Shown piece by piece: positions 1 to 64,000 of a stretch of DNA of 64,000 nucleotides. Position 1 is the stretch's first letter. Each line of letters starts with the position of its first letter. Origin of the DNA: Microtetraspora fusca (GTDB lineage: Bacteria; Actinomycetota; Actinomycetes; Streptosporangiales; Streptosporangiaceae). The stretch lies in assembly GCF_001570365.1 (NCBI RefSeq), contig NZ_BBYK01000039.1:399276-463275 (forward strand). The letters run 5' to 3'. The notes under the pieces were generated by a model. It was given only the letters and a program-made list of their open reading frames with translations. It was not told the origin of the DNA and searched no databases. The translations under genes and the position numbers were made by a program.

Positions 1-89
1 CCCTCCCCACCTTCCCCGGACGGCAGCGATCGCCCGCAGCGCCCGTTTTCCACATTCCAACCGCGGTCGTCGGCCGGGGCGGCGCGAAA

Positions 90-119
90 AAGAGGCCCGC
101 TCGGATGAGCGGGCCTCTT
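90..119 (-). terminator. Intrinsic terminator of the pknB operon
   Basis: A perfect 12-bp stem (AAGAGGCCCGCT with AGCGGGCCTCTT) closes a 6-base loop. Read on the minus strand it is followed directly by TTTTTCGCGC, a proper U-tract. It lies about 45 bases past the pknB stop, so it should end the long kinase/cell-wall operon. Confidence 0.88.
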
Positions 120-136
120 CTCGTGCGTTACGCGAT

Positions 137-170
137 GCCGGACGGCGTCAGTTGCCGGACGGCGTCAGTT
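137..170. repeat. Two 17-bp tandem copies across the pknB stop codon
   Basis: The unit GCCGGACGGCGTCAGTT occurs at 137-153 and 154-170. The functional pknB stop (165-167) lies in the second copy and the first copy carries a duplicate of the same triplet, so the duplication is silent for the protein. Confidence 0.85.
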
Positions 171-2024
171 GCCGAACGGGTTGTCGCCGTCGGGCAGGTC
201 GATGCCGCCGTCGTCACCGCCGCCGTTGTCCACCGGCGGCTCGGTGACCTGGTCGCTCGGTGTGTTGTTCGGCTGCGGTTGCTGCTGGTTGGGACCAGTG
301 GAGACCGTCAGCGTGATCGTCGTGCCGGACTGGAGCTTGGCCCCGGCGCCCGGAGTCTGGTCGATCACGTTTCCTGCGGGAACGATGTCGCTCGCCCGCT
401 TGGAGACGTTGACGGGGAAGCCCGCGCCTTCCAGCGTCGCTTTGGCGTCCTTGAGAGTGAGGCCGATCACGCTGGGGACCTCGATGGCCTCCTTCGGCAG
501 GTAGAGCCGCACCGAGCTGTTCTTGGCGACCTCCTTGCCCGCCTTGGGACTGGTCTCGAAGACCTTGCCCTGCGGCTGGCTGGACGGCTTGTCCACCCTG
601 CTGGCCTTGAGACCCAACGCGTCCAGCTCGGCCTTGGCCTCCTCGTACGTCTTGCCGACGAGGTCGGGGACCTCGACCAGCTCGGGCCCCTTGGAGACGG
701 TGACGGTGACCGCCGAGTTCGGGGCGACCTCCGTGCCGCCGATCGGGTCGGTGCTGATCACCACGCCCTTCTCGACCTCGTCGCTGAACTCCTCCTTGAA
801 CGTGGGCTTGAGACCCTGGTCCCCCAGGGCCTTCTCGGCCGCCTGCTTGGTCTGGCCCACCACGGTCGCGACCTTGAGGGTTTCATCAGCGCCGGAGTTG
901 GAGCTCAGGAACTTGTACCCGATGCCGACGAACGCGCCGATCACCAGCAGCGGGACCAGGATCCACGCGGCGGTCTTCAGCGCGGTGTTCCCGCTCTTGC
1001 TGCGCCTGCGGCCGTCGTACCGGCCGCCGTCGCGCTCCTCGGGCCCGTAGTCGTACTGCGGGATCGCCCGGGTGCCCTGTGCCGCGTTCATCTGGCCGCC
1101 CGCGCTGGTCATGGTGCGGGTGCGGTCGGCCGGGCCGTACGAGCCGTGGTTGGTGGCCATCGCCATCGTCTGCGGATCGACCGGCATGCCGGACATCACG
1201 CGCTGGATGTCCGCGCGCATCTCGGTCGCGCTCTGGTAGCGGTTGGCCGGGTCCTTGGCCATGGCCTTGAGGACGATCGCGTCGGCCCACTGGGGGATCT
1301 CGGGGTCGATCCCGGAGGGCGGGATCGGGTCCTCACGCACGTGCTGGTACGCGATCGCGACCGGCGAGTCGCCGGTGAAGGGCGGCTGCCCGGTCAGCAG
1401 CTCGTACAGCACGCAGCCGGTGGAGTAGATGTCGCTGCGGGCGTCCACACGCTCGCCGCGGGCCTGCTCCGGCGAAAGGTACTGCGCGGTGCCGATCACC
1501 TGGGCGGTCTGTGTCATGGTGGCCGCGGAGTCGGCCATCGCTCGGGCGATGCCGAAGTCCATGACCTTGACCTCGCCGCTGAGCGTCAACATGATGTTCG
1601 CCGGCTTGATGTCCCGGTGGACGATGCCACCGCGGTGGCTGTAGTCCAGCGCCCGCAGGATGCCGTCGATCAGCTCCATCGCCCGCTCGGGAAGCAGCCG
1701 CCGGTCCGCGCGCAGCAGGTCGCGCAGCGTCCGTCCGTCCACGAACTCCATCACGATGTACGGCACGGGCGTGCTGTCCATCATGTCCTCGCCCGTGTCG
1801 TACACGGCGATGATCGACGGGTGGTTCAGCGAGGCCGCCGACTGAGCCTCCCGGCGGAACCTCGCCTGGAAGGTGGGGTCCCTGGCAAGGTCCGAGCGGA
1901 GCGTCTTGATCGCGACAACACGGTCCAGCCGGAGATCCCGGGCGCGATACACCTCGGCCATGCCGCCACGCCCGACGACACCGTCGAGTTCATAGCGACC
2001 ACCGAGAAGCCGAGGCTGAGTCAT
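165..2024 (-). CDS. pknB: PASTA-domain Ser/Thr protein kinase (PknB type)
   Basis: A membrane kinase that phosphorylates cell-wall and division proteins in response to muropeptide or lipid II binding outside the cell (family knowledge). The kinase domain fills residues 8-275: glycine loop GRGGMAEVY, VAIK with K40, HRDIKPAN with D138, DFG, and activation-loop threonines T169, T171, T173. A basic juxtamembrane stretch leads to a membrane segment near 350-372, then three PASTA repeats (starting VATVVGQT, VEVPDLVG, IEVPSVIG; Mycobacterium PknB has four) and a Pro/Asp/Gly-rich tail. I chose ATG at 2024 over GTG at 2033 because residue numbers then match M. tuberculosis PknB (K40, D138, T171, T173). 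It is the last gene of the operon. Confidence 0.95.
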   Translation of the reverse strand: MTQPRLLGGRYELDGVVGRGGMAEVYRARDLRLDRVVAIKTLRSDLARDPTFQARFRREAQSAASLNHPSIIAVYDTGEDMMDSTPVPYIVMEFVDGRTLRDLLRADRRLLPERAMELIDGILRALDYSHRGGIVHRDIKPANIMLTLSGEVKVMDFGIARAMADSAATMTQTAQVIGTAQYLSPEQARGERVDARSDIYSTGCVLYELLTGQPPFTGDSPVAIAYQHVREDPIPPSGIDPEIPQWADAIVLKAMAKDPANRYQSATEMRADIQRVMSGMPVDPQTMAMATNHGSYGPADRTRTMTSAGGQMNAAQGTRAIPQYDYGPEERDGGRYDGRRRSKSGNTALKTAAWILVPLLVIGAFVGIGYKFLSSNSGADETLKVATVVGQTKQAAEKALGDQGLKPTFKEEFSDEVEKGVVISTDPIGGTEVAPNSAVTVTVSKGPELVEVPDLVGKTYEEAKAELDALGLKASRVDKPSSQPQGKVFETSPKAGKEVAKNSSVRLYLPKEAIEVPSVIGLTLKDAKATLEGAGFPVNVSKRASDIVPAGNVIDQTPGAGAKLQSGTTITLTVSTGPNQQQPQPNNTPSDQVTEPPVDNGGGDDGGIDLPDGDNPFGN

Positions 2025-2091
2025 TTCCTGCACTGTCCCTTGCCGTTCATCTTGGGGTGCCGCCGGTGTCCATCATCGACCCCTTTTCGCA

Positions 2092-3537
2092 TCACGTCTC
2101 CGTATTAGACGAGTTAGCGGGAGTTGGGGAGGGTGTGGAAGGTTGAATCTCACTTGGCGTCGGGGTGGGTGTGGGGGTGGGTGTCGGGGTTCTCTGCGGG
2201 GTGTGCGTCGGGGATGGCGTCGGCCTCCGAGTGGGCGAAGCCGACGTGCTAACGGTAGCCGACGCCGAAGGGGTCGGCCGGGTTGACGTCGGCCGCGGAC
2301 GGGGTGGCGGCGCCGTCGGGACGACTGACCTGGGCGGACGCGGAGCGGGGCGTTGGACCGTCGGAGTCGGGTCGGTGACCAAGGTCGCGCCGCCCTCCGG
2401 CGGACGCGGTGTCTGCATGCCGCGTACCACGAGGGCGCCGAGGCCGACGGCCGCCGCGCACCCCGCCGTGGCGAAGACCACAGTCGTGACCCGGTTGCGA
2501 CGGCGCCTCGCGGTGGCACGCCGCGGCGCCTGCGGCTCGGTGGCCGGGTGGGCCGGCCGTTCCGGACCGGCCGACCTGGCGGGTGGAGCCGGCCGAGAGG
2601 CCGGAGACGCGCTCATCGGCGGGGTCGCGGGGCCGCCACCGGAGGAGGCGCCGGAAGCCCTGCCCACCGCGAACCAGGCGGGGTCGGTCAGCGTCCCCAG
2701 CATGACGGTGTGCGCGCCGGTCAGCGACTCGCGTATCGCGACGGCCCGCTCGGCCAGTTCGCGCGTCCCGGCCGGGCGAGCCTGCGGGTCCTTCGCCAGC
2801 ATGGCGAGGACCAGCTCGCGCACGGGCGCGGGCACCGAGGCGGGCAGCGGCGGCGGCGCGTCGTACAGGTGGTGCAGGGCGATCGCGACCTGGGTCTCGC
2901 CGTCGAAGGGCGGATGCCCGGCCAGGCACTCGTACGCGACGACGCCGAGGGAGTAGACGTCGGTGGCCGGGGTCAGCCGCTCGCCGGACGCCTGCTCAGG
3001 GCTGACGTACTGGGCGGTGCCGAGCACGACGCCGCTCTGGGTCACCGGGGCGGCTTCCAGAGCCCGTGCGATGCCGAAGTCGGTCACCTTGACGGTCCCG
3101 GCCTCGGTGACGAGCAGGTTGCCCGGTTTGATGTCGCGGTGGATGATCCCCGCCCGGTGCGCGGACTGCAGCGCCTTGGCCACCTGCCCGACCACGTCGA
3201 GCGTGATCTCCGGGCTGAGCGTGCCGTGGCGGCTCAGGATGCCGGACAGCGGCTCGCCCGACACCAGCTCCATGATGAGATAGGCGACCCCGTCGCTCTC
3301 GCCGTAGTCGAAGACCTGGGCGACCCCCGGGTCGGTCAGACCCGCGGTGATGCGCGCCTCGTTCCGGAACCGCTCACGGAAGGCCGGATCGGCGGCCATG
3401 TGCTGCCGCAGCAGCTTCACCGCCACCTCGCGGCCGAGAAGCTGGTCCGTGGCCTGCCACACCTCGCCCATGCCGCCCGCGGCGATGCGGGACGTCAGGC
3501 GATAACGGCCGCCTAGAACGGGGTTGCCCGATGTCAC
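2092..3537 (-). CDS. pknA: Ser/Thr protein kinase, PknA-like, with Pro/Thr-rich tail
   Basis: The second kinase of the conserved operon, probably acting with PknB on septum and wall enzymes. The kinase domain covers about residues 10-270: AAGGMGEVW loop, VAVK, HRDIKPGN, DFGIAR, and GTAQYVSPEQA. A single membrane segment lies near 365-385 (TTVVFATAGCAAAVGLGALV). The rest is a Pro/Ser/Thr-rich extracytoplasmic tail with a run of TP dipeptides encoded by a simple GT/GGGT-rich repeat near 2160-2200. There are no PASTA domains. The GTG start at 3537 overlaps the pbpA stop as GTGA, which implies translational coupling. A longer reading to 3681 would run inside pbpA and loses kinase similarity. Confidence 0.93.
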   Translation of the reverse strand: MTSGNPVLGGRYRLTSRIAAGGMGEVWQATDQLLGREVAVKLLRQHMAADPAFRERFRNEARITAGLTDPGVAQVFDYGESDGVAYLIMELVSGEPLSGILSRHGTLSPEITLDVVGQVAKALQSAHRAGIIHRDIKPGNLLVTEAGTVKVTDFGIARALEAAPVTQSGVVLGTAQYVSPEQASGERLTPATDVYSLGVVAYECLAGHPPFDGETQVAIALHHLYDAPPPLPASVPAPVRELVLAMLAKDPQARPAGTRELAERAVAIRESLTGAHTVMLGTLTDPAWFAVGRASGASSGGGPATPPMSASPASRPAPPARSAGPERPAHPATEPQAPRRATARRRRNRVTTVVFATAGCAAAVGLGALVVRGMQTPRPPEGGATLVTDPTPTVQRPAPRPPRSVVPTAPPPRPRPTSTRPTPSASATVSTSASPTRRPTPSPTHTPQRTPTPTPTPTPTPSEIQPSTPSPTPANSSNTET

Positions 3538-4994
3538 TGACCGAGCACCGCCTGCATGACGTCGTGCGCGATCGGGGCCGCGATGGCGCCACCGGTCGCG
3601 TCGTTGCCCGCGCTGCCGGACTCGACGAAGACCGCGACCGCGACCTTCGGGTCCTCGGCGGGGGCGAACGAGATGAACCACGCGTGCGACGGCTTGCCAG
3701 GGGCGGTCTCCGCGGTTCCGGTCTTGCCGGCGACCGTGGTGTTCGGCAGGGCGGCGGCCCGGCCGGTGCCGTTCCGCACCACATTGATCATCATCGTGGT
3801 GAGCTGGGCCGCGACCTCGGGGGTCACCGCCTCGCTCATCTCTTCGGGGCTGGTGGTGTCGATCTCGCCGCCGTCCGGGCCGGTGATCTTGTTGACCAGG
3901 TACGGCTTCATGACCGTGCCCCGGTTCGCGATGCCGGCCGCGACCATCGCCATCTGCAGCGGGGTCATCTGGTTGTCGCGCTGCCCGATGGCGGTCATGG
4001 CGAGGGCGGCCTTGCCATCGTCCTTACCGATGTCGCTCTTCGTGACGCTCAGTGGGATGCTCAGCGGGGTGCCGACGCCGAACTTCTCGGCCTGCTCCTT
4101 TAGCTTGTCGTACCCCATCTCCATCGCGACGTCGGCGAACGGCGTGTTGCAGGAGATCGTGTACGCGGCCAGCAGCGTCGCCCGGCCGCCGCAGGACTCG
4201 CCGTGGTAGTTCGGCAGCGAGATGTTCGTGCCGGGCAGCGGCAGCGCGTCCGGCGCGTTCACCATCGTGTTCACGTCACGCGACCGGTCGTCCATCAGGA
4301 ACGCCGCCGACGTGACCGTCTTGAACGTCGAGCCCGGCGCGTACGTGAGGCCGATCGCCCGGTTGAGCAGCGGCTTGTTCGTCTTGTCCGCGTCGAGCTT
4401 GTTGTACGCCTTGTTGACCGAGTCCTTGTTGGCCACCGCCAGCGGGTTCGGGTCGTACGAGGGCACGGACACCATCGTCAGCACCGCGCCCGTCTTGGGG
4501 TCGAGGGCGACGACCGCGCCGCGCTTCCCGGTGTTCGCCAGGTCCTTGTACGCGACCTTCTGCGCCTTGGCGTTCAGCGTGAGGTCGACGTTGGCGCCCT
4601 TGTGCGGCTTGCCGCTGATCAGGTCGATGGCGCGGCGCACCACCAGGTCGGGGTGGCTGCCGTCGAGGTAGCGGCCCTCGGCCCCCTCGATGCCCGAGGA
4701 ACTCTCCGGCGCGAAGTAGCCGACGACGTGCGCGAACGCCTTGCCCTCGGGATACTTCCGATCGAACCGGAACTTGGTGTCGCCGGTGTCCACGCTCTTG
4801 GCCAGGACGACCTTGCCGTTGTCCGAGGTGATCCACCCGCGGTCCACGGAGTACCGCGCGTAGAAGGAGCGCACGTTCCGGGAGTCCGTCCGCAGGTCCT
4901 CCGCCTTGACCGCGCCAAGGTAGGTCACGTTGGCCATGAGCAGGCCGAACATCAGAAAGCAGGCGACCGCGACGCGCTTGAGTGGGCTGTTCAT
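3534..4994 (-). CDS. pbpA: Penicillin-binding protein, PbpA-type transpeptidase
   Basis: A class B PBP that cross-links peptidoglycan in partnership with the SEDS protein encoded just upstream. It has an N-terminal membrane anchor at about 7-28. The transpeptidase motifs are all present: SxxK as STFK (S222, K225), SxN as SCN (S281-N283), and KTG (K424-G426). At 486 residues it is normal for actinobacterial PbpA. Start ATG at 4994 overlaps the rodA stop by 4 bases, and the stop overlaps the pknA start, so the block is a single transcription and translation unit. Order rodA-pbpA-pknA-pknB is the standard actinobacterial one. Confidence 0.95.
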   Translation of the reverse strand: MNSPLKRVAVACFLMFGLLMANVTYLGAVKAEDLRTDSRNVRSFYARYSVDRGWITSDNGKVVLAKSVDTGDTKFRFDRKYPEGKAFAHVVGYFAPESSSGIEGAEGRYLDGSHPDLVVRRAIDLISGKPHKGANVDLTLNAKAQKVAYKDLANTGKRGAVVALDPKTGAVLTMVSVPSYDPNPLAVANKDSVNKAYNKLDADKTNKPLLNRAIGLTYAPGSTFKTVTSAAFLMDDRSRDVNTMVNAPDALPLPGTNISLPNYHGESCGGRATLLAAYTISCNTPFADVAMEMGYDKLKEQAEKFGVGTPLSIPLSVTKSDIGKDDGKAALAMTAIGQRDNQMTPLQMAMVAAGIANRGTVMKPYLVNKITGPDGGEIDTTSPEEMSEAVTPEVAAQLTTMMINVVRNGTGRAAALPNTTVAGKTGTAETAPGKPSHAWFISFAPAEDPKVAVAVFVESGSAGNDATGGAIAAPIAHDVMQAVLGQ

Positions 4995-6361
4995 CGCTGC
5001 ATCACCTGAGTGAGTCCTTCGTCCTGGATCGCCTGCGGCGGGGGCTTGCGCGCCGCGTCTGACATGCGTACCAGCAGGGCGATAAGCATCCAGTTAGCGA
5101 GCAGGGCCGAACCGCCCGCCGACATGAAGGGGGTGACCAGGCCGGTCAGCGGGATCAGCCGGGTCACGCCGCCGACGATGATGAACACCTGCCAGGCCAG
5201 GATGAAGGACAGACCGCCCGCGAGAAGCTTGGAGAACGGGTCGCGGGCCGCGAGCGACGTGCGCAGGCCCCGCTCGACGATCAGCGCGTAGACCATGAGG
5301 AGCGCCATCAGGCCGGTGAGGCCCAGTTCCTCGCCCGTGGCGGTGAAGATGAAGTCGGAGAACGACAGCGGGATCGGATTCGGGTGTCCCTGGCCGAGCC
5401 CGGTGCCGAGGATGCCGCCGGAGCCGATCGCGAACAGCCCCTGCATGAGCTGGAAACTGGAGCCCTCGAAGAGGGCGGGGTCGTCCGCGTGCAGCCAGAT
5501 GTTGAACCGGAGCTCGACGTGGCTGAAGATCTGCCCGGCCAGCACCGCGCCGCCGACGAACAGCAGGGCGCCGATGAGCACCCACGAGGTGCGCTGGGTC
5601 GCGATGTAGAGCATCGCGATGAAGGCGCCGAACAGCAGCAGCGAGCTGCCGAGGTCCTTCTGCATGACGAGGACGCCCAGGCTGACGGCCCACGTGATGA
5701 GGACGGGGCCGAGGTCGCGGGCGCGCGGCAGGTCGATGAAGAGCAGGCGGCGCCCGGCGAGGGCGAGCACGTCCCGCTTGGCGACGAGGTAGCCGGCGAA
5801 GAAGACGACCAGCGTGATCTTGGCGAACTCGGACGGCTGGATGGAGAAGGGGCCGATGCCCACCCAGATGCGGGCGCCGTTGATCTCCTTGCCGACGAAC
5901 GGCAGCAGCGGGAGCAGCAGCAACGCGAGGCCGGCGAAGCCCGCCGTGTATGTGAGGCGCTGCAAGGCGCGATGGTCCTTCAACACGATCAATGTCGCGG
6001 AGAACATCACGACGCCGAGCGCCGTCCACATGAGCTGGGTGGTGGCCGAGGCTCCGGGCTGGCCGGCCTGCTCGATCCGGTAGATCATCACCAGACCGAT
6101 GCCGTTGACCAGGGTCACCAGCGGGAGAAGCAGAGGGTCGGCCCACGGCGCCCACTTGGCGAGCACGAGATAGGCCGCGAGCATGAGCGCGCCCAGGCCG
6201 AGGCCGTAGGTCAGCATGCCGGCGGGGATCTGGCCGTCGATGCCGAGACCCACACCGGCGTACGCGCACATGACGACGACCACGGCGAAGGCGAGCATGG
6301 CGAGCTGCGCCCCGCGCCGCTTCGCGGTCATGGGGACGGGGGTGGCTTCCGCTGAACTCAC
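4991..6361 (-). CDS. rodA: FtsW/RodA/SpoVE (SEDS) peptidoglycan polymerase
   Basis: A polytopic SEDS glycosyltransferase that polymerises lipid II; the adjacent PBP is its expected transpeptidase partner. The 456 residues contain at least ten hydrophobic segments. Family signatures include the GIGPFSIQPSEFAKI stretch (the QPSE motif), the KDLGSSLLLF segment and the C-terminal LTGLVTPFMSAGGSALLANW. It could be called FtsW, but position next to pbpA fits the RodA of this operon. ATGA-type overlaps link it to pstP upstream and pbpA downstream. Confidence 0.93.
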   Translation of the reverse strand: MSSAEATPVPMTAKRRGAQLAMLAFAVVVVMCAYAGVGLGIDGQIPAGMLTYGLGLGALMLAAYLVLAKWAPWADPLLLPLVTLVNGIGLVMIYRIEQAGQPGASATTQLMWTALGVVMFSATLIVLKDHRALQRLTYTAGFAGLALLLLPLLPFVGKEINGARIWVGIGPFSIQPSEFAKITLVVFFAGYLVAKRDVLALAGRRLLFIDLPRARDLGPVLITWAVSLGVLVMQKDLGSSLLLFGAFIAMLYIATQRTSWVLIGALLFVGGAVLAGQIFSHVELRFNIWLHADDPALFEGSSFQLMQGLFAIGSGGILGTGLGQGHPNPIPLSFSDFIFTATGEELGLTGLMALLMVYALIVERGLRTSLAARDPFSKLLAGGLSFILAWQVFIIVGGVTRLIPLTGLVTPFMSAGGSALLANWMLIALLVRMSDAARKPPPQAIQDEGLTQVMQR

Positions 6362-7638
6362 TTACCGGATCCCGGGGACGGTGACGAGGACACGGTCGCC
6401 TGCGGCGGGGTCTCGCCGCTGAAATTCTTTATGGTCTTTATCCCGGCCGCGAGATCGTCGACCGGGATGCCGCTGCGTATCTGGTCCTGCTGGGCCGCGC
6501 TGAGCGAGGAGACCGGTACGTCGTCGGTGTAGGCGACCTTCTTGAAGGAAACAGGGCCCAGTTCCGCGTCGACGCCGCGGAAGACCACGAGCTGGTCTCC
6601 GTCGGCGCCGACGTAGTACTGGTCCTGAGTCCACTCATAGCCGAAATAGCCGCCGAGCCCGAGCACGGCGGCGACAACCACGAATGAGGTGACCCGAAAG
6701 GGCCAGACCCGACGTTTCTTGGCCCGGCGGCCGGAGGCCTGAGCCTCCGGCGCGGGGTTGTCGTCGAGGTCCTCGTCCACGATGACCGGTTGGGGCGCGG
6801 TCGCCGTGGAGGCCCGGCCGGGCGGGGTGTCCGGAGGGCCGCCCGATCGCAGCCGCCCGGAGCCCGCCGCCCCGACCACGGCCGCCGCGTACATCGGCGG
6901 CTGGACGTCGTCCACCTCGATCACGTCGGCGACCACGCAGGTGATGTTGTCCGGCCCGCCGCCCCTGTTGGCCAGGTCGATGAGCTGCCGGACGACGTCC
7001 TCGGGGTCGTCCACCGTGCTGAGGGTGTGGTGCAGGGTCTCGGCGCTGACCACCGCGGACAGGCCGTCCGAGCACAGCAGGTACCGGTCGCCCACCTGGG
7101 CCTCCCGGTCCTGCAGGTCGGGATCGACCTCTCCGCTGCCGTCGAGCGCGCGCAGCAGGATCGAGCGTTGCGGGTGGTTGGCGGCCTCTTCCAGCGTGAT
7201 GCGGCCGTCGTCCACCAGCGACTGCACGAGCGTGTGGTCGTGGGTGATCTGATACAGCTCCTCGTTGCGCAGCATGTACGCACGGGAGTCACCGACATGG
7301 ATCAGGGCGAACCTCGCGCCGCTCCAAAGCATCGCGGTCAGCGTGGTGCCCATGCCCTTGAGGCTCGGGTCCCGGGCGACCATCGCGTGCAGCTGACGGT
7401 TCGCCTCCCGGACCGCCGCGTCGATGTCGCTGAGCAGGTCACCCCCGAAGGCGTCCCTTGCGTGGTCGAGGGACGACATTGCGGCGATGGCGACCGAGCT
7501 GGCCACCTCGCCGTGTGCGTGCCCGCCCATGCCGTCGGCGACGGCCAGCAGGCGACCGCTCGCGTACGCCGAGTCCTCGTTTCCTTCGCGGAGGAGGCCG
7601 ACGTCCGAGCGGGCGGCGTAGCGGAGTGCGATTGTCAT
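6358..7638 (-). CDS. pstP: PP2C-family Ser/Thr phosphatase (PstP)
   Basis: The phosphatase that reverses PknA/PknB phosphorylation, acting at the membrane. The catalytic PP2C domain is at about 5-240 with metal-binding signatures REGNEDSAY, ADGMGGHAHGEVAS, SDGLS and GGPDNITCVV. A linker with a basic patch (GRRAKKRRVWPF) precedes one membrane segment near 315-335, followed by a short extracytoplasmic part. At 426 residues it is a typical PstP length, though the external domain is small. Start at 7638 overlaps the fhaB stop by 4 bases, and its stop overlaps rodA. Confidence 0.94.
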   Translation of the reverse strand: MTIALRYAARSDVGLLREGNEDSAYASGRLLAVADGMGGHAHGEVASSVAIAAMSSLDHARDAFGGDLLSDIDAAVREANRQLHAMVARDPSLKGMGTTLTAMLWSGARFALIHVGDSRAYMLRNEELYQITHDHTLVQSLVDDGRITLEEAANHPQRSILLRALDGSGEVDPDLQDREAQVGDRYLLCSDGLSAVVSAETLHHTLSTVDDPEDVVRQLIDLANRGGGPDNITCVVADVIEVDDVQPPMYAAAVVGAAGSGRLRSGGPPDTPPGRASTATAPQPVIVDEDLDDNPAPEAQASGRRAKKRRVWPFRVTSFVVVAAVLGLGGYFGYEWTQDQYYVGADGDQLVVFRGVDAELGPVSFKKVAYTDDVPVSSLSAAQQDQIRSGIPVDDLAAGIKTIKNFSGETPPQATVSSSPSPGSGK

Positions 7639-8099
7639 TTGCGCAATTCGATGACGGTCTTGCCGATGCGGATCGGAACTCCGAGGGGCACCGGCGTCGG
7701 GCGGGTCACTTTGGAGCGGTCAAGGTACGTGCCGTTGGTCGAACCGAGGTCTTCCACGATCCACTGGCCGTCCTGTGGGAAGAGCCGGGCGTGCCGGCTC
7801 GAAGCGTAGTCGTCGCTCAGCACCAGCGTGGCGTCAGTCGCCCTGCCGATGGTGATCGGTGTCTCCGTGAGGTCGATGACGGTCCCTTGAAGGGGGCCAC
7901 CCGTGACGACCATCTGACGTGGTTCCCCCCTCTTGGGTTTGGACACTGGTTTCGGGGCCTTGGCTGGTTTCCGTGCCGGCGCGGGAGCCGTACGCGGACC
8001 GAACAAGTCTGTCCGGATCACGCCGACCGCGGCAATCACAAAGAACCACAGCAGCGCCAGGAAGGCGAGCCGGATCAGCAGCAGCGTGAGCTCGGACAT
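7635..8099 (-). CDS. fhaB: Membrane-anchored FHA-domain protein (FhaB/FipA type)
   Basis: A phosphothreonine reader that in mycobacteria links PknA/PknB output to cell-wall and division proteins. The N-terminus has one membrane helix (about 3-28), then a Pro/Lys/Ala linker (PARKPAKAPKPVSKPK). The C-terminal FHA domain shows the core residues: GRATDATLVL, SSRHARLF and DLGSTNGTYL. At 154 residues it matches the family. It overlaps pstP by 4 bases and is separated from fhaA by 17 bases. Confidence 0.93.
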   Translation of the reverse strand: MSELTLLLIRLAFLALLWFFVIAAVGVIRTDLFGPRTAPAPARKPAKAPKPVSKPKRGEPRQMVVTGGPLQGTVIDLTETPITIGRATDATLVLSDDYASSRHARLFPQDGQWIVEDLGSTNGTYLDRSKVTRPTPVPLGVPIRIGKTVIELRK

Positions 8100-8116
8100 G
8101 GACCGTCTGTCTACCT

Positions 8117-8857
8117 CTAATCTCGCCGGAACACCAGGGTCGTGCGCCCCAATGTCACCCTCGTCCCGTCCTGCATCTCGATCCTGCGGATCGGCTGGCC
8201 GTTGACGAAGGTGCCGTTCGTGGACCCCAGATCGACAAGTACGACCTGCTGCCCTTCAACACGTAGTTCGGCATGATGCCGTGATACGCCCGGATCGACC
8301 AGTCGAAGATCACAATCGGTGCCGCGGCCGAGCAGCGTCACCGGAGTGGTCAGCTCGTACGAACGCTGGCCCTGCGGGTCGTCCTGGGTGGAAACGAGCA
8401 GCCGGGGGCGGCCGCCGAACATCCCCGAGCGCGCGGGAGGCGTGTCGCTGACCGGCTGACGGATCTCGTCCTGCTCCACCGTCGCGCCGCGGATGACGCC
8501 CGACCGGATCCTGAACAGCCCGACCGCGAGGTCGTCGGCGGTCTCGAAACGCACCCGGACAGGTCCTACGAATGAGTACCCCTGTTCCTTGGCGTACTCC
8601 CTGGCGAGGTTTGCCAGCTCGTGGCCGATGCTGTCGGCGTACACCTCCAGCCGCTCGCTGTCGGTCGTGGACAGCTCCACCACGAAGTCGTTCGGTACGA
8701 GCGTGCGACCCTGAGCGACGATCGCGGCCCGCTCGTCCATCTCTCGCTGGACGGCGCTGGCGACCTCGACCGGCTGAAGGTCAGACTTGAACGCCCGTGC
8801 AAAGGCCCCCTCAACCAAGCCTTCGAGCCTGCGCTCGAAGCGCTGAAGGACTCCCAC
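8117..8857 (-). CDS. fhaA: FhaA: DUF3662 plus FHA-domain protein
   Basis: A cytosolic FHA protein that, in mycobacteria, binds the phosphorylated pseudokinase of the MurJ lipid II flippase system. An N-terminal DUF3662 domain (about 1-115, FERRLEGLVEGAFARAF) is joined to a C-terminal FHA domain with LLGRGTDCDLRL, SRHHAEL and DLGSTNGTFVNG. I chose GTG at 8857 because GGGAGGT lies five to six bases upstream; an ATG at 8878 would extend it by seven residues with a poorer ribosome site. It is the first gene of the operon, with tRNA-Leu about 105 bases away. Confidence 0.92.
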   Translation of the reverse strand: MGVLQRFERRLEGLVEGAFARAFKSDLQPVEVASAVQREMDERAAIVAQGRTLVPNDFVVELSTTDSERLEVYADSIGHELANLAREYAKEQGYSFVGPVRVRFETADDLAVGLFRIRSGVIRGATVEQDEIRQPVSDTPPARSGMFGGRPRLLVSTQDDPQGQRSYELTTPVTLLGRGTDCDLRLVDPGVSRHHAELRVEGQQVVLVDLGSTNGTFVNGQPIRRIEMQDGTRVTLGRTTLVFRRD

Positions 8858-8963
8858 CGGGTACCTCCCTTCCTCCATCGTCTAGAGGGATCGTATCCGG
8901 GTTCGGTAGTAGCGGCGGATACGTGCTAACCTTTCCAGGCACCCAGCGATGGGGCACCCGCTA

Positions 8964-9049
8964 GGGCAAGTGGCGGAATGGCAGACGCGCACGGTTCAGG
9001 TCCGTGTGTCCGAAAGGACGTGGGGGTTCAACTCCCCCCTTGCCCACCA
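8964..9049 (+). tRNA. tRNA-Leu (CAG anticodon)
   Basis: The acceptor stem GGGCAAG (8964-8970) pairs with CTTGCCC (9039-9045); discriminator A is at 9046 and CCA is encoded at 9047-9049. The anticodon stem CACGG/CCGTG encloses loop TTCAGGT with CAG at 8997-8999. A long variable arm (GTCC-GAAA-GGAC) is the class II hallmark of tRNA-Leu. The T-arm GGGGGTTCAACTCCCCC is intact. Confidence 0.97.
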
Positions 9050-9055
9050 ACGACA

Positions 9056-9108
9056 GACCTTGGTCGGTCGGAAGCCGAGCTTCCCGCCCCAGGGTCTTTT
9101 CGTTTTTT
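9056..9108 (+). terminator. Terminator downstream of tRNA-Leu
   Basis: GACCTTGG (9056-9063) pairs with CCAGGGTC (9089-9096), enclosing a second hairpin GGAAGC-CGA-GCTTCC, and is followed by TTTTCGTTTTTT. This is a good intrinsic terminator for the tRNA transcript. Confidence 0.75.
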
Positions 9109-9303
9109 CCGGGTTCCTGCGGTCCTCCGTGGCATGGTCGAGCCTCCTTTCGAATTCGCCGAGCCTGCCGGATGCGCATGATCGAATTCTCCGGAGTGCC
9201 GCTTTCGATCTGCTTGCAGGCGGATGATCAGCGTTCTTTGCTATCTGTCTCACCATGCGGTCGAAGATGTCTTGTTGATTGAGATAGTCCTTATGCTGCC
9301 GAC

Positions 9304-10446
9304 ATGGGGACTCCGAATCGCTGGACCATGCTGGGCCTCGGCGTGGCCGCCCAGGCGGCGGGCTGCGTGTTCATGTACGGCCTGCCGTTCCTTCTGCCGG
9401 CCTTCCAGGAGGAGAAGGGGCTGACGCTGGCCGAGGCGGGGCTGCTCGTGGGCGCTCCGAGTGCGGGCATGCTGTTCACGCTGATCGCCTGGGGCTGGGT
9501 CGCCGACCGGTACGGCGAGCGGCTCGCGATGACCGCCGGTCTCGGCCTGGCGGGCGGATTCCTCGTCGCCGCCGCGTTCGCCGCCCATCCCGGCGTGCTG
9601 GCGGCGCTGCTGGCGCTCGCCGGCGCGTCAGGGGCGTCGGCGAACGCGTCCAGCGGGCGGGTGGTCCTCGGCTGGTTCCCCAAGGAGCGGCGCGGCTTCG
9701 CCATGGGTTTGCGGCAGGCGGCGCAGCCGCTCGGCGTCGCGGTGGCCGGGCTCGTCACCCCCGCGGTGGCGCACGTCACCGCCGCGCTTCTCGTCATGGC
9801 CGCGATCTGCCTGGTCACGGCGGTCGCCGTCGGCCTGATGGTGGTGGACCCGCCCCGGCCGCCCGCGGCGCAGGGGACGCGCACCTCGTCGCCGTACACG
9901 GCGGCGGCCCTGTGGCGGGTACACGGCGCGAGCATGCTGCTCGTCGTCCCGCAGTTCGTGACGGCGGGGTTCGCCGTCACCTACCTGGTGTCCGAGCGGC
10001 ACTGGGATCTTGGCACCGCGGCGAGGGTGGTGGCGCTGGCCCAGTTCGCCGGCGCGGCCGGGCGCCTCCTGTGCGGCCGCTGGTCGGATCTGGTCGGCAG
10101 CCGGGTGGGCCCGATGCGGCGGCTGGCTCTGGTCAACGGGGCGGCGATGATCCTCCTGGCGGGGGCCGTACAGGCCGGAAACGGCCTCAGTGCCGCTCTT
10201 CTGCTGGCCGCCCTGGTGATTTCGATGAGCGGCAACGGACTGGCCTTCACGGCCGTCTCAGAGCTCGCGGGGGCGTTCTGGGCCGGCCGCGCACTGGGCG
10301 CGCAGAACACCGCGCAGAACCTCGTCGCGGCCGCGACCCCGGGGGTGATGGGACTGTTCATCTCCGGTTCCGGGTTCGCGGCCGCCTTCGCCGTGGCGGG
10401 GGCGCTCGCCGTCGCCGCCGCCGCGGCGACGCCGTCAGGAGGTTAG
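9304..10446 (+). CDS. MFS transporter
   Basis: A 380-residue major facilitator with about twelve hydrophobic segments. The loop between helices 2 and 3 reads GWVADRYGERLAM, a form of the MFS signature, and a GRWSDLVGSR motif in the second half is the matching repeat. Substrate is not evident; the overall look is of the CynX/NimT- or oxalate/formate-type families. The stop overlaps the convergent CNNM gene by 12 bases. ATG 9304 is the first start after the tRNA and gives a normal N-terminus. Confidence 0.88.
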   Translation: MGTPNRWTMLGLGVAAQAAGCVFMYGLPFLLPAFQEEKGLTLAEAGLLVGAPSAGMLFTLIAWGWVADRYGERLAMTAGLGLAGGFLVAAAFAAHPGVLAALLALAGASGASANASSGRVVLGWFPKERRGFAMGLRQAAQPLGVAVAGLVTPAVAHVTAALLVMAAICLVTAVAVGLMVVDPPRPPAAQGTRTSSPYTAAALWRVHGASMLLVVPQFVTAGFAVTYLVSERHWDLGTAARVVALAQFAGAAGRLLCGRWSDLVGSRVGPMRRLALVNGAAMILLAGAVQAGNGLSAALLLAALVISMSGNGLAFTAVSELAGAFWAGRALGAQNTAQNLVAAATPGVMGLFISGSGFAAAFAVAGALAVAAAAATPSGG

Positions 10447-11435
10447 GAGCTGGCCGATGAGGGCGGGCAGGCTGACCACCCCGACGATCATGCCGCTCTC
10501 GTCGGTCACCAGGCCGATCTGGGCATGGGCCTCCTGAAGAACGGCCACCGCGTCCGAGATGCTGGTGCTCGCGGTGAGCCGGGGAACGGGCGTGGCCAGC
10601 TCCTCGGGACGCCGTCCCGGCTGCATGAGCGTGTCGCGCACGTGCAGCACGCCCACGACGGACTCCGGCGAGACGACCAGCATCCGCAGGTCGCCGGTGG
10701 CCGCCACGGTGTCCCGTACGACCTGGTCGTCGGCGCCGGCGGGGACGGTGGCGGCGTGCTCGATCGGCACCATGAGCCGCTCCACCGGCTGCAGGTGGAC
10801 GCGCAGCGCTCGGGTGAGCAGGTTGTGCTCGTCCCGGTCGAGCATGCCCATCCGGCCCGACTCGGCGACGAGCAGGGCGAGCTGGTGCGGCGTGCGGGTC
10901 GTCGCGAGCTCGTCCTTCGGGTGGACCTTGAACAGGCGGAGCAGCCCGTTGGTCATGCCGTTCAGCGCCGAGAGGACCGGGCGTACCAGCCACGCGAAGC
11001 CGCGGAACGGCAGTGCCAGGCCCATCGCCGCCTTCTCCGGGTGGGTGAGCGCCCAGGACTTGGGTGCCATCTCCCCCACGACCATGTGCAGGAAGGTCAC
11101 CAGCGTGAGGGCGATCACGTACGCGACGGGCGTGCGCGCGGTCTCGGGCAGCAGGACGAGGACCGGTTCGAGCAGGTGCTCGATGGCAGGCTCGGCCACC
11201 ATGCCGAGCCCGAGCGAGCACAGCGTGATGCCGAGCTGCGCACCGGCCAGCATGATCGAGAGTTCGCGCGCGCCGCGTACGGCCATGCGTGCGGTGACCT
11301 TGGTGAACCGGCCGCCGGAGGCGGCGAGTTCCTCAAGCCGGTGCCGCTTGGCCGACACGACCGCGAACTCGGCGGCGACGAAGAAGCCGTTGGCCGCGAG
11401 CAGGACGACGCCGAGGAGAATGGCCGCTATCTCGT

Positions 11436-11439
<4 letters not shown>
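10435..11439 (-). CDS. CNNM/CBS-domain membrane protein (hemolysin C family)
   Basis: The N-terminal CNNM (DUF21) domain, about residues 1-185, has the usual membrane helices (LLGVVLLAANGFFVAAEFAVV and later segments), followed by a paired CBS module at about 200-330 (HAATVPAGADDQVVRDTVAA and TASTSISDAVAVLQEA). CNNM proteins are linked to magnesium or other cation export. At 334 residues it lacks the C-terminal CorC/HlyC domain that its neighbour keeps. It overlaps the upstream CNNM gene by 4 bases, so the two are probably made together and may act as a heteromer. Confidence 0.9.
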
Positions 11440-12878
<1,439 letters not shown>

Positions 12879-12905
12879 CGGGCGCCTGCCCGGGGGCGGT
12901 AAGAT

Positions 12906-12923
12906 CCCGTGCCTGAGCACGGG
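12906..12923 (-). promoter_or_regulatory. Leader hairpin ahead of the CNNM pair
   Basis: A perfect 7-bp stem, CCCGTGC-CTGA-GCACGGG, lies about 30 bases upstream of the chosen CNNM start. No U-tract follows. It could affect leader stability or translation; it does not resemble a known magnesium riboswitch to my eye. Confidence 0.3.
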
Positions 12924-13142
12924 CAGGTACTCCACGAGTCCGAAGCGGACACGACCGTCCTTTCGTGTAGGGGTCTACCACCGTAACGGCTGAATGTGCC
13001 GGAGTGTTTCCCCCAATGCCTTTATTGAGCTCTTAGGGCTCTTCTGGGTACGTTCCAGGGGAAACCTTGGTGTCGTGCCCGCGCTCTCTTGGGTTTACGG
13101 CGTGGATTCCGGCAGTAACGCTGAGCGGCAGGGGGAGAAGAC

Positions 13143-14366
13143 GTGGGCCAGGACGACGACCCGACAAGGGCCATCCGCACGCCCGGCGCCGCCCGGCCGC
13201 CCGTCCCCGGCATCCCGCCCGGCGGCCGTCCGGCGCAGCCCGTGGGAGGAGCGGGGACGCCGCCCGGCCAGGAGCGGGCGTCGTCGTCCGCCTCGCGCGG
13301 CCGCGTGTACGGCAAGCCGCGATCGGGAACGAGCCCGGTCCGCCCGCTGCACGGCGCCGGGGGCGACGGTGGCGGCGCGGGCGACCGCACGGTCGAGGGC
13401 CGCCCCAGGAAGCCCAGGCGGATCGGCCGGACCATCGTCATGGTCGTCGCGGGCCTGCTGGTGGTGCTCATCGTCGCCGCCGTAGCCGTGTATTTCATGA
13501 TCAATTCCAAGCTGCGGCCGGTGGAGTCGCTGTCCGACTACTCGGGACGGCCCGCGGCCACGCCCGGCCAGGACTGGCTCCTCGTCGGCTCGGACAGCCG
13601 CGAGGGCCTGACCCGGGCGCAGCGCAAGAAGCTGGCCACCGGCAAGGCGGTCGGCAAGCGCACCGACACGATGATGCTGCTGCACATCCCCGAGGGGGAC
13701 GGGCGGCCCACCCTGGTCAGCCTCCCCCGCGACTCGTACGTGCCGATCGAGGGGCACGGCAGCGACAAGCTCAACGCCGCGTACGCCTTCGGAGGGCCGG
13801 AGCTGCTCACCAAGACGGTCGAGCGGGTCACCGGCATCAGGATCGACCACTACATGGAGATCGGTTTCGGCGGGTTCGTCGGCGTCGTCGACGCGATCGG
13901 TGGCGTCAACATCTGCGTGAAGCAGAACATCGAGGACTCCAAGGCCGGCATCAACCTGAAGAAGGGCTGCCAGGACATGGACGGGGGCACCGCCCTGGGC
14001 TATGTCCGGACCCGGAAGACCGGCGCGATCCCGGACTTCGAGCGGACCCAGCGGCAGCGCCAGTTCTTCGCGGCCGTGGTGCAGAAGGCGGCGGCCCCCG
14101 GCACCCTCCTCAACCCGTTCAAGTCGGTGCCGCTGGGCCTGAGCGCCGCCGAGTCGGTGTCCGTCGACCCCGGGTCCGGCCTGTTCGACCTGCTGTCGGT
14201 CGGCCTCGCGATGAAGGACGGCCCGATCGCCACCGGCGTCCCGACCAGCGGGTTCCCCACGATCAACGGCGCCTCGGTCGTCAAGTGGGACACCGCGAAG
14301 GCCAACCGTCTCTTCGAGGCGCTGGCCCAGGACAAGCCCGCGCCGAAGGACACGATCACCAAGTAA
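13143..14366 (+). CDS. LytR-CpsA-Psr (LCP) family protein
   Basis: LCP enzymes transfer polyprenyl-linked glycopolymers (arabinogalactan, teichoic acid or similar) to peptidoglycan outside the membrane. The protein has a Pro/Gly/Arg-rich cytosolic N-terminus (about 1-90), one membrane helix (about 97-120) and the LCP catalytic domain (about 140-300): WLLVGSDSRE, KRTDTMMLLHI, VSLPRDSYV and KLNAAYAFGG, the usual polyprenyl-phosphate and magnesium site residues. At 407 residues it has no C-terminal LytR_C domain. GTG 13143 follows GGGGGAG with a spacing of five. Confidence 0.93.
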   Translation: MGQDDDPTRAIRTPGAARPPVPGIPPGGRPAQPVGGAGTPPGQERASSSASRGRVYGKPRSGTSPVRPLHGAGGDGGGAGDRTVEGRPRKPRRIGRTIVMVVAGLLVVLIVAAVAVYFMINSKLRPVESLSDYSGRPAATPGQDWLLVGSDSREGLTRAQRKKLATGKAVGKRTDTMMLLHIPEGDGRPTLVSLPRDSYVPIEGHGSDKLNAAYAFGGPELLTKTVERVTGIRIDHYMEIGFGGFVGVVDAIGGVNICVKQNIEDSKAGINLKKGCQDMDGGTALGYVRTRKTGAIPDFERTQRQRQFFAAVVQKAAAPGTLLNPFKSVPLGLSAAESVSVDPGSGLFDLLSVGLAMKDGPIATGVPTSGFPTINGASVVKWDTAKANRLFEALAQDKPAPKDTITK

Positions 14367-14369
14367 CCG

Positions 14370-14389
14370 CGGGCCCCGCGAGGGGCCCG
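14370..14389 (+). terminator. Hairpin between LCP and GOLPH3-like genes
   Basis: A perfect 8-bp stem CGGGCCCC-GCGA-GGGGCCCG begins four bases after the LCP stop. No U-tract is present, as is common for actinomycete terminators. It can serve either convergent gene. Confidence 0.6.
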
Positions 14390-14423
14390 AGACCGGCGTG
14401 AAGTCGCTGGGCGACGCGGGCGG

Positions 14424-15065
14424 TCAGCTGGTGGCGACCACGGTCGCGGCGACGGCTCCCGCGGTGACGGCGGCGTAAATGGACGCGATCGTCTTCCGCA
14501 CCGCCGCGCCCGCCCACTCGCCCTCGGCGATCTCCTTGATCCGCTGCCGCGAGGCGTCGGGGAACGCCTTGCGGTCGAGCTTGGCCGCATGCAGCACGGC
14601 GATGAGGACCCCGGTGCGCTCGTCCGGAGTGGCGCCGTCGAGGACGCTCTGGACCCGGTGCCGGACCTCACGCTCCGGAGTGGGGTCGAGCTCGGGGTAG
14701 CGGGTCGAGGGGAAGATCCCGAGGATCTTCGTCTGCTCCTCGGACAGGACGCCACGCTCGGCGAGGCGGGACAGCAGGCGGCCCCGAAGCTTGCGGGAGT
14801 CGAGCTTGCCCACCCACCACTCGGGCCTGCGCTGCCTGGGCTCCCCGGCGATGCGGGCCAGGGCCGCGTCCAGCTCGGCGTCGCCCAGCGGACTGGCGTC
14901 CTTCGCCACGACGTCCTTGCCGTCGAGGTCGATGCGGTTGTTCACCGCCAGTTCGGCCAGTACGGCGCCGCCGATCGCCGCGTCCAGCTCGATCGAGCCG
15001 ATCTGCGGCTTGCCGGTGTCCTCGCGGTAGGCGAGGAGCAGGATTTCCTCGGCGATCGTCATCAT
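14424..15065 (-). CDS. GOLPH3/VPS74 (GPP34)-family protein
   Basis: About 213 residues beginning MMTIAEEILLLAYREDTGKP, the standard opening of bacterial GPP34 proteins. In eukaryotes this fold binds phosphatidylinositol-4-phosphate and Golgi enzymes; the bacterial role is unknown. Further family features are the IGGAVLAELAVNNRI helix and the C-terminal helices (VLIAVLHAAKLDRKAF). These genes are frequent and multicopy in actinomycetes. Starts at 15068 (GTG), 15065 and 15062 are all possible. It converges on the LCP gene. Confidence 0.85.
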   Translation of the reverse strand: MMTIAEEILLLAYREDTGKPQIGSIELDAAIGGAVLAELAVNNRIDLDGKDVVAKDASPLGDAELDAALARIAGEPRQRRPEWWVGKLDSRKLRGRLLSRLAERGVLSEEQTKILGIFPSTRYPELDPTPEREVRHRVQSVLDGATPDERTGVLIAVLHAAKLDRKAFPDASRQRIKEIAEGEWAGAAVRKTIASIYAAVTAGAVAATVVATS

Positions 15066-15179
15066 CACGTCTCGACCCTACGGGCCGGCCTGGCCGGACG
15101 CGCGGCCGGATATTCCGGACAGTGGGCCGGGCCCGGCGGCGGCCGGCCTCGCCGCGAATATGGGTAAGAATGACCACTT

Positions 15180-15779
15180 ATGGGGATCTCTCAGGAACTG
15201 CACGTCATCGGTCGCCCGCTGCTGGAGGCCCAGCTCGCGCATCCCACCGTGCGCGGCATCGCCCGCGGCGACCTGCCCGAAGAGGTCTTCCGCTCGTGGC
15301 TGGAGCAGGACTACCTGTACCTCGTCGACTACGTCCGGGTTTTCTCCCGGCTGGCGTGGCAGGCCCCTGACGCCCACCTCGGCACGCTGGTCGATCTCGC
15401 GTACTCGACCTGGCACGAGGAGCTGGACCTGCACCGGTCGCTCTCCGCCGAGTTCGGCGCGGACCTGGGCGGCGCCCAGAAGGGGCCCGCCTGCGTCGCG
15501 TACACGGCGTTCCTGCTGGAGTCGGCCGCCGACTACGGCAACGGCCTGGCCGCGCTCTATCCGTGCATGTGGGGGTACTCGTCCCTGGGGCGGATCCTGG
15601 CGGAGAACCCGCCGGCCGAGCCGCGCTACAAGGCGTGGGTGGACACCTACGCCGACCCCGCCTTCGCCGCGCTCTCCGACCGCATCGCCCAGATGATCGA
15701 CGACGTGCGTCCGGACCGCGCCGAGGAGTTCTTCCTTGAGGGGATGCGGCACGAGCTGGCCTTCTGGGACGTGCCGTAG
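15180..15779 (+). CDS. tenA: TenA/thiaminase II-family protein
   Basis: TenA enzymes hydrolyse aminopyrimidine breakdown products of thiamine so the HMP moiety can be salvaged. The 199 residues match the family length. The active-site cysteine is kept (C129 in LYPCMWGYSSLG), which puts it in the Cys class rather than TenA_E; D50 and a late Glu (EFFLEGMRHE) are in the usual places. No TPP riboswitch precedes it, unlike the CytX gene 5 kb away that probably supplies the same pyrimidine. Family members with other substrates exist. Confidence 0.85.
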   Translation: MGISQELHVIGRPLLEAQLAHPTVRGIARGDLPEEVFRSWLEQDYLYLVDYVRVFSRLAWQAPDAHLGTLVDLAYSTWHEELDLHRSLSAEFGADLGGAQKGPACVAYTAFLLESAADYGNGLAALYPCMWGYSSLGRILAENPPAEPRYKAWVDTYADPAFAALSDRIAQMIDDVRPDRAEEFFLEGMRHELAFWDVP

Positions 15780-15843
15780 CGTCTGTCCACAGCCTGTGGA
15801 CGAATGGCGGGTGACGCCTGGGGGTGACCGGTAATGTGAGGTC

Positions 15844-16722
15844 ATGCCGGAGCTTCCCGAGGTGGAGGCGCTCGCCGAGTTCCTCCGCGAGCGCGCCGTG
15901 GGCCGCGTGATCGCCGCTGTGGACGTGGTCGCCTTCCAGGCGTTGAAGACCGTCGACCCGCCGGTCACCGCGCTGGGCGGGCTGACCGTGACCGGGGTCG
16001 CCCGGCACGGCAAGTTCCTCGACCTCGACTGCGACGGCACGCATCTCGTCACGCACCTCGCCCGCGGCGGATGGCTGCGCTGGAGGGACGACCTCTCGGG
16101 CGCGAAGCCGGTCCGCCCAGGCAAGGGCCCGCTCGCGGTCCGGGTGCGGCTCGCCCCCGACGGCGACGGCGAGGCCCCCGGGTTCGAGCTCACCGAGGCG
16201 GGTACGCAGAAGCGGCTCGCGGTCTACGTGGTGCGCGATCCCGCCGACGTCCCCGGGATCGCGAGCCTGGGGCCCGACCCGCTGGCCGCCGACTTCACGC
16301 CCGAGGCGCTCGGGGCGATCGTGGATGGCAGCCGCACCCAGATCAAGGGGTTGCTCCGCGACCAGAAGGTGATCGCGGGCATCGGCAACGCGTACTCCGA
16401 CGAGGTGCTGCACGTGGCCCGGATGTCGCCGTTCAAGATCGCGGGAACGCTGACGGAGGCGCAGGTGGCCGAGCTGCACGAGGCGATCGTGACCACGCTG
16501 CGCGACGCCGTCGAGAGGGCCAGGGGACTGGCCGCGAAAGACCTCAAGGCCGAGAAGAAGTCGGGTCTGCGCGTGCACGGGCGCACCGGCGAGAAGTGCG
16601 AGGTGTGCGGGGACACGATCAGAGAGGTGTCGTTCGCCGACTCCTCCCTGCAGTACTGCCCGACCTGTCAGACCGGCGGCAAGCCCCTCGCCGACCGCCG
16701 CCTGTCCAAACTGCTGAAGTAG
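15844..16722 (+). CDS. Fpg/Nei-family DNA glycosylase/AP lyase
   Basis: A base-excision repair enzyme that removes oxidised bases and cuts the backbone. It starts MPELPEVE, so Pro2 is the catalytic nucleophile after Met removal and Glu3 is present. ARHGKFL carries the conserved lysine. The helix-two-turn-helix region contains GIGNAYSDEVL. The C-terminal zinc finger is intact: CEVCGD with YCPTCQTGG. At 292 residues the length is normal. It resembles the actinobacterial Nei2/Fpg-like branch more than canonical MutM, but I cannot separate these by eye. Confidence 0.92.
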   Translation: MPELPEVEALAEFLRERAVGRVIAAVDVVAFQALKTVDPPVTALGGLTVTGVARHGKFLDLDCDGTHLVTHLARGGWLRWRDDLSGAKPVRPGKGPLAVRVRLAPDGDGEAPGFELTEAGTQKRLAVYVVRDPADVPGIASLGPDPLAADFTPEALGAIVDGSRTQIKGLLRDQKVIAGIGNAYSDEVLHVARMSPFKIAGTLTEAQVAELHEAIVTTLRDAVERARGLAAKDLKAEKKSGLRVHGRTGEKCEVCGDTIREVSFADSSLQYCPTCQTGGKPLADRRLSKLLK

Positions 16723-16910
16723 CGACGCGGGGCCGCCGGGCGCGGAGAAGCCGGGGAGCGGGTCAGGGTTCTCCCTGATTTGTCACAGCGCCGTTCCGGG
16801 TGAAGATGGAGGCGTCCCGCAACCGCCGCGCGGGCGCGGGACACCAAGCGGGACAGACCATGGGGACGCGCCATGGGCGCACCGCGCGTGGCGCACCGAC
16901 TGGGGACGGA

Positions 16911-17588
16911 ATGGCGAGCACGAGTGTCATCGACGACTACGTGACCGGGCTGGGCCGTTCCCTGCGCGGCCCCCTGCGGGCCAAGCGTGACCTGCTCGCC
17001 GAGGCGCGCGACGGCCTGGTCGACGCCACCGAGGCGCTGGAGGCCGACGGCCTTCCCCGGCCGGACGCCGAGCGGCTGGCGGTCGAGGAGTTCGGCCCGA
17101 TCGCCCAGATCGCTCCCGCGTACCAGGAGGAACTCGCGGTCGGGCAGGGACGCCGGACGGCGCTGCTGCTGTTCCTCGGCGTCCCCTTCATCGCGCTCGT
17201 GTGGAGCGTGATCTGGCGGGTCTTCCCGGTGGATCCCGTAACGGAGATGGCCCGGTGGCCGGGCTGGTTCCATCCGGTGTCCCGGATCGTTGACTACTCC
17301 CAGCTCGCCGTCGGCCTGCTCGCCGCGGCGGCGCTCCTCGTCTTCGGGCCGGCACGGCGTCGGCTCGCCCGGCCCTGGCTGGTGACCCGCGCGCTGGGCG
17401 TCCTCGTCTGGGTGGAGGTGCCCCTGGTGGGCGCGCTGTCGCTCATGCTGTCCATGTCGGCCTCGCTCGACGGCTTCTCGTCGTATCCGCCCGGCGTCGC
17501 GGCGACGCTGCTCAGTTGGACGTTCATGCTGTGGCAGCTCTACAGCGCGACCCGCTGCCTGATCTTCACGCCGCGCTCGACCGCCTGA
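16911..17588 (+). CDS. HAAS-domain (permease prefix 1) membrane protein
   Basis: The first 75 residues are the HAAS-type helical module (VIDDYVTGLGRSLRGPLRAKRDLLAEARDGL split over two helices, then DAERLAVEEFGP). Four hydrophobic segments follow at about 85-105, 125-150, 160-185 and 195-215. Such proteins are commonly encoded next to PadR regulators, and a PadR gene lies 15 bases away in convergent orientation, so the two probably form a regulatory pair. ATG 16911 (MASTSV) was chosen because the family starts here; longer readings add low-complexity sequence. Confidence 0.8.
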   Translation: MASTSVIDDYVTGLGRSLRGPLRAKRDLLAEARDGLVDATEALEADGLPRPDAERLAVEEFGPIAQIAPAYQEELAVGQGRRTALLLFLGVPFIALVWSVIWRVFPVDPVTEMARWPGWFHPVSRIVDYSQLAVGLLAAAALLVFGPARRRLARPWLVTRALGVLVWVEVPLVGALSLMLSMSASLDGFSSYPPGVAATLLSWTFMLWQLYSATRCLIFTPRSTA

Positions 17589-17603
17589 TCGCGGCCCGGC
17601 CGG

Positions 17604-17930
17604 TCATCGGGGGCGCGGCTCCAGGACGCTGCCGATCGCGGCGGTGAACTCGCGCCAGGCCGACCGCTCGCCGGCGAGAGCCGTACGGCCTGTGTCGGTG
17701 AGCCGGTACGTGCGGCGCTTGCGCCCGCCGACGGTCGCCCACTCGCCGGCGAGGTAGCCGGCGCGTTCCAGCCTCCGCAGCGCGGGATAGACGGTACCGG
17801 TCGGGACGGCGAGCGCTCCACCGCTGCGTTCCTGAAGCGCCTCGATGATCGCGTAGCCGTGCAGGGGCTCGTGTTCGAGCACGGAGAGCAGCAGGGCGTC
17901 CATGTGCCCATGGAGCGCGTTGGTGTTCAC
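17604..17930 (-). CDS. PadR-family transcriptional regulator
   Basis: A small winged-helix regulator of 108 residues. The N-terminal PadR domain is clear: LLLSVLEHEPLHGYAIIEAL, then TGTVYPALRRLERAGYLAGE and a basic wing (GGRKRRTYRLT). The short C-terminal part is a dimerisation helix. It is transcribed away from cydA, and the 94-base gap between them contains two palindromes that are candidate PadR sites. So it may control cydAB, itself, or the convergent HAAS gene. An alternative start is the Met ten codons in (MDALLLS). Confidence 0.9.
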   Translation of the reverse strand: MNTNALHGHMDALLLSVLEHEPLHGYAIIEALQERSGGALAVPTGTVYPALRRLERAGYLAGEWATVGGRKRRTYRLTDTGRTALAGERSAWREFTAAIGSVLEPRPR

Positions 17931-17973
17931 GGCCTCACCCTATTCCCTGATTCCCTGTGTCGTTCTTGTCATC

Positions 17974-18002
17974 CTACATGTAGTCTCTCTATATGTAGAG
18001 AG
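17974..18002. promoter_or_regulatory. Candidate operator between padR and cydA
   Basis: Two palindromes lie side by side: CTACATGTAG (17974-17983) and CTCTCTA-TATG-TAGAGAG (17985-18002). Both contain TATGTAG/CTACAT-type half-sites; PadR proteins often bind ATGT/ACAT inverted repeats. The second ends 22 bases before the cydA ATG. The AT content is far above the surroundings. Confidence 0.55.
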
Positions 18003-18024
18003 GCATAACCAAAGGGGTGAGAAC

Positions 18025-19224
18025 ATGGATGTGCTTGATCTGGCACGGGCGCAGTTCGCGGTGACGGGGGTCCTGCACTTCCTGTTCGTCGTGCTCACTC
18101 TGGGACTGGCCCCCCTTGTCGCGATCATGCAGACGCGCCACGTCATCACCGGAAAGCCGGTCTTGGAGCGGATGGCCCGCTTCTGGGGCCAGATCTACGT
18201 GATCAACTACGCGCTGGGCGTCTTCACCGGCCTCGTGATGGAGTTCCAGTTCGGGCTGAGCTGGAGCGGGCTCTCCCGGTACGCCGGAGACGTCTTCGGC
18301 GCGCCGCTCGCGGTCGAGACGATGGGCGCCTTCTTCCTGGAGTCCACCTTCCTCGGCCTGTGGATCTTCGGCTGGGGGCGGCTGCCCCGGTGGCTCCACC
18401 TGGCCTGCATCTGGCTGGTCACCCTGACGGCGTACGCGTCCGCGTACTGGGTCCTGGTCGCGAACTCGTTCCTGCAGAACCCGGCGGGGGCCGAGGTACG
18501 CGGCGACCACCTCGTGCTGACCGACTTCGGCGCGCTGCTCACCAACCCCACGCTGGTGTTCGCGCTTCCCCACGTGCTCGGCGCCGGGCTGTTCACCGGC
18601 AGCTCCGTCATCATCGGGGCCAGCGCGTACCAGCTCTTCCGCCGCACCCGCGAGTGGGAGTTCTTCGTCCGCTCGCTGCGGGTCGGCGTGGTGGGGGCGC
18701 TCGTCGGCATCCTGGTCACGGTGGGCTTCGGCTTCGCCCAGTTCGGCCCGGTCGGGCAGATCCAGCCGGGCAAGTTCCGGGGGGCGGCCGTCGGCACGTC
18801 GCTGGGATTCATGATCCTCATCGGCGAGCTGGCCTTGTTCGGTGTGCTGTTCGTCCTGACCCCGCTGCTCTTCCGCGACTGGCTGGCCCGCTGGCGGTGG
18901 ATCCACCCGCTGCTCATGCTCGTGACCCCGATGCCGTTCATCGCGGCGATCCTCGGCTGGCTGGTCCGCGAGATCGGCCGACAGCCGTGGATCGTGTACG
19001 GCCGGTTGACCGTGAAGGACGCCATGTCGCCCGGGCTCACCCCCGGCATGATCACCGCGTCCTTCGTCGCCTTCACCGCCGTGCTCGGCCTGCTCGCCGT
19101 GATCGACTACGTGCTCATCGCCCGCACGGTACGGCGCGGCCCGGCCGCGGCGACCCTCGGCGCTCCCGGCCAGCCCGACCCCGCCGCGCCTTCTAGCCCC
19201 TGCCACCCCCAGGCCGCCTTCTAG
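18025..19224 (+). CDS. cydA: Cytochrome bd oxidase subunit I
   Basis: The quinol-oxidising, haem-bearing subunit of the high-affinity terminal oxidase. It opens MDVLDLARAQFAVTGVLHFLF, with the haem b595 histidine in the first helix. Nine hydrophobic segments, the GRQPW motif (EIGRQPWIVYGRL) in the quinol-binding region and the E/GFTGLVMEFQFG segment are present. At 399 residues it is the short-Q-loop type. ATG 18025 follows AAAGGGGTGAG. The stop is nine bases before cydB. No cydDC assembly genes follow. Confidence 0.95.
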   Translation: MDVLDLARAQFAVTGVLHFLFVVLTLGLAPLVAIMQTRHVITGKPVLERMARFWGQIYVINYALGVFTGLVMEFQFGLSWSGLSRYAGDVFGAPLAVETMGAFFLESTFLGLWIFGWGRLPRWLHLACIWLVTLTAYASAYWVLVANSFLQNPAGAEVRGDHLVLTDFGALLTNPTLVFALPHVLGAGLFTGSSVIIGASAYQLFRRTREWEFFVRSLRVGVVGALVGILVTVGFGFAQFGPVGQIQPGKFRGAAVGTSLGFMILIGELALFGVLFVLTPLLFRDWLARWRWIHPLLMLVTPMPFIAAILGWLVREIGRQPWIVYGRLTVKDAMSPGLTPGMITASFVAFTAVLGLLAVIDYVLIARTVRRGPAAATLGAPGQPDPAAPSSPCHPQAAF

Positions 19225-19233
19225 GAGACCACG

Positions 19234-19992
19234 ATGGACATCCTCTGGCTCGGCGTGTTCGCGCTGCTGCTGATCGGCTATTTCGCCCTGGAGGGCTTCG
19301 ACATCGGCATCGGGATGCTGCTGCCCGTGCTGGGCCGTACGCGGGAGGAGCGCGACCGGCTGGTGGCGGGCATGGCGCCGTTCGTCCTGGCCGGCGAGGT
19401 GTGGCTGGTCGCGGTGGCGGGCGTGCTGTTCGGCGCGTTCCCGCACCTGGAGGGCGAGACGTTGTTCGCCCTGTATCCGCTGGTCGTCGGGCTGCTCGTG
19501 TCCTGGGTGATCCGCGACGCCGGGCTGTGGTTCCGGCGCAGGCTCGACGGCCGGGCCTGGCGGGCGTTCTGGGGCGGCGCGCTCTGCGCCGGCTCGTACG
19601 GGCTGGCCCTCACCTGGGGGCTGGCCCTGGCCGCCCTCGTCCAGGGCGGTCCGGTGCTCACCCCGCTCGGGGTGGGCTACGCGGCGGTGGTCGTCGGAGT
19701 GTTCGCGATCCACGGGCGCAGGTTCGCCGCGTGGCGGGCGGGTGGGCCGGGCCGTACCGGCCGGGCGCTGCTCGGCTCCGCGGCCTTGGCGGCGGTGCCG
19801 GTGGCGGTGCCGCTGGCCGTCGCCGCCCCGTGGCTGCTCGACCACGTGGCCCCGTCGGGCACGCTGCGCGTGCTCACGCTGGTGATCCTGCCGTGCGTGC
19901 CGGTCATGGTCGCGGCCCAGGTCTGGGTGTGGCGCGCCTTCGGCCGCCGCGCCCGGGCGGGCGTCGGTGCCCGTGTCCCGTCGTTCTTCTGA
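19234..19992 (+). CDS. cydB: Cytochrome bd oxidase subunit II, short form
   Basis: The partner subunit of CydA, beginning MDILWLGVFALLLIGYFALEGFDIGIGMLLP, which is the standard first helix (split here by text only). It is 252 residues, whereas usual CydB is 330-380. About seven hydrophobic segments can be counted rather than eight or nine, and the usual GNEVWL region reads LAGEVWLVAVAG. The reading frame is intact, has normal codon use and ends with a plausible RRARAGVGARVPSFF tail, so it looks like a shortened lineage form rather than a fresh truncation. Confidence 0.85.
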   Translation: MDILWLGVFALLLIGYFALEGFDIGIGMLLPVLGRTREERDRLVAGMAPFVLAGEVWLVAVAGVLFGAFPHLEGETLFALYPLVVGLLVSWVIRDAGLWFRRRLDGRAWRAFWGGALCAGSYGLALTWGLALAALVQGGPVLTPLGVGYAAVVVGVFAIHGRRFAAWRAGGPGRTGRALLGSAALAAVPVAVPLAVAAPWLLDHVAPSGTLRVLTLVILPCVPVMVAAQVWVWRAFGRRARAGVGARVPSFF

Positions 19993-20108
19993 CCGCTCGC
20001 AGGTTCTTGCCGTCGTGGCGAGCCCGTACATGGTGGCCGGATTCTGCCGGGAGCTCCCGGATGGCGGAGCGTGCCCTCCAACGCGGCACGGCTGGGAAAA
20101 TGGACGGT

Positions 20109-20429
20109 ATGACGTTCTCTGAGATCGACGTGAAATCCCTGCCGGACGGGGCGTACCTGCTCGACGTTCGCGAGCCGGGCGAATGGCGGGCCGGGCACGC
20201 GCCGGACGCGTGCCACATCCCCCTTGGCGAGTTGCAGGGCCGGGTCGGCGAGCTGCCGGACGGCCCGATCTATGTGATCTGCCGGGTCGGCGGTCGCTCC
20301 GCCCACGCGGCCGCCTGGCTCAACCACATCGGCCGCGAGGCCATCAACGTGGACGGCGGCATGCAGTCGTGGGCCGCCGCCGGCCTTCCCATGGTGAACG
20401 AGGACGGAGGGACGCCGTTCGTGGCCTGA
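20109..20429 (+). CDS. Single-domain rhodanese-like protein
   Basis: A 106-residue rhodanese domain. Recognisable parts are YLLDVREPGEWRAGHAPDACHIPLGEL, given here only as its key pieces DVREPGEW and HIPLGEL, the catalytic loop ICRVGGRS with the sulfur-carrying cysteine, and NVDGGMQSW near the end. It may handle sulfane sulfur or cyanide. ATG 20109 was preferred over the in-frame ATG three codons upstream (20100). It lies 117 bases after cydB and 110 bases before the riboswitch. Confidence 0.88.
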   Translation: MTFSEIDVKSLPDGAYLLDVREPGEWRAGHAPDACHIPLGELQGRVGELPDGPIYVICRVGGRSAHAAAWLNHIGREAINVDGGMQSWAAAGLPMVNEDGGTPFVA

Positions 20430-20534
20430 GTTGTGCCGTGCTTATTGGCCGCGCCTTCGGCGCGGCGGGCTCGGGGCGCCGCCAACGGGTGGGCATTGGA
20501 CATTTCGCCCATCAATGTCATAATCCGGGGCGAC

Positions 20535-20643
20535 AACTCGATACCGCGGGAGCTCGGGCGTAACCGGGCTGAGAGGGCGGCTCCTTGAGAGGCGCGCCGC
20601 CGACCGCATGAACCTGTCCGGATAATGCCGGCGTAGGGAGCGT
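20535..20643 (+). promoter_or_regulatory. TPP riboswitch (THI element)
   Basis: The conserved parts appear in order: GGGAGCTCGGG, CTGAGAGGG, then CGACCGCATGAACCTG, TCCGGATAATGCCGGCG and TAGGGAG. These are the pyrimidine- and pyrophosphate-sensor helices of the thiamine pyrophosphate aptamer. The closing GTAGGGAG is six bases from the ATG of the next gene and must act as its Shine-Dalgarno site, so TPP binding should block translation. Confidence 0.95.
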
Positions 20644-20646
20644 GTG

Positions 20647-21996
20647 ATGGCGCCTGCCGTCTTCGACGATGTGGAAGCCCCCCTCACCCTCGAGGAGGAG
20701 GCTCCGAAAACCCTCGGAGTCCTCGACCAGGGCGCCTTCTGGGCCAACCTCGGCGTCAGCCTCCTCGGCTTCTCGGGGGCGCTGTTCCTCCTCGACCCGC
20801 TGGGCGGCAAGCCGCTGACCTTCACCGGGGCCATCGTGGCGGCGGTCGTCGGCAGCCTGATCGGCACCGCCATGGTCGGGCTCGCCGCCATCCCCGGGGC
20901 GCGCACCGGGCAGCCCGCGATGGTGCTGCTCAGGGGGCTGTTCGGCGCGCGACTGTCGTACGCGCCGACCGTGCTCAACATCGTCCAGCTCCTCGGGTGG
21001 GGGGCGTTCGAGCTCTGGGTGGTCGCCACCGGCGCCGAGGCGATCTTCGGCGACGCGGTGCCGTACGGGGTCTGGGTGGTCGCGGCCGGGGTGCTGACCA
21101 TCGCGCTGACGATCCGCCCCCTCGGCGCGCTCCGGCTGCTCAGGCGGTACGTCACGGTCGGCGTGATCGTCTCGATGGTGTGGCTGTCGGTCGCGCTGTT
21201 CAGCCGCGGGCCGTCGCTGGGCGCGGGGTCGTGGGACGCGTTCGCGCCCGCCGTCGACTACGTGATCGCGCTGTCGGTCTCGTGGGTGCCGGTCGCGGCC
21301 GACTACGCCCGGCACTCGCGGTCGAGCTCGGGCGCCTTCGCCGGCATCGTCGGCGGCTACACCGTGGCCCAGGTGGCCTGTCTGGCGCTCGGCATCGCGG
21401 CCCTCGCCCTGGTCGGTAACGACGCCGAGAAGGTCTGGGAGCCGTTCGTCGCGGCGCCGCTCGGCGCCCTCTTCTTCGGCATCCTGGTGCTGCGCGAGGT
21501 GGACCAGTCGTTCGCCAACGTCTATTCCACGTCCGTCTCGATCCAGAACTTCGCGCCCCGCGTGGACCGGCGGATCATCTCGGTGGCGATCGGCGTCCTG
21601 ACCATCGCCATCGCCCTCTTCGCCGACGTGAACTCGTACGGCGCGTTCCTCAGCGTGATCGGCGCGGTGTTCGTCCCGATGTTCGCCGTACTCGCCGTGG
21701 ACTACTTCCTGCTCGGCGGGGCGGCGCGGTGGAACATGGCGCAGAACGCGCCGCTGCGCTGGCTGACCCTGCCCCCGTGGGTTCTCGGCTTCGCCGCGTA
21801 CTGGATCGTCACGGTCACCCCGACGGTCGCGTGGTGGGACGGCATGTGGGCGCGGGTCCGGGACGCGGTCGGGTTCGTCCACCAGCCGTGGATGAACGCC
21901 GCGCTGGCCGCGTTCCTGGTGTCGGCCCTGACGATGCTCGCGGCCGGCCTGCTCGCCCGCCTGTCCGCCACCCGGTCCGTACGGCACGGCCGCTGA
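20647..21996 (+). CDS. cytX: NCS1-family transporter, CytX type (probable HMP uptake)
   Basis: A 449-residue NCS1 permease with about twelve membrane helices; LGVLDQGAFWANLGVSLLGF and the GARTGQPAMVLLRGLFG segment are typical of the family. NCS1 proteins move nucleobases and related compounds; placement under a TPP riboswitch points to CytX, the proposed hydroxymethylpyrimidine transporter for thiamine synthesis. ATG 20647 is preferred to GTG 20644 from Shine-Dalgarno spacing. The function is inferred from regulation, but that link is well established. Confidence 0.9.
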   Translation: MAPAVFDDVEAPLTLEEEAPKTLGVLDQGAFWANLGVSLLGFSGALFLLDPLGGKPLTFTGAIVAAVVGSLIGTAMVGLAAIPGARTGQPAMVLLRGLFGARLSYAPTVLNIVQLLGWGAFELWVVATGAEAIFGDAVPYGVWVVAAGVLTIALTIRPLGALRLLRRYVTVGVIVSMVWLSVALFSRGPSLGAGSWDAFAPAVDYVIALSVSWVPVAADYARHSRSSSGAFAGIVGGYTVAQVACLALGIAALALVGNDAEKVWEPFVAAPLGALFFGILVLREVDQSFANVYSTSVSIQNFAPRVDRRIISVAIGVLTIAIALFADVNSYGAFLSVIGAVFVPMFAVLAVDYFLLGGAARWNMAQNAPLRWLTLPPWVLGFAAYWIVTVTPTVAWWDGMWARVRDAVGFVHQPWMNAALAAFLVSALTMLAAGLLARLSATRSVRHGR

Positions 21997-22047
21997 ACGC
22001 CCGCCGGGGCTCCGGGCGGCATCCGCCCGGAGCCCCGGCACGATCGA

Positions 22048-23346
22048 TCAGTCGCCGAACTCGTTCTGCACGCCAGGCGGGGTGAGAGCCGAGACGTAGT
22101 GGTGTGGCAGATGGTCGTCGATCGAGTGGACGGCGGGGAGCGACCGGGCGGCCGGGAACGCGCGGGCCACGAACGCCGGCGCGGTGATCGCGATGCCCAA
22201 CAGGTGCGGCAACTGCCCGGCATGATGTCCGGCGATTCGCCACACGCCCGCCCGGCCCGGCAGGTGCGCCTCTGGACGGCGGAGCGCACCCGCCATGATG
22301 TTGTGGAAGTGCGGGATCTCGTAGCGGTACTCCCGGCCGAAGTGCCGGAAGGGTCCCGATGCCGCGGGCGGGAGGTGCGGAACGACGTCCCGGTCGAAGA
22401 TGTAGCGGACGACGTTCTCGCGGAGGAAGTCGTCACGGTCGCACGCCTCGGCGAACCGCCTGTCGCCGATCATGGGTTGGCCGTACGTGTAGACGGCGCG
22501 CAGGCGGTCGCCGAGCGCCTCCCGGTACTTCTGCTCCCGCCGGATCATCACGCCCATGAGCGCGGCCATCGCGCCGCCGTGGCCGTGCCCGGTGATGTAG
22601 AGGGCCTCAAGCCGCCCGTCCACGCGCCCGAGGTCGATCCCCGGGGAGCCGTTCGGCCGCGAGGCGCGCACCGAGTGGCGGTCGGAGGCGCTCCGTAGGG
22701 CGTTCATGACCTCGTACCTGGTCGCCCGCACGTTGCGGTAGAAGCCCGCGTGGACGGTGGCCGACGGATGGCAGGCCCGGTACGCGATCCGTTCGGGCTC
22801 GCGGTCCGTTTCGGCCAGCCGGTGGGCGAAGTCGAGCGGTTCGTCGCCCCGGTAACAGAGAATGCCGACCCGGCCGCTCTTGCTCTGGACGAGAAAAGCG
22901 GTCGAATGAATTCCCATGGCGTCCACGGACGCCTGGACCATTCGGCACTGGTTGTCTTCCAGCCCCATTCTCGCCATGATCATCGAGACCGTCTCCGGTC
23001 CGGAATAGGCGTAGGCCGCGCACGTGGCCATGACGTGCGCGATTTCCGGGTCGGGGTGCTCGGCGGCGTGCAACAGCCGCTGTTCCAGATCCTTGTATAC
23101 GGGGAATCCCGAGGTTTCCCGCGTGCCGTAGGGCCGCAGTTCCTCGTAGGTGGGGGCCTTCGCGTCGCGGGTCCACAGGCCGCCGATCTCCAGGGTGTCC
23201 CGCAGCCGCTCCTCCCATTCCAGGGAGCGGAAGTCGCCTGTCGCCCTGGACGCGGCGGGCATTTTCCCGGTGCTCGCCTGCTCGGCCGTGGAGGGAACCG
23301 ACTTCTCCGCCTGGCGGGTATTCCGCGCGGTGTCCACATTCGCCAT
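22048..23346 (-). CDS. Lipase class 3-like protein lacking the catalytic serine
   Basis: A 432-residue cytosolic or peripheral protein with a class 3 lipase alpha/beta-hydrolase core at about 150-370. The nucleophile elbow, normally GHSLGG, reads GHGHGG with Gly at residue 255 (codon GGC at 22582-22584). The strand before it (LEALYIT) and the helix after it (AMAALMGV) are well kept, as are YGQPMIGDRRFA and the DRDVVPHLPP acid region. So the protein is probably not a serine hydrolase, or it uses another residue. Start ATG 23346 (MANVDT) follows GGAAGG. No signal peptide is seen. Neighbours give no functional hint. Confidence 0.75.
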   Translation of the reverse strand: MANVDTARNTRQAEKSVPSTAEQASTGKMPAASRATGDFRSLEWEERLRDTLEIGGLWTRDAKAPTYEELRPYGTRETSGFPVYKDLEQRLLHAAEHPDPEIAHVMATCAAYAYSGPETVSMIMARMGLEDNQCRMVQASVDAMGIHSTAFLVQSKSGRVGILCYRGDEPLDFAHRLAETDREPERIAYRACHPSATVHAGFYRNVRATRYEVMNALRSASDRHSVRASRPNGSPGIDLGRVDGRLEALYITGHGHGGAMAALMGVMIRREQKYREALGDRLRAVYTYGQPMIGDRRFAEACDRDDFLRENVVRYIFDRDVVPHLPPAASGPFRHFGREYRYEIPHFHNIMAGALRRPEAHLPGRAGVWRIAGHHAGQLPHLLGIAITAPAFVARAFPAARSLPAVHSIDDHLPHHYVSALTPPGVQNEFGD

Positions 23347-23535
23347 GCCGTACACCTTCCGGTCTTCCGGTGACGTGATTTCAGGCGGTGATTTCGACCA
23401 ATTTCCCGGGTGCCATGAAAAACCGGAACGGCTTGTGCCGTCCCGCGTGGAGCGTGCCCGTGGGTCCCGCCTGCCCCTCACAATTTCCACGACAAAGCGG
23501 GACAAATCCCTGCAACTCGCAAACACATTTCCAGG

Positions 23536-24099
23536 TCAGGCGAGGGCGCCCTCCAGGCGGAGCAACTCCTCCTTCGCCGAGGGTCCTCCGGCGTACCCGC
23601 CGAGCACGCCGGGCGCCTCGATCGCGCGGTGGCAGGGGACGAGCAGGCACACCGGGTTCGCGACGAGCGCGTTGGCGATCGCGCGGAGCGCCTGCGGCCG
23701 CCCGATCCGCTCCGCGATGTCCCGATAAGTCGTGACATGTCCGTATGGCACAGCGGTCATCATCTGGACGACGGTCCGCCCGAACGCGGAGACGAGCTGG
23801 AGGTCCACGGGCGAGGAGAAGGTCCGCAGCCGTCCCCCGAAGTACGCGTCGAGCTCCCGGCGCACCGGATCGAGGCGGCGCGGATCGGGGCCGATGAACG
23901 AGCTGACGTCCCGGTGGATGCGGCCGTAGACGGCGTGCTCGTCCTCGTAGCTGCACGCCAGGACGCCGCGCCCGGTGGCGGCGAGCGTGAGGCGGCCCAC
24001 GGGGGTGTCCACGGTGCCGAAGGCGACCTCGGGCGGGGACTCCCCCACGTATCCCCGCGCGGTCACTCGCAGCAGGGCTTCGAGGTCGGCTGTGGACAT
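23536..24099 (-). CDS. ogt: Methylated-DNA--protein-cysteine S-methyltransferase
   Basis: Repairs O6-alkylguanine by transferring the alkyl group to its own cysteine. The active site reads VPCHRAI, and the recognition helix region has YGHVTTYRDIAERIGRP and RAIANALVANP. The N-terminal domain is divergent and begins with an extra 25 residues (MSTADLEALLRVTARGYV) resembling the sigma-factor-linked Ogt branch. ATG 24099 is preferred to GTG 24108 because GAGGAA lies nine bases upstream. It is divergent from the histidine kinase gene. Confidence 0.92.
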   Translation of the reverse strand: MSTADLEALLRVTARGYVGESPPEVAFGTVDTPVGRLTLAATGRGVLACSYEDEHAVYGRIHRDVSSFIGPDPRRLDPVRRELDAYFGGRLRTFSSPVDLQLVSAFGRTVVQMMTAVPYGHVTTYRDIAERIGRPQALRAIANALVANPVCLLVPCHRAIEAPGVLGGYAGGPSAKEELLRLEGALA

Positions 24100-24185
24100 G
24101 CGCCCCACTTCCTCTCAGTGCGTATGCGAAGCGTATCGGATGCAAAACCTCAAGATCAGAGAGGGAAAGGGGGCACCATGGGGGA

Positions 24186-26060
24186 ATGGGTGACGACAGG
24201 AGCGACTACGAGGACGGCATAGCGCGGGCTGCCGTCGCCAGCTCCCCCGACGCCATCGTGGCCCTGGACCGTGATCTCTCCGTCCTCGGATGGAACCCCG
24301 CGGCGGAGCGGCTGTTCGGCTGGACGGCGGAGGAGCTCATGGGCCGGCGGGCCCCGATCGTCCCGGCCGAGCTGATGGCCGAGCACAACGCCGTCATGGA
24401 GCGCGTACGCACCGGCGGCCAGGTGTCGCTGCGGACCAGGCGCTTCCATCGTGACGGCCGCCTCATGGAGGTCCGCGTCGACACCAACGCGCTGCGGAGC
24501 GACAACGGGACCCTGCTCGGATACGTCAGCGTCTACCACCTCGCCGAGGACGACGAGGCGGCGCGGGCGGCGCGCCGGGCCCGGCTGGTCCGGCGGCTGA
24601 CCGACGTCGTCGCCGACATCAACGCCGCGCTCGACCTGCCGGTCGTGCTCGACCGGATCGCGGGCAGCCTCACCGAACTCACCGGCGCGGACGCCGGCGG
24701 CTTCGTGCTGATCGAGGGCGAGCGGCTGCGGCTCGTCAGCGGCCACCACATCCCGCCCGAGCTGCGCGGCGTCACCGCCGACCTGCACACCAGCCTGGTC
24801 GGCAAGCTGCTGCGCACCGGGAAGACGGTCCTGCTGGAGACCAGCCCCCAGGGCCTCCAGGACCTCGTCTGGGCCCGGCTTCCCGGGCTGCACACCGTCG
24901 CGGTCGGCATCGCCGCCGTCGGCGGCCGGCCGTACGGCGCGCTGTACGCGCTGTTCGCCAAGGGCAAGGCCGGGCACGTCGAGCTGGAGCTGCTTGAGCT
25001 GCTCGCCGGCCACGCGGGCATCGCGGTCGGCAACGCCGAGGCCTACCAGGAGGCGGTACGGCAGCGCGCGCACGAGCGGGCCGTCTTCGACGCGAGCGCG
25101 GACGGCATCGGCGTGCTGGACGAGGCCGGCCGGGTGATCCAGTGGAACCCCGCGGCGGCCGAGCTGACCGGCTTCCCGGCCGAGCGGGTGATCGGCGGCC
25201 CGCCGCCGTTCCCCCTGCCGGAGCCGGGCGAGAAGCTCACCATCCAGCTCGACTCCGGCCGCTGGCTGGACGTGCTGTGCGCCGCGATCCCGGAGACGGG
25301 CGAGGTCGTGGCCGACTTCCGCGACGTGACCAGGGCCAAGGAGCTGGAGGAGGCCAAGGACCTGTTCCTCGCCACCACCAGCCACGAGCTGCGCACGCCG
25401 ATCACGATCGTGCACGGCTTCGCCAGCACGCTCGACGCCCGCTGGGACAACCTGTCCGACGCGGAGCGCCGTTCGGCCGTCCACACCATCGCCGAGCGGG
25501 CCAGGATGCTGGGCCGGCTCGTGGACCACCTGCTGCTCGGCGCCCGCACCGGGGCCGACGAGATGCGGATCAGGATCGAGACGTTCGACCTGGGTGAGCG
25601 GGTCCGCGCGGCCACCCTCGGCCTGCCCGTGCTGTCCGACCGGCACCGCGTCGAGGTGCGCATCCCGGACGACCTGCCCAAGGTCCACGGCGACTCGCTG
25701 GCCACCGACATCCTCCTCGGGCAGCTCCTGGAGAACGCGTTCAAGTACTCCCCAGACGGCGGCCTGATCCGGGTCGAGGCATGGGCGGAGGAGGGCCAAG
25801 TCGTCCTCGTGATCGACGACGAGGGAGTGGGCATCGCCCCCGCCGACCGGGAGCGGATCTTCGAACGGTTCGTACAGGCCGACAGCGGCAACCGCCGCAG
25901 GTTCGGCGGCGTGGGACTCGGGCTCTACATCGCGCGCAACCTGGCCCGCGCGCAGGGCGGGGACGTGACCGCTCACTCGCGGCCGGGCGGCGGCACCCGG
26001 ATGCGTTTCGTCCTCAACGAGGCGGCCGCCGTGTCGCGCGGTGAGCGCCACATGATCTGA
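24186..26060 (+). CDS. PAS-GAF-PAS sensor histidine kinase
   Basis: A soluble hybrid sensor of 624 residues with no membrane segment. Order: PAS (about 10-120, DAIVALDRDLSVLGWNPAAE), GAF (about 140-285), PAS (about 295-385), HisKA with H400 in ATTSHELRTPI, and HATPase_c (about 505-610) with the N box ENAFKYSPDGG, G1 DDEGVGI and G2 GVGLGLYIAR. It should respond to a cytosolic signal, perhaps redox or light via GAF/PAS ligands. The OmpR-type regulator 0.8 kb downstream is the likely partner, though two genes intervene. Confidence 0.93.
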   Translation: MGDDRSDYEDGIARAAVASSPDAIVALDRDLSVLGWNPAAERLFGWTAEELMGRRAPIVPAELMAEHNAVMERVRTGGQVSLRTRRFHRDGRLMEVRVDTNALRSDNGTLLGYVSVYHLAEDDEAARAARRARLVRRLTDVVADINAALDLPVVLDRIAGSLTELTGADAGGFVLIEGERLRLVSGHHIPPELRGVTADLHTSLVGKLLRTGKTVLLETSPQGLQDLVWARLPGLHTVAVGIAAVGGRPYGALYALFAKGKAGHVELELLELLAGHAGIAVGNAEAYQEAVRQRAHERAVFDASADGIGVLDEAGRVIQWNPAAAELTGFPAERVIGGPPPFPLPEPGEKLTIQLDSGRWLDVLCAAIPETGEVVADFRDVTRAKELEEAKDLFLATTSHELRTPITIVHGFASTLDARWDNLSDAERRSAVHTIAERARMLGRLVDHLLLGARTGADEMRIRIETFDLGERVRAATLGLPVLSDRHRVEVRIPDDLPKVHGDSLATDILLGQLLENAFKYSPDGGLIRVEAWAEEGQVVLVIDDEGVGIAPADRERIFERFVQADSGNRRRFGGVGLGLYIARNLARAQGGDVTAHSRPGGGTRMRFVLNEAAAVSRGERHMI

Positions 26061-26075
26061 TGTGTGCAAGCTGTG

Positions 26076-26633
26076 ATGAAGGCGCGGTTTCTTGAGCCCC
26101 CGAATGGGGCATTTCGGTCCTACTGGGGTGTGTTGTCTCCTCGGGGGAGGGGGAAGGTGAGTCCGTCGAGCGTCGTGATGTTGCCGTACGCGCTGGCGAG
26201 CGTCGCCACCGCGCGTCGGCGTCTCAGCTCGGATCTGCTCGCTTCGGGGCTCTTCAGCGCGACCGTGGATGATGCCGTCCTGGTCGTGAGCGAGCTGCTG
26301 AGCAACGCGTTGCGTCACGCTCACCCGTTGCCATCAGGGCAGCTCAGGCTCGCCTGGACGTGCTCGGAAGGCCGTCTCGAGGTCGCGGTGAGCGACGGGG
26401 GAGCGACCACCGAACCGCGGGCGGGCCGCCCCACGCTCTCGTCGCTGGGCGGCCGCGGCCTTGGGATCGTCGAATACCTCGCCGAGCGGTGGGGTGTGCG
26501 CCACGAGGGCGAGACGACCACCGTGTGGGCGATCCTCGCGCTGCCGCAGCCTGTCCGAAACGGTCAGGAGCGAAAGCCCGAAATTCACGCCCTCCGAGGA
26601 CGAGTCAGCGGGACATCTTTCCCACGAGCGTGA
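26076..26633 (+). CDS. RsbW-like ATP-binding protein (HATPase_c_2)
   Basis: An anti-sigma-factor-type GHKL ATPase of about 185 residues. The N box reads VVSELLSNALRHA and a G2-like loop GGRGLGIVEYLAERWG follows. Such proteins bind sigma factors or STAS antagonists by partner switching; a STAS protein is 1.5 kb downstream. Three starts are possible: GTG/TTG region at 26064, ATG 26076, and GTG 26157, which has a strong GGGGGAGGGGGAAG just ahead and starts right before the domain. It overlaps the end of a convergent small gene by 29 bases. Confidence 0.82.
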   Translation: MKARFLEPPNGAFRSYWGVLSPRGRGKVSPSSVVMLPYALASVATARRRLSSDLLASGLFSATVDDAVLVVSELLSNALRHAHPLPSGQLRLAWTCSEGRLEVAVSDGGATTEPRAGRPTLSSLGGRGLGIVEYLAERWGVRHEGETTTVWAILALPQPVRNGQERKPEIHALRGRVSGTSFPRA

Positions 26634-26772
26634 TCGCCGCCACCACGAGGAAGGCGATGATCGCGAACATGAGCAGGAACTTCAGCGTGGCGAACAGCGC
26701 CGGGATGATGAACGCGAAGACCAGCCAGATGGCGAGAACGACACCCAGGACGGTCAGTACGGTACGGGCCAT
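26605..26772 (-). CDS. Small membrane protein, 55 residues
   Basis: A short minus-strand gene, ATG 26772 to TGA 26605. The product begins MARTVLTVLGVVLAIWLVFA and continues through a second hydrophobic stretch (KFLLMFAIIAFLVVAAITLV) to end GKMSR. Two membrane helices with a short FIIPALFATL link are expected. The clean frame, positive C-terminus and near-continuous hydrophobicity support a real protein. The function is unknown; it sits between an RsbW-like gene and an OmpR-type regulator. Confidence 0.72.
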   Translation of the reverse strand: MARTVLTVLGVVLAIWLVFAFIIPALFATLKFLLMFAIIAFLVVAAITLVGKMSR

Positions 26773-26871
26773 AGCCACAAGGTACGCGTTGCCGCCCGCC
26801 GCCGCGAAGATCTGGACGTTTCACGTGAATCACAACTGACGGCCGGGCCCGGCGACCGTGAGAATGGGCGC

Positions 26872-27579
26872 GTGACCGGAAGAACCGCCCGCATCCTGGT
26901 GGTCGACGACGACCCGATGGTGGCCGAGGTCGTCGCCCGCTTCCTGGAACGCGACGGGCACGTCGTGGAGTGCGCGGGCGACGGCGCCGAGGCGCTGGAG
27001 CGGGCGCTCGCCGACCCGCCCGGCCTGCTCGTCCTCGATCTCGCCCTGTCCGGCGCGGAGCGGCTCTGCGGGCGGCTCCGGGAGCACGACCGCGAGCGCG
27101 GCCGCGGCCCGACTCCGGTGATCATGCTCACCACTCTCGGCACCGAGATCGACCGCGTGGTCGGCCTGGAGACCGGCGCCGACGACTACGTGACGAAGCC
27201 GTTCAGCCCCCGGGAGCTCGCGCTGCGCGTCCAGGCCGTGCTGCGCCGTACCGGGGCGGTGGCGTCCCTCGGCACCGGTGTGCTCGCCGACGGCGACCTC
27301 GTCCTCGACGTCGGCGCCCATGAGGTACGGCTCGCGGGCAGGGAGATCGGCCTGACCGCGCGGGAGTTCGACCTGCTCGCCCACCTGCTGCGCAACCCCC
27401 GTCAGGTGTTCAGCAGGAGCGCGCTGCTCGACCAGGTGTGGGGCTGGTCCTTCGGGGACTCCTCGACCGTCACGGTGCACGTGCGCAGGCTGAGGGAGAA
27501 GATCGAGACCGACCCCGCCGAGCCGCGGCGCATCGTCACCGTGTGGGGCGTGGGCTACCGGTACGAGCCCGTCGGCTGA
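26872..27579 (+). CDS. OmpR/PhoB-family response regulator
   Basis: A 235-residue two-domain regulator. The receiver (about 5-120) has the acidic cluster VVDDDP, phospho-acceptor D56 in LLVLDLALSG, the switch region TTLGTEI and K in DDYVTKPFSPREL. The winged-helix output domain (about 140-232) has GLTAREFDLLAHLLRNP and VHVRRLREKIE, ending WGVGYRYEP. GTG 26872 is the start. It has no adjacent kinase in frame, but the PAS-GAF-PAS kinase upstream is a good candidate partner. Confidence 0.93.
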   Translation: MTGRTARILVVDDDPMVAEVVARFLERDGHVVECAGDGAEALERALADPPGLLVLDLALSGAERLCGRLREHDRERGRGPTPVIMLTTLGTEIDRVVGLETGADDYVTKPFSPRELALRVQAVLRRTGAVASLGTGVLADGDLVLDVGAHEVRLAGREIGLTAREFDLLAHLLRNPRQVFSRSALLDQVWGWSFGDSSTVTVHVRRLREKIETDPAEPRRIVTVWGVGYRYEPVG

Positions 27580-27616
27580 GACCTCGGGAGCCGGTCGGGA
27601 GCCGGTCGGGAGCCGG

Positions 27617-27997
27617 TCAGGAGAAAGCGTCGTACATCGCGCGGAACGTCGGGCAGGGCCACCGCCACATGCAGCTGCGGCAGCGCAGGATGGGGTTGGC
27701 GGTGTCGCTGGTGATGCCGCCCGCGTCCCTCGGCTGGTGGAGGTCGAGCAGCCGGATGCCCAGCTCGGACAGGCTCAGCAGTTCCTCGCGCGCGGTGGCG
27801 AGGAATTCGAGGTCCTCGCCGGCCAGCCGCGCCGTGACCGGCACGTACCCCTCGCGGTTGAGGAGCGCCTGGAGGCGTCCGGTGCCGTCGCGCCACGAGG
27901 TCGCCTTCTCCGTGCGGACCTGGATGGACTCCAGCCGCTCGCGCAGCAGCCGTCGCTGCGGGTCCTCGGGGGGTTCCATGCCTGCTGCGCCTGACAC
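27617..27997 (-). CDS. Hypothetical protein with C-x2-C-x5-C tail
   Basis: A 126-residue soluble protein, not recognised. The N-terminal two thirds is helical and charged (RRLLRERLESIQVRTEKATSW, shown partly). The C-terminal end has three cysteines, C106, C109 and C115, in RCRSCMWRWPCPTFRA, a compact Trp/Cys cluster that could bind a metal or a cofactor. Start GTG 27997 follows AGGGACGAGC; an ATG at 27979 is the alternative. It converges on the response regulator. Confidence 0.6.
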   Translation of the reverse strand: MSGAAGMEPPEDPQRRLLRERLESIQVRTEKATSWRDGTGRLQALLNREGYVPVTARLAGEDLEFLATAREELLSLSELGIRLLDLHQPRDAGGITSDTANPILRCRSCMWRWPCPTFRAMYDAFS

Positions 27998-28152
27998 GCT
28001 CGTCCCTTCGCCCCAAGCCGGGTGTCGCTTTCCGTCAAGCTTCCCGCACCGCGCGTTTGTGTGAGGGGGGAATCGGGGACAAAGCGCGGGCGACTCTTCG
28101 GCTAGCCTGGGGGAACGTGACCCCAGGCCGGTACGGCGCTAGTGTGCGCGCT

Positions 28153-28494
28153 GTGGAGCTCAAAGTCGCGACGCAAACCCATGCTGGCCAGGCCGTAATG
28201 GCCATTGTCGGCGAAATCGACCTATATACCGCGCCTCGCCTGCAGGCGGAATTCACCCGCCTGCTGGAGACCGAGCCGGAGCGAGTGGTGATCGACATGT
28301 CGGGAGTGGAGTTCTGTGACTCCACCGGCATGAACGTGCTGCTCTCCGCGCTCAAGCGGCTGCGCGAGCGCGGCGGCATCCTCGAGGTGGCCTCACCTCG
28401 CCCCGCCGTACGGAAGATCCTCCAGGTCACCGGCCTGGACTCGGTCTTCACCGTCCATGAGACCGTCCCCGCGGAGGTGGCCGAATTTCTATGA
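28153..28494 (+). CDS. STAS-domain anti-sigma-factor antagonist
   Basis: A single STAS domain of about 113 residues: VMAIVGEIDLYTAPRLQAEF, then VVIDMSGVEFCDSTGMNVLL, where the S in CDSTG is the phosphorylation site used in partner switching (SpoIIAA/RsbV/BldG type). GTG 28153 aligns with the start of BldG-like proteins; GTG 28144 is three codons upstream. The stop overlaps the glycosyltransferase start as ATGA, so the two are translated together. An RsbW-like protein nearby is a possible partner. Confidence 0.88.
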   Translation: MELKVATQTHAGQAVMAIVGEIDLYTAPRLQAEFTRLLETEPERVVIDMSGVEFCDSTGMNVLLSALKRLRERGGILEVASPRPAVRKILQVTGLDSVFTVHETVPAEVAEFL

Positions 28495-29240
28495 GTGACC
28501 TGGTGGAGCGGCCTGCGGACACCGCGGTCGTCATCCCGGCCAAGGACGAGGCCGAGCGGATCGGCGCCACGGTCGCCGCGGCGATGCGGCTTCCGGGGGT
28601 CGATCTCGTCGTCGTCGTCGACGACGGCTCGACCGACGAGACCGGCCGGGTGGCCAAGGCCGCCGGAGCCCGTGTCGTACGGCACAGCCGGAACGCCGGC
28701 AAGGCCGCGGCCATGGAGAGCGGGGCCGAGGCCGTGCGCCTCCTGGACGAGGAGACGCCTCGGCACCTGCTGTTCCTGGACGCCGACCTGGGCGAGACCG
28801 CCCAGCAGGCCGCTCCCCTCATCGCGCCCGTCCGTTCCGGGACGGCCGACATGACCATCGCCGTCTTCGCCACCAGGGTGAAGCTCGGCGGCCACGGCAT
28901 CGTGGTGCGGCTGGCCCGCGACGGCATCAAGCGGGCCACCGGTTTCGACGCGGCCCAGCCGCTCAACGGCCAGCGCTGCCTGACCCGGGCCGCGTTCGAC
29001 GCGGCGCTTCCGCTCGCCCGCGGGTTCGGCGTGGAGACCGGACTGACGATCGACCTGATCCGCAAGGGGTTCCGGGTTCAGGAGGTCGAGGTCGAGATGG
29101 CGCACCGGGCCACCGGCGACGACTGGAGGTCCCAGCTCCACCGGGCCAAGCAGCTCAGGGACGTCGGCTGGGCCCTGGCCGCCAGGGAACCCGCCGTCAT
29201 GAAGGGAACCGACGCCGTCCTCCGGACCATCCGGAACTGA
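28491..29240 (+). CDS. Family 2 glycosyltransferase
   Basis: A 249-residue GT-A enzyme using a nucleotide sugar. Signature parts: VVIPAKDEAERIGATV, VVVDDGSTDET (DxD-like acid pair), HSRNAGKAAAMESGAE, and LLFLDADLGE. No membrane segments are visible, so it is a soluble or peripheral enzyme, similar to polyprenyl-phosphate or glucosyl-phosphoglycerate synthase-like GT2 proteins. Acceptors cannot be told. It is translationally coupled to the STAS gene and lies ahead of a polyprenol-linked mannosyltransferase-like gene. Confidence 0.85.
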   Translation: MSDLVERPADTAVVIPAKDEAERIGATVAAAMRLPGVDLVVVVDDGSTDETGRVAKAAGARVVRHSRNAGKAAAMESGAEAVRLLDEETPRHLLFLDADLGETAQQAAPLIAPVRSGTADMTIAVFATRVKLGGHGIVVRLARDGIKRATGFDAAQPLNGQRCLTRAAFDAALPLARGFGVETGLTIDLIRKGFRVQEVEVEMAHRATGDDWRSQLHRAKQLRDVGWALAAREPAVMKGTDAVLRTIRN

Positions 29241-29391
29241 CCGGCCGCAGATCGGATCGGAGGCCGGAGCCCGCGGACGCGTCTCCCGGCTGACCGGCCG
29301 CGATTCGATCCGCTCGAAGCCGATCCCGGATTGTCCACAGCCGCGAGCCGACCTCTATGGGACCGGTCTGCGGCTGTGATGGAATTCGGGG

Positions 29392-30849
29392 GTGAATCGG
29401 GAGAGCGCCTGGTGGTCCGCCACGCTGGTCGCGCCGGTCTTCGTCGCCGGGGCGATCCTGCTGACGATCGTCGTCGCCGCGCTCGGCCCCTCGGCGATGG
29501 TCCCGCCGCTTCCGGGCCCCGGCGCGCAGCCGCCGTACTCTCTTGACCTGCGGCCCGACGGGCATCTCGTCGTGGCGCTCGCGGCGGTCGCCGTCGTGGC
29601 CGGCGCGATCGGGCTCGTCGCCGGGCTCCGCGGCCTTCGCCGCCGCGCCGCTCCCGACGTCCGCCGCACCCGCCTGCTGGTCGCGGCCGGGTGCCTGGCG
29701 GCGGGCGTGCTGGCGTTCCTACCGCCCGTAGGGTCGGCCGACCACCTGAACTACGCCGCGTACGGGCGGATCGCCGTTCTCGGCCTCGATCCGTACGTCA
29801 CCGTGCCGTCGGCGGTGCCGTACGACCCGGTGGCCGGAGCGGTGGAGGAGTGGCGCAACACGCCGAGTGTGTACGGCCCGGTGGCGACGGGGGTGCAGGC
29901 CCTCGCGAGCTGGGTCGGCGGCGACTCGGTGCGGCTGACGGTCTTCGTGCTGGCCCTGGTCAACGCCGCCGCGTTCGTCGCCACCGCGCTGTTGCTGCAC
30001 CGGGTCACCCGTGGCGACCCCGTACGGCAGCGCCGCGCCGCGCTGCTGTGGGCGGTGAACCCGCTCGTCGTCTACCAACTCGCCGCGGGGATGCACGTGG
30101 ACACGCTGGCCGTGGCGTTCGTGGTCGCCGCCCTGGTCGTGGAGTCGGGGGTGCTCCTCGGACTCGGTATCGCGGTCAAGGTGACCGTCGGCCTGGTCGC
30201 GCTCGGGCCCGCCTGGCGACATCGGCGCGATCCGCGACGGCTGCTGCTGATCGCGGGCGCGGCCACGCTGACCGTGGCGGTGGCGTACTGGCTGGCCGGG
30301 CCACACGCGCTCGACCAGGTGCTGAACGCGAGCAAGTCGGTGTCGTTCGCCACCCCCTGGAAGTTGGCGCAGCGGGCGCTCCAGGCCGTGTTCGGCGACG
30401 GCGCCTACCGGGCCTGGATCCAGGCCGGGTCAATGATCCTCATGGTCGTGCTCGCCTGGCTGCTGCTCCGCGCCGGCGCGGCGGGCCGGACCGGGTCTCC
30501 CTCGGGCATGCCGGAGAGCGGCGCGGGCGAGGCTCGCCTGGTGGCGCTGGCCGTCGTGGTGGCCTGGCTGTTCGCCACGCCGTACGCGCTGCCGTGGTAC
30601 GACGGGCTCGCCCTCGCGCTGCTGGCGATGGTCCCGGCGTCGGCGCTGGACTGGTTCGTGGTGGGACGGATGGCCCTGCTGTCGGCGGCCTATCTGCCGG
30701 CCAGGCAGCTCGACCAGCCGCCCGATCTGGGCTGGATGGTGACGGTCGTCAGGGCGCAGGTGGTGCCGTGGCTGCTGTTGGCGCTGACGGCCGCCCTGGT
30801 GTGGTGGGCGGCGCGAGCTGGAGCGCGCGCACGGACGCGGCGAGCGTGA
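29392..30849 (+). CDS. Polyprenol-phosphate mannosyltransferase-like membrane protein
   Basis: A 485-residue protein with about twelve membrane helices. The first large loop has PVGSADHLNYAAYGRIAVLG followed by LDPY, matching the D-x-Y and NPY-type motifs of the MptA/MptB (alpha-1,6-mannosyltransferase) group that elongate lipoglycans from polyprenyl-phosphomannose. WRNTPSVYGPVATG is another family segment. GTG 29392 was chosen as the first start before the first helix. Its 3' end overlaps the convergent membrane protein by about 100 bases, which is unusually long for a convergent pair. Confidence 0.83.
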   Translation: MNRESAWWSATLVAPVFVAGAILLTIVVAALGPSAMVPPLPGPGAQPPYSLDLRPDGHLVVALAAVAVVAGAIGLVAGLRGLRRRAAPDVRRTRLLVAAGCLAAGVLAFLPPVGSADHLNYAAYGRIAVLGLDPYVTVPSAVPYDPVAGAVEEWRNTPSVYGPVATGVQALASWVGGDSVRLTVFVLALVNAAAFVATALLLHRVTRGDPVRQRRAALLWAVNPLVVYQLAAGMHVDTLAVAFVVAALVVESGVLLGLGIAVKVTVGLVALGPAWRHRRDPRRLLLIAGAATLTVAVAYWLAGPHALDQVLNASKSVSFATPWKLAQRALQAVFGDGAYRAWIQAGSMILMVVLAWLLLRAGAAGRTGSPSGMPESGAGEARLVALAVVVAWLFATPYALPWYDGLALALLAMVPASALDWFVVGRMALLSAAYLPARQLDQPPDLGWMVTVVRAQVVPWLLLALTAALVWWAARAGARARTRRA

Positions 30850-33205
30850 GCGGCACCGCGACGGTGAGCGCCATGGCCGGGATCGCGATCCCCGAGTCGT
30901 TGATCAGGAAGCCGGTCATGGTGGCGGCCAGAGCGCCGAACAGCCCCGCACGCAGCGCCGGGGCCCTGCCGTAGGCGAGGGTGAGCGCCGGGGCGCCCCA
31001 GCGCGACGGGCGGGCCAGCACCAGGAACAGGAACGCGATCGCGACGACCGAGAGCAGGGTCAGCTCGGCGTTGCCGAGCGTGTTGAGCATCGCTCCGAGC
31101 TTGCGGCCGAGGACCTCGGGGCCCTCGCCGTCGGCGACCTGCTGGACGAACGCGCCCAGATGCGTCCGCCGGTCCGCCGGGCGGAGCCAGTCGAACAGCG
31201 CGATGGCCGCGATCAGCACGGCTCCCGCCGCGCCGATGGCGACCAGCCGGACGAACGACACCCGCAGCCCGTACAGCATGAGCGCGAAGATGGCGAACCC
31301 CACCACGAACGCGGGTACGCCGCCGAAGTCGGCCCCCCAGCCCGGCCAGCCGTCCGCCACGATCGCGAGCACCCCGTACGCGAGCAGGAGGAACCGCGGC
31401 CTGACGACGTGGGCGAGCCCGGCGAGGGCCAGGATCGTGCCCGTCGCGAAGATGGCGAAGGGCATGTTGCCGAAGCCGTAGAAGCGGCCACCGGTCACCG
31501 GCTCGTATCCGGTGACCGCGTTCACCTGGAGCGTCGAGCCCGTCATGACGTCGAGGAGGAGCGCGAGCGAGCTGACCGCGGCGACCACCGTCAGCGGCCC
31601 GGCCACGTGCCCGCGCCACGGCCCGGCGAACGCGAGTGCCGCGATGGCCCCGGCGAACCCGAGGATCGTCACGATCAGGGCGGGCATGGGGTACGCCATG
31701 TGCCACCACGGCACGAGCTGCGCCAGGAACGTCGAGATCGGGATCGCGCCGCTGATCACGGCCACTACCTGGGTGGTGGTCAGCATCCGCCGGCGCCGCC
31801 TGATCACGAAGGCGGCGAGGCCGTAGAACAGCACCTGGATGGCGACGAGCGCGATGAAGAACGGCTGCCTGACGTCCCTGAGCACCTGGGAGGCCAGGTC
31901 GGCGTCGGCCAGCTCCGCGACGATCTCGGCCGTGTCCTCGGGCGCGTCGCCGCCCCGCTGCCAGGCCCGGCCCACCACTCCCTGCGGCACGTCGAGCCCG
32001 ACCGTCGTCAGGATGGTCGCGGTCAGGTCGGTGATCGTGACCAGGGCGTCCTGCCGGGTGGAGGTCGCGGTCAGGTATCCGCGTCCGTACGGCGAGGCGC
32101 CGATCGTCGCGGAGGTGCCGCCTGTGGCGTTCGGAGCGCCGCTCGCGATGGCGACATGCAGGTGCGGGTCGAGCGAGCCGACGCCCGAGTCGGCGAGACC
32201 GGCGACGAGGACGACGGAGCCGGAAGGGACGCGCCCGAGGATGTCGCCGACGGTCTGGTCGGCCGCCAGCACGGCCGCGTCGCGCGCCGTGCCGGTGAGA
32301 TCGGAGGGTGTGGTGCCCGGGGGGCCCGCGGCGCGCCGCGCGGCGGCGGCCTCGGCGATCTCGCCCGCCTCCGTGAACACGGCGGTGTACGGGGTCAGGT
32401 CGGGCAGCTCGTTGAGTGTGGCTGCATATTTCTGGACTTTTCCGGATGCGTCGGCGGCACCCAGGGCCGCGCCCGGACCGATCGCGGCGACCTTCCCGCC
32501 CGCGTCGACGATCGTCTGCCCCAGCAGCCCGATCCGCCCGCCGTACGACTGGGTCCGCTGGTAGGCGGCGAACGCGTCCCAGCCGGGGATCGTCGCCGAA
32601 CCGTCGGGGGCCGCCTGCGGGACCGGCGTGGCCGCGCAGTCGCTCCCCGCGGTCCCGGCCCGCTGGCCCGCCGAGACCGTCAGCCAGCCGCTGACGGGGC
32701 AGGTCACGTTGCGGCCGCTGGGTGGGATGACGCGGGAGGACAGCGAGGCGGAGCTCCCTTCGCCGGTCAGCCGCCACAGGTTGGGCGTACGCCGCCGGTC
32801 GAGGTCGCTCCAGAGCAGCCCGGGCACTCCGATGACCACCACCCGCCCGGAGGCTTCGGCCGTCGCGGCGTGGAGTGGGGCGGTCCGCGTGCGCGTCTCT
32901 CCCGAGGCGCGTGCCTCATCGGCGTGGGCCGGGGTGGGAAGCGCCAGGAGCAGCAGGCCCAGCAGGAGCGTGACCACCACGGCCACGAAGCGACGGAGGA
33001 AGCCGGACGGGACCTCAGATGCCTGCGGGGGCGGCGCCGTGCCCGTTCGGCCTGTGGACGAGCCGCTGAACCTTGTCCGGAACGTGGGGGAGAGTTCCGC
33101 CGGAAGCGGCGCCGCCGAGCCGGAGCCGTCCGGCGCGGCGGAAAACGCGAGCCGCGGGCGGCCGTGCGGTCGTGACCGGGAAAGGCCGATCCCGAATCGC
33201 GTCAC
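30749..33205 (-). CDS. Large membrane protein with alkaline-phosphatase-like ectodomain
   Basis: An 818-residue protein. After a 70-residue basic N-terminus, a signal-like helix (FVAVVVTLLLGLLLLALP, ending AHA) leads to an extracytoplasmic region with VVVIGVPGLLWSDL, TPNLWRL and later VLVAGLADSG, the pattern of the alkaline phosphatase/sulfatase superfamily, but I do not see a full metal-site set. From about residue 450 some ten membrane helices follow. GTG 33205 has GGAG five bases upstream. Homologues are common in actinomycetes and uncharacterised. It is divergent from a GT87-type gene, so a cell-envelope role is likely. Confidence 0.72.
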   Translation of the reverse strand: MTRFGIGLSRSRPHGRPRLAFSAAPDGSGSAAPLPAELSPTFRTRFSGSSTGRTGTAPPPQASEVPSGFLRRFVAVVVTLLLGLLLLALPTPAHADEARASGETRTRTAPLHAATAEASGRVVVIGVPGLLWSDLDRRRTPNLWRLTGEGSSASLSSRVIPPSGRNVTCPVSGWLTVSAGQRAGTAGSDCAATPVPQAAPDGSATIPGWDAFAAYQRTQSYGGRIGLLGQTIVDAGGKVAAIGPGAALGAADASGKVQKYAATLNELPDLTPYTAVFTEAGEIAEAAAARRAAGPPGTTPSDLTGTARDAAVLAADQTVGDILGRVPSGSVVLVAGLADSGVGSLDPHLHVAIASGAPNATGGTSATIGASPYGRGYLTATSTRQDALVTITDLTATILTTVGLDVPQGVVGRAWQRGGDAPEDTAEIVAELADADLASQVLRDVRQPFFIALVAIQVLFYGLAAFVIRRRRRMLTTTQVVAVISGAIPISTFLAQLVPWWHMAYPMPALIVTILGFAGAIAALAFAGPWRGHVAGPLTVVAAVSSLALLLDVMTGSTLQVNAVTGYEPVTGGRFYGFGNMPFAIFATGTILALAGLAHVVRPRFLLLAYGVLAIVADGWPGWGADFGGVPAFVVGFAIFALMLYGLRVSFVRLVAIGAAGAVLIAAIALFDWLRPADRRTHLGAFVQQVADGEGPEVLGRKLGAMLNTLGNAELTLLSVVAIAFLFLVLARPSRWGAPALTLAYGRAPALRAGLFGALAATMTGFLINDSGIAIPAMALTVAVPLTLAASVRALQLAPPTTPGRPSAPTAATAPPAP

Positions 33206-33489
33206 ATGCTCTCCTCACCTCGTCCGACCCGGCCGTCGCCGGGCTCACGGCCCGGTTGTCGCGTGGCTCGGTCGTGCCTGCCCCGCTGCCGCCTGGCCGC
33301 GCCTTGTCATCTGGCCCGGGCCGGCCGTTCCTGGCCGGGCCCGCCGCCGTCCGGATACCGCGTGCTCGGACCGGCCGCTCCCGGCCCGCCCGGCCTCGCC
33401 GTACGCGGCCCTCGGCGTACAGGCACCTCGGCGGCCCCGTCACCCTGCTCCGCAAACCATGGCGAAAGTCCACGGTAGCCTGCCTGGAC

Positions 33490-34836
33490 ATGAGGACAGG
33501 CGAGACGATCACCGCGAAACGGGCCCCGTGGGCCTGGGCGGCGGCCGCGCTGATCGTCGTCGGCGCCGCGATCCCGCTTGTCGCGTACTGGCTGACGAAC
33601 CCCGCCGACCAGCGTCTCGTCGATCTGGACGTCTACCGCACGGGCGGGCAGAGCCTCCTGCTCGGCGTCCCGCTCTATGACGTGATCACGCCGGCTCCCC
33701 AACTGCTGCCGTTCACCTATCCGCCGGTCGCGGCCATGCTGGCGGTGCCGCTCGCCGCCGTCTCGTGGCCGGTCGCCCAATGGGTGTGGACGGTCGGCAT
33801 CGTCGCCACCCTCGCGGCGACCGTCCGGTACGGCTTCCGCCCCGCGCTCTCGCCGCAGGCCGCGCGGCCGGGAGCCGAAGGCGACGCCGCGCCGGCCACC
33901 GCGCGGTGGCTCGGCCGGCCGGCGCGCTGGGCGGTGCCGCTCGCGTTCGCGGTCGTGGTGGTGGCGTGCCTCTACCTCATGCCGATCAGGGATCAGGTGC
34001 GGTTCGGCCAGGTCGATCTGTTCCTCGTGGCGTTGTGCCTGCTCGACTGCGTGGCGCGCCGTCCCTGGTGGCCGCGCGGGATGCTCATCGGGCTGGCCAC
34101 CGCGGTAAAACTCACTCCCGGCGTTTTCCTTATCTATCTCGCTATAACGGGATTTTCGGGGCGAAAGCCGTACATGCGGGATGAGGGGCAGGGGCGGGCC
34201 TTTTTCATGGCGGTGTTCACCGCGGCGCTGCTCACCGTGATGCCGTTCCTGGTCATCCCCTCGGACGCCAAGGAGTTCTGGTTCTCGGCGCTGCTCGATC
34301 CTGGCCGCCTGGGCGCGAACGCGGCCACCACGAACCAGTCCATCCGGGGCATGCTGATCCGTCTCTACCTGCCCGACTCGGTCACCTCCGCGCTGTGGCT
34401 GGTCGCCGTCGCCGCCGTCGGCTGGTACGGCTTCCGCCAGGCCCGCCGCGCGTACCTCGACGGGGACCCGATGACGTCCGTGGCGCTGACCGGGCTGATG
34501 GCGGTGCTGCTCTCCCCCGTCGCGTGGATCCACCATCTCGCCTGGGTGGTCGTCGTCCTGGCGGCGCTCGTGGGGGCCGGGACCGACCGGGTCCGGCTGC
34601 TGGTCGCCGGAGGCGTCTGGCTTTTCTACGTGGTGCCCGTGCCCTGGTGGGGGGTGTCCCTCAAGGCGCTGGAGATCCCCGTCCTGAGCCCGGTGCTCGG
34701 CAAGATCGTGCAGAACGGGTTCGGGCTCGGGGCGCTCGTCCTGGTGTGGCTGCTCGGCTCCTGGCTCCCCCGGCGCCGTGCCCTGGCTGCGGCGGCGGTC
34801 TCCGAGGGTGGAGTGGTGGCCGATTCCCGGGGGTGA
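33490..34836 (+). CDS. GT87-family membrane glycosyltransferase
   Basis: A 448-residue polytopic protein with about ten to twelve helices. The first external loop reads DLDVYRTGGQSLLLGVPLYD and then FTYPPVAAML, the D-x-Y...TYPP pattern of the DUF2029/GT87 family (PimE-like polyprenol-phosphomannose-dependent mannosyltransferases). ATG 33490 (MRTGET) begins just before helix 1. It diverges from the large membrane protein across a 284-base gap in which I see no clear site. It probably belongs with the other envelope glycan genes nearby. Confidence 0.85.
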   Translation: MRTGETITAKRAPWAWAAAALIVVGAAIPLVAYWLTNPADQRLVDLDVYRTGGQSLLLGVPLYDVITPAPQLLPFTYPPVAAMLAVPLAAVSWPVAQWVWTVGIVATLAATVRYGFRPALSPQAARPGAEGDAAPATARWLGRPARWAVPLAFAVVVVACLYLMPIRDQVRFGQVDLFLVALCLLDCVARRPWWPRGMLIGLATAVKLTPGVFLIYLAITGFSGRKPYMRDEGQGRAFFMAVFTAALLTVMPFLVIPSDAKEFWFSALLDPGRLGANAATTNQSIRGMLIRLYLPDSVTSALWLVAVAAVGWYGFRQARRAYLDGDPMTSVALTGLMAVLLSPVAWIHHLAWVVVVLAALVGAGTDRVRLLVAGGVWLFYVVPVPWWGVSLKALEIPVLSPVLGKIVQNGFGLGALVLVWLLGSWLPRRRALAAAAVSEGGVVADSRG

Positions 34837-34926
34837 CGGGCGAGGAGGTCGGTTGGCCTGCCTGAATTGCCTGGATTAAGGGGAATCTCGGTGTAGGCAG
34901 GTGTGACGGGTCGCTAACCTTGTGCT

Positions 34927-35847
34927 ATGCCAAAGCTCGCGTACCTGGGGCCGGAGGGCACCTTCACCGAGGCCGCCGTGCGCGCCCTCGCGCCCGACGC
35001 CGAGCGCCTGCCCTGTGCGAACGTCGGAGCCGCGCTGGACGCGGTCCGCTCCGGGCAGGCCGACGGCGCCGTGGTCCCCCTGGAGAACTCGCTCGAAGGC
35101 GGCATCATCCAGACGCTGGACGAGCTCGCGTGGGGCGAGCCGCTCCTGATCATCGCGGAGTACCTGCTGCCGGTCGAGTTCTCGCTGCTCGTCCGCCCGG
35201 GCACCGAGCTGCGCCAGATCAAGCGGGTCACCACGCACCCCGCCGCCCACACCCAGTGCCGGGGCTTCATCGAGCGCGAGCTCTCCGGAGCGGTTGTCAT
35301 CCCGGCATCCTCGACCGCCGCCGCCGCGCAGGAGGTGGCCAACCCCGAGTCTCCGTACGACGCGGCGATCAGCCCGGCGATCGCGGGCGAGGTGTACGGC
35401 CTGGAGGAGGCGGCGTCGAACATCGGCGACCGCAACGACACGGTGACCAGGTTCGTCCGGGTGGCTCCGCCCGGCCACGTCCCGGAGCCGACGGGCGCCG
35501 ACCGCACCTCCATGGTGGCTTTCCTCAAGGAGGACCACGCCGGAGCGCTGCTGGAGATGCTGAGCGAGTTCGCCGTGCGCGGCGTGAACCTGACCCGGAT
35601 CGAGTCCCGCCCGACCGGCCAGGGCATCGGCAGCTATTTCTTCCACTTCGACGCCGAGGGGCACGTCGCCGACGCCCGGGTGGGCGAGGCGCTCTCCGGC
35701 CTGCACCGGATCTGCAGCGACCTGCGCTTCCTCGGCAGCTATCCGCGGGCCGACCGGGTGGTCACGCAGATCAGGCCGGGCACGTCCGACGGCGACTTCA
35801 GCGAGGCGACCGACTGGCTCACCCGGATCCGTTCCGGACGGGTCTGA
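34927..35847 (+). CDS. pheA: Prephenate dehydratase
   Basis: Converts prephenate to phenylpyruvate in phenylalanine synthesis. The first 185 residues are the PDT domain (KLAYLGPEGTFTEAAVRAL split here, VVPLENSLEGGI, and the catalytic TRF in NDTVTRFVRV). The ACT domain (about 195-275) has LKEDHAGALLEMLSEFAV and the ESRP motif (RIESRPTGQG), so feedback inhibition by Phe is expected. At 306 residues it is the usual monofunctional form. It stands 131 bases before serS. Confidence 0.95.
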   Translation: MPKLAYLGPEGTFTEAAVRALAPDAERLPCANVGAALDAVRSGQADGAVVPLENSLEGGIIQTLDELAWGEPLLIIAEYLLPVEFSLLVRPGTELRQIKRVTTHPAAHTQCRGFIERELSGAVVIPASSTAAAAQEVANPESPYDAAISPAIAGEVYGLEEAASNIGDRNDTVTRFVRVAPPGHVPEPTGADRTSMVAFLKEDHAGALLEMLSEFAVRGVNLTRIESRPTGQGIGSYFFHFDAEGHVADARVGEALSGLHRICSDLRFLGSYPRADRVVTQIRPGTSDGDFSEATDWLTRIRSGRV

Positions 35848-35978
35848 GGTCTGCCGGGCCGGCGCCCGCCCGATCACCTGGACGATCGGCGCGGGCCGTC
35901 CGGCATCACGGCGTCCCGCCGCGCCGCACCAGACAATCGGGGCGCACGCGGTAGCCGTCGCTCGGTAGCCTTTGTTTC

Positions 35979-37241
35979 GTGATTGACCTGCGTACCCTTC
36001 GTGAGGACCCAGACCGGCTCCGGGCGTCGCAGCGCGCCCGCGGTGAGGACGACTCGGTCGTCGACACGCTGCTCTCCCTTGACGAGCGCCGTCGAAGTGC
36101 ACTGTCGGCCTTCGAGTCGCTGCGCGCTGAGCAGAAGTCCATCGGCAAGTCGGTGTCCAAGGCCTCCGGGGACGAGCGCCAGGCGCTGCTCGACCGCGCC
36201 AAGGACCTCGCCGCGCAGGTGAAGGCCGCCGAGGCCGACGCCGAGAAGGCGGCCGCCGAGTTCGACACGGTGATCGAGGGCGTCCCCAACATCGTGGACG
36301 AGGAGGCCCCGGCCGGCGGCGAGGACGACTACGTCGTGCTGGAGGAGGTCGGCGAGAAGCGCTCGTTCGACTTCACCCCCCGCGACCACCTGGAGCTGGG
36401 CGAGATGCTCGGCGCCATCGACATGGAGCGCGGCGCCAAGGTCTCCGGCGCGCGGTTCTTCTTCCTGACCGGAGTCGGCGCGCGGCTCCAGCTCGGCCTG
36501 CTCAACATGGCGATGCAGCAGGCGATCGAGACCGGCTTCACCCCGATGATCACTCCGGTGCTGGTCAGGCCCGAGTCGATGCAGGGCACCGGCTTCCACG
36601 TCGCCCACGACAAGGAGATCTACCGCCTGCCCGACGACGACCTCTACCTGGTCGGCACCTCCGAGGTGCCGCTGGCGGCCTACCACGGCGACGAGATCCT
36701 CGAGCGCGGCTCGCTGCCGCTGCGCTACGCCGGCTGGTCGTCGTGCTTCCGCCGCGAGGCCGGCTCGTACGGCAAGGACACCCGGGGCATCATCCGTGTC
36801 CACCAGTTCGACAAGGTCGAGATGTTCTCCTACTGCCGCCCGGAGGAGGCGCGCGAGGAGCACCAGCGCCTGCTCGCCTGGGAGAAGGAGATGCTGGCCA
36901 AGGTCGAGCTGCCGTACCGCGTGATCGACACGGCCGCGGGCGACCTCGGCACTTCGGCGGCGCGCAAGTTCGACTGCGAGGCGTGGATCCCGAGCCAGGG
37001 GCGCTACCGCGAGGTCACCTCGACGTCGAACTGCACCCAGTTCCAGGCGCGGCGCCTGCGCGTGCGGTATCGCGACGAGGACGGCAAGCCGCAGGCCGTC
37101 GCGACCCTGAACGGCACTCTGGCCACCACCCGCTGGATCGTCGCCATCCTGGAGACCCACCAGCAGGCGGACGGCTCCGTCGTGGTCCCCAAGGCGCTGC
37201 GCCCGTTCGTCGGGCTCGACGTCCTGGAGCCCGTCAAGTAA
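35979..37241 (+). CDS. serS: Seryl-tRNA synthetase
   Basis: Charges tRNA-Ser (one such tRNA lies at 44.8 kb). The N-terminal antiparallel coiled coil that grips the tRNA long arm is at about 25-100 ([20 protein letters not shown]). Class II motif 2 is [20 protein letters not shown] and motif 3 contains [25 protein letters not shown] is the usual substrate loop. At 420 residues it is normal. GTG 35979 starts [14 protein letters not shown], the standard opening. Confidence 0.97.
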
Positions 37242-37299
37242 CCGAAGGCCCAAGGAAGGCCCCGCCTCTCAGGTTCCAGTGATCGTTGCAACACCTGAT

Positions 37300-38757
37300 C
37301 TATTCAGGAGTGGCAGTGGTCGAGATCCTGCCGGCGGGGCCTTCCCCTTTCTGGAGGATCCGTCTCGCGATCAGCCACCCGGGCGCCGCGGCGCCCAGGA
37401 TCACGGCCAGCAGGACGGCCGTGCCGTACGTGTCGGGCAGGCCGGCGCTCCACCCCAGGAACGGCAGGTAGACCCCGGCGAAGGTGACCAGGGCGACGAG
37501 GGCGCTCCGCCCTCCCGCCCGTTCGGTGTGCTTCTGGTGGACCGCCCAGACCACCAGCACGCCCACGCCCCCCGCCAGGACCAGCAGGTAGCCCGCGAGC
37601 CAGGCCACCAAGCCGAAGGGCCACTCCAGGACGGGGGCCCCGACGAAGAGGAGCAGCCCGATCCACAGGAGGAGGCCCGCGATCCCGAAGGCCGCCCGGG
37701 CCCGCTCCAGGAAGCCGTCCCCGGCGAGGCCGACGAGCAGGACGGTGACCGCGATCAGCGCCGCGATCCACAGCTCGTCGTAGATCTGCTCCCCCGGGTC
37801 GATGAGGGGCGCGGCGTCCCGTGCCGAGAACCCGCCGTCGGCTGCGAAGCCCAAGCGCCGCCACAGGCCCGACGCGTCCCGTACCGCCACGCCGTCGGGG
37901 CCGTTGGCGACGACCACGATGTGTGCGCCCGCGCCGCCGGGTACGGCCTGCACCGCGAGCGCCCGGGAGGCGGCGAGATCGGTCGGCAGCCTCTGCGGGT
38001 CGGAGTTCCGGTAGGTCCGGTCCAGCCAGTGCCTCCGGCCGGAGGAGACGGCCCAGGACGTGGACCACGTGCTCCCGCCGTCGGCGGTCTCCTCGACCCC
38101 CAGCAGCCCCGGGCGGATCCGGTAGCAGTGCGCCTGCTCCCCCGGCACGCATGCGCTGCTCTGCGGCGCGTACGTCTGGTTCTCCGTCCACGGGTGCCAG
38201 GTCGCGCCGCCGTCGGTGGACGCCCTCGCCTGGACCTCCGTGACGTCGACGACGACCGCCGTGCCGCTGACGGCCACGGAGACGGCCGACGGCGCCGGCG
38301 GAGCGGCGGAGGTCGCGGTCACGGCGAAGACGGCCACCGGGACGACGAGGACGGCGCGCGGAAGCCGTACGGGAGGGCGCCGGGCGGCCCGCCGCCAGGC
38401 GAGCCAGGCGAGGCCGAGGGCGGGGAGCGCGATCAGGTCGGTCGGGTCGGCCACGACCCGCGACGGGATGAGGAGGGACCACAGCCACGACGCCGCCTCC
38501 GCCCCCGCGGCGGTGGCCTTCACCAGAGTGAAGAGCGTGCCGGTGAGTGCGATCGCGGCCGGGGCCGGGCAACGGAGGAGCAGCGCGGCCAGCGGCGGCG
38601 CCACGACCAGCCCGGCGACGTCGCTGAGCTTGCCGGTGACCGGGCCGGGCCACAGTCCCTTGAGAACGTGATCGTTGAGAAGGAGCACGGCCAGGGCCAG
38701 TACGGTGACCGGGTGGCCGAGCCACGCGAGCGCGTGGTCAGAGCTTCGCGTCGTCAC
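37300..38757 (-). CDS. Membrane protein with two Asp-box motifs
   Basis: A 485-residue protein that I cannot assign. Helices at about 15-130 (four or so) precede an extracytoplasmic segment of about 150-325, and five more helices follow to the C-terminus. The external part has two Asp-box motifs, STDGGATWHPW and TADGGSTWSTS, as found in beta-propeller sialidase-like or Ycf48-like proteins, but there are too few for a whole propeller. A cysteine pair (SSACVPGEQAHCY) may form a disulfide. It converges on serS. Confidence 0.68.
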   Translation of the reverse strand: MTTRSSDHALAWLGHPVTVLALAVLLLNDHVLKGLWPGPVTGKLSDVAGLVVAPPLAALLLRCPAPAAIALTGTLFTLVKATAAGAEAASWLWSLLIPSRVVADPTDLIALPALGLAWLAWRRAARRPPVRLPRAVLVVPVAVFAVTATSAAPPAPSAVSVAVSGTAVVVDVTEVQARASTDGGATWHPWTENQTYAPQSSACVPGEQAHCYRIRPGLLGVEETADGGSTWSTSWAVSSGRRHWLDRTYRNSDPQRLPTDLAASRALAVQAVPGGAGAHIVVVANGPDGVAVRDASGLWRRLGFAADGGFSARDAAPLIDPGEQIYDELWIAALIAVTVLLVGLAGDGFLERARAAFGIAGLLLWIGLLLFVGAPVLEWPFGLVAWLAGYLLVLAGGVGVLVVWAVHQKHTERAGGRSALVALVTFAGVYLPFLGWSAGLPDTYGTAVLLAVILGAAAPGWLIARRILQKGEGPAGRISTTATPE

Positions 38758-38848
38758 GCCCGGTTCGATGCGGGGCCGGCGGCCCGGGTTGTCACGAACC
38801 GGTCCCGGCTGGGGGACGACTCGGTCATGCCGCGCACGCCGCGGTGCC

Positions 38849-39388
38849 TCAGCGCACTCTGATCCAGGCGTTGCCGATGAGGTCCTTCCTGGTGATCTCG
38901 TCCAGGTAGTCGCGGGTGCTGCCGCCGTAGTCGAGCGTCACCGGCCGCCAGTAGTGGCCGGAGCGGAACTTCCCGTAGTAACTGGTCTTGATCCACACAT
39001 TGAACGACATGGTCAGCCGGGTGTGGTTGAGCGAACGGATCACGCAGTAGACGGCGTAGTTCCCGACCGAGTTGCGCTTCTGGGTGCCGCACTTGGCGCC
39101 CTTCGGCCTGGTCACGAACCGCACCTTGGACACGATGCGGCGCGGCAGGTCGGTCTGCAGGACGAGCGCCTCGTCGGTGAACTGGTCGGGGTGGGTGACC
39201 GTGTAGGTGATGCGGGCGGGCCGCCCCCTCCGGATCGCCGAGGGGTAGGTGACCTTCACCTTGGGCACCCGCCGTGCGGCCGTGTAGGCGGCGTGGGCGC
39301 CCGAGGAGGCCGTCGTGGCGTGTGCGGGTGCGGGGGACGCGAGAAACGCCGCCACGAGGCAGGTGGCGGCCGCGAGGACTCTGCGCAT
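38849..39388 (-). CDS. Secreted hypothetical protein
   Basis: A 179-residue protein with a clear signal peptide (MRRVLAAATCLVAAFLASPAPAHA, cleaved after AHA near 24). The mature part is rich in beta-strand-like sequence and Arg/Lys/Tyr, with two cysteines (AKCGTQ and VYCVIR) that could pair outside the cell. The frame of VKVTYPSAIRRGRPARITYT suggests an Ig-like or CARDB-type fold, but I do not recognise a family. It lies downstream of cspA on the same strand. Confidence 0.65.
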   Translation of the reverse strand: MRRVLAAATCLVAAFLASPAPAHATTASSGAHAAYTAARRVPKVKVTYPSAIRRGRPARITYTVTHPDQFTDEALVLQTDLPRRIVSKVRFVTRPKGAKCGTQKRNSVGNYAVYCVIRSLNHTRLTMSFNVWIKTSYYGKFRSGHYWRPVTLDYGGSTRDYLDEITRKDLIGNAWIRVR

Positions 39389-39512
39389 GATCGCTCTCTG
39401 CTGGGGGAGTGCCGATGAGCCGGTGCCCTCCCACCATCACAAGAGTGATTGCTTGCGGCAAGCCCCTTTTGCCCACTCGTCCGCGTGGCTCCGAGTCCGC
39501 CCGTGAAAGCGC

Positions 39513-39547
39513 GAAGGCGGGATCCGCAGGACGCGGACCCCGCCTTC
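39513..39547 (-). terminator. Terminator of the cold-shock gene
   Basis: A 15-bp stem with one mismatch (39513-39527 with 39533-39547) around a 5-base loop, 16 bases after the csp stop. There is only a short T-run on the minus strand. It separates csp from the secreted-protein gene. Confidence 0.75.
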
Positions 39548-39562
39548 AGCGGTGTTCAGAGA

Positions 39563-39766
39563 TCAGAGCGCACGGACGTTGGACGCCTGCGGACCCTTCG
39601 GACCAGAGGTCACCTCGAACTCGACCCGCTGGCCGTCCTCGAGGTTGCGGTAGCCGCTGCCGGAGATCGCGGAGAAGTGGACGAAGACGTCCGGCTCCCC
39701 GCCGTCCGGTGCGATGAAGCCGAAGCCCTTCTCAGCGTTGAACCACTTGACGGTTCCCTGAGCCAT
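39563..39766 (-). CDS. Cold-shock protein (CspA family)
   Basis: A 67-residue RNA-binding beta-barrel protein, [20 protein letters not shown] at the start. RNP1 (KGFGFI) and RNP2 (VFVHF) are complete. It chaperones mRNA during cold or growth transition. AGGGAGAG precedes the ATG. The 239-base region up to the divergent HAD gene leaves room for the long 5' leader often seen in csp genes; its sequence is notably less GC-rich around 39860-39910. Confidence 0.95.
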
Positions 39767-40005
39767 TAATGCTCTCCCTAAGGAAGTGAATCTTGGGGCT
39801 CACACCTCGTGAACCCCGGTGTGTCGCACAGCTCCCCGGGTGGCTCATACAGTCAAGCTGGTTTTCGCTACGGGAACAGCTAATACAACGCCATCACATC
39901 TAACACTATGTCGCCGGTGGGTGTTCCACGTCCGGGGGAAGATTTCCTCCGTCTTCATCCCCGAGGACGGACGCGGGTGCAACAGCGGGCAAACTGGAGG
40001 CTGTT

Positions 40006-40800
40006 ATGAGCAGCCCCCGCCTCGTCGCGACGGACCTGGACGGCACCGCACTGCGGGCCGACGGAACCGTCTCCGCCCGCACGGCCGCCGCCTTCGCCCT
40101 CGTGGAGGACTCCGGCGGCACGCTCGTCTTCGTCACCGGACGGCCGCCCCGCTGGATGCACAGCGTGGCGGGAGCCGTACGCCATCGGGGGCTGTCGATC
40201 TGCGCCAACGGTGCGCTCGTCTACGACCTGCACACCGAGCGGATCGTCGAGGCGCGCATGATCCACCCCGACGTCATCGACGAGTCCGTCCGCCGCCTGC
40301 GTGAGCACCTGCCGGAGCTGGTCTTCGCCGTCGAGTACGAGGGCGGCTACGCGCACGAGTCCGACTTCGCGGTGAACGGCGACGACCCCGCGTACGGGCG
40401 GCGGGCCGCGATGCGCGCGCTCACCGCGCAGCCGTGCGCCAAGCTGCTCGCCCACCACCCGACGATGGACCCGGACGAGCTCTATCGGCTGTCCGTGTCA
40501 CTCGTGGGCGACCTGGTGACCCCGACGCACTCCAGCCGCCGCGCGCTGATCGAGATGAGCGCGCACGGCGTCACCAAGGCGTCGGCCCTCGCCGTGCTCG
40601 CCGCCGAGCTGGGGATCGAGGCGGGAGAGGTCGTCGCCTTCGGAGACATGCCGAACGACCTGCCCATGCTGGCCTGGGCCGGGACGTCGTACGCGGTGGC
40701 CAACGCCCATCCGGAGGTGCTGGCCGCCGTCGATCACGTGACGACGGCCAACGACGACGACGGGGTCGCCCGAATTTTGGAAGATCTTTACCGCCGGTGA
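40006..40800 (+). CDS. Cof-type HAD phosphatase
   Basis: A 264-residue haloacid dehalogenase hydrolase. Motif I is ATDLDGTAL with the nucleophilic Asp; motif II is FVTGRPP; motif III lysine is in HGVTKASAL; motif IV is AFGDMPNDLPML. The large inserted cap between motifs II and III marks the Cof/type IIB branch, which acts on sugar phosphates and related compounds. GGAGG lies five bases before ATG 40006. Confidence 0.92.
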   Translation: MSSPRLVATDLDGTALRADGTVSARTAAAFALVEDSGGTLVFVTGRPPRWMHSVAGAVRHRGLSICANGALVYDLHTERIVEARMIHPDVIDESVRRLREHLPELVFAVEYEGGYAHESDFAVNGDDPAYGRRAAMRALTAQPCAKLLAHHPTMDPDELYRLSVSLVGDLVTPTHSSRRALIEMSAHGVTKASALAVLAAELGIEAGEVVAFGDMPNDLPMLAWAGTSYAVANAHPEVLAAVDHVTTANDDDGVARILEDLYRR

Positions 40801-40843
40801 CCGCTCACGGCCTCCGGGTCTGCCGGCTGACCGAGCCGGGGGC

Positions 40844-41365
40844 CTACAGGTAGGGCCCCGAGGCGCGGTGGTGCTGCTGGTCCTCCTGACCCTGCGACAT
40901 GCCGCCGGGCAGAGCGCGGCGCATCTGCTCAAGCTGCGCGCGCGCCGCCATCTGCTGGGCGAACAACGTGGTCTGGATGCCGTGGAAGAGTCCCTCAAGC
41001 CATCCGACGAGCTGCGCGTGGGCCACCCGGAGCTCCGCGTCCGAGGGCGGCGCGCCGTTGTCGTCGGTGAACGGCAGCGACAGCCGTTCGAGCTCGTCGA
41101 CGAGCTCGGGTGCGAGACCGTCCTCCAGCTCCTTGATGGAGCTTTCATGGATGTCCTTGAGGCGCTTGCGGCTGGCCTCGTCAAGGGGAGCGGCGCGCAC
41201 CTCTTCGAGGAGTTGGCGGATCATGCTTCCGATGCGCATGACCTTCGCCGGCTGCTCCACGAGGTCGGCGACGGAGCGCTCCTCGTGCTCGCCGTTCTCC
41301 CCCGCGACGGACAAGCCGTCGGGCCCCACGACCACGATCTGCGGCGTGCTCTCATCTGCGTTCAT
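40844..41365 (-). CDS. bpa: Bacterial proteasome activator (Bpa/PafE)
   Basis: An ATP-independent ring that opens the 20S proteasome gate for unfolded substrates in actinobacteria. The DUF2587 core is helical (VMRIGSMIRQLLEEVRAAPL, then LVGWLEGLFHGIQTTLFAQQ). The extreme C-terminus is GPYL, matching the HbYX-like docking tail (GQYL in Mycobacterium). At 173 residues it matches Rv3780 in length. It implies a proteasome elsewhere in the genome. Confidence 0.93.
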   Translation of the reverse strand: MNADESTPQIVVVGPDGLSVAGENGEHEERSVADLVEQPAKVMRIGSMIRQLLEEVRAAPLDEASRKRLKDIHESSIKELEDGLAPELVDELERLSLPFTDDNGAPPSDAELRVAHAQLVGWLEGLFHGIQTTLFAQQMAARAQLEQMRRALPGGMSQGQEDQQHHRASGPYL

Positions 41366-41427
41366 CGGCCGCTCATCACTCCTCGTCCGCGTCGGGCTCG
41401 GTCGGTACTCATGCGTTCAAACCTAGC

Positions 41428-42381
41428 TCACAGAAACAGGAGGATTTTGCCGATGTGCTCGCCCGCTTCCAGCAGGCGGTGCGCGTCCGCGGCGTCCCGC
41501 ATCGGCACCCGCGCTTCGATCACCGGCCGGATCGCGCCCGCGCCGATCAGCGGCCAGACATCGCGCACGACTCCCGCGCAGATGGCGCCCTTCTCGTCGA
41601 CCGGCCGGGCCCGCAGCCCCGCCGCCGAGACGGACGCGCGCTTGGCCAGCAGCTTCCCGAGGTCCAGCTCGCCGACCCGGCCGCCCTGCATGCCGATCAC
41701 GACGAGGCGGCCGCCGACCGCCAGCGCGTCCAGGTTCTTCTGCAAGTACGCGGCGCCGATGATGTCGAGGATCACATCGGCCTTCTTGGTCGAGAAATCC
41801 TCTTCGTGGTAGTTCAGGGCCTCGTCCGCGCCGAGCTCCAGGCACCGCCGTACCTTCTCCGGGGAGCCGGCCGTCGCGATCACGCGGGAGCCGAACGCCT
41901 TGGCGAGCTGGATCGCCATCGTGCCGATGCCGCTCGTGCCGCCGTGGACCAGCAGCGTCTCGCCCCGGCGCAGGCGGGCGGTCATGAAGACGTTCGACCA
42001 GACGGTGCAGACGACCTCGGGCAGCCCCGCCGCGTCAACCAAGGACAGGCCCTCGGGGAGGGGCATGACCTGCTGCCAGGGAACCGCCACGCGCTCGGCG
42101 TACCCGCCGCCGGCGAGCAGCGCGCAGACCTCGTCGCCCGGCTTCATGCCCTCGACGTCGGCGCCGACCGCGACCACGGTGCCGGAGCACTCCAGGCCGG
42201 GGATCTCCGACGCGCCTTTCGGCGGGGGGTAGAACCCCTGGCGCTGGAGGACGTCCGCCCGGTTGACGGCGGATGCGGCCACGTCGATGAGCACCTCGCC
42301 CCGCGACGGCTCCGGATCGGGGACTTCCTGCCAGTCCAAAACCTCGGGTCCACCCGGTTCCGTAATTACGATCGCGCGCAT
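41428..42381 (-). CDS. NAD(P)H-quinone oxidoreductase (MDR family)
   Basis: A zinc-free medium-chain reductase of the quinone oxidoreductase/PIG3 type, 317 residues. It starts MRAIVITEPGGPEVLDWQEV. The catalytic N-terminal fold has VNRADVLQRQGFYPPP, and the Rossmann part has LLVHGGTSGIGTMAIQLAKA, the AxxGxxG-like NADPH site. No zinc ligands are seen. ATG 42381 was chosen over a longer reading to 42501, which would run into the promoter of the divergent gene. Confidence 0.92.
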   Translation of the reverse strand: MRAIVITEPGGPEVLDWQEVPDPEPSRGEVLIDVAASAVNRADVLQRQGFYPPPKGASEIPGLECSGTVVAVGADVEGMKPGDEVCALLAGGGYAERVAVPWQQVMPLPEGLSLVDAAGLPEVVCTVWSNVFMTARLRRGETLLVHGGTSGIGTMAIQLAKAFGSRVIATAGSPEKVRRCLELGADEALNYHEEDFSTKKADVILDIIGAAYLQKNLDALAVGGRLVVIGMQGGRVGELDLGKLLAKRASVSAAGLRARPVDEKGAICAGVVRDVWPLIGAGAIRPVIEARVPMRDAADAHRLLEAGEHIGKILLFL

Positions 42382-42494
42382 GCGACCAAAGTAGCGGGGC
42401 CGCGAACTCGGCGGTTGCCCGCATTCGCTGGATAAGAGGGCGCTAATCTGCAATGTGTTTGCTGCCCCTTTAGCCCATCCCGAGGGGGAACACG

Positions 42495-44720
42495 GTGGCA
42501 AGACACGATCGTGAGGATCCCCACTCTCTCGAAGATCAGCTCGCCTGGCTCGACGCGATCAAGGAGATGCCCGACGAAGTGGACATCGCGGTCAGCGCGG
42601 TGACCTCGGCGTCCCTGGCCTCCGCGCCCGCGACCCCCGCCGGCCCTCCTGCGGGCTCCTTCACGGGGCCGACCGGCGAGCCGGAGGTGCCGTCACCGTA
42701 CCCTCAGGACCCGTGGCGCTCGGTGCCGTCCGAGCCCGCTCCGCAGGGGCTGCTCCGCACCACTCCCGACCACGCGTACGGCGCCCCGGTGGCCGTCACC
42801 TCGGACGGGCCGGCGGAGACGGAGGCCGAGCCGGCCACGCCGCCGCTCTCGCCGAGCTTCCCCGGTACGCCGCCGGCCGAGCTGGGGCGCGGGCCGCTGT
42901 TCCCGGACTCCCCCGTCGACACCGACTCCTTCAACGTCGGCTCCTTCGGAACCTCGTACAAGGAGCACCACACGCAGCCGGTCCGGCTCCCGACGGGAGA
43001 GCACCGGCTGGACGACCTCCGGGCCGAGGAGCGCGACCTCGGCGGCCCGACTCAGACGTCGGCGGAAGAGCCTGTTCGCGGGTGGCTGGAGCCGGCGGTG
43101 CCGGTCGAGACCGACGGATCCTCGGGGACCTTGGGGACTCAGACGGCCGGAGGCTCCTCGTCCGCCGACTCGTCGGGATTTCCCAGCTCGGGCTTCCCGG
43201 GGCCCACGTTCTCCGCTCCCGCGCCGTCCGGAGACGAGGGCAGGCCGCCCTTCTCCGGCGACCTCGTCGGCGCGGTGACCGAGCGTTTCGCCGGTCCTGT
43301 CCCCGAGGAGGCTCCGGCCAAGGAGCAGCCGGACCAGCCGTTCGGCGGCTCGCTGCGCGAGGACCTCGCCTCCGCCCAGTCGTTCGACGCCTTCACGCGG
43401 GAGGAACGGCCCGCTCCCCAGCCGTTCGGGGGCGTACCGGCCGGGGACACACCGTTCGGGGGCTCCTTGCGCGAGGATCTGGCCCCCGGCAACTCGTCGT
43501 ACGAGGACGCCGCCCCGTCCGTGGGTACGGCGCCGTCTTCGGGCGTCGTCTCGTCTTCGGGTGCCGTCTCGTCCTTGGGGAGCGTTTCGGCGGACGCCGC
43601 TCCGCCACGGGAGGAACCCCGCCAGGCGGACACCTCCCCCGAGAGCCAGGCGCCGGAGGAGCCGTACAAGGCCCGGCGCAGGCAGGCGCCGCAGGTCACC
43701 ACGTTCGGCCCTTCGGGGCGTACGAGCGGGACGCGGGCGGCGGGCAGGCCGAGCGCGGACAGCCTGGACCCCGGCACCCTGCTCAAGGGACGCAGGACCG
43801 CTCCCACCCGGGGATGGCGCAGGTTCGTCTACAAGGCGTCCGGCGGCTGGATCAGGCCCGGCGAGGCCCCCGACGAGCGGCGGCGGCGCGAGCTGGCGGC
43901 GCGTGCCCGCACTCCCGTCGCCACCGGCCATCACCGCGTGGCCGTGCTCAGCCTGAAGGGAGGCGTCGGCAAGACCACCACGACGGTCGGCCTCGGAGCG
44001 ACGCTCGCCCAGATCCGCGGCGACCGGGTGATCGCCGTGGACGCCAACCCCGACCGCGGGACGCTTTCGGACAAGGTCGAGCTGGAGACCTCCGCGACCG
44101 TACGCGACCTCCTCAACGAGCGGGCGCAGATCAAGCGGTACGTCGACATCCGGGCGTTCACGTCCCAGGGACCGTCCAGGCTGGAGATCCTGGCCTCCGA
44201 CCGGGACCCCTCCGTGTCCGAGGCGTTCAGCGCGAGCGACTATCAGGCGGTGGCGCAGGTGCTGGAGAACTTCTACTCGATCTGCATCACCGACTGCGGG
44301 ACCGGCCTGCTCCACTCGGCGATGTCGGGCGTCCTCGGCCTGGCCGACCAGCTCGTGCTGGTCAGCTCCCCCTCCGTGGACGGCGCCAGGGCCGCCTCGG
44401 CCACGCTCGACTGGCTGGAGGCGCACGACCACGAGGAGCTCGTCCGGGCCGCCACCGTGGTGCTGTGCAGCGTACGGCCGCGGTCGAAGTCCGCCGTGGA
44501 CCTCGACCGGCTGGAATCGCACTTCGCCGCCCGCTGCCGCTCCGTCATCCGCGTGCCGTACGACCCGCACCTGGAGGAGGGCGCGGAGATCGACCTGGAC
44601 CGGCTGCTGGAGCCGACCCGCGAGGCGTACCTGCGGCTCGCGGCCGCGGTGGGCGACGGCTTCGCCGGCCCGCAGGCCATGGCAGAGCGCAGGTTCTCGG
44701 AGATCCCCGATCAGATCTGA
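42495..44720 (+). CDS. MinD/ParA-like ATPase with long disordered N-terminus
   Basis: A 741-residue protein. The C-terminal 260 residues form a MinD/ParA ATPase: deviant Walker A KGGVGKTTTTVG (about 487-498), VIAVDANPDRGTLSDKV, CITDCGTGLL for Walker B and LVLVSSPSVDGARAA. The first 440 residues are Pro/Gly/Ser/Glu-rich with no fold visible, including near-copies of PFGGSLREDLA. The arrangement resembles the EspI/ESX-associated or conjugation-related actinobacterial ATPases, but no ESX gene is near. GTG 42495 follows GAGGGGGAACAC. It may act in positioning membrane or DNA machinery. Confidence 0.85.
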   Translation: MARHDREDPHSLEDQLAWLDAIKEMPDEVDIAVSAVTSASLASAPATPAGPPAGSFTGPTGEPEVPSPYPQDPWRSVPSEPAPQGLLRTTPDHAYGAPVAVTSDGPAETEAEPATPPLSPSFPGTPPAELGRGPLFPDSPVDTDSFNVGSFGTSYKEHHTQPVRLPTGEHRLDDLRAEERDLGGPTQTSAEEPVRGWLEPAVPVETDGSSGTLGTQTAGGSSSADSSGFPSSGFPGPTFSAPAPSGDEGRPPFSGDLVGAVTERFAGPVPEEAPAKEQPDQPFGGSLREDLASAQSFDAFTREERPAPQPFGGVPAGDTPFGGSLREDLAPGNSSYEDAAPSVGTAPSSGVVSSSGAVSSLGSVSADAAPPREEPRQADTSPESQAPEEPYKARRRQAPQVTTFGPSGRTSGTRAAGRPSADSLDPGTLLKGRRTAPTRGWRRFVYKASGGWIRPGEAPDERRRRELAARARTPVATGHHRVAVLSLKGGVGKTTTTVGLGATLAQIRGDRVIAVDANPDRGTLSDKVELETSATVRDLLNERAQIKRYVDIRAFTSQGPSRLEILASDRDPSVSEAFSASDYQAVAQVLENFYSICITDCGTGLLHSAMSGVLGLADQLVLVSSPSVDGARAASATLDWLEAHDHEELVRAATVVLCSVRPRSKSAVDLDRLESHFAARCRSVIRVPYDPHLEEGAEIDLDRLLEPTREAYLRLAAAVGDGFAGPQAMAERRFSEIPDQI

Positions 44721-44824
44721 CGTTATGCTCAGAGATCGTCTTTTGTCGCGGGCACGCAGCGCGTGGTGAGAGACTATGGTGATGTTCCGATGCCTTTGCG
44801 CGTCCGCGCGTCTGGCACCGGCCA

Positions 44825-44912
44825 GGAGAGCTCGCCTAGTGGACGATGGCGGCGGTCTTGAAAACCGCTAGGGGCTTGACGCTCCTCGTGGGTTCGAATC
44901 CCACGCTCTCCG
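44825..44912 (+). tRNA. tRNA-Ser (TGA anticodon)
   Basis: Acceptor GGAGAGC (44825-44831) pairs with GCTCTCC (44905-44911), discriminator G at 44912; CCA is not encoded. The anticodon stem GCGGT/ACCGC encloses CTTGAAA with TGA at 44859-44861. A long variable arm and the T-arm GTGGGTTCGAATCCCAC are present. A decayed accessory region starts 15 bases after it, as expected for a tRNA used as an integration target. Confidence 0.97.
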
Positions 44913-44926
44913 CTCCCACCTCCGAA

Positions 44927-45070
44927 AACGGCGTCTGACCAGGTGTTCCGCCCTGGCCAGGCGCCGTTGATCGTTTCTGGCATGTGCAGCCATACGCCAC
45001 TGAGAGCAGCCCTCGCCCGCTGTTCCCGGGATATATCCGGGATGGATCACGGCGCGTTTCCGCAGGTCGG
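44927..45070 (+). repeat. Dispersed ~145-bp repeat, copy A
   Basis: This segment, from AACGGCGTCTGACCA to GCAGGTCGG, recurs in the same orientation at 49818-49962. Runs of exact identity include TTGATCGTTTC, ATGTGCAGCC and a 28-base block at 45021-45048 around GTTCCCGGGATATATCCGGG; overall identity is about 80 percent by eye. The core CCCGGGATATATCCGGG forms a hairpin. It lies just ahead of the transposase remnant, so it may be an insertion-sequence end. Confidence 0.82.
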
Positions 45071-45101
45071 GCAGGCAAAACGAAGAGGGCTACACACCGA
45101 C

Positions 45102-45575
45102 ATGACCGACGCCGAGTGGCAGGCCATCAAGCCGTTGATGCCCTGGTCAGCCTGGCTGACCGGCAACGGCGGACGCCCGGAGGAGTACGGCCGTCGCCTG
45201 ATGTGGACGCCATCCGCTACGTGGTCGATAGCGGCTGTAAGTGGCGCAATCTGCCCGCCGATTTCCTACCGTGGCGCACCGTCCATGCGATCTTCACCCG
45301 CTGCTGGCAGGACGGAGACCTGCTCGCCGTGCACAATGACCTGCGCGAACACATTCCGCCAGGCCGAAGGACGCGAAGCCGAGCCCAGCGCCGGGATCGT
45401 CGACTCCCAGTCGCTGCGCGCGGCTGAGACCATGGGCGCCGCCAGCCGCGGATACGACGCCGGCAAGAAGGTCCAGGGCCGCAAACGCTCTTCCGCCCGG
45501 GGCGTGGACACCCGGTTTCATGCGGCCAGAGCCGCCACTATACCGAGCTGATCTTCGTGGACGGCTGGGGAGGCT
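45102..45575 (+). pseudogene. IS5-type transposase remnant, frameshifted
   Basis: Three pieces of one IS5-family (DUF4096/IS112-like) transposase are visible in different frames. The N-terminus MTDAEWQAIKPLMP runs to about 45200; after a frameshift come DAIRYVVDSGCKWRNLPADF and LPWRTVHAIFTRCWQDGDLL; a second shift near 45350 restores REAEPSAGIVDSQSLRAAET and ASRGYDAGKKVQGRKR. A last scrap, TELIFVDGWGG, follows an internal deletion. The catalytic DDE core is therefore broken and the element is dead. Confidence 0.88.
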
Positions 45576-45591
45576 CCCGGTCAGCGAGTGC

Positions 45592-45861
45592 CTTTCTCTC
45601 CAGTTCATGCTCCACCCGCCGCACGACGCCGACCGCATGCCCTTCCGCGATCACCACGGCGAGGAGTTCCTCTTCGTCCACGAGGGGCGGGCCGAACTCC
45701 TCTTCCCGTCCTACGCCGTCGCACTCGCGCCCGGCGACTCCGTCTACTTCAAGGCCACGACACCGCACAAGGTGCGATCGCTGAGCGAGACGCGGTCCTC
45801 CGTCCTGCTCCTCGTCTGCGCTGACGAGAACGCCCCCACACCCCTGCCTGCCCTGACCTGA
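45592..45861 (+). pseudogene. 3' fragment of a cupin (probably XRE-cupin) regulator
   Basis: The last 85-90 residues of a cupin domain: MPFRDHHGEEFLFVHEGRAE, LAPGDSVYFKATTPHKVRSL. This matches the C-terminal half of HTH-cupin regulators, whose N-terminal helix-turn-helix is missing; the sequence upstream is transposase debris. It could still be translated from ATG 45607, but it would lack a DNA-binding part. It is an insertion/deletion scar rather than an intact gene. Confidence 0.7.
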
Positions 45862-45986
45862 CCTCGCGTACGGAGCCGCTGGTGATCGGCGGGGGCGTAG
45901 TAGTGCTGTGTCTACCTAGGGACACCCGGGAACACCACCGAGCGTGCGGCAGGCTACGCCATCGCGACGACGAGGGGACGTCCATA

Positions 45987-46006
45987 CGGTTGATCCGGAT
46001 CAACCG
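45987..46006. promoter_or_regulatory. 20-bp perfect palindrome upstream of the secreted hydrolase
   Basis: CGGTTGATCCGGATCAACCG is its own reverse complement and ends 47 bases before the hydrolase start. It has no loop, so a dimeric repressor site is more likely than a terminator. Confidence 0.55.
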
Positions 46007-46053
46007 CCGGGACCGCGGCCCGGCAGCGACATCATCCGGAGAGGACAACTTCT

Positions 46054-47619
46054 GTGCGTGAACGAACGATCGCCGTGGCCGTCGCCGTGGGGACGGCTCT
46101 GACGGTCGGGATATCGGCCACCGGCCCGGCGTCGGCGGGCGTCGCCAGCCGGGCCGGGACCGATGGGACCGACGGGACCGCCCGGTTCTACCGGCAACCG
46201 ATCAGCTGGCACGGCTGCCGGTTGGGGCCGGACGACGAAACCGGCGGGGCGCTGGACGCGGCCGGCACGCGGTGTGCCACGGTCACCGTCCCGCTGGACT
46301 ACGGCCGGCCGGACGGGCGGACCATCACCGTGGCGATATCGCGGATCAAGGCCACCGATCCCGGCCGCCGCCGCGGCGCCCTGCTCATCAATCCCGGCGG
46401 TCCCGGCGCCGTCGGACTGGACCAGGTGCTTCTCAAGGGGATGATGCCGGCCGTCGCGGAGCGCTACGACCTGATCGGGATGGATCCGCGCTTCGTGGGC
46501 CGCAGCACGCCGATCCGTTGCCAGTGGACGACCGACAGCTTCACGCGGTCGGCAGGTCCGAACCGGCGTACCTTCGATGAGAGCGCGGCCCTCATGAAGA
46601 CGCTGGCGGCCGGATGCGCCCAAGGCGATCGCGACCTGCTGCCGCACGCCTCCACCCGCAACACCGCCCGCGACATGGACGTGATCCGTGCGGCCCTCGG
46701 CGAGCCGAGGCTGTCCTACCTCGGGTACTCGTACGGCACCTACCTCGGCGCCGTCTACCTGCAGATGTTCGGGGCGCGGGCGGACCGGGTCGTGCTGGAC
46801 AGCGCGGCCGACCCCGACGTCTACGGCCCCAACCTGATCTCGCGGAACGCCCCGGCCCTCGCCGCCGCGCTGAAGCACTGGGCCGGCTGGGCCGCCGGTC
46901 ACGACAGCAAGTACGGCCTGGGCGACACGACGGCCGCGGTCCTGTCCACCGTGGAGCGGATCGACCGGGCCGCCGCCCGGCGTCCCCTGCGGGTCGGCGC
47001 GTACCGGGTCGACGCCCACCTCGTCCCGTACCTGCTGTTCGTCCGCCTCTACGACGACAGCGCGGCGGCGTACGCCGGCCTCGCGGCGGAGACGCGGGCG
47101 CTGGCCGACGCCGCCCGCGGCGCCTCGGTCGTTCCTCCGCCGTCGCTGGAGAAGCTCCTCACCGGCCTGTTCACCGGCGCGGGCGAGGCCGAGGACCGGG
47201 CGGGAACCCCGATCGTCTGCGCCGACCGCGCCGCCTCCCGCGACCCGGCGACCTACTTCCGCGACATCCAGGCGCACCGGGCCAGCGAACCGCTGTTCGG
47301 GCCGATGACCCGCAACATCACCCCGTGCGCGTTCTGGCCGACCACGCCGGCGGAACCGGCCACCGAGATCCGCAACCACGTCCCGGCGCTGATCGTCGGC
47401 GCCGACGGCGACCCCGTGACTCCCTATCCGGGCCAGCGGGCCATGCACCGCGCGCTGGCCGGCTCGCGCATGATCACGCTCACCGGCGCCTTCCGCCATG
47501 GCGCCTACCTCGCGGCCGGCAACGCCTGCGTCAACGCCGCCGTCGACCGCTACCTGGTCGACGGCACCCTGCCCGGCACCGACATCGTCTGCGACACCTC
47601 CGGCGACACCGGCGAGTGA
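46054..47619 (+). CDS. Secreted alpha/beta hydrolase, tripeptidyl aminopeptidase type
   Basis: A 521-residue exported serine hydrolase of the SlpD/Tap family found in actinomycetes. A signal peptide covers about 1-29 (VAVAVGTALTVGISATGPASA). The nucleophile elbow is GYSYGT with S226; the oxyanion region is LLINPGGPGAVG; the C-terminal TAP-like domain carries the acid (VGADGDPVTPY) and His (TGAFRHGAYL). Likely it clips peptides from secreted proteins. GTG 46054 follows GGAGAGGAC. A 20-bp palindrome lies in its upstream region. Confidence 0.9.
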   Translation: MRERTIAVAVAVGTALTVGISATGPASAGVASRAGTDGTDGTARFYRQPISWHGCRLGPDDETGGALDAAGTRCATVTVPLDYGRPDGRTITVAISRIKATDPGRRRGALLINPGGPGAVGLDQVLLKGMMPAVAERYDLIGMDPRFVGRSTPIRCQWTTDSFTRSAGPNRRTFDESAALMKTLAAGCAQGDRDLLPHASTRNTARDMDVIRAALGEPRLSYLGYSYGTYLGAVYLQMFGARADRVVLDSAADPDVYGPNLISRNAPALAAALKHWAGWAAGHDSKYGLGDTTAAVLSTVERIDRAAARRPLRVGAYRVDAHLVPYLLFVRLYDDSAAAYAGLAAETRALADAARGASVVPPPSLEKLLTGLFTGAGEAEDRAGTPIVCADRAASRDPATYFRDIQAHRASEPLFGPMTRNITPCAFWPTTPAEPATEIRNHVPALIVGADGDPVTPYPGQRAMHRALAGSRMITLTGAFRHGAYLAAGNACVNAAVDRYLVDGTLPGTDIVCDTSGDTGE

Positions 47620-47658
47620 CGGCTCAGCGCCGCTGCCCCGGGCGACCGGGACGGCGGC

Positions 47659-48309
47659 TCAGCGCCGCAGGTAGGTGAGGACGGCCAGCACCCGGCGGTG
47701 GCCGTCCTCGGCCGGCAGGTCCAGCTTCATGAAGATGTTGCCGATGTGCTTGGCGACCGCGGCGTCGCTGATGCCGAGGACGCGGGCGATCGACGGGTTG
47801 GAGCGGCCCTCGGCCATCTGCCCGAGCACCTCCCGCTCCCGTGGAGTGAGCCGGTCGAGTGGATCGGTGACCCGCTGCCGCGCCAGCAGCTGCCGGACCA
47901 CGTCGGGGTCGATGACGGTCTCACCGGCCGCGACCCGGGTCACCGCGTCGGCGAAGTCGGAGATCTCCCCGACCCGGTCCTTGAGCAGATATCCGACGCC
48001 GGCCCGGCAGGTGGGCACGAGGAGCTCCGCGGCGTACGCGGTCGCGGCGTACTGCGAGAGCACCAGCACCGCCGTACCCGGATCGGCGGTCCGCAGCTCT
48101 ACCGCCGCGTGCAGACCCTCATTGGTGTAGCCGGGCGGCATCCGCACATCGGTGATGACGAGGTCCGGACGGTGCGTACGGACGGCGGCCATCAGGGCGT
48201 CGGCGTCGCCGACGGCCGCAACGACGGTGTGGCCGAACCGCTCCAGCAGCCCGGCCAGGCCGGCGCGCATCAGCGTGGCGTCTTCGGCGAGCACTATTCG
48301 CAATGACAC
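47659..48309 (-). CDS. NarL/LuxR-family response regulator
   Basis: A 216-residue regulator. Receiver: IVLAEDATLMRAGL, phospho-acceptor D54 in LVITDVRMPP, and K110 in GYLLKDRV. The LuxR-type HTH is at about 150-212: LTPREREVLGQMAEGRSNPS and SDAAVAKHIGNIFMKL. GTG 48309 lies inside the last codons of the kinase gene (16-base overlap), so they are translated in series. They form a complete two-component system reading away from the hydrolase gene. Confidence 0.93.
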   Translation of the reverse strand: MSLRIVLAEDATLMRAGLAGLLERFGHTVVAAVGDADALMAAVRTHRPDLVITDVRMPPGYTNEGLHAAVELRTADPGTAVLVLSQYAATAYAAELLVPTCRAGVGYLLKDRVGEISDFADAVTRVAAGETVIDPDVVRQLLARQRVTDPLDRLTPREREVLGQMAEGRSNPSIARVLGISDAAVAKHIGNIFMKLDLPAEDGHRRVLAVLTYLRR

Positions 48310-49541
48310 GGCAGTTCGATCCGCACGGTAGTGGGTCCCCCTTCCGGGCTGTCGATCACCAGGGTGCCATCCAGTACGGCGACCCGGTCGGCCAGGCCGC
48401 GCAGGCCGCTGCCCCGGGCCGGGTCGGCGCCGCCCTGGCCGTCGTCCCCGATCGCCACACGCAGGCGTCCGGACACGAACCCGCCGCTGACCGTGATCCG
48501 GCCGGCCCCGGCGTGCCTGACCGTGTTGGTCATCGCCTCGGAGACGACGAAGTACGCGGTGGACTCGACGGCGGCGGGCAGGCGCCGGTCCAGGGCGAGA
48601 TCCAGCTCGACCGGGACCGGGCAGCGTTCGGCGAGCTCTCCGACGGCCGCCGCCAGCCCAAGGTCGGTCAGGATCTGGGGATGGATGCCGCGGATCAGCT
48701 CGCGGATCGCCGTCAACGCCTGCCGGGCCTGCCGGCGGGCGTCGCGGACGAGCTCGGCCATCCGCTGCTCCTGCCCGCCGAGCTCGGCTTCCATCAGGCC
48801 GAGATTCATGTTCAGCAGCACCAGGTGCTGCTGAGCGCCGTCGTGCAGGTCCCGCTCGATGCGGCGACGCTCGGCCTCGAACGCGTCGACCAGCCGCATC
48901 CGCGACGTCGAGAGTTCCTCGACCCGCAGGTTCAACTCGGCCTGTGTCGGGCTGAGCAGCCAGCGGGCGAACGCCGCCTGGCCCGCGGCGAGGAGGCACA
49001 GCGCGTAGACGGTGACGATCGTGACGGGCAGGGCGATCGCGGAGGCGAGCCATGCCTCGCCCATCGTGTCGACGACCGATCCGCCCAGCCGGATGTTCAC
49101 CCGGCTCGTGATCCCGGCCGCGACGCACAGCGGAAGTGCCAGCAGGGTGACGCAGACGAACAGGACGAAGAGCCCGACGAGGTCGATGGCGAACAGGACG
49201 GACAGCAGGCAGACCGTGTAGCCCAGCTCCCGCCACGTCGCGCTCTCCATCAGCCGTCGACGCAACCAGGTGCCCACGCCGCCGGGGGAGGCGGCGTGCG
49301 GGCTTCGCACCGGAACCCGTTCGAGCAGGCCGAGGCGGCGCCGCTCCAACACCCCGATCGGCACCCCCGCGAGAACGAGCACCGGCGGGAACAGCAGCAG
49401 CGCCAGCATCGCCGGCCAGGCCGCCGAGGCGAGTACGACCGTACTGAGCAGATAGGCCAGACATCGCCACGGCCACCGGGACAGCAGGAACCTGAACGGG
49501 TTGCCGGCCACCGCCCGCCATACCGAACCGCTGTGCGTCAT
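48294..49541 (-). CDS. Membrane histidine kinase (HisKA_3/NarX type)
   Basis: A 415-residue kinase. The N-terminus has about five or six helices (DUF-type sensor with LLSTVVLASAAWPAMLALLL and later pairs). The HisKA_3 motif is RRRIERDLHDGAQQHLVLL with the phospho-histidine in DLHDGAQ. The HATPase ends in DDGQGGADPARGSGLRGLADR. Start ATG 49541 (MTHSGS) opens just ahead of the first helices; a longer reading to 49685 is less likely. Partner regulator is the next gene. Confidence 0.92.
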   Translation of the reverse strand: MTHSGSVWRAVAGNPFRFLLSRWPWRCLAYLLSTVVLASAAWPAMLALLLFPPVLVLAGVPIGVLERRRLGLLERVPVRSPHAASPGGVGTWLRRRLMESATWRELGYTVCLLSVLFAIDLVGLFVLFVCVTLLALPLCVAAGITSRVNIRLGGSVVDTMGEAWLASAIALPVTIVTVYALCLLAAGQAAFARWLLSPTQAELNLRVEELSTSRMRLVDAFEAERRRIERDLHDGAQQHLVLLNMNLGLMEAELGGQEQRMAELVRDARRQARQALTAIRELIRGIHPQILTDLGLAAAVGELAERCPVPVELDLALDRRLPAAVESTAYFVVSEAMTNTVRHAGAGRITVSGGFVSGRLRVAIGDDGQGGADPARGSGLRGLADRVAVLDGTLVIDSPEGGPTTVRIELPCHCE

Positions 49542-49817
49542 CCGGACCACCCTACGAGCGGCAGGCTCCCAGCGAACGGGCCCTCGGTGGAGTGCGGGTG
49601 GTAGACCTGGCGCTACCGCGGCCATGCCGGGGACGCCTCGGACGGACATGACAGCTGTCATGCGGAAGGGCTCAGACAGTCTCAATCGGAAGGTGGGTTT
49701 CCTCGCTGTCCCGCCGCGCCGGTCTCAGGCGATTGAGTTAGGTTGCGTCCACGGGCCTGGCGGCCCTGCGGTCCAGTCCACTTGGCACCGGATTGCGAGG
49801 GCGGGCCATCGGACGAC
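49542..49817. other. Intergenic stretch, nothing recognised
   Basis: The first part of a 421-base gap between the histidine kinase start and the GNAT gene. I see no convincing coding frame, tRNA or hairpin here. The remaining 145 bases are copy B of the dispersed repeat. Confidence 0.6.
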
Positions 49818-49962
49818 AACGGCGTCTGACCAGCGGTTTCGCTACGGTCGGACGCTGTTGATCGTTTCCACTCATGTGCAGCCGTACGCCACCCTGAGCA
49901 GCCCTCGGCCGCTGTTCCCGGGATATATCCGGGATGGATCATGGCGTGTTTCCGCAGGTCGG
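49818..49962 (+). repeat. Dispersed ~145-bp repeat, copy B
   Basis: The second copy of the element at 44927-45070, in the same orientation. Its right edge (GCAGGTCGG) stops one base short of the stop codon of the minus-strand GNAT gene (CTA at 49963-49965). No transposase follows this copy, so it is a solo end or an independent small repeat. Confidence 0.82.
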
Positions 49963-50505
49963 CTAGCCCTTCGAGGCCGGCTTCCACTCCTGGGCGAGGA
50001 GCCCGAGCAGCACCTGGTCCAGGAACTCGCCCATCACCCAGGCCGAGGAGCGCAGCACGCCCTCGCGGACGAAGCCGTTGCGCTCGGCGGAGCGCAACAT
50101 CGCAGCGTTGTCCGACAGCGTCTCGATCTGCAGTCGATGCAGGCCGCGCACGACGAAACCGTAGTGGCACAGCACCGCGACCACGTCGGTGCCGTAGCCC
50201 TTGCCGCGGGCCGACGGCAGCAGCCCCAGCCCGATGTGCGCGGACCGGTGGTGGGTGTCGATGCCCCACAGCGTCGCGGTGCCGATCAGCGTGCCGCCGT
50301 CCAGCTCCACCACGGAGAACGGGACGTGCCCTTGCTCCTTGTCGTCCACCACGAGCCGCGAGTCCTTCGAGCCGGGCGTGATCGGCCGCCACGGCCGGCT
50401 TTCAGCCCGCGAGCCGTTGACCACGTCGTCGTAGAGCTCGGTCCGCAGGATCGGGATGTCGTCCTCATGCCGGGCCCTGAGCCCGACTTTGCTGCCTTTT
50501 AGCAC
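49963..50505 (-). CDS. GNAT-family N-acetyltransferase
   Basis: A 180-residue acetyl-CoA-dependent acetyltransferase of the RimJ/RimL-like branch. It starts MLKGSKVGLRARHEDDIPIL; the acetyl-CoA loop is LGLLPSARGKGYGTDVV and the B motif is HRLQIETLSDNAAMLRSAERNGFVREG (quoted in parts). GTG 50505 follows AGGAAGCTTGG. The stop codon abuts repeat copy B, so the C-terminus (LAQEWKPASKG) may have been set by that insertion. Confidence 0.85.
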   Translation of the reverse strand: MLKGSKVGLRARHEDDIPILRTELYDDVVNGSRAESRPWRPITPGSKDSRLVVDDKEQGHVPFSVVELDGGTLIGTATLWGIDTHHRSAHIGLGLLPSARGKGYGTDVVAVLCHYGFVVRGLHRLQIETLSDNAAMLRSAERNGFVREGVLRSSAWVMGEFLDQVLLGLLAQEWKPASKG

Positions 50506-50812
50506 CCAAGCTTCCTATCCGGCCAGGCTGGTCGGCGGCAAACAAATTAGCGGGAGTTTCGCCCTGGATTCGGCCGAACAGCGGAGGTGCATGGGCCTGT
50601 TGATGCGGAGCGGCCATGCGCGGGAAGACCGAGTTGGGAGGGTTGGGAGCTACCGGCCAGGTTCGACGGTGCTGTGCGGTCAGCTCGGGTTTCCGGTCAG
50701 GCACCGTTCGCGATGCTCTCCTGTTTCGTGCGACTCCTTCGGGCAGGACTGTCGGAAGCCGCTGTTAGGTTGCTGCACGAGTTGAAACGGCCAGGTGATG
50801 GGGAGAGCGTCG
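50506..50812. other. Intergenic region between two GNAT genes, no gene seen
   Basis: The 307 bases between divergent GNAT genes have frames open by chance only, without a ribosome site or family features. It presumably holds two promoters. GGTTGCTGCACGAGTTGAAACGG near 50770 is the least GC-rich part and may contain the right-hand promoter. Confidence 0.5.
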
Positions 50813-51286
50813 ATGTCAGGTGTGGCGTTGCGGGGTGTTGAGGACGGCGACCTGGATGCGCTGTTCCACCAGATGCGCGATCCCCAGTCGGTTCAGATGG
50901 CTGCCTTCACTTCCAAGGACCCCGACGATCGCCAAGCGTTCGATGCGCATATGTCGAAGCTGAGGACGTCCCCGGATGTCATCCTGCGTGCGGTGACCCG
51001 GGATGGTCACCTGGTCGGCAGCATCGGCAGCTTCGTCATCGACGGGGACACCGAGGTCACCTACTGGATCGACCGCGCGGCCTGGGGGCAGGGAGTCGCC
51101 AGCCACGCTCTCGCTCAGTTCCTTGAGCTCGTCCCCGTCCGCCCGCTGTATGCCCGTGCCGCCAGTGACAACCTCGGTTCGCTCAGGGTCCTGCAGAAGG
51201 CCGGTTTCACGATCATCGGCACCGAGACCTCGTACGCGCCCGCGCGAAACGCTGAAATCGAGGAAAGCATCCTGCGCCTGGGCTAG
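50813..51286 (+). CDS. GNAT-family N-acetyltransferase
   Basis: A 157-residue enzyme, distinct from the GNAT to the left. It opens MSGVALRGVEDGDLDALFHQ. The acetyl-CoA site is YWIDRAAWGQGVASHALAQF, and SDNLGSLRVLQKAGFTIIG is the conserved C-terminal helix and strand. GGGGAGAG sits five bases before ATG 50813. The stop is inside GGGCTAGGCGAAACGAAGAGG, a stretch that nearly matches the sequence at 45069-45091 beside repeat copy A. Confidence 0.87.
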   Translation: MSGVALRGVEDGDLDALFHQMRDPQSVQMAAFTSKDPDDRQAFDAHMSKLRTSPDVILRAVTRDGHLVGSIGSFVIDGDTEVTYWIDRAAWGQGVASHALAQFLELVPVRPLYARAASDNLGSLRVLQKAGFTIIGTETSYAPARNAEIEESILRLG

Positions 51287-51340
51287 GCGAAACGAAGAGG
51301 CCCCGGGATGACCGGGACCCTCTGACGCTAGCTTGCGCCG

Positions 51341-51560
51341 TCATGTCTCCAAGGCGTCGTCTATCCGCCGGTTGGCGATCTCTGCGCCACCGTCGATGCA
51401 CTTCGCATAGACCCTGAGCAACGCGTCCACGCCGTGCCCGGCGCGTTCGGCCACCTCTGGAGCGGCTACCCCGGCGTTGAGCCAGAGCGCAACGGCAGCG
51501 TGCCGGAGATCGTATGGCGGGGCCGCCAGTGGGGACACGGCCTGTTCCGGTGTGAGCGCC
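51341..51560 (-). pseudogene. C-terminal fragment of a tyrosine recombinase (integrase)
   Basis: About 70 residues matching the end of actinomycete phage/ICE integrases: PYDLRHAAVALWLNAGVAAP, ERAGHGVDALL and VYAKCIDGG with the nucleophilic Tyr. The catalytic Arg (DLRH), the GH pair and Tyr are all kept, but the arm-binding and core N-terminal domains are absent. The visible frame opens at a GTG at 51538 and similarity extends a little further. A GC-rich hairpin follows the stop. It is a relic of an integrative element. Confidence 0.82.
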
Positions 51561-51615
51561 CTAATATCAGCCCGGTGCAGACCTGGCAGCCGGCGGAAGG
51601 GCAGGTGAGCATGTG

Positions 51616-51981
51616 ATGGTGCACAGCTCGCGGCGGGATCGGGTGATCGCGGAGTGCGGTGCCAAGCCGGGATCGGTGGAGGACTACCCGTTCGGCGACG
51701 GTGTGGCGGTGTTCAAGGTCGCCGGCAAGATGTTCGCGCTGGTGCCGCTGGGGCCGTCCCCGGGCAGCGTCAGCCTCAAGTGTGACCCGGATCTCGCGAT
51801 CGACCTGCGCCGGCAGTATGCCGCGATCACTGCGGGCTACCACCTCAACAAGCGGCACTGGAACACCGTCACGCTGGACGGCTCCGTGCCCGACGACGAA
51901 CTTCTCGACCTGATCGATCATTCGTACGAGCTGGTCGTGGCCCGGCTACCCAGGGCCGAACGGGACAAGCTGAACACGTGA
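51616..51981 (+). CDS. MmcQ/YjbR-family protein
   Basis: A 121-residue protein of the MmcQ/YjbR fold (CyaY-like DNA-binding family). Recognisable parts: PGSVEDYPFGDGVAVFKVAG, KMFALVPLG, SLKCDPDLAIDLR, and GYHLNKRHWNTVTLDGSVPD. It is short, complete and in good frame. Role in the cell is unknown. ATG 51616 is preferred to GTG 51613, with GGAAGGGCAGG upstream. It diverges from the integrase fragment. Confidence 0.88.
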   Translation: MVHSSRRDRVIAECGAKPGSVEDYPFGDGVAVFKVAGKMFALVPLGPSPGSVSLKCDPDLAIDLRRQYAAITAGYHLNKRHWNTVTLDGSVPDDELLDLIDHSYELVVARLPRAERDKLNT

Positions 51982-52098
51982 CCGGTCGTCCGCGAGGACA
52001 CATGTCTCCATCGGCGGAGTTCGGCCCGTACAACTTTGGACTACCAGCAAGACGAGGCGGATCGCGGGAACCGGAAGGTCTCCTGCCGCGTGCTTTTG

Positions 52099-52299
52099 CT
52101 ATGAAGCCGGCGCGGTTCGGTCGCGAAACTTCACGGTGATCCGCTCGCGATATGGCAGGAGTGGGCCGATGACGTTCGCGGCCTCCCGGTACCAGTCGGT
52201 CACTTCATTCCAGAAGAAGCACCCGAGAAGACCACACGCCAACTGCTGAATTTTCTGCAGTAGTGCGGGATCGGAGCGACTGCTCGACGTGCCGGGGAT
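52099..52299 (-). pseudogene. Short coding remnant
   Basis: An open stretch of 66 codons with no good start. It ends with EVTDWYREAANVIGPLLPYR and then ERITVKFRDRTAPAS before a TAG at 52099-52101. The composition is protein-like, but the frame is closed by a TGA at 52300-52302, so it is probably the tail of a lost gene. The 385-base gap between the YjbR gene and the MFS gene holds nothing else I can identify. Confidence 0.4.
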
Positions 52300-52366
52300 T
52301 CATCGTTCATCCGCAACGACCAACTAAATGGACGTCATCGAACAGCACACACGAGAACCGCACAGG

Positions 52367-53581
52367 CTAGCGGCTCTGGGGTTGGGGCACGGTGGTGCGG
52401 CGGCGCCACGTCACCGCGAGGGGGAGGGCGACGATCGTGCCGGCCAGGCCGTACGTCGCGATCGCGGCCGGCGGGCCGGTGAGGTCGGCCAGCGGGCCGC
52501 TGAGCAGCACGCCGACGCCCTGCGCGGCGGTGAGCGCCGAGGCGGCCACGCCGACCGTCTGGCCGCGCCGTTCCGGCGGGGCGGCACGGACGAACTCCGC
52601 ATTGGCGATCACCTGGTAAGCCGACAGGACGCCGGTCAGGAACCACGCGGCGGCGGAGACCGCCGTGCCCGGTCCGTACGCGCTGACCACGAGCGGCAGG
52701 CAGGAGACCACCGCCAGCGGTGCCAGCGCGGGCAACCCGGCCGACAGCCGGTTGACCAGATACATCCCCACCACGCTGCCGGCGGGGATGGCACACAGCA
52801 GGATGCCCGCCTCGACGGTCCCGCCGCCCAGGGCGCCCGCATACGGTACGGCCAGTCCCTCGGGAGCGATGGAGAAGGTGGCGAGGAGCGCGAACGCGAG
52901 CAGACCGCGCAGCCTCCGGTCCCTGACGATCAGACCGACGCCGGTCGCCATCTCGCCCAGTGAGACGACCCGGCCGGTGCGTGAGGCCGGCCGTTCCTTG
53001 ACGCCTGTCGCCACCACCAGCGCGGCCAGGGCGAAGGAGAGAGCGTTGAGGCCCAGCGCCGCGTGTGGGCCGATGGCGGTGACGATCAGACCGCCCACCC
53101 CGAACCCGACCAGCATGGTGAGCTGCGAGGTCATCTGAGCGAGCGTGACCCCTGTGACGTAGAGCCGGGCGTCGAGCACGTCGGGCGTGGTGGCGATCCG
53201 CGCGGTCTTCTCCGGCGCGTCGATCAGCTGGACGGTGAAGAGGAGCACGCACAGGACCGGGAAGGGGACCTGCGGAACGGCCATGATCCCCACCAACAGC
53301 GCCCTGGCCACATCACAGGCGATCATCAGCCGCCGGCGCGGGAACCGATCGGCGAGGCCCCCGAGGAGTGGCCCGCCGATCAGCGAGGGGACGAACGTCA
53401 GCGCGTAGGTGAGGGTGGTCACCGTCGCGGACCCGGTCAGACCGTAGGCGTGCACGGCGAGCGCCACCCGGGCGAGTTGGTCTCCCGCCCGGGAGATCAG
53501 GCCGGAGAGCCACAGACTCCGGTACTCCGGCACGGCGAGCACGTCGCGGAACGTCGCGGAGCGCTCCCCTGTCGCGGCCAT
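52367..53581 (-). CDS. MFS transporter downstream of the heptad-repeat peptide
   Basis: A 404-residue major facilitator with twelve predicted helices, of the MFS_3/EntS-like exporter branch. The signature loop reads GGLADRFPRRRLMIACD, and SLWLSGLISRAGDQLARVAL is the typical first helix. ATG 53581 (MAATGER) has AAGGA upstream. It lies 195 bases after the small peptide gene on the same strand, separated by a strong hairpin at 53601-53634. So it could export the peptide or a product of it; this is inference from position. Confidence 0.88.
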   Translation of the reverse strand: MAATGERSATFRDVLAVPEYRSLWLSGLISRAGDQLARVALAVHAYGLTGSATVTTLTYALTFVPSLIGGPLLGGLADRFPRRRLMIACDVARALLVGIMAVPQVPFPVLCVLLFTVQLIDAPEKTARIATTPDVLDARLYVTGVTLAQMTSQLTMLVGFGVGGLIVTAIGPHAALGLNALSFALAALVVATGVKERPASRTGRVVSLGEMATGVGLIVRDRRLRGLLAFALLATFSIAPEGLAVPYAGALGGGTVEAGILLCAIPAGSVVGMYLVNRLSAGLPALAPLAVVSCLPLVVSAYGPGTAVSAAAWFLTGVLSAYQVIANAEFVRAAPPERRGQTVGVAASALTAAQGVGVLLSGPLADLTGPPAAIATYGLAGTIVALPLAVTWRRRTTVPQPQSR

Positions 53582-53600
53582 TCGCCTGTCCTTTCCTGAA

Positions 53601-53634
53601 GGCCGGGTGGCGCGGTGCGGTGCGCCACCCGGCC
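53601..53634 (-). terminator. Perfect hairpin between peptide gene and MFS gene
   Basis: A 13-bp perfect stem, GGCCGGGTGGCGC with GCGCCACCCGGCC, and an 8-base loop. It ends 19 bases before the MFS start. No U-tract follows, so partial termination or RNA stabilisation is possible. Such elements often keep a small upstream gene more abundant than the next gene. Confidence 0.7.
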
Positions 53635-53776
53635 GGGACACGGGATCGTCGGTTCCAGCGCCGTCTTGGAGCGATCACCTTTTATGAAGGTTCACGGTTG
53701 CGCCGACAACTCGGGAACCGAGCGACTCGTCACGCCCGTTCGGATAGGGAGCGCCGTGTATCCGGCGCCGCTACAT

Positions 53777-53860
53777 TCAGATGTCGTCCGGGGCCTGCCA
53801 CACGATGTCCGGGGCGTTCCAGATGATGTCGGGGGCGTTCCAGATGACGTCCTTGCGCAT
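53777..53860 (-). CDS. 27-residue heptad-repeat peptide (WxAP), candidate signal or RiPP-like precursor
   Basis: ATG 53860 to TGA 53777-53779. The product is MRK, then three tandem heptads DVIWNAP, DIIWNAP, DIVWQAP, then DDI. The heptads match a 21-bp DNA period. AAGGAG lies nine bases before the ATG, an excellent ribosome site. Changes between units keep chemistry: ATC to GTG (Ile to Val) and AAC to CAG (Asn to Gln) each need two base changes, which argues for selection on the protein. No signal peptide or helix is visible. It lies between a MFS gene (same strand) and a divergent SARP regulator. I do not recognise the family; no maturation enzyme is nearby. Confidence 0.75.
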   Translation of the reverse strand: MRKDVIWNAPDIIWNAPDIVWQAPDDI

Positions 53861-53915
53861 GACCCATCACTCCTTCGCGATCTCGTTCGCTTCAGGTCAC
53901 AGGATCAGACAACGC

Positions 53916-53945
53916 GGTATACGCGATGTATATCGATCTTGTGAA
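53916..53945 (-). promoter_or_regulatory. Candidate promoter and direct repeats of the peptide gene
   Basis: On the minus strand, TTCACA (53940-53945) and TATACC (53916-53921) are 18 bases apart, giving a start near 53909. Within this stretch the plus strand reads GTATAC at 53917 and GTATAT at 53928, exactly 11 bases apart, the spacing of SARP direct repeats. A third GTATAC is at 53959, about three helical turns away, where it could also be the -10 of the regulator. Confidence 0.5.
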
Positions 53946-54002
53946 TCCCACCCCTGCCGTATACGTTCTGCAGCGACGCCTCCGAAGCGCAGGGAGTCCG
54001 CC

Positions 54003-57000
54003 GTGGAGTTCGGAGTTCTCGGGCCGCTCACCGTGCGAAGCGACGGCGAGGCGATGCCCCTGACCTCCGGCAAGCAGCAGACCCTGCTCGCGGCGTTGCT
54101 CTGCCACGCCAACACCCCGGTCTCTCGGGCGCGCCTCATGGAGGCGCTGTGGGAGGAGCCGCCGGCGTCCGCCGTGGAGAACCTGCGCCTCTATGTACAC
54201 CGGCTGCGCCGCGTACTCCGAGCGCCACAGCGCATCACCAGCCACGGCTCCGGCTACCTGCTGACCGTTCATCCCGGCGAGCTGGACGCGGACCGGTTCG
54301 GCGAGCTCGCCGCCGACGCGGGCCGGGCCCGGGAGGGCGGTGACCTGAACCGCGCGGGCGAGCTGCTGACGGAGGCGCTGGGGCTGTGGCGGGGGAAGGC
54401 GTACGACGACATCGCCCAGACCCCTCTGATCCGCGAGACCGCGGCCCGCCTGGAGGAGGAGCGCCTGCGCGCCGTCGAAGAGCGGGCCGACGTCGACCTC
54501 GCGCTCGGCCGGCACGCCGAAGTGGTGCCGGAACTGACCCTGCTGGTGGAGGAGCATCCGTATCGGGAGGTCCTGCGCCGCCACCTGATGCTCGCGCTCT
54601 ATCGGTCCGGCCGGCAGAGCGAGGCGCTGGACGTCTTCCGCCGGACCCGCTCCCTGCTCATCGAGGAGCTGGGCATCGAACCGGGCCCCGAGCTGCGGTT
54701 GCTGCACGAGGCGATGCTGCGTGGCGACGAGGACCTCTTGTCACCGCCGCATCCGTCGTCGCCGCTCGTTCCCCGGGAACTCCCCGTCGACGTGTACGGA
54801 TTCACCGGCCGGGTGGCTGCGATCGAGGCGCTCGACGAGATGCTGGCGGGTGATCGTGGGGGAACGGGCGCGCCGGTCGCCCTCGCGGTCATCGCCGGGC
54901 CCGCCGGCGTCGGCAAGACCGCCCTCGGGGTGCACTGGGCGCAGCGGATCACGCATCTGTTTCCAGACGGGCAGCTCTACCTGAACCTGCGCGGGTATTC
55001 CGCGGAGCCGCCGTTGCGTCCGCTGGAGGCGCTCACGGTGCTGTTGCGCGCGCTGGGCACGCCCCCACAGCGGATGCCGTCCGACACGGCACAGGCCGCG
55101 GCGCGCTACCGTTCGCTCATGGCGGGTCGGCGGATGCTCGTGTTGCTGGACAACGCGGCGTCCGCCGAACAGGTCCGGCCCCTGCTGCCGGGCGCCCTCG
55201 GTTGCTTCGTGGTCGTCACCAGCCGCGACCGCCTCAGCGGGCTGATCGCTCGGGAAGGAGCGCGGCGGATCACGCTCGACGTCCTCACGCCGGCGGAGGC
55301 CCGGGAACTGCTCGTCTCGTTCCTCGGCGGGCAGCGGATCGCGTCGGAGCCGGAGGCCGTGGCGGAAATCGCCGAACGGTGCGGGTGGCTGCCGTTGGCG
55401 TTGCGGATCGCGGCCGCCCGCCTTGCCGATCGCCCACTGCAGGGGATCGCGGACTACGCCGCGGAACTCGCCGAGGGCAACCCGCTTGCCGCGCTGCAGA
55501 TCGCCGGAGACAGCGGCACAGCTGTACGCGCTGCCCTGGACGGGTCGTACGAGACGCTGTCGTCGGAGGAGCGACGAATGTTCCGACTCCTCGGCATCGC
55601 GCCTGGCATGGACTTCACCGTGGAGGCGGCCGCCGCCGCTTCGGACCGGAGCCTGGACCAGACGGTGCGGCTGCTCGATCGACTCTCGGCCGCGCATCTC
55701 CTCGAGGAGCGAGTGGCGGGCCGCTTCGCCTTCCACGACCTCGTCCGGCTGTACGCACAGGCCCAGGCGAACGCGGAGGACAGCGCCGAGGAGCGGGTGG
55801 TAGCCGTCCGGCGGGTCTACCGGTGGTACCTGTCGGCCGCGGACGGCGCGGCCGACCTGCTCTACTCGCATCTGCTGCGCATGCCTCCCCTTCCCGCGCC
55901 CTCCGTACAGTTCGAGGCGGCCCACGACGCCCGCAGATGGCTGGACGCCGAGTCGGTCAACCTGGTGGTCGCGACAGTTGAGGCGGCCGAAGGCGGCGCA
56001 CCGCGCGAGGCATGGCATCTGGCCATGGCGCTGCGCGGCTACTTCTGGCTGTCCGGCGACGCGGACGCGGCCATGACCACGGCGGACGCGGGTGTCGCCG
56101 CCGCGCGGGCGGTCCAGGACCCGCGGGGTGAGGCCGGGGCCCGGCTCACCCTCGGCCAGACCCTCACCCGGCTCGGACGGGTCGAGGAGGCGTTCGGCCA
56201 GCTTGGTCAGGTCATCGAACTGACGGACCGGCTCGACTGGCCAGAGTGCCGGGCGTCCGCGCTCAGTGCGCTCGGCAACCTGCACCTTGAGCGGGGCCGG
56301 CTTGAGCGTTCGGCCGGCTGCTACCGCCAAGCCCTGAGACTGAACCTGGACCGCGGAAACGTGGCGCTACAGGCAGTGAACCTGGCCAACCTCGCAGTCG
56401 TGGCCCTGCATGCGGGGAACCTGGAGCAGGCCGTGGCGTACTGCGAACACGTGCTGACGCGATACGACATGGCCGGTTCGGGTGGGCACCCCGCCGTCCT
56501 CAACACCCTCGGTCACGCCTGCCATCTCCTTGGCAGGTCCGAGGAGGCACTCGGCCATTTCGAGCATGCTCTGGAGATCTACCGAAAGATGGGGAACTCC
56601 GTTGACCAGCCTCTCGTGCTGGCCGCCTGCGCCACCGTGCACCGTGACGCCGGACGCCGGGAGCAAGCTCTGCGGCAGGCCGAGTCGGCCGTCCACGCCG
56701 CGTGCGGCGCCGGGGAACGGATTCAGGCCGGCGTCCTGGGCGATCTCGGCTCGGTGCACCGGCACTTCGGGCGCCTGCCGTCCGCGCTCCGGTATCTCCA
56801 ACAAGCTCAGGCTGCGGCAGAGGTCGTCGCTGACCGGTTGCTGGGCACGTGGATCCGGATCGAGCTCGCCGCGACCCGCCTCGCGGCAGGCGACGTCGCC
56901 GCGGCCACGGCCGATGCGGAGCATGCTTTGGCCCTGGCGAAGGACGCGGGATATCGCCTGTGGGAAGGCCGGGCGCTGCTCGTCCTCGCCGAGGCCGACC

Positions 57001-57239
57001 TCATTCTCGGAAGGGTCGAACGAGCCGCGGAACGCGCCGCATCGGCGCTCGCTCTGCACCGCGAGACCGGCCACAGCCTCGGCCAGGGACAGGCTCTGCT
57101 GCTGCTGGCCGACGCCGCCCGCCGGGGCCGGGCCGATTCTTGTCGTTCCGCCTCCTACCAGGCCGAGGCGGAACGCATCCTCACCGAGATCGGGTCGTTC
57201 CCGGGCCTCTCTTGTCACCGATCAGAAGCCGGGACATGA
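54003..57239 (+). CDS. AfsR/SARP-family regulator with NB-ARC ATPase and TPR domains
   Basis: A 1,078-residue regulator. An OmpR-like SARP DNA-binding domain is at about 1-92 (VEFGVLGPLTVRSDGEAMPL, LWEEPPASAVENLRLYVHRL), and the BTAD helical domain at about 95-240 (RFGELAADAGRAREGGDL, EELGIEPGPELRLLHEA). An NB-ARC ATPase at about 270-560 has Walker A AGPAGVGKTAL, RMLVLLDN and GWLPLALRIAA. The C-terminus is TPR-rich (about 720-1060: ALGNLHLERGRLERSAGCYR). GTG 54003 follows GGGAG; a longer reading to 53781 is antisense to the peptide gene. TPR sensors often bind peptides, so the divergent peptide is a natural ligand candidate. Confidence 0.93.
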   Translation: MEFGVLGPLTVRSDGEAMPLTSGKQQTLLAALLCHANTPVSRARLMEALWEEPPASAVENLRLYVHRLRRVLRAPQRITSHGSGYLLTVHPGELDADRFGELAADAGRAREGGDLNRAGELLTEALGLWRGKAYDDIAQTPLIRETAARLEEERLRAVEERADVDLALGRHAEVVPELTLLVEEHPYREVLRRHLMLALYRSGRQSEALDVFRRTRSLLIEELGIEPGPELRLLHEAMLRGDEDLLSPPHPSSPLVPRELPVDVYGFTGRVAAIEALDEMLAGDRGGTGAPVALAVIAGPAGVGKTALGVHWAQRITHLFPDGQLYLNLRGYSAEPPLRPLEALTVLLRALGTPPQRMPSDTAQAAARYRSLMAGRRMLVLLDNAASAEQVRPLLPGALGCFVVVTSRDRLSGLIAREGARRITLDVLTPAEARELLVSFLGGQRIASEPEAVAEIAERCGWLPLALRIAAARLADRPLQGIADYAAELAEGNPLAALQIAGDSGTAVRAALDGSYETLSSEERRMFRLLGIAPGMDFTVEAAAAASDRSLDQTVRLLDRLSAAHLLEERVAGRFAFHDLVRLYAQAQANAEDSAEERVVAVRRVYRWYLSAADGAADLLYSHLLRMPPLPAPSVQFEAAHDARRWLDAESVNLVVATVEAAEGGAPREAWHLAMALRGYFWLSGDADAAMTTADAGVAAARAVQDPRGEAGARLTLGQTLTRLGRVEEAFGQLGQVIELTDRLDWPECRASALSALGNLHLERGRLERSAGCYRQALRLNLDRGNVALQAVNLANLAVVALHAGNLEQAVAYCEHVLTRYDMAGSGGHPAVLNTLGHACHLLGRSEEALGHFEHALEIYRKMGNSVDQPLVLAACATVHRDAGRREQALRQAESAVHAACGAGERIQAGVLGDLGSVHRHFGRLPSALRYLQQAQAAAEVVADRLLGTWIRIELAATRLAAGDVAAATADAEHALALAKDAGYRLWEGRALLVLAEADLILGRVERAAERAASALALHRETGHSLGQGQALLLLADAARRGRADSCRSASYQAEAERILTEIGSFPGLSCHRSEAGT

Positions 57240-57527
57240 ACGGCATCAACCCCTTTCCCTTGGCCCGAGGAGTGGATCTGGCCCGGTCGGCACACTTATC
57301 CGGACGGCTGAGGCGTACAAGCTGACCGGCGCCATCTTCACGACCATGCGGCTGAAGACCCTACGCGGTATGGCGACCGTGCCCGCGTGGCGTCTGTACT
57401 TCTCGAACCTTGCTGGCCCGATTGACCACGTCGCGGTCGACGCCCGCCTCCTTGGCGCTCTGGCCCTACCTGACGCCTGTGAAACTCCTTTGCGGTGCTT
57501 GATGTCGCGTGGATAGCGTGGCCGTTC
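57240..57527. other. Intergenic stretch after the SARP gene, nothing recognised
   Basis: About 288 bases with frames open by chance in several readings. Some protein-like text (AYKLTGAIFTTMRLKTLRG) is visible in one plus frame, but no start, ribosome site or family support it. It may be a decayed gene. Confidence 0.4.
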
Positions 57528-58037
57528 GTGACTCCGACCCTTCGCACCGAGCGCCTTGTCCTGGACCCCTACACACCCGAGGACGAGGAGGGTTTCGTCG
57601 CCCTCTTCCAGGACACGCGGGTGACCCGATGGATAGGCGACGGCCCCGCTTCCGAGGCAGAGGACCGGGCCCTGTTCGGGCGGATCTTCACGAAGGTGTA
57701 CGCCCAGGACCTGTTCGACGTATGGGCCGTGCGCCGGGACGGACTGTTGATCGGACATGCCGAGATCAAGCCGACCGATCAGGTCCAGGGCCACGAGATC
57801 GTCTATGCGCTGACGCCCACGGCATGGGGATCCGGCCTGGGCACAGAGCTGGCGGAGGCGATCGTCGCCTACGGCTTCGACGTTCTGGGGCTGGCAGAGG
57901 TGCATGCCACTGTGGCCGCGGAGAACACGGCCTCGCTGGCCCTGCTGGAGCGGATCGGTTTCGAGCACGTCCGGGACATCGTCGAGGACGACGGCAGCAT
58001 CACCCGCGTGTTGACCCGTCGTTCAGTTCGACGGTGA
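57528..58037 (+). CDS. GNAT-family N-acetyltransferase (RimJ/RimL-like)
   Basis: A 169-residue acetyltransferase that opens VTPTLRTERLVLDPYTPEDE, the usual RimJ-like first strand. The acetyl-CoA site is YALTPTAWGSGLGTELAEAI, and VAAENTASLALLERIGFEHV is the C-terminal helix-strand. GTG 57528 was chosen since it aligns with the family start; GTG 57495 is an 11-residue extension. Substrate unknown. Confidence 0.86.
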   Translation: MTPTLRTERLVLDPYTPEDEEGFVALFQDTRVTRWIGDGPASEAEDRALFGRIFTKVYAQDLFDVWAVRRDGLLIGHAEIKPTDQVQGHEIVYALTPTAWGSGLGTELAEAIVAYGFDVLGLAEVHATVAAENTASLALLERIGFEHVRDIVEDDGSITRVLTRRSVRR

Positions 58038-58118
58038 CCGCCGCGCCTTCGCTCAGCCGATAGAGCCGGCACCTGGGGCGGTCAGGCAAGGCGAGCCACG
58101 TGCAGCACGAACGCCGCG

Positions 58119-59354
58119 TCATTTCAGCGCGTCGAGGCCCGCGTAGGCGCGGCACTCCGCGTGTGTGCTCGGCAGATTCCAGGCCCGCAGGATCTCGATG
58201 AAATCGCCCCAGCGCCACGTCTCGGGACCCAGCTCGGCCAGGACGCGTACGACCCGCTGCCGCGGCTCGGTCAGCTCCTCGAACGGCGGCAGCGGACGAG
58301 GCGCGGCTTCCTCGAACGTGAGCCGTAGCGCCGCCGTGGCCATCGAAAAGACCGCGATCTCCGAGCTACGCGACAGGCCCTCCAGGACGGCGTCGACAGA
58401 CTCTGCCGGCAAGCGGACGTCCAGCGCGGCCAGCGTCTGCGACGCGTAGGCGCGCCCATCGCCCTCCATGAAATGCACCCCGGGCACCACGTCCGCTTCC
58501 GGCGGGTCGATGCTGGCCGACGCCAGCGCGCCGATGACGTCAGGGTCGAGGACGTCGAGCCGGGCGAGGGCCACTGCGGCGGCCCAGCGCAGCAGCGGCT
58601 CGGGTCCGCTGAGGTGCTCGCGCAGCCGCGGAATCAGCTCAACGTCCGACAGCAGCCCGGCGGAGATGATCGCGTTGGCGACGACGCCGGTGACGGTCTC
58701 GGATCCGAGCAGGGGCCGGAGCGCGTGGATGGAATCGGCTGCTTCCTCCGGGAACCAGCCCAGCAGGTACGCGGTGGCGGACCGGATCTCCGGATCGTCG
58801 TCACCCAGCAGCCGGCGAAGCCCGGGTACCTCGGCTCGGACCGCGTCGTAGACGCCCAGCTCGTCCTGCGCGTATTGGAGCTCTGCGGCGTGGTCGTACC
58901 AGTCCCGCCGCACGCTCCGGGCCCGCCGCTCGCCCTCGTCCCGGGCCGCCGCGACCCACTCGACGATCTTGCGTAGCTCCTCTGCCGGGTCGGCGGCGCT
59001 CATCCGCTCGACCTCGGCCCGCCAGCCCGCGATGTCGACGCCGCGTGGCAGGTGCGCCTCGTCGTATCCGATCGCGACCGAGGCGAGCAGATGCACGATC
59101 TCCTGCCGATCGGGTGTCGCCGGATCCACGGCGAGCCGGGCCAGGAACGGCACCGCATACGCGGTCGCCTGGTATCGGCTGCCCTGGTGGAAGATGTTGC
59201 CGTACAGCTCGGACACGGCGCGTTCGCGCTCGTCGTGAGACTCGGAGCGCAGCGCCCTCAGCAGTCCCGGGACGTCGTCCGCGGGGCCGTAGGCGTGACT
59301 CAGCGCCGCCCAGTCGATCTCATCCAGCCCCGCCAGGACATCGCGATCACCCAT
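58119..59354 (-). CDS. HEAT-repeat protein
   Basis: A 411-residue all-helical protein. Repeated helix pairs typical of HEAT/PBS-lyase repeats include VPGLRRLLGDDDPEIRSATA, LIPRLREHLSGPEPLLRWAA and YASQTLAALDVRLPAE. The family appears as stand-alone scaffold proteins in actinomycetes. No catalytic motif is seen. ATG 59354 (MGDRDV) is the better start; an extension to 59384 adds ten residues. Confidence 0.82.
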   Translation of the reverse strand: MGDRDVLAGLDEIDWAALSHAYGPADDVPGLLRALRSESHDERERAVSELYGNIFHQGSRYQATAYAVPFLARLAVDPATPDRQEIVHLLASVAIGYDEAHLPRGVDIAGWRAEVERMSAADPAEELRKIVEWVAAARDEGERRARSVRRDWYDHAAELQYAQDELGVYDAVRAEVPGLRRLLGDDDPEIRSATAYLLGWFPEEAADSIHALRPLLGSETVTGVVANAIISAGLLSDVELIPRLREHLSGPEPLLRWAAAVALARLDVLDPDVIGALASASIDPPEADVVPGVHFMEGDGRAYASQTLAALDVRLPAESVDAVLEGLSRSSEIAVFSMATAALRLTFEEAAPRPLPPFEELTEPRQRVVRVLAELGPETWRWGDFIEILRAWNLPSTHAECRAYAGLDALK

Positions 59355-59409
59355 GGCGTGCAGTGTGCCAGCCGCCACCGACAATGCCTCACCGCGGGGA
59401 TTCTCCTGC

Positions 59410-59802
59410 TCAGGCCGGGCCGAGCAGGTCCCAGCGGTTTCCGGCGATGTCCAGGAACACGGCGACCTGTCCGTACGGCTCGCTGCGCGGCGAGGTCACG
59501 AACTCGACGCCCGCGGCGACCATCCGCCGGTAGGCGGCGTCGAAGTCGTCCACGCGGAGGAAGAACCCCACCCTGCCGGCCACCTGGTTCCCGACGGCCT
59601 TGGCTTGCCGCTCTCCGTCGGCGCGGGCGAGCAGGATGCCGGTCTCCGCGCCCGGCGGGCGGACGACGACCCACCGTTTCGGACGGCCGTCGTTCGTCAA
59701 GGAGGGCGAGTCCTCCACCAGGTCGAAGCCGAGGACGCCGACGAAGAACTCGATGGCTTCGCCGTAGTCGTCGACGATGATCGCGACTAATTCGATCTTC
59801 AC
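59410..59802 (-). CDS. VOC-family (glyoxalase-like) protein
   Basis: A 130-residue protein with two beta-alpha-beta-beta-beta modules: VAIIVDDYGEAIEFFVGVLG then FFLRVDDFDAAYRRMVAAGV and FLDIAGNRWDLLG. Acidic residues at the ends of strands are placed as in metal-binding VOC enzymes. This is the PhnB/glyoxalase branch, with substrates ranging from methylglyoxal to antibiotics. It is complete and starts at GTG 59802. Confidence 0.86.
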   Translation of the reverse strand: MKIELVAIIVDDYGEAIEFFVGVLGFDLVEDSPSLTNDGRPKRWVVVRPPGAETGILLARADGERQAKAVGNQVAGRVGFFLRVDDFDAAYRRMVAAGVEFVTSPRSEPYGQVAVFLDIAGNRWDLLGPA

Positions 59803-59838
59803 CGTCAGATCGTACGGGAGCGCGTCAGGAGCGGAAGG

Positions 59839-61206
59839 TCAGGCCGCCTCGCGGGAGCCGACGGCTCCGGCGCGGATGCGCGCCACCTGCGTCGCGAGGG
59901 CGTCCACGTCGAACGGCACGGCCGCCGACTCGAACTCCTTGCCCAGCGCGTGCAGCATGTCCATGCCGTCCCAGCTCGCGGCGAACTCGTCGTCGATCGG
60001 CTGCATCAGGTCGGCGAGCGCGTTCTCGGCACGGTTGCGCATCACGAGGATCCGCCACTGCCCGAGGAAGCGGCGGAAGTCCGCCAACCGCTCGCCCGCG
60101 ACGGCGACCTCGGAAACGATCGCGTGCAGCTCCTGGTTCACCTGCTGCGCCCGCGCCGACATCTCCAGGACGCTCTCGTGTACGGCGTCGCAGAGCAGGG
60201 GCACCTCGCTGAGCGAGGTCGACGGCGCGAGGCCGTCCACGACCTCGGCCGCGAACGCGGCGACCATGTCGCTGTGCACGCTGGCCAGCGCGATCCGGAA
60301 CCGCAGGTCCGCGATGTACGAGCGCAGCGCGGTGAGCCGGGGCACCAGCCGCTCGAGCGTGTCCACGGCGGTGCTTGTCGGCGTGGCCATCACCCGGGCG
60401 ACGTTGTGCAGGACGGGGGCGGTGTCGGCGACCCGCTCGGACGCGGTCTGCGCGGCGGCGACGGTGTGGTCGAGCCTGCGGGACATGTCGAGCACCTGGG
60501 TGGACGACCGCAGGAGGCGATCGCTGAGCAGGCGGTAGCTCTCCAGTCGCTCCACCAGGTCGGTGAGCATCGCATCGAGCGCGCCGGCCCCGGCGAGCAC
60601 CTCCGCGATCGGCCCGCGCGCCTCGGGGCGGGCGTACGCCGACGAGGCGAGCCGCCCGCGTGCCGCGATCTCGCCGGCCAGCGCCTCGGTGAGGAAGTCG
60701 TCGTGCGAGCGGAACCCGAGCTCGCCCAGGTGCTGCTCGAGCTGCCTGATGCCGACCACCGCGACCTCACGCCGGTTCATCCCGTGGCGTTCGGCCGCTT
60801 CGGCCTCGACGTCGGCGACGTACTTGTAGATCCGCTTGACCTCGTCGAACAGCTCGGACCTGGGGGCCATCCGGACCGAGAGGAAGCCCTCCGCCGAGGG
60901 CGTCATCGTGGCGAAGACCCAGTAGTTGCTGCCGTCCTTGGCCAGGTTCTGCACGTACGCGCCGGCCGGGCGGCCGGAGAGCAGGCGGTCCCACATCAGC
61001 CGGAAGACCCCGGCCGGCATGTCGGGGTGGCGCACGATGTTGTGCGGGGCGCCGGTCAGCTCGTCGAGGGAGAACCGGGAGGTCCGCACGAAGACAGAGT
61101 TGCCGCTGCGGATCAGACCGCGCCGGTCCGTGGTGGAGAAGAAGAGCTCCTCCGAACCGATGAACTGCTCCGCCCCTGTGGGCATGCGAAACTCGCCAAG
61201 ACTCAT
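59839..61206 (-). CDS. Aer-type PAS-domain protein without a chemoreceptor signalling domain
   Basis: A 455-residue soluble protein. The first 120 residues are an aerotaxis-receptor-like PAS domain: FFSTTDRRGLIRSGNSVFVR, TGAPHNIVRHPDMPAGVFRL, and the WDRLLSGRPAGAYVQNLAKDG and YWV parts, probably holding FAD. The remaining 330 residues are helical with coiled-coil-like stretches, but lack the MCP hairpin tip (no EEQAAS-like tip, no HAMP, no membrane helix). Function is likely redox-sensing signalling to an unknown partner. GGGGAGG precedes ATG 61206. Confidence 0.83.
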   Translation of the reverse strand: MSLGEFRMPTGAEQFIGSEELFFSTTDRRGLIRSGNSVFVRTSRFSLDELTGAPHNIVRHPDMPAGVFRLMWDRLLSGRPAGAYVQNLAKDGSNYWVFATMTPSAEGFLSVRMAPRSELFDEVKRIYKYVADVEAEAAERHGMNRREVAVVGIRQLEQHLGELGFRSHDDFLTEALAGEIAARGRLASSAYARPEARGPIAEVLAGAGALDAMLTDLVERLESYRLLSDRLLRSSTQVLDMSRRLDHTVAAAQTASERVADTAPVLHNVARVMATPTSTAVDTLERLVPRLTALRSYIADLRFRIALASVHSDMVAAFAAEVVDGLAPSTSLSEVPLLCDAVHESVLEMSARAQQVNQELHAIVSEVAVAGERLADFRRFLGQWRILVMRNRAENALADLMQPIDDEFAASWDGMDMLHALGKEFESAAVPFDVDALATQVARIRAGAVGSREAA

Positions 61207-61290
61207 GGTGACCTCCCCGATCAGCGGAGAGACTATCCGCGGGTGATCGGGGTCCCGAAACCGGCTACGCGATCAACGTCCGCCGGTCGG

Positions 61291-61336
61291 TGCGGCTCGT
61301 CCGACCGTCCCTATGCGGCTCGTCCGACCGTCCCTA
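61291..61336. repeat. Two 23-bp tandem copies plus a partial third
   Basis: TGCGGCTCGTCCGACCGTCC CTA occurs at 61291-61313 and again at 61314-61336, followed by TGCGGC. It sits in the 272-base gap between the PAS gene and the small membrane-protein gene, upstream of the PAS start. It is not a CRISPR (no spacers). Confidence 0.85.
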
Positions 61337-61478
61337 TGCGGCGGGGCCTGGCCGGGTACGCGTGGTGCGGACGCCTCTATTCGCGGGAGCGTCGAAGGGC
61401 GACGGCTATTCCTCCGGCCTCATTTCCGCTGTGAAACCCGTTTCTCTCAGCCGGCTCGCACGCGATCGTATTGCGGGG

Positions 61479-61604
61479 TCACCTTTCCCGTCTGCCCCAA
61501 ATCGCGACCCTGATGGTGAGGACGACCAGGGCGACCGTCAATGTGACGATGACCAGCAGGATCGTCCCGATGAGGGTGGTTTCCACGGGGTCGAGATCGC
61601 TCAC
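61479..61604 (-). CDS. Small membrane protein, 41 residues
   Basis: GTG 61604 to TGA 61479. The product has a short acidic N-terminus (SDLDPVETT), one long hydrophobic helix (LIGTILLVIVTLTVALVVLT) and a basic tail (RVAIWGRRER). GAGGAGAG lies six bases before the start, a strong ribosome site. The positive-inside pattern predicts a single-pass protein with the C-terminus in the cytoplasm. It is of unknown function. Confidence 0.68.
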   Translation of the reverse strand: MSDLDPVETTLIGTILLVIVTLTVALVVLTIRVAIWGRRER

Positions 61605-61907
61605 GGTGGACTCTCCTCACGTCACTGTGGGACTCCCCGATCCGCTCGCGATGATGGCACGCTCCACGCGTATTGGGGGTGGAATTCCGCTAAAACCGGC
61701 AGGGCATCGGGAAACAAGGATGTGCGGAAGCGGCGAATTCGTTCGAGAGCGGGGACGGGATCCCGCCCAGCCGTGAGCGGGATCCGGCCGGTCGGCTGCG
61801 TGATTCCGGGCACGGGTGCGCCGATCAACGTACAGCCGGGCGAATACGGCCTGGTCGCATGGGTAGCCGCCTCACCTGACGAACGGGCACGGCGAGGGGA
61901 ATGGGCC
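61605..61907. other. Intergenic region ahead of yihY, nothing certain
   Basis: A 303-base gap between the 41-residue membrane-protein gene (minus) and the YihY gene (plus). I find no gene, tRNA or clear hairpin. It must hold divergent promoters. Confidence 0.5.
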
Positions 61908-62873
61908 ATGACGCGAGAAGATCCTCGGCCGGATTCACACGGGGTGCCGGAGAGTCCCACGCAACTGCCCAAGAGGTCGTGGCTCGCCGTGCTGAAGCGC
62001 ACCGCCAAGGAGTTCCAGCGGGACAAGGTCACCGACTGGGCCGCCGCGCTGACCTATTACGCGGTGCTCTCCCTCTTTCCGGCGCTGCTGGCCATCGTGT
62101 CGTTGCTGGGCCTGTTCGGCGCCTCCGCGACGCGGTCCGCGACGGCCGACCTCACCGCCCTGGCCCCCGGTCCGGCCAAGCAGACCCTCGGGCCCGTACT
62201 GCAGGCGCTGCAGAGCAACCACCAGGCGGCCGGGGTGGCCACCGGCATCGGCATCGTCGTGGCCCTGTGGTCCGCTTCGGGCTACGTCGCGGCTTTCATA
62301 CGCGCGACCAACGCGCTGTACGACATACCTGAAGGACGCCCCCTGTGGGTCACGTTGCCGCTGCGCGTCGGCATCACCGCGATGCTGATCGTGCTGGTCG
62401 TGATCGGAACGTTCGCCGTGGTCTTCACCGGCGGACTGGCGGACAAGGCCGGTCAGGCGCTGGGAATCGGCGAGACGGGGGTCGCGATCTGGAACATCGG
62501 CAAGTGGCCCGTCCTGGTGATCCTCGTCGCGCTGGTGCTCGCCCTGCTGTACTGGATGGCTCCCAACGTGCGGCAGCCGCGCTTCCGCTGGCTCACCCCG
62601 GGCAGCCTGCTGGCGGTGATCCTGTGGATCGTCGCATCGCTTCTCTTCGCCCTGTACGTGGCGAAGTTCGGCTCCTACAACAAGACGTACGCCACGCTGG
62701 CCGGGGTGGTCATCTTCCTGATCTGGTTGTGGATCACCAATATCGCCGTCCTGCTCGGCGTGGAGCTCGACGCCGAACTGGCGCGTGAACGCTTCATCAA
62801 GGCCGGCCACGCCGCCGACGAGACTCCGTACGTCGATCCCCGGGGCACTCGGAAGATGAAGAAAGAGGGATGA
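61908..62873 (+). CDS. YihY/BrkB-family (virulence factor BrkB) membrane protein
   Basis: A 321-residue protein with six or seven helices. Family features are RTAKEFQRDKVTDWAAALTYYAVLSLFPALL (quoted in two parts), IPEGRPLWV, and YAKFGSYNKTYATLAGVVIF with LLGVELDAELAR at the end. The role is uncertain; older annotation as ribonuclease BN is wrong. ATG 61908 (MTREDPR) follows GAGGGGAATGGGCC. The tail is charged (TRKMKKEG). Confidence 0.9.
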   Translation: MTREDPRPDSHGVPESPTQLPKRSWLAVLKRTAKEFQRDKVTDWAAALTYYAVLSLFPALLAIVSLLGLFGASATRSATADLTALAPGPAKQTLGPVLQALQSNHQAAGVATGIGIVVALWSASGYVAAFIRATNALYDIPEGRPLWVTLPLRVGITAMLIVLVVIGTFAVVFTGGLADKAGQALGIGETGVAIWNIGKWPVLVILVALVLALLYWMAPNVRQPRFRWLTPGSLLAVILWIVASLLFALYVAKFGSYNKTYATLAGVVIFLIWLWITNIAVLLGVELDAELARERFIKAGHAADETPYVDPRGTRKMKKEG

Positions 62874-62902
62874 CGCCCGTTCCGGCCCGGCCCAGGTGGT
62901 AC

Positions 62903-62940
62903 GACACAGGCCCGGAGGGGCGGACCTCCGAGCCTGTGCC
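62903..62940. terminator. Bidirectional terminator between yihY and PRC-barrel genes
   Basis: A 16-bp stem with two mismatches (62903-62918 with 62925-62940) and a GGCGGA loop, between two convergent genes. There is no U-tract. Confidence 0.65.
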
Positions 62941-62975
62941 ACGTGACTCCGTGGGCCTGATCGGCCCGTCACCCG

Positions 62976-63602
62976 TCAGAAGGGTCCTGTGTCGCCGAAG
63001 TCGTCCCGCTTGCCGCCGGGACGCTCCCCGCGTGACTCCCCGGGCCTCAGGTACCGGCGCAGGCGTGCGCGCAGCGGTTCCCGCGTCCTCTGCTCGGGCT
63101 GGATCGGCTCTCCCACCCGACCGGTCTCTCGGGGACCTGTCACCGGCCCGCCCGCCGTCTCTCCGGGGCGTATGGTCCCTTCGGGACGGGTGGCCGTTTC
63201 ACCTCCGAGGCCACCGGCCAGGCGCTCCCGCTCCTGCTCGCCCGCGGTGTGGGCCCAGCCACGGCCGGGCTCGTTGGCCTGCTCCCAGCTCATGTCGTAG
63301 TAGCGGTAAAGCTCGCGCTCCTGCTCCACGGACAGGTGGCCGCCGGCGTCCACGTCGACGTGAGGCGCGCCCTTGACGCGCTCCTTGTCGTACGGGACCT
63401 CCACATGGTCTTCGACCAGGTCGGCGTTACGGATCGGGACGAACGTCTCGTGCGTGCCGAACAGCCCGGTCTTCACGCAGAGCCATTCCGGCTGCCCGGT
63501 GTCGTCGTCGAGGAAGACGTGTTTGACCTCGCCGAGTCGCTGCCCGCCGGTGCCCTGGACCGGGATGTCCAGCACCCGCGGGATCTGCTCCTGGGTGATC
63601 AT
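62976..63602 (-). CDS. PRC-barrel domain protein
   Basis: A 208-residue protein. The N-terminal PRC-barrel (about 5-80) reads VLDIPVQGTGGQRLGEVKHV, then WLCVKTGLFGTHETFVPI. A DUF2382-like Arg/Glu-rich linker and a Gly/Arg/Pro-rich tail (about 110-208) are disordered. Such proteins are often stress-induced in actinomycetes. A sequence resembling a sigma-B-type promoter (GTTT at 63657-63660, then GGTAGG at 63635-63640 read on the minus strand, 16 bases apart) lies upstream. GGAGGAG precedes ATG 63602. Confidence 0.83.
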   Translation of the reverse strand: MITQEQIPRVLDIPVQGTGGQRLGEVKHVFLDDDTGQPEWLCVKTGLFGTHETFVPIRNADLVEDHVEVPYDKERVKGAPHVDVDAGGHLSVEQERELYRYYDMSWEQANEPGRGWAHTAGEQERERLAGGLGGETATRPEGTIRPGETAGGPVTGPRETGRVGEPIQPEQRTREPLRARLRRYLRPGESRGERPGGKRDDFGDTGPF

Positions 63603-63936
63603 CTTCTCCTCCGTCCTTCGCTGTCCCCATCGGCCCTACCGCTGACTGTTGACGGGAAACCCGACTTACAGGACGAACCATCTAAAACTTCTGTCGCTGC
63701 TCGTGGGGGTCCTCGTCACGGACAGGGGGCGCAGCGGGCACGCCACTTCGCGCATTGCGTCCGGCTACGGGAGGGGCAGGTGTGGGCCGGTGCCCTGAAA
63801 GAGGCGTTCGGACAAGGACGGGAGGCGTTCGGACGAGGACGACACGATGCACGCCATCGCCGTGAACCGGATGCAATGCTCATGACGGGCCAGCAGGATC
63901 GAATTCCGATTGAATCCCTCGTGAGCCAGGGGGCAT
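63603..63936. other. Intergenic region at the right end
   Basis: The 334 bases upstream of the PRC-barrel gene hold its promoter. Two frames include short peptides (such as MTGQQDRIPIESLVSQGA near 63880), without family support. A direct repeat GGCGTTCGGACAAGGACGG/GGCGTTCGGACGAGGACGA sits around 63803-63841. I see no RNA gene. Confidence 0.5.
63635..63660 (-). promoter_or_regulatory. Possible stress-sigma promoter of the PRC-barrel gene
   Basis: On the minus strand GTTT, a 16-base spacer and GGTAGG resemble the GTTT-N(14-16)-GGGTAT pattern of sigma-B-like factors. It lies 33-58 bases before the start. The match is partial. Confidence 0.3.
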
Positions 63937-64000
63937 GATTCAGGCGCTCTGGCCCCTGCTGAGCCGGCTCCGCGTCGAGCGTCGCCGTGCGCCGAGTTAC
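63936..64000 (+). CDS. Possible partial gene running off the window
   Basis: From an ATG at about 63936 the frame reads MIQALWPLLSRLRVERRRAP and stays open to the last base. CAGGGGGC is just upstream and a short frame ends at the same place as ATGA. With about 22 codons visible, neither coding status nor function can be judged. Confidence 0.3.

Follow-up and report, generated by a model that had tools for sequence, protein, structure and literature searches.

Trp-rich leader peptides are a classic form of short peptide gene, and in leaders of the trpL and cmlA type a short open reading frame (ORF) and a hairpin precede the attenuated gene. In the RRNPP signalling systems of Firmicutes a short peptide adjoins a TPR regulator, and the microcin C exporter MccC is of the MFS type. 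The microcin C precursor gene mccA is described as a 7-codon ORF with a strong Shine-Dalgarno sequence and, in E. coli, an MR start, and a termination mechanism in the mcc operon raises the mccA transcript over the downstream genes (PMC6495379). Biarylitides derive from five-residue precursor genes that are missed by annotation and are sometimes present in several copies (PMC13417212). For the regulators of the SARP type, the published box consists of direct repeats spaced by 11 or 22 bp, of which the final one stands 8 bp from the -10 element (PMC10936776).

Here, we compared with these systems a locus in a window of 64,000 nucleotides from the actinomycete Microtetraspora fusca. A minus-strand ORF of 27 codons (53860–53777, ATG to TGA) encodes MRKDVIWNAPDIIWNAPDIVWQAPDDI, composed of MRK, the heptads DVIWNAP, DIIWNAP and DIVWQAP, and DDI, that is, three fused W-cores (DVIWN, DIIWN and DIVWQ) with A-P linkers. 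Its Shine-Dalgarno sequence AAGGAG (53870–53875, minus strand) lies nine bases 5' of the ATG and is retained in both sister sequences described below. Start, AAGGAG, heptad translation and stop are exactly as a preliminary description had read them from the sequence, and the 21-bp period claimed there was recovered by Tandem Repeats Finder (period 21, 3.6 copies, 79% matches), with a score of 94 that ranks second among the 85 tandem-repeat rows of the window. The top-scoring tandem repeat of the window is a perfect 23-bp repeat with 2.3 copies at 61291–61342. The further statement that each difference between the heptad units needs two base changes holds for I to V (ATC/GTG) and N to Q (AAC/CAG) but not for V/I at heptad position 2, which takes a single base, or for CCC/CCG, which is silent. 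No family in Pfam or NCBIfam was matched by the 27-codon peptide. On the comparisons that follow, it is the product of a real peptide gene.

Downstream of the ORF on the same strand, an MFS transporter gene (52367–53581, start at 53581; PF07690, PF05977) is the conserved partner at Streptosporangiaceae loci. Its protein shows similarity to MFS_3 and to the H+-antiporter type, and a PDB sequence search with the MFS profile returned nothing at 1e-5. On the plus strand, a SARP-NB-ARC-TPR regulator with BTAD, NB-ARC and TPR domains occupies 54003–57239, where the GTG at 54003 replaces the overlapping ATG 53781 of a mechanical ORF list as its start. The nearest NCBIfam model for this AfsR-like protein is the AfsR equivalog NF053617, under whose cut-off it falls (625.8 bits, cut-off 1430), and the match to the RiPP-associated TPR protein HaaT is weaker (324 bits, cut-off 1125). 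Between the two genes, the minus strand carries a degenerate SARP-type box, TATACAT-CGCG-TATACCG (53901–53932), with an 11-base period and 8 bases before a -10-like GATCCT. A possible hairpin directly 3' of the ORF (approximately 53748–53774, minus strand) was found by eye and is clearer in two sisters, and a strong hairpin, GGCCGGGTGGCGC...GCGCCACCCGGCC (53601–53634, minus strand), stands just 5' of the MFS start in a region with z of -3.79. Three GNAT acetyltransferase genes (49963–50505, 50795–51286 and 57495–58037) lie within ~4 kb of the peptide-MFS-SARP block.

Searching 60 relatives with the peptide brought same-genus matches in Microtetraspora sp. NBRC 16547 (G002; MSKDYTWGAPDFVWHAPDYIWM, E=1.6e-5) and M. 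niveoalba (G001; MRNIVIWNAPDIVWQ, E=0.0065), both upstream of the same MFS gene as in the window; in a third same-genus genome (G003), the peptide match reached merely E=1.39 and the MFS match was not above paralogue level. The window and the two sisters retain the Shine-Dalgarno sequence, much of the flank and the W, A and P positions, with D replaced once in M. niveoalba. Since the window TGA after DDI (53772–53780) aligns with TGG in NBRC 16547, the "-DDI" terminus is, as read from this alignment, a shortened "-D.IWM" end whose last Trp was lost to a stop codon. Base changes from the window copy amount to 13 non-silent and 1 silent over 21 codons in NBRC 16547 and to 4 non-silent and 1 silent over 14 codons in M. 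niveoalba, so that the dN/dS below 1 that had been proposed for the gene was not found inside the genus; tandem copies elsewhere, in contrast, change silently only. The neighbourhood also varies among near kin. M. niveoalba has the peptide and no adjoining SARP, and Nonomuraea pusilla keeps a full-length SARP frame, the box and the MFS gene with no recognisable peptide. In M. malaysiensis (L111; another genus according to the genome collection) a deletion has removed the peptide gene from between SARP and MFS, and the SARP frame stops early, at 640 residues, a possible joint decay.

Fourteen of 297 family genomes contain the pattern D..W.AP.D..W: our own, NBRC 16547, two true relatives with the peptides MRRDNDWGAPDHEWGAPEHDWGAPEHEWT (G089) and MRRMPAAPDNGWSAPDQGWSAPDTSWGAPDSGWAAPDNGWT (G274), both preceding MFS proteins 50% identical to that of the window, and ten chance-like cases inside other frames. 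A profile of four heptad peptides matched 12 of 396 phylum genomes, of which the own locus only was convincing; the frames of six other matches were read, and no likely family member was among them. Using the MFS protein as bait, we found upstream ORFs such as MRRDHEWV and MVKDGWSWG, and often several in a row: four in Bailinhaonella (MPQESIRGWDWGRA, MSHRTQWEWG, MRTWEW and MRKRTWDW), seven or eight of the MR..DW. type in G218 (MRTTDWL to MRGSDWH), six in G230, and four in G008 (MRIRRDIIWQ, MRVRHDLIWT, MRIRRDIVWT and MRIRRDVIWN). MRDIIWN occurs in both G300 and G249. Because cores like DVIWN, DIIWN and DIVWQ thus reappear as lone tiny genes upstream of MFS (MRDIIWN, MRIRRDVIWN, MRIRRDIIWQ, MRIRRDIVWT), the units in the window are, by their sequence, the same kind of core, fused by A-P linkers. 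Single tiny ORFs, arrays of separate 6- to 10-codon genes and fused heptads all precede the same MFS, and the relatives share the signature MR...W-x-stop. The preliminary description knew no named family with the heptad, and none was found in our searches either, but the heptad represents one fused variant within a broader MR...Wx family; for that reason the D-x-x-W-x-A-P search suggested there would miss most members. Tiny ORFs flank the MFS gene of G094 (L125), with MRKDYSWG before and MRIRREIEWG and MRIRRDIEWG after it, and in G070 (L163) an array of MRRTLDWA, MKREFHWT and MRRSLDWT is divergent from the MFS gene, which is a third layout.

The association with the transporter was quantified with a fixed rule, according to which a tiny ORF has a Shine-Dalgarno sequence, R, K or S as second residue and W as its last or next to last residue. 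Such ORFs were present at 19 of 26 case MFS loci (40 ORFs) and at 2 of 20 control MFS paralogue loci, where both ORFs are unlike the family. The controls were hand-picked from the lower-scoring MFS matches listed (about 421–450 bits), and G731 (446.9 bits), in which tiny ORFs had already been seen, was left out; its inclusion gives 3/21. L128, a case locus at 447.6 bits, does not exceed the controls in score, and the case loci are partly related to each other, hence the independent events are fewer. Among the 40 ORFs, one in N. pusilla (L114) is antisense in the SARP gene and probably spurious, and one of G230 is a longer reading of another. Without the window and L055, L056, L061 and L063, the peptides of which were known before the MFS search, 15 of 21 cases remain positive, and none of the other six, MFS-clade loci that were not chosen for a peptide, has an ORF by the rule. 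Among these six is L110 with MAKRGFSWH, which fails through its second residue, as the window copy itself fails through the lost Trp. The exporter link claimed at the outset came out strong, as tiny ORFs precede the same MFS clade in several genera. Folds 5' of the MFS start were more stable than shuffles (z < -2) in 15 of 26 cases (mean -2.3) and in 3 of 20 controls (mean -0.6), as might be expected if an element for termination or stability separated the peptide from the transporter, comparable to the one that follows mccA in the mcc operon (PMC6495379).

Arrays of the same kind adjoin a different regulator in the wider actinomycetes. A pattern for tiny ORFs had matches in 30 of 341 family genomes (52 rows including overlapping readings) against 8 for backward-pattern controls; many single rows are chance-like, and pattern matches without partner genes, L164 and L165 for example, may be due to chance. 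The pattern also revealed eight copies of MRSDWG in G062 and four of MRNEWS in G067. Across the class it matched 7 of 296 genomes, with one clear array outside the family (G049). All three arrays converge with an MFS gene and diverge from the gene of a GGDEF membrane protein. With the GGDEF protein as bait, 23 of 128 class genomes were matched, and 57 tiny ORFs were counted in 124,389 bases (at 18 of 30 GGDEF loci) versus 0 in 270,298 control bases. They include MRDNTWT in 5, 7, 8 and 5 copies in four genomes, MRDNNWN (8), MRANSWD (5 and 2), MRGWKWS (2) and MRHTSWS (2). Among 15 fetched regions, six (L226, L227, L228, L230, L234 and L239, the last with MRDNKWSR three times) have the layout of MFS, array and GGDEF; in L235 the MFS gene is on the far side of GGDEF, and L236 has just a 50-bit MFS match. 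Five (L229, L231, L232, L233 and L237) combine GGDEF and a tiny ORF with no MFS in the fetched sequence, some of them at contig ends, and L238 and L240 have neither tiny ORF nor MFS. The pattern MR.N.W. gave 46 matches in 10 of 128 genomes and 0 in controls, and the MRGNSWD loci of G831 and G837, found by peptide pattern alone, show MFS and GGDEF in the same layout. The genome of the window has a second locus, L231 (7751–7774 of contig C67), where MRGVTWT is divergent from a GGDEF gene and the 13.5 kb of sequence analysed there contain no MFS match.

Variation within these arrays bears on whether the peptide or the DNA is maintained. In 25 copies of MRDNTWT, which were picked by encoding the peptide, third-position variation is 0.13 compared to 0.52 over the 20 bases after the stop. 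The MRSDWG and MRDNNWN arrays show the same trend, with silent-only changes and diverging spacers, and the four MRNEWS copies are identical. An unrestricted listing of short Shine-Dalgarno-led ORFs in nine arrays brought up no decayed family unit in the eight uniform ones, only the same peptides plus a small number of readings that were longer or unrelated. Where a genome has two MRGNSWD copies, the Ser codon is TCC in one and AGC in the other. The silent-only changes, the lack of decayed units in these listings and the TCC/AGC serine together point to selection on the peptide rather than on the DNA. That the repeats are instead kept as binding sites or as structured RNA, and not for a peptide, is highly improbable. 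Such an element would agree with the near invariance of ORF DNA in some arrays, yet the listed units have start, stop and Shine-Dalgarno sequence, their variation is silent-only up to the TCC/AGC serine, and other lineages swap amino acids while frame, MR and W are retained.

On the regulatory side, a SARP model, which was built from the case SARPs, had a match in the interval -6.5/+5 kb around 11 of the 26 case MFS genes and around 0 of 20 controls, or around 8 of 21 cases without the five loci known beforehand. From the 28 BTAD genes in the 9.02 Mb of the own genome, about 5% per locus would be expected (an estimate). The large SARPs form three groups that are about 30–42% identical between groups and differ in orientation; with L063 and L062, the independent SARP associations are perhaps five. 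AraC-type genes recur at 5 of 26 loci, one of them confirmed by Pfam. Of 10 regions, 5 have 7-base direct repeats that are perfect and recur every 11 bases (shuffle p 0.004–0.016). Four of these come from related loci (three of Microtetraspora and one of N. pusilla), where GATGCT follows the repeats after 7–8 bases (p 0.004 to 0.014), in agreement with the published SARP box rule; in L126 the repeats are perfect but the GATGCT -10 is absent. In the window, with its imperfect repeats and GATCCT, and in L118, L119, L120 and L125, SARP-type repeats did not rise above shuffles. The SARP may drive the window operon through a SARP-type box that is clear in relatives and degenerate here. Of the SARP partnership in the preliminary description, the recurrence at the loci and the repeats before the operon stand, but not its generality: the SARP is a recurrent partner rather than the general one, because arrays in other families adjoin GGDEF genes and N. 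pusilla has a SARP without peptide.

A coding family and its linkage to an MFS gene and a regulator (SARP-NB-ARC-TPR, AraC or GGDEF) are established at the level of sequence comparison, and the layout suggests a peptide secretion or signalling system in which the peptide is most likely exported, with a signalling or bioactive role. Our best explanation, which we consider about evenly poised between right and wrong, is that the window gene belongs, as a multi-unit form, to a family of tiny actinobacterial peptides not described before, with the signature MR...W-x-stop, driven by the SARP, exported by the MFS protein and active outside the cell, likely as a signal. The SARP would turn on the peptide-MFS operon; a high peptide dosage would come from many tandem tiny genes elsewhere and from fused repeats here; the hairpin would lower transporter expression relative to the peptide; and the MFS protein would export the peptide, or short Trp cores cut at the A-P linkers. 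In the weakest step, the peptide would act outside its producer, most likely as a signal to which the local regulator responds. Against this explanation count the N. pusilla locus with SARP, box and MFS but no peptide, the six rule-negative MFS-clade loci, the five GGDEF regions with a tiny ORF and no MFS, the lost Trp and degenerate box of the window, the mainly non-silent changes within the genus and the inclusion of related loci in the SARP counts. A tentative extension would make it a class-wide form of tandem-minigene signalling, with leaderless MR...Wx peptides of 6 to 10 residues, dedicated MFS export and interchangeable receptors. In some families the receptor would be a membrane GGDEF protein that converts the peptide signal into c-di-GMP, in Streptosporangiaceae an activator of the SARP-STAND-TPR type; residues next to the conserved D and W would diversify and set the specificity.

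A bioactive product that is exported fits the data almost as well as a signal does. We regard as somewhat doubtful, though worth weighing at length, a specific version of this, in which the genes encode an antimicrobial, a metal-binding or a RiPP-like precursor, the MFS protein provides export together with self-protection, and maturation enzymes, if any, are encoded elsewhere. Such pathways commonly combine tandem identical precursors with a transporter of their own, for instance the six biarylitide precursor copies described in one Lysinibacillus strain (PMC13417212), and the MFS_3 and H+-antiporter-type similarity of the transporter would agree with it. A Pfam scan of 20 neighbours of 11 loci found FAD-dependent monooxygenase-type genes beside two (L119 and L113) and peptidases beside two, but it recognised no RiPP maturase, in line with the claim that a local one is lacking; a P450 heme-loop motif was found in 0 of 33 loci and not in the 64-kb window, and the recurrent neighbours are regulators (SARP, GGDEF, AraC). 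The regulator is also central to another, unlikely alternative, namely that the peptide is an intracellular ligand of the TPR domain of the divergent SARP and needs no export. It draws on the SARP beside peptide and MFS in 11 of 26 loci, on the restraint of AfsR by its NOD and TPR domains (PMC10936776) and on M. malaysiensis, where the peptide was deleted and the SARP frame shortened together; it is at odds with the full-length SARP frame of N. pusilla without peptide, the M. niveoalba peptide without adjoining SARP and the pairing of the larger set with GGDEF instead. Still less likely is a leader peptide, with translation of the Trp-rich ORF controlling the MFS gene via ribosome stalling and hairpins (attenuation). 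In the window lineage the ORF does lie 5' of the MFS gene, with hairpins between, but this does not hold family-wide: elsewhere the ORFs are convergent or divergent to the MFS gene, divergent from GGDEF, or placed after the MFS gene, in up to eight copies. As orientation varies in this way, a general leader role is disfavoured and was dropped.

If the peptides are exported, as our preferred reading holds, these loci would readily supply actinomycete signals or bioactive peptides. Annotation overlooks such arrays, in which as many as eight genes of six to eight codons each keep the same peptide in all copies and in related species. Their neighbours are regulators of antibiotic production and of c-di-GMP, the input signals of which are a long-standing question, and the layout makes this question testable, since synthetic peptides cost little and the neighbourhood itself names the partner genes. 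Within the literature searched, outside of which most subscription papers fall, seven family peptide strings had no match, nothing relevant turned up on the peptide-exporter-regulator layout and no description of the tiny-gene family was found, which therefore looks undescribed.

Returning to the systems described at the outset, the likeness to microcin C extends to the tiny ORF, the MR start, the strong Shine-Dalgarno sequence and the MFS-type exporter. Microcin C is, however, defined by a C-terminal Asn and the adenylating enzyme MccB, whereas W is last or next to last here and the last residue varies (T, N, G, D, S, W and others); no MccB-type ThiF was found by Pfam among 20 neighbours of 11 loci and eight window proteins. 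Biarylitides resemble the family in their tiny precursors, aromatic residues and several copies but need a P450, and a P450-dependent RiPP was dropped from consideration on the motif search above. AfsR and AfsS likewise pair an AfsR-like SARP with an adjoining gene for a small repeat protein that is preceded by direct repeats (PMC10936776, PMC2267785). Compared by description, AfsS has 63 residues with three 12-residue repeats (PMC2267785) and the window peptide 27 residues in 7-residue units, and an AfsS homologue was rejected. From RRNPP systems the family departs in having no signal sequence, in MFS rather than Sec export and in SARP-STAND or GGDEF partners rather than regulators of the Rap, Rgg or PlcR types. 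Leaders of the trpL and cmlA type are alike in the window lineage, where a transporter gene follows, but elsewhere the tiny ORFs are not upstream and reach eight copies. In our judgement, each of the known systems compared differs from the tiny Trp peptides in a defining feature.
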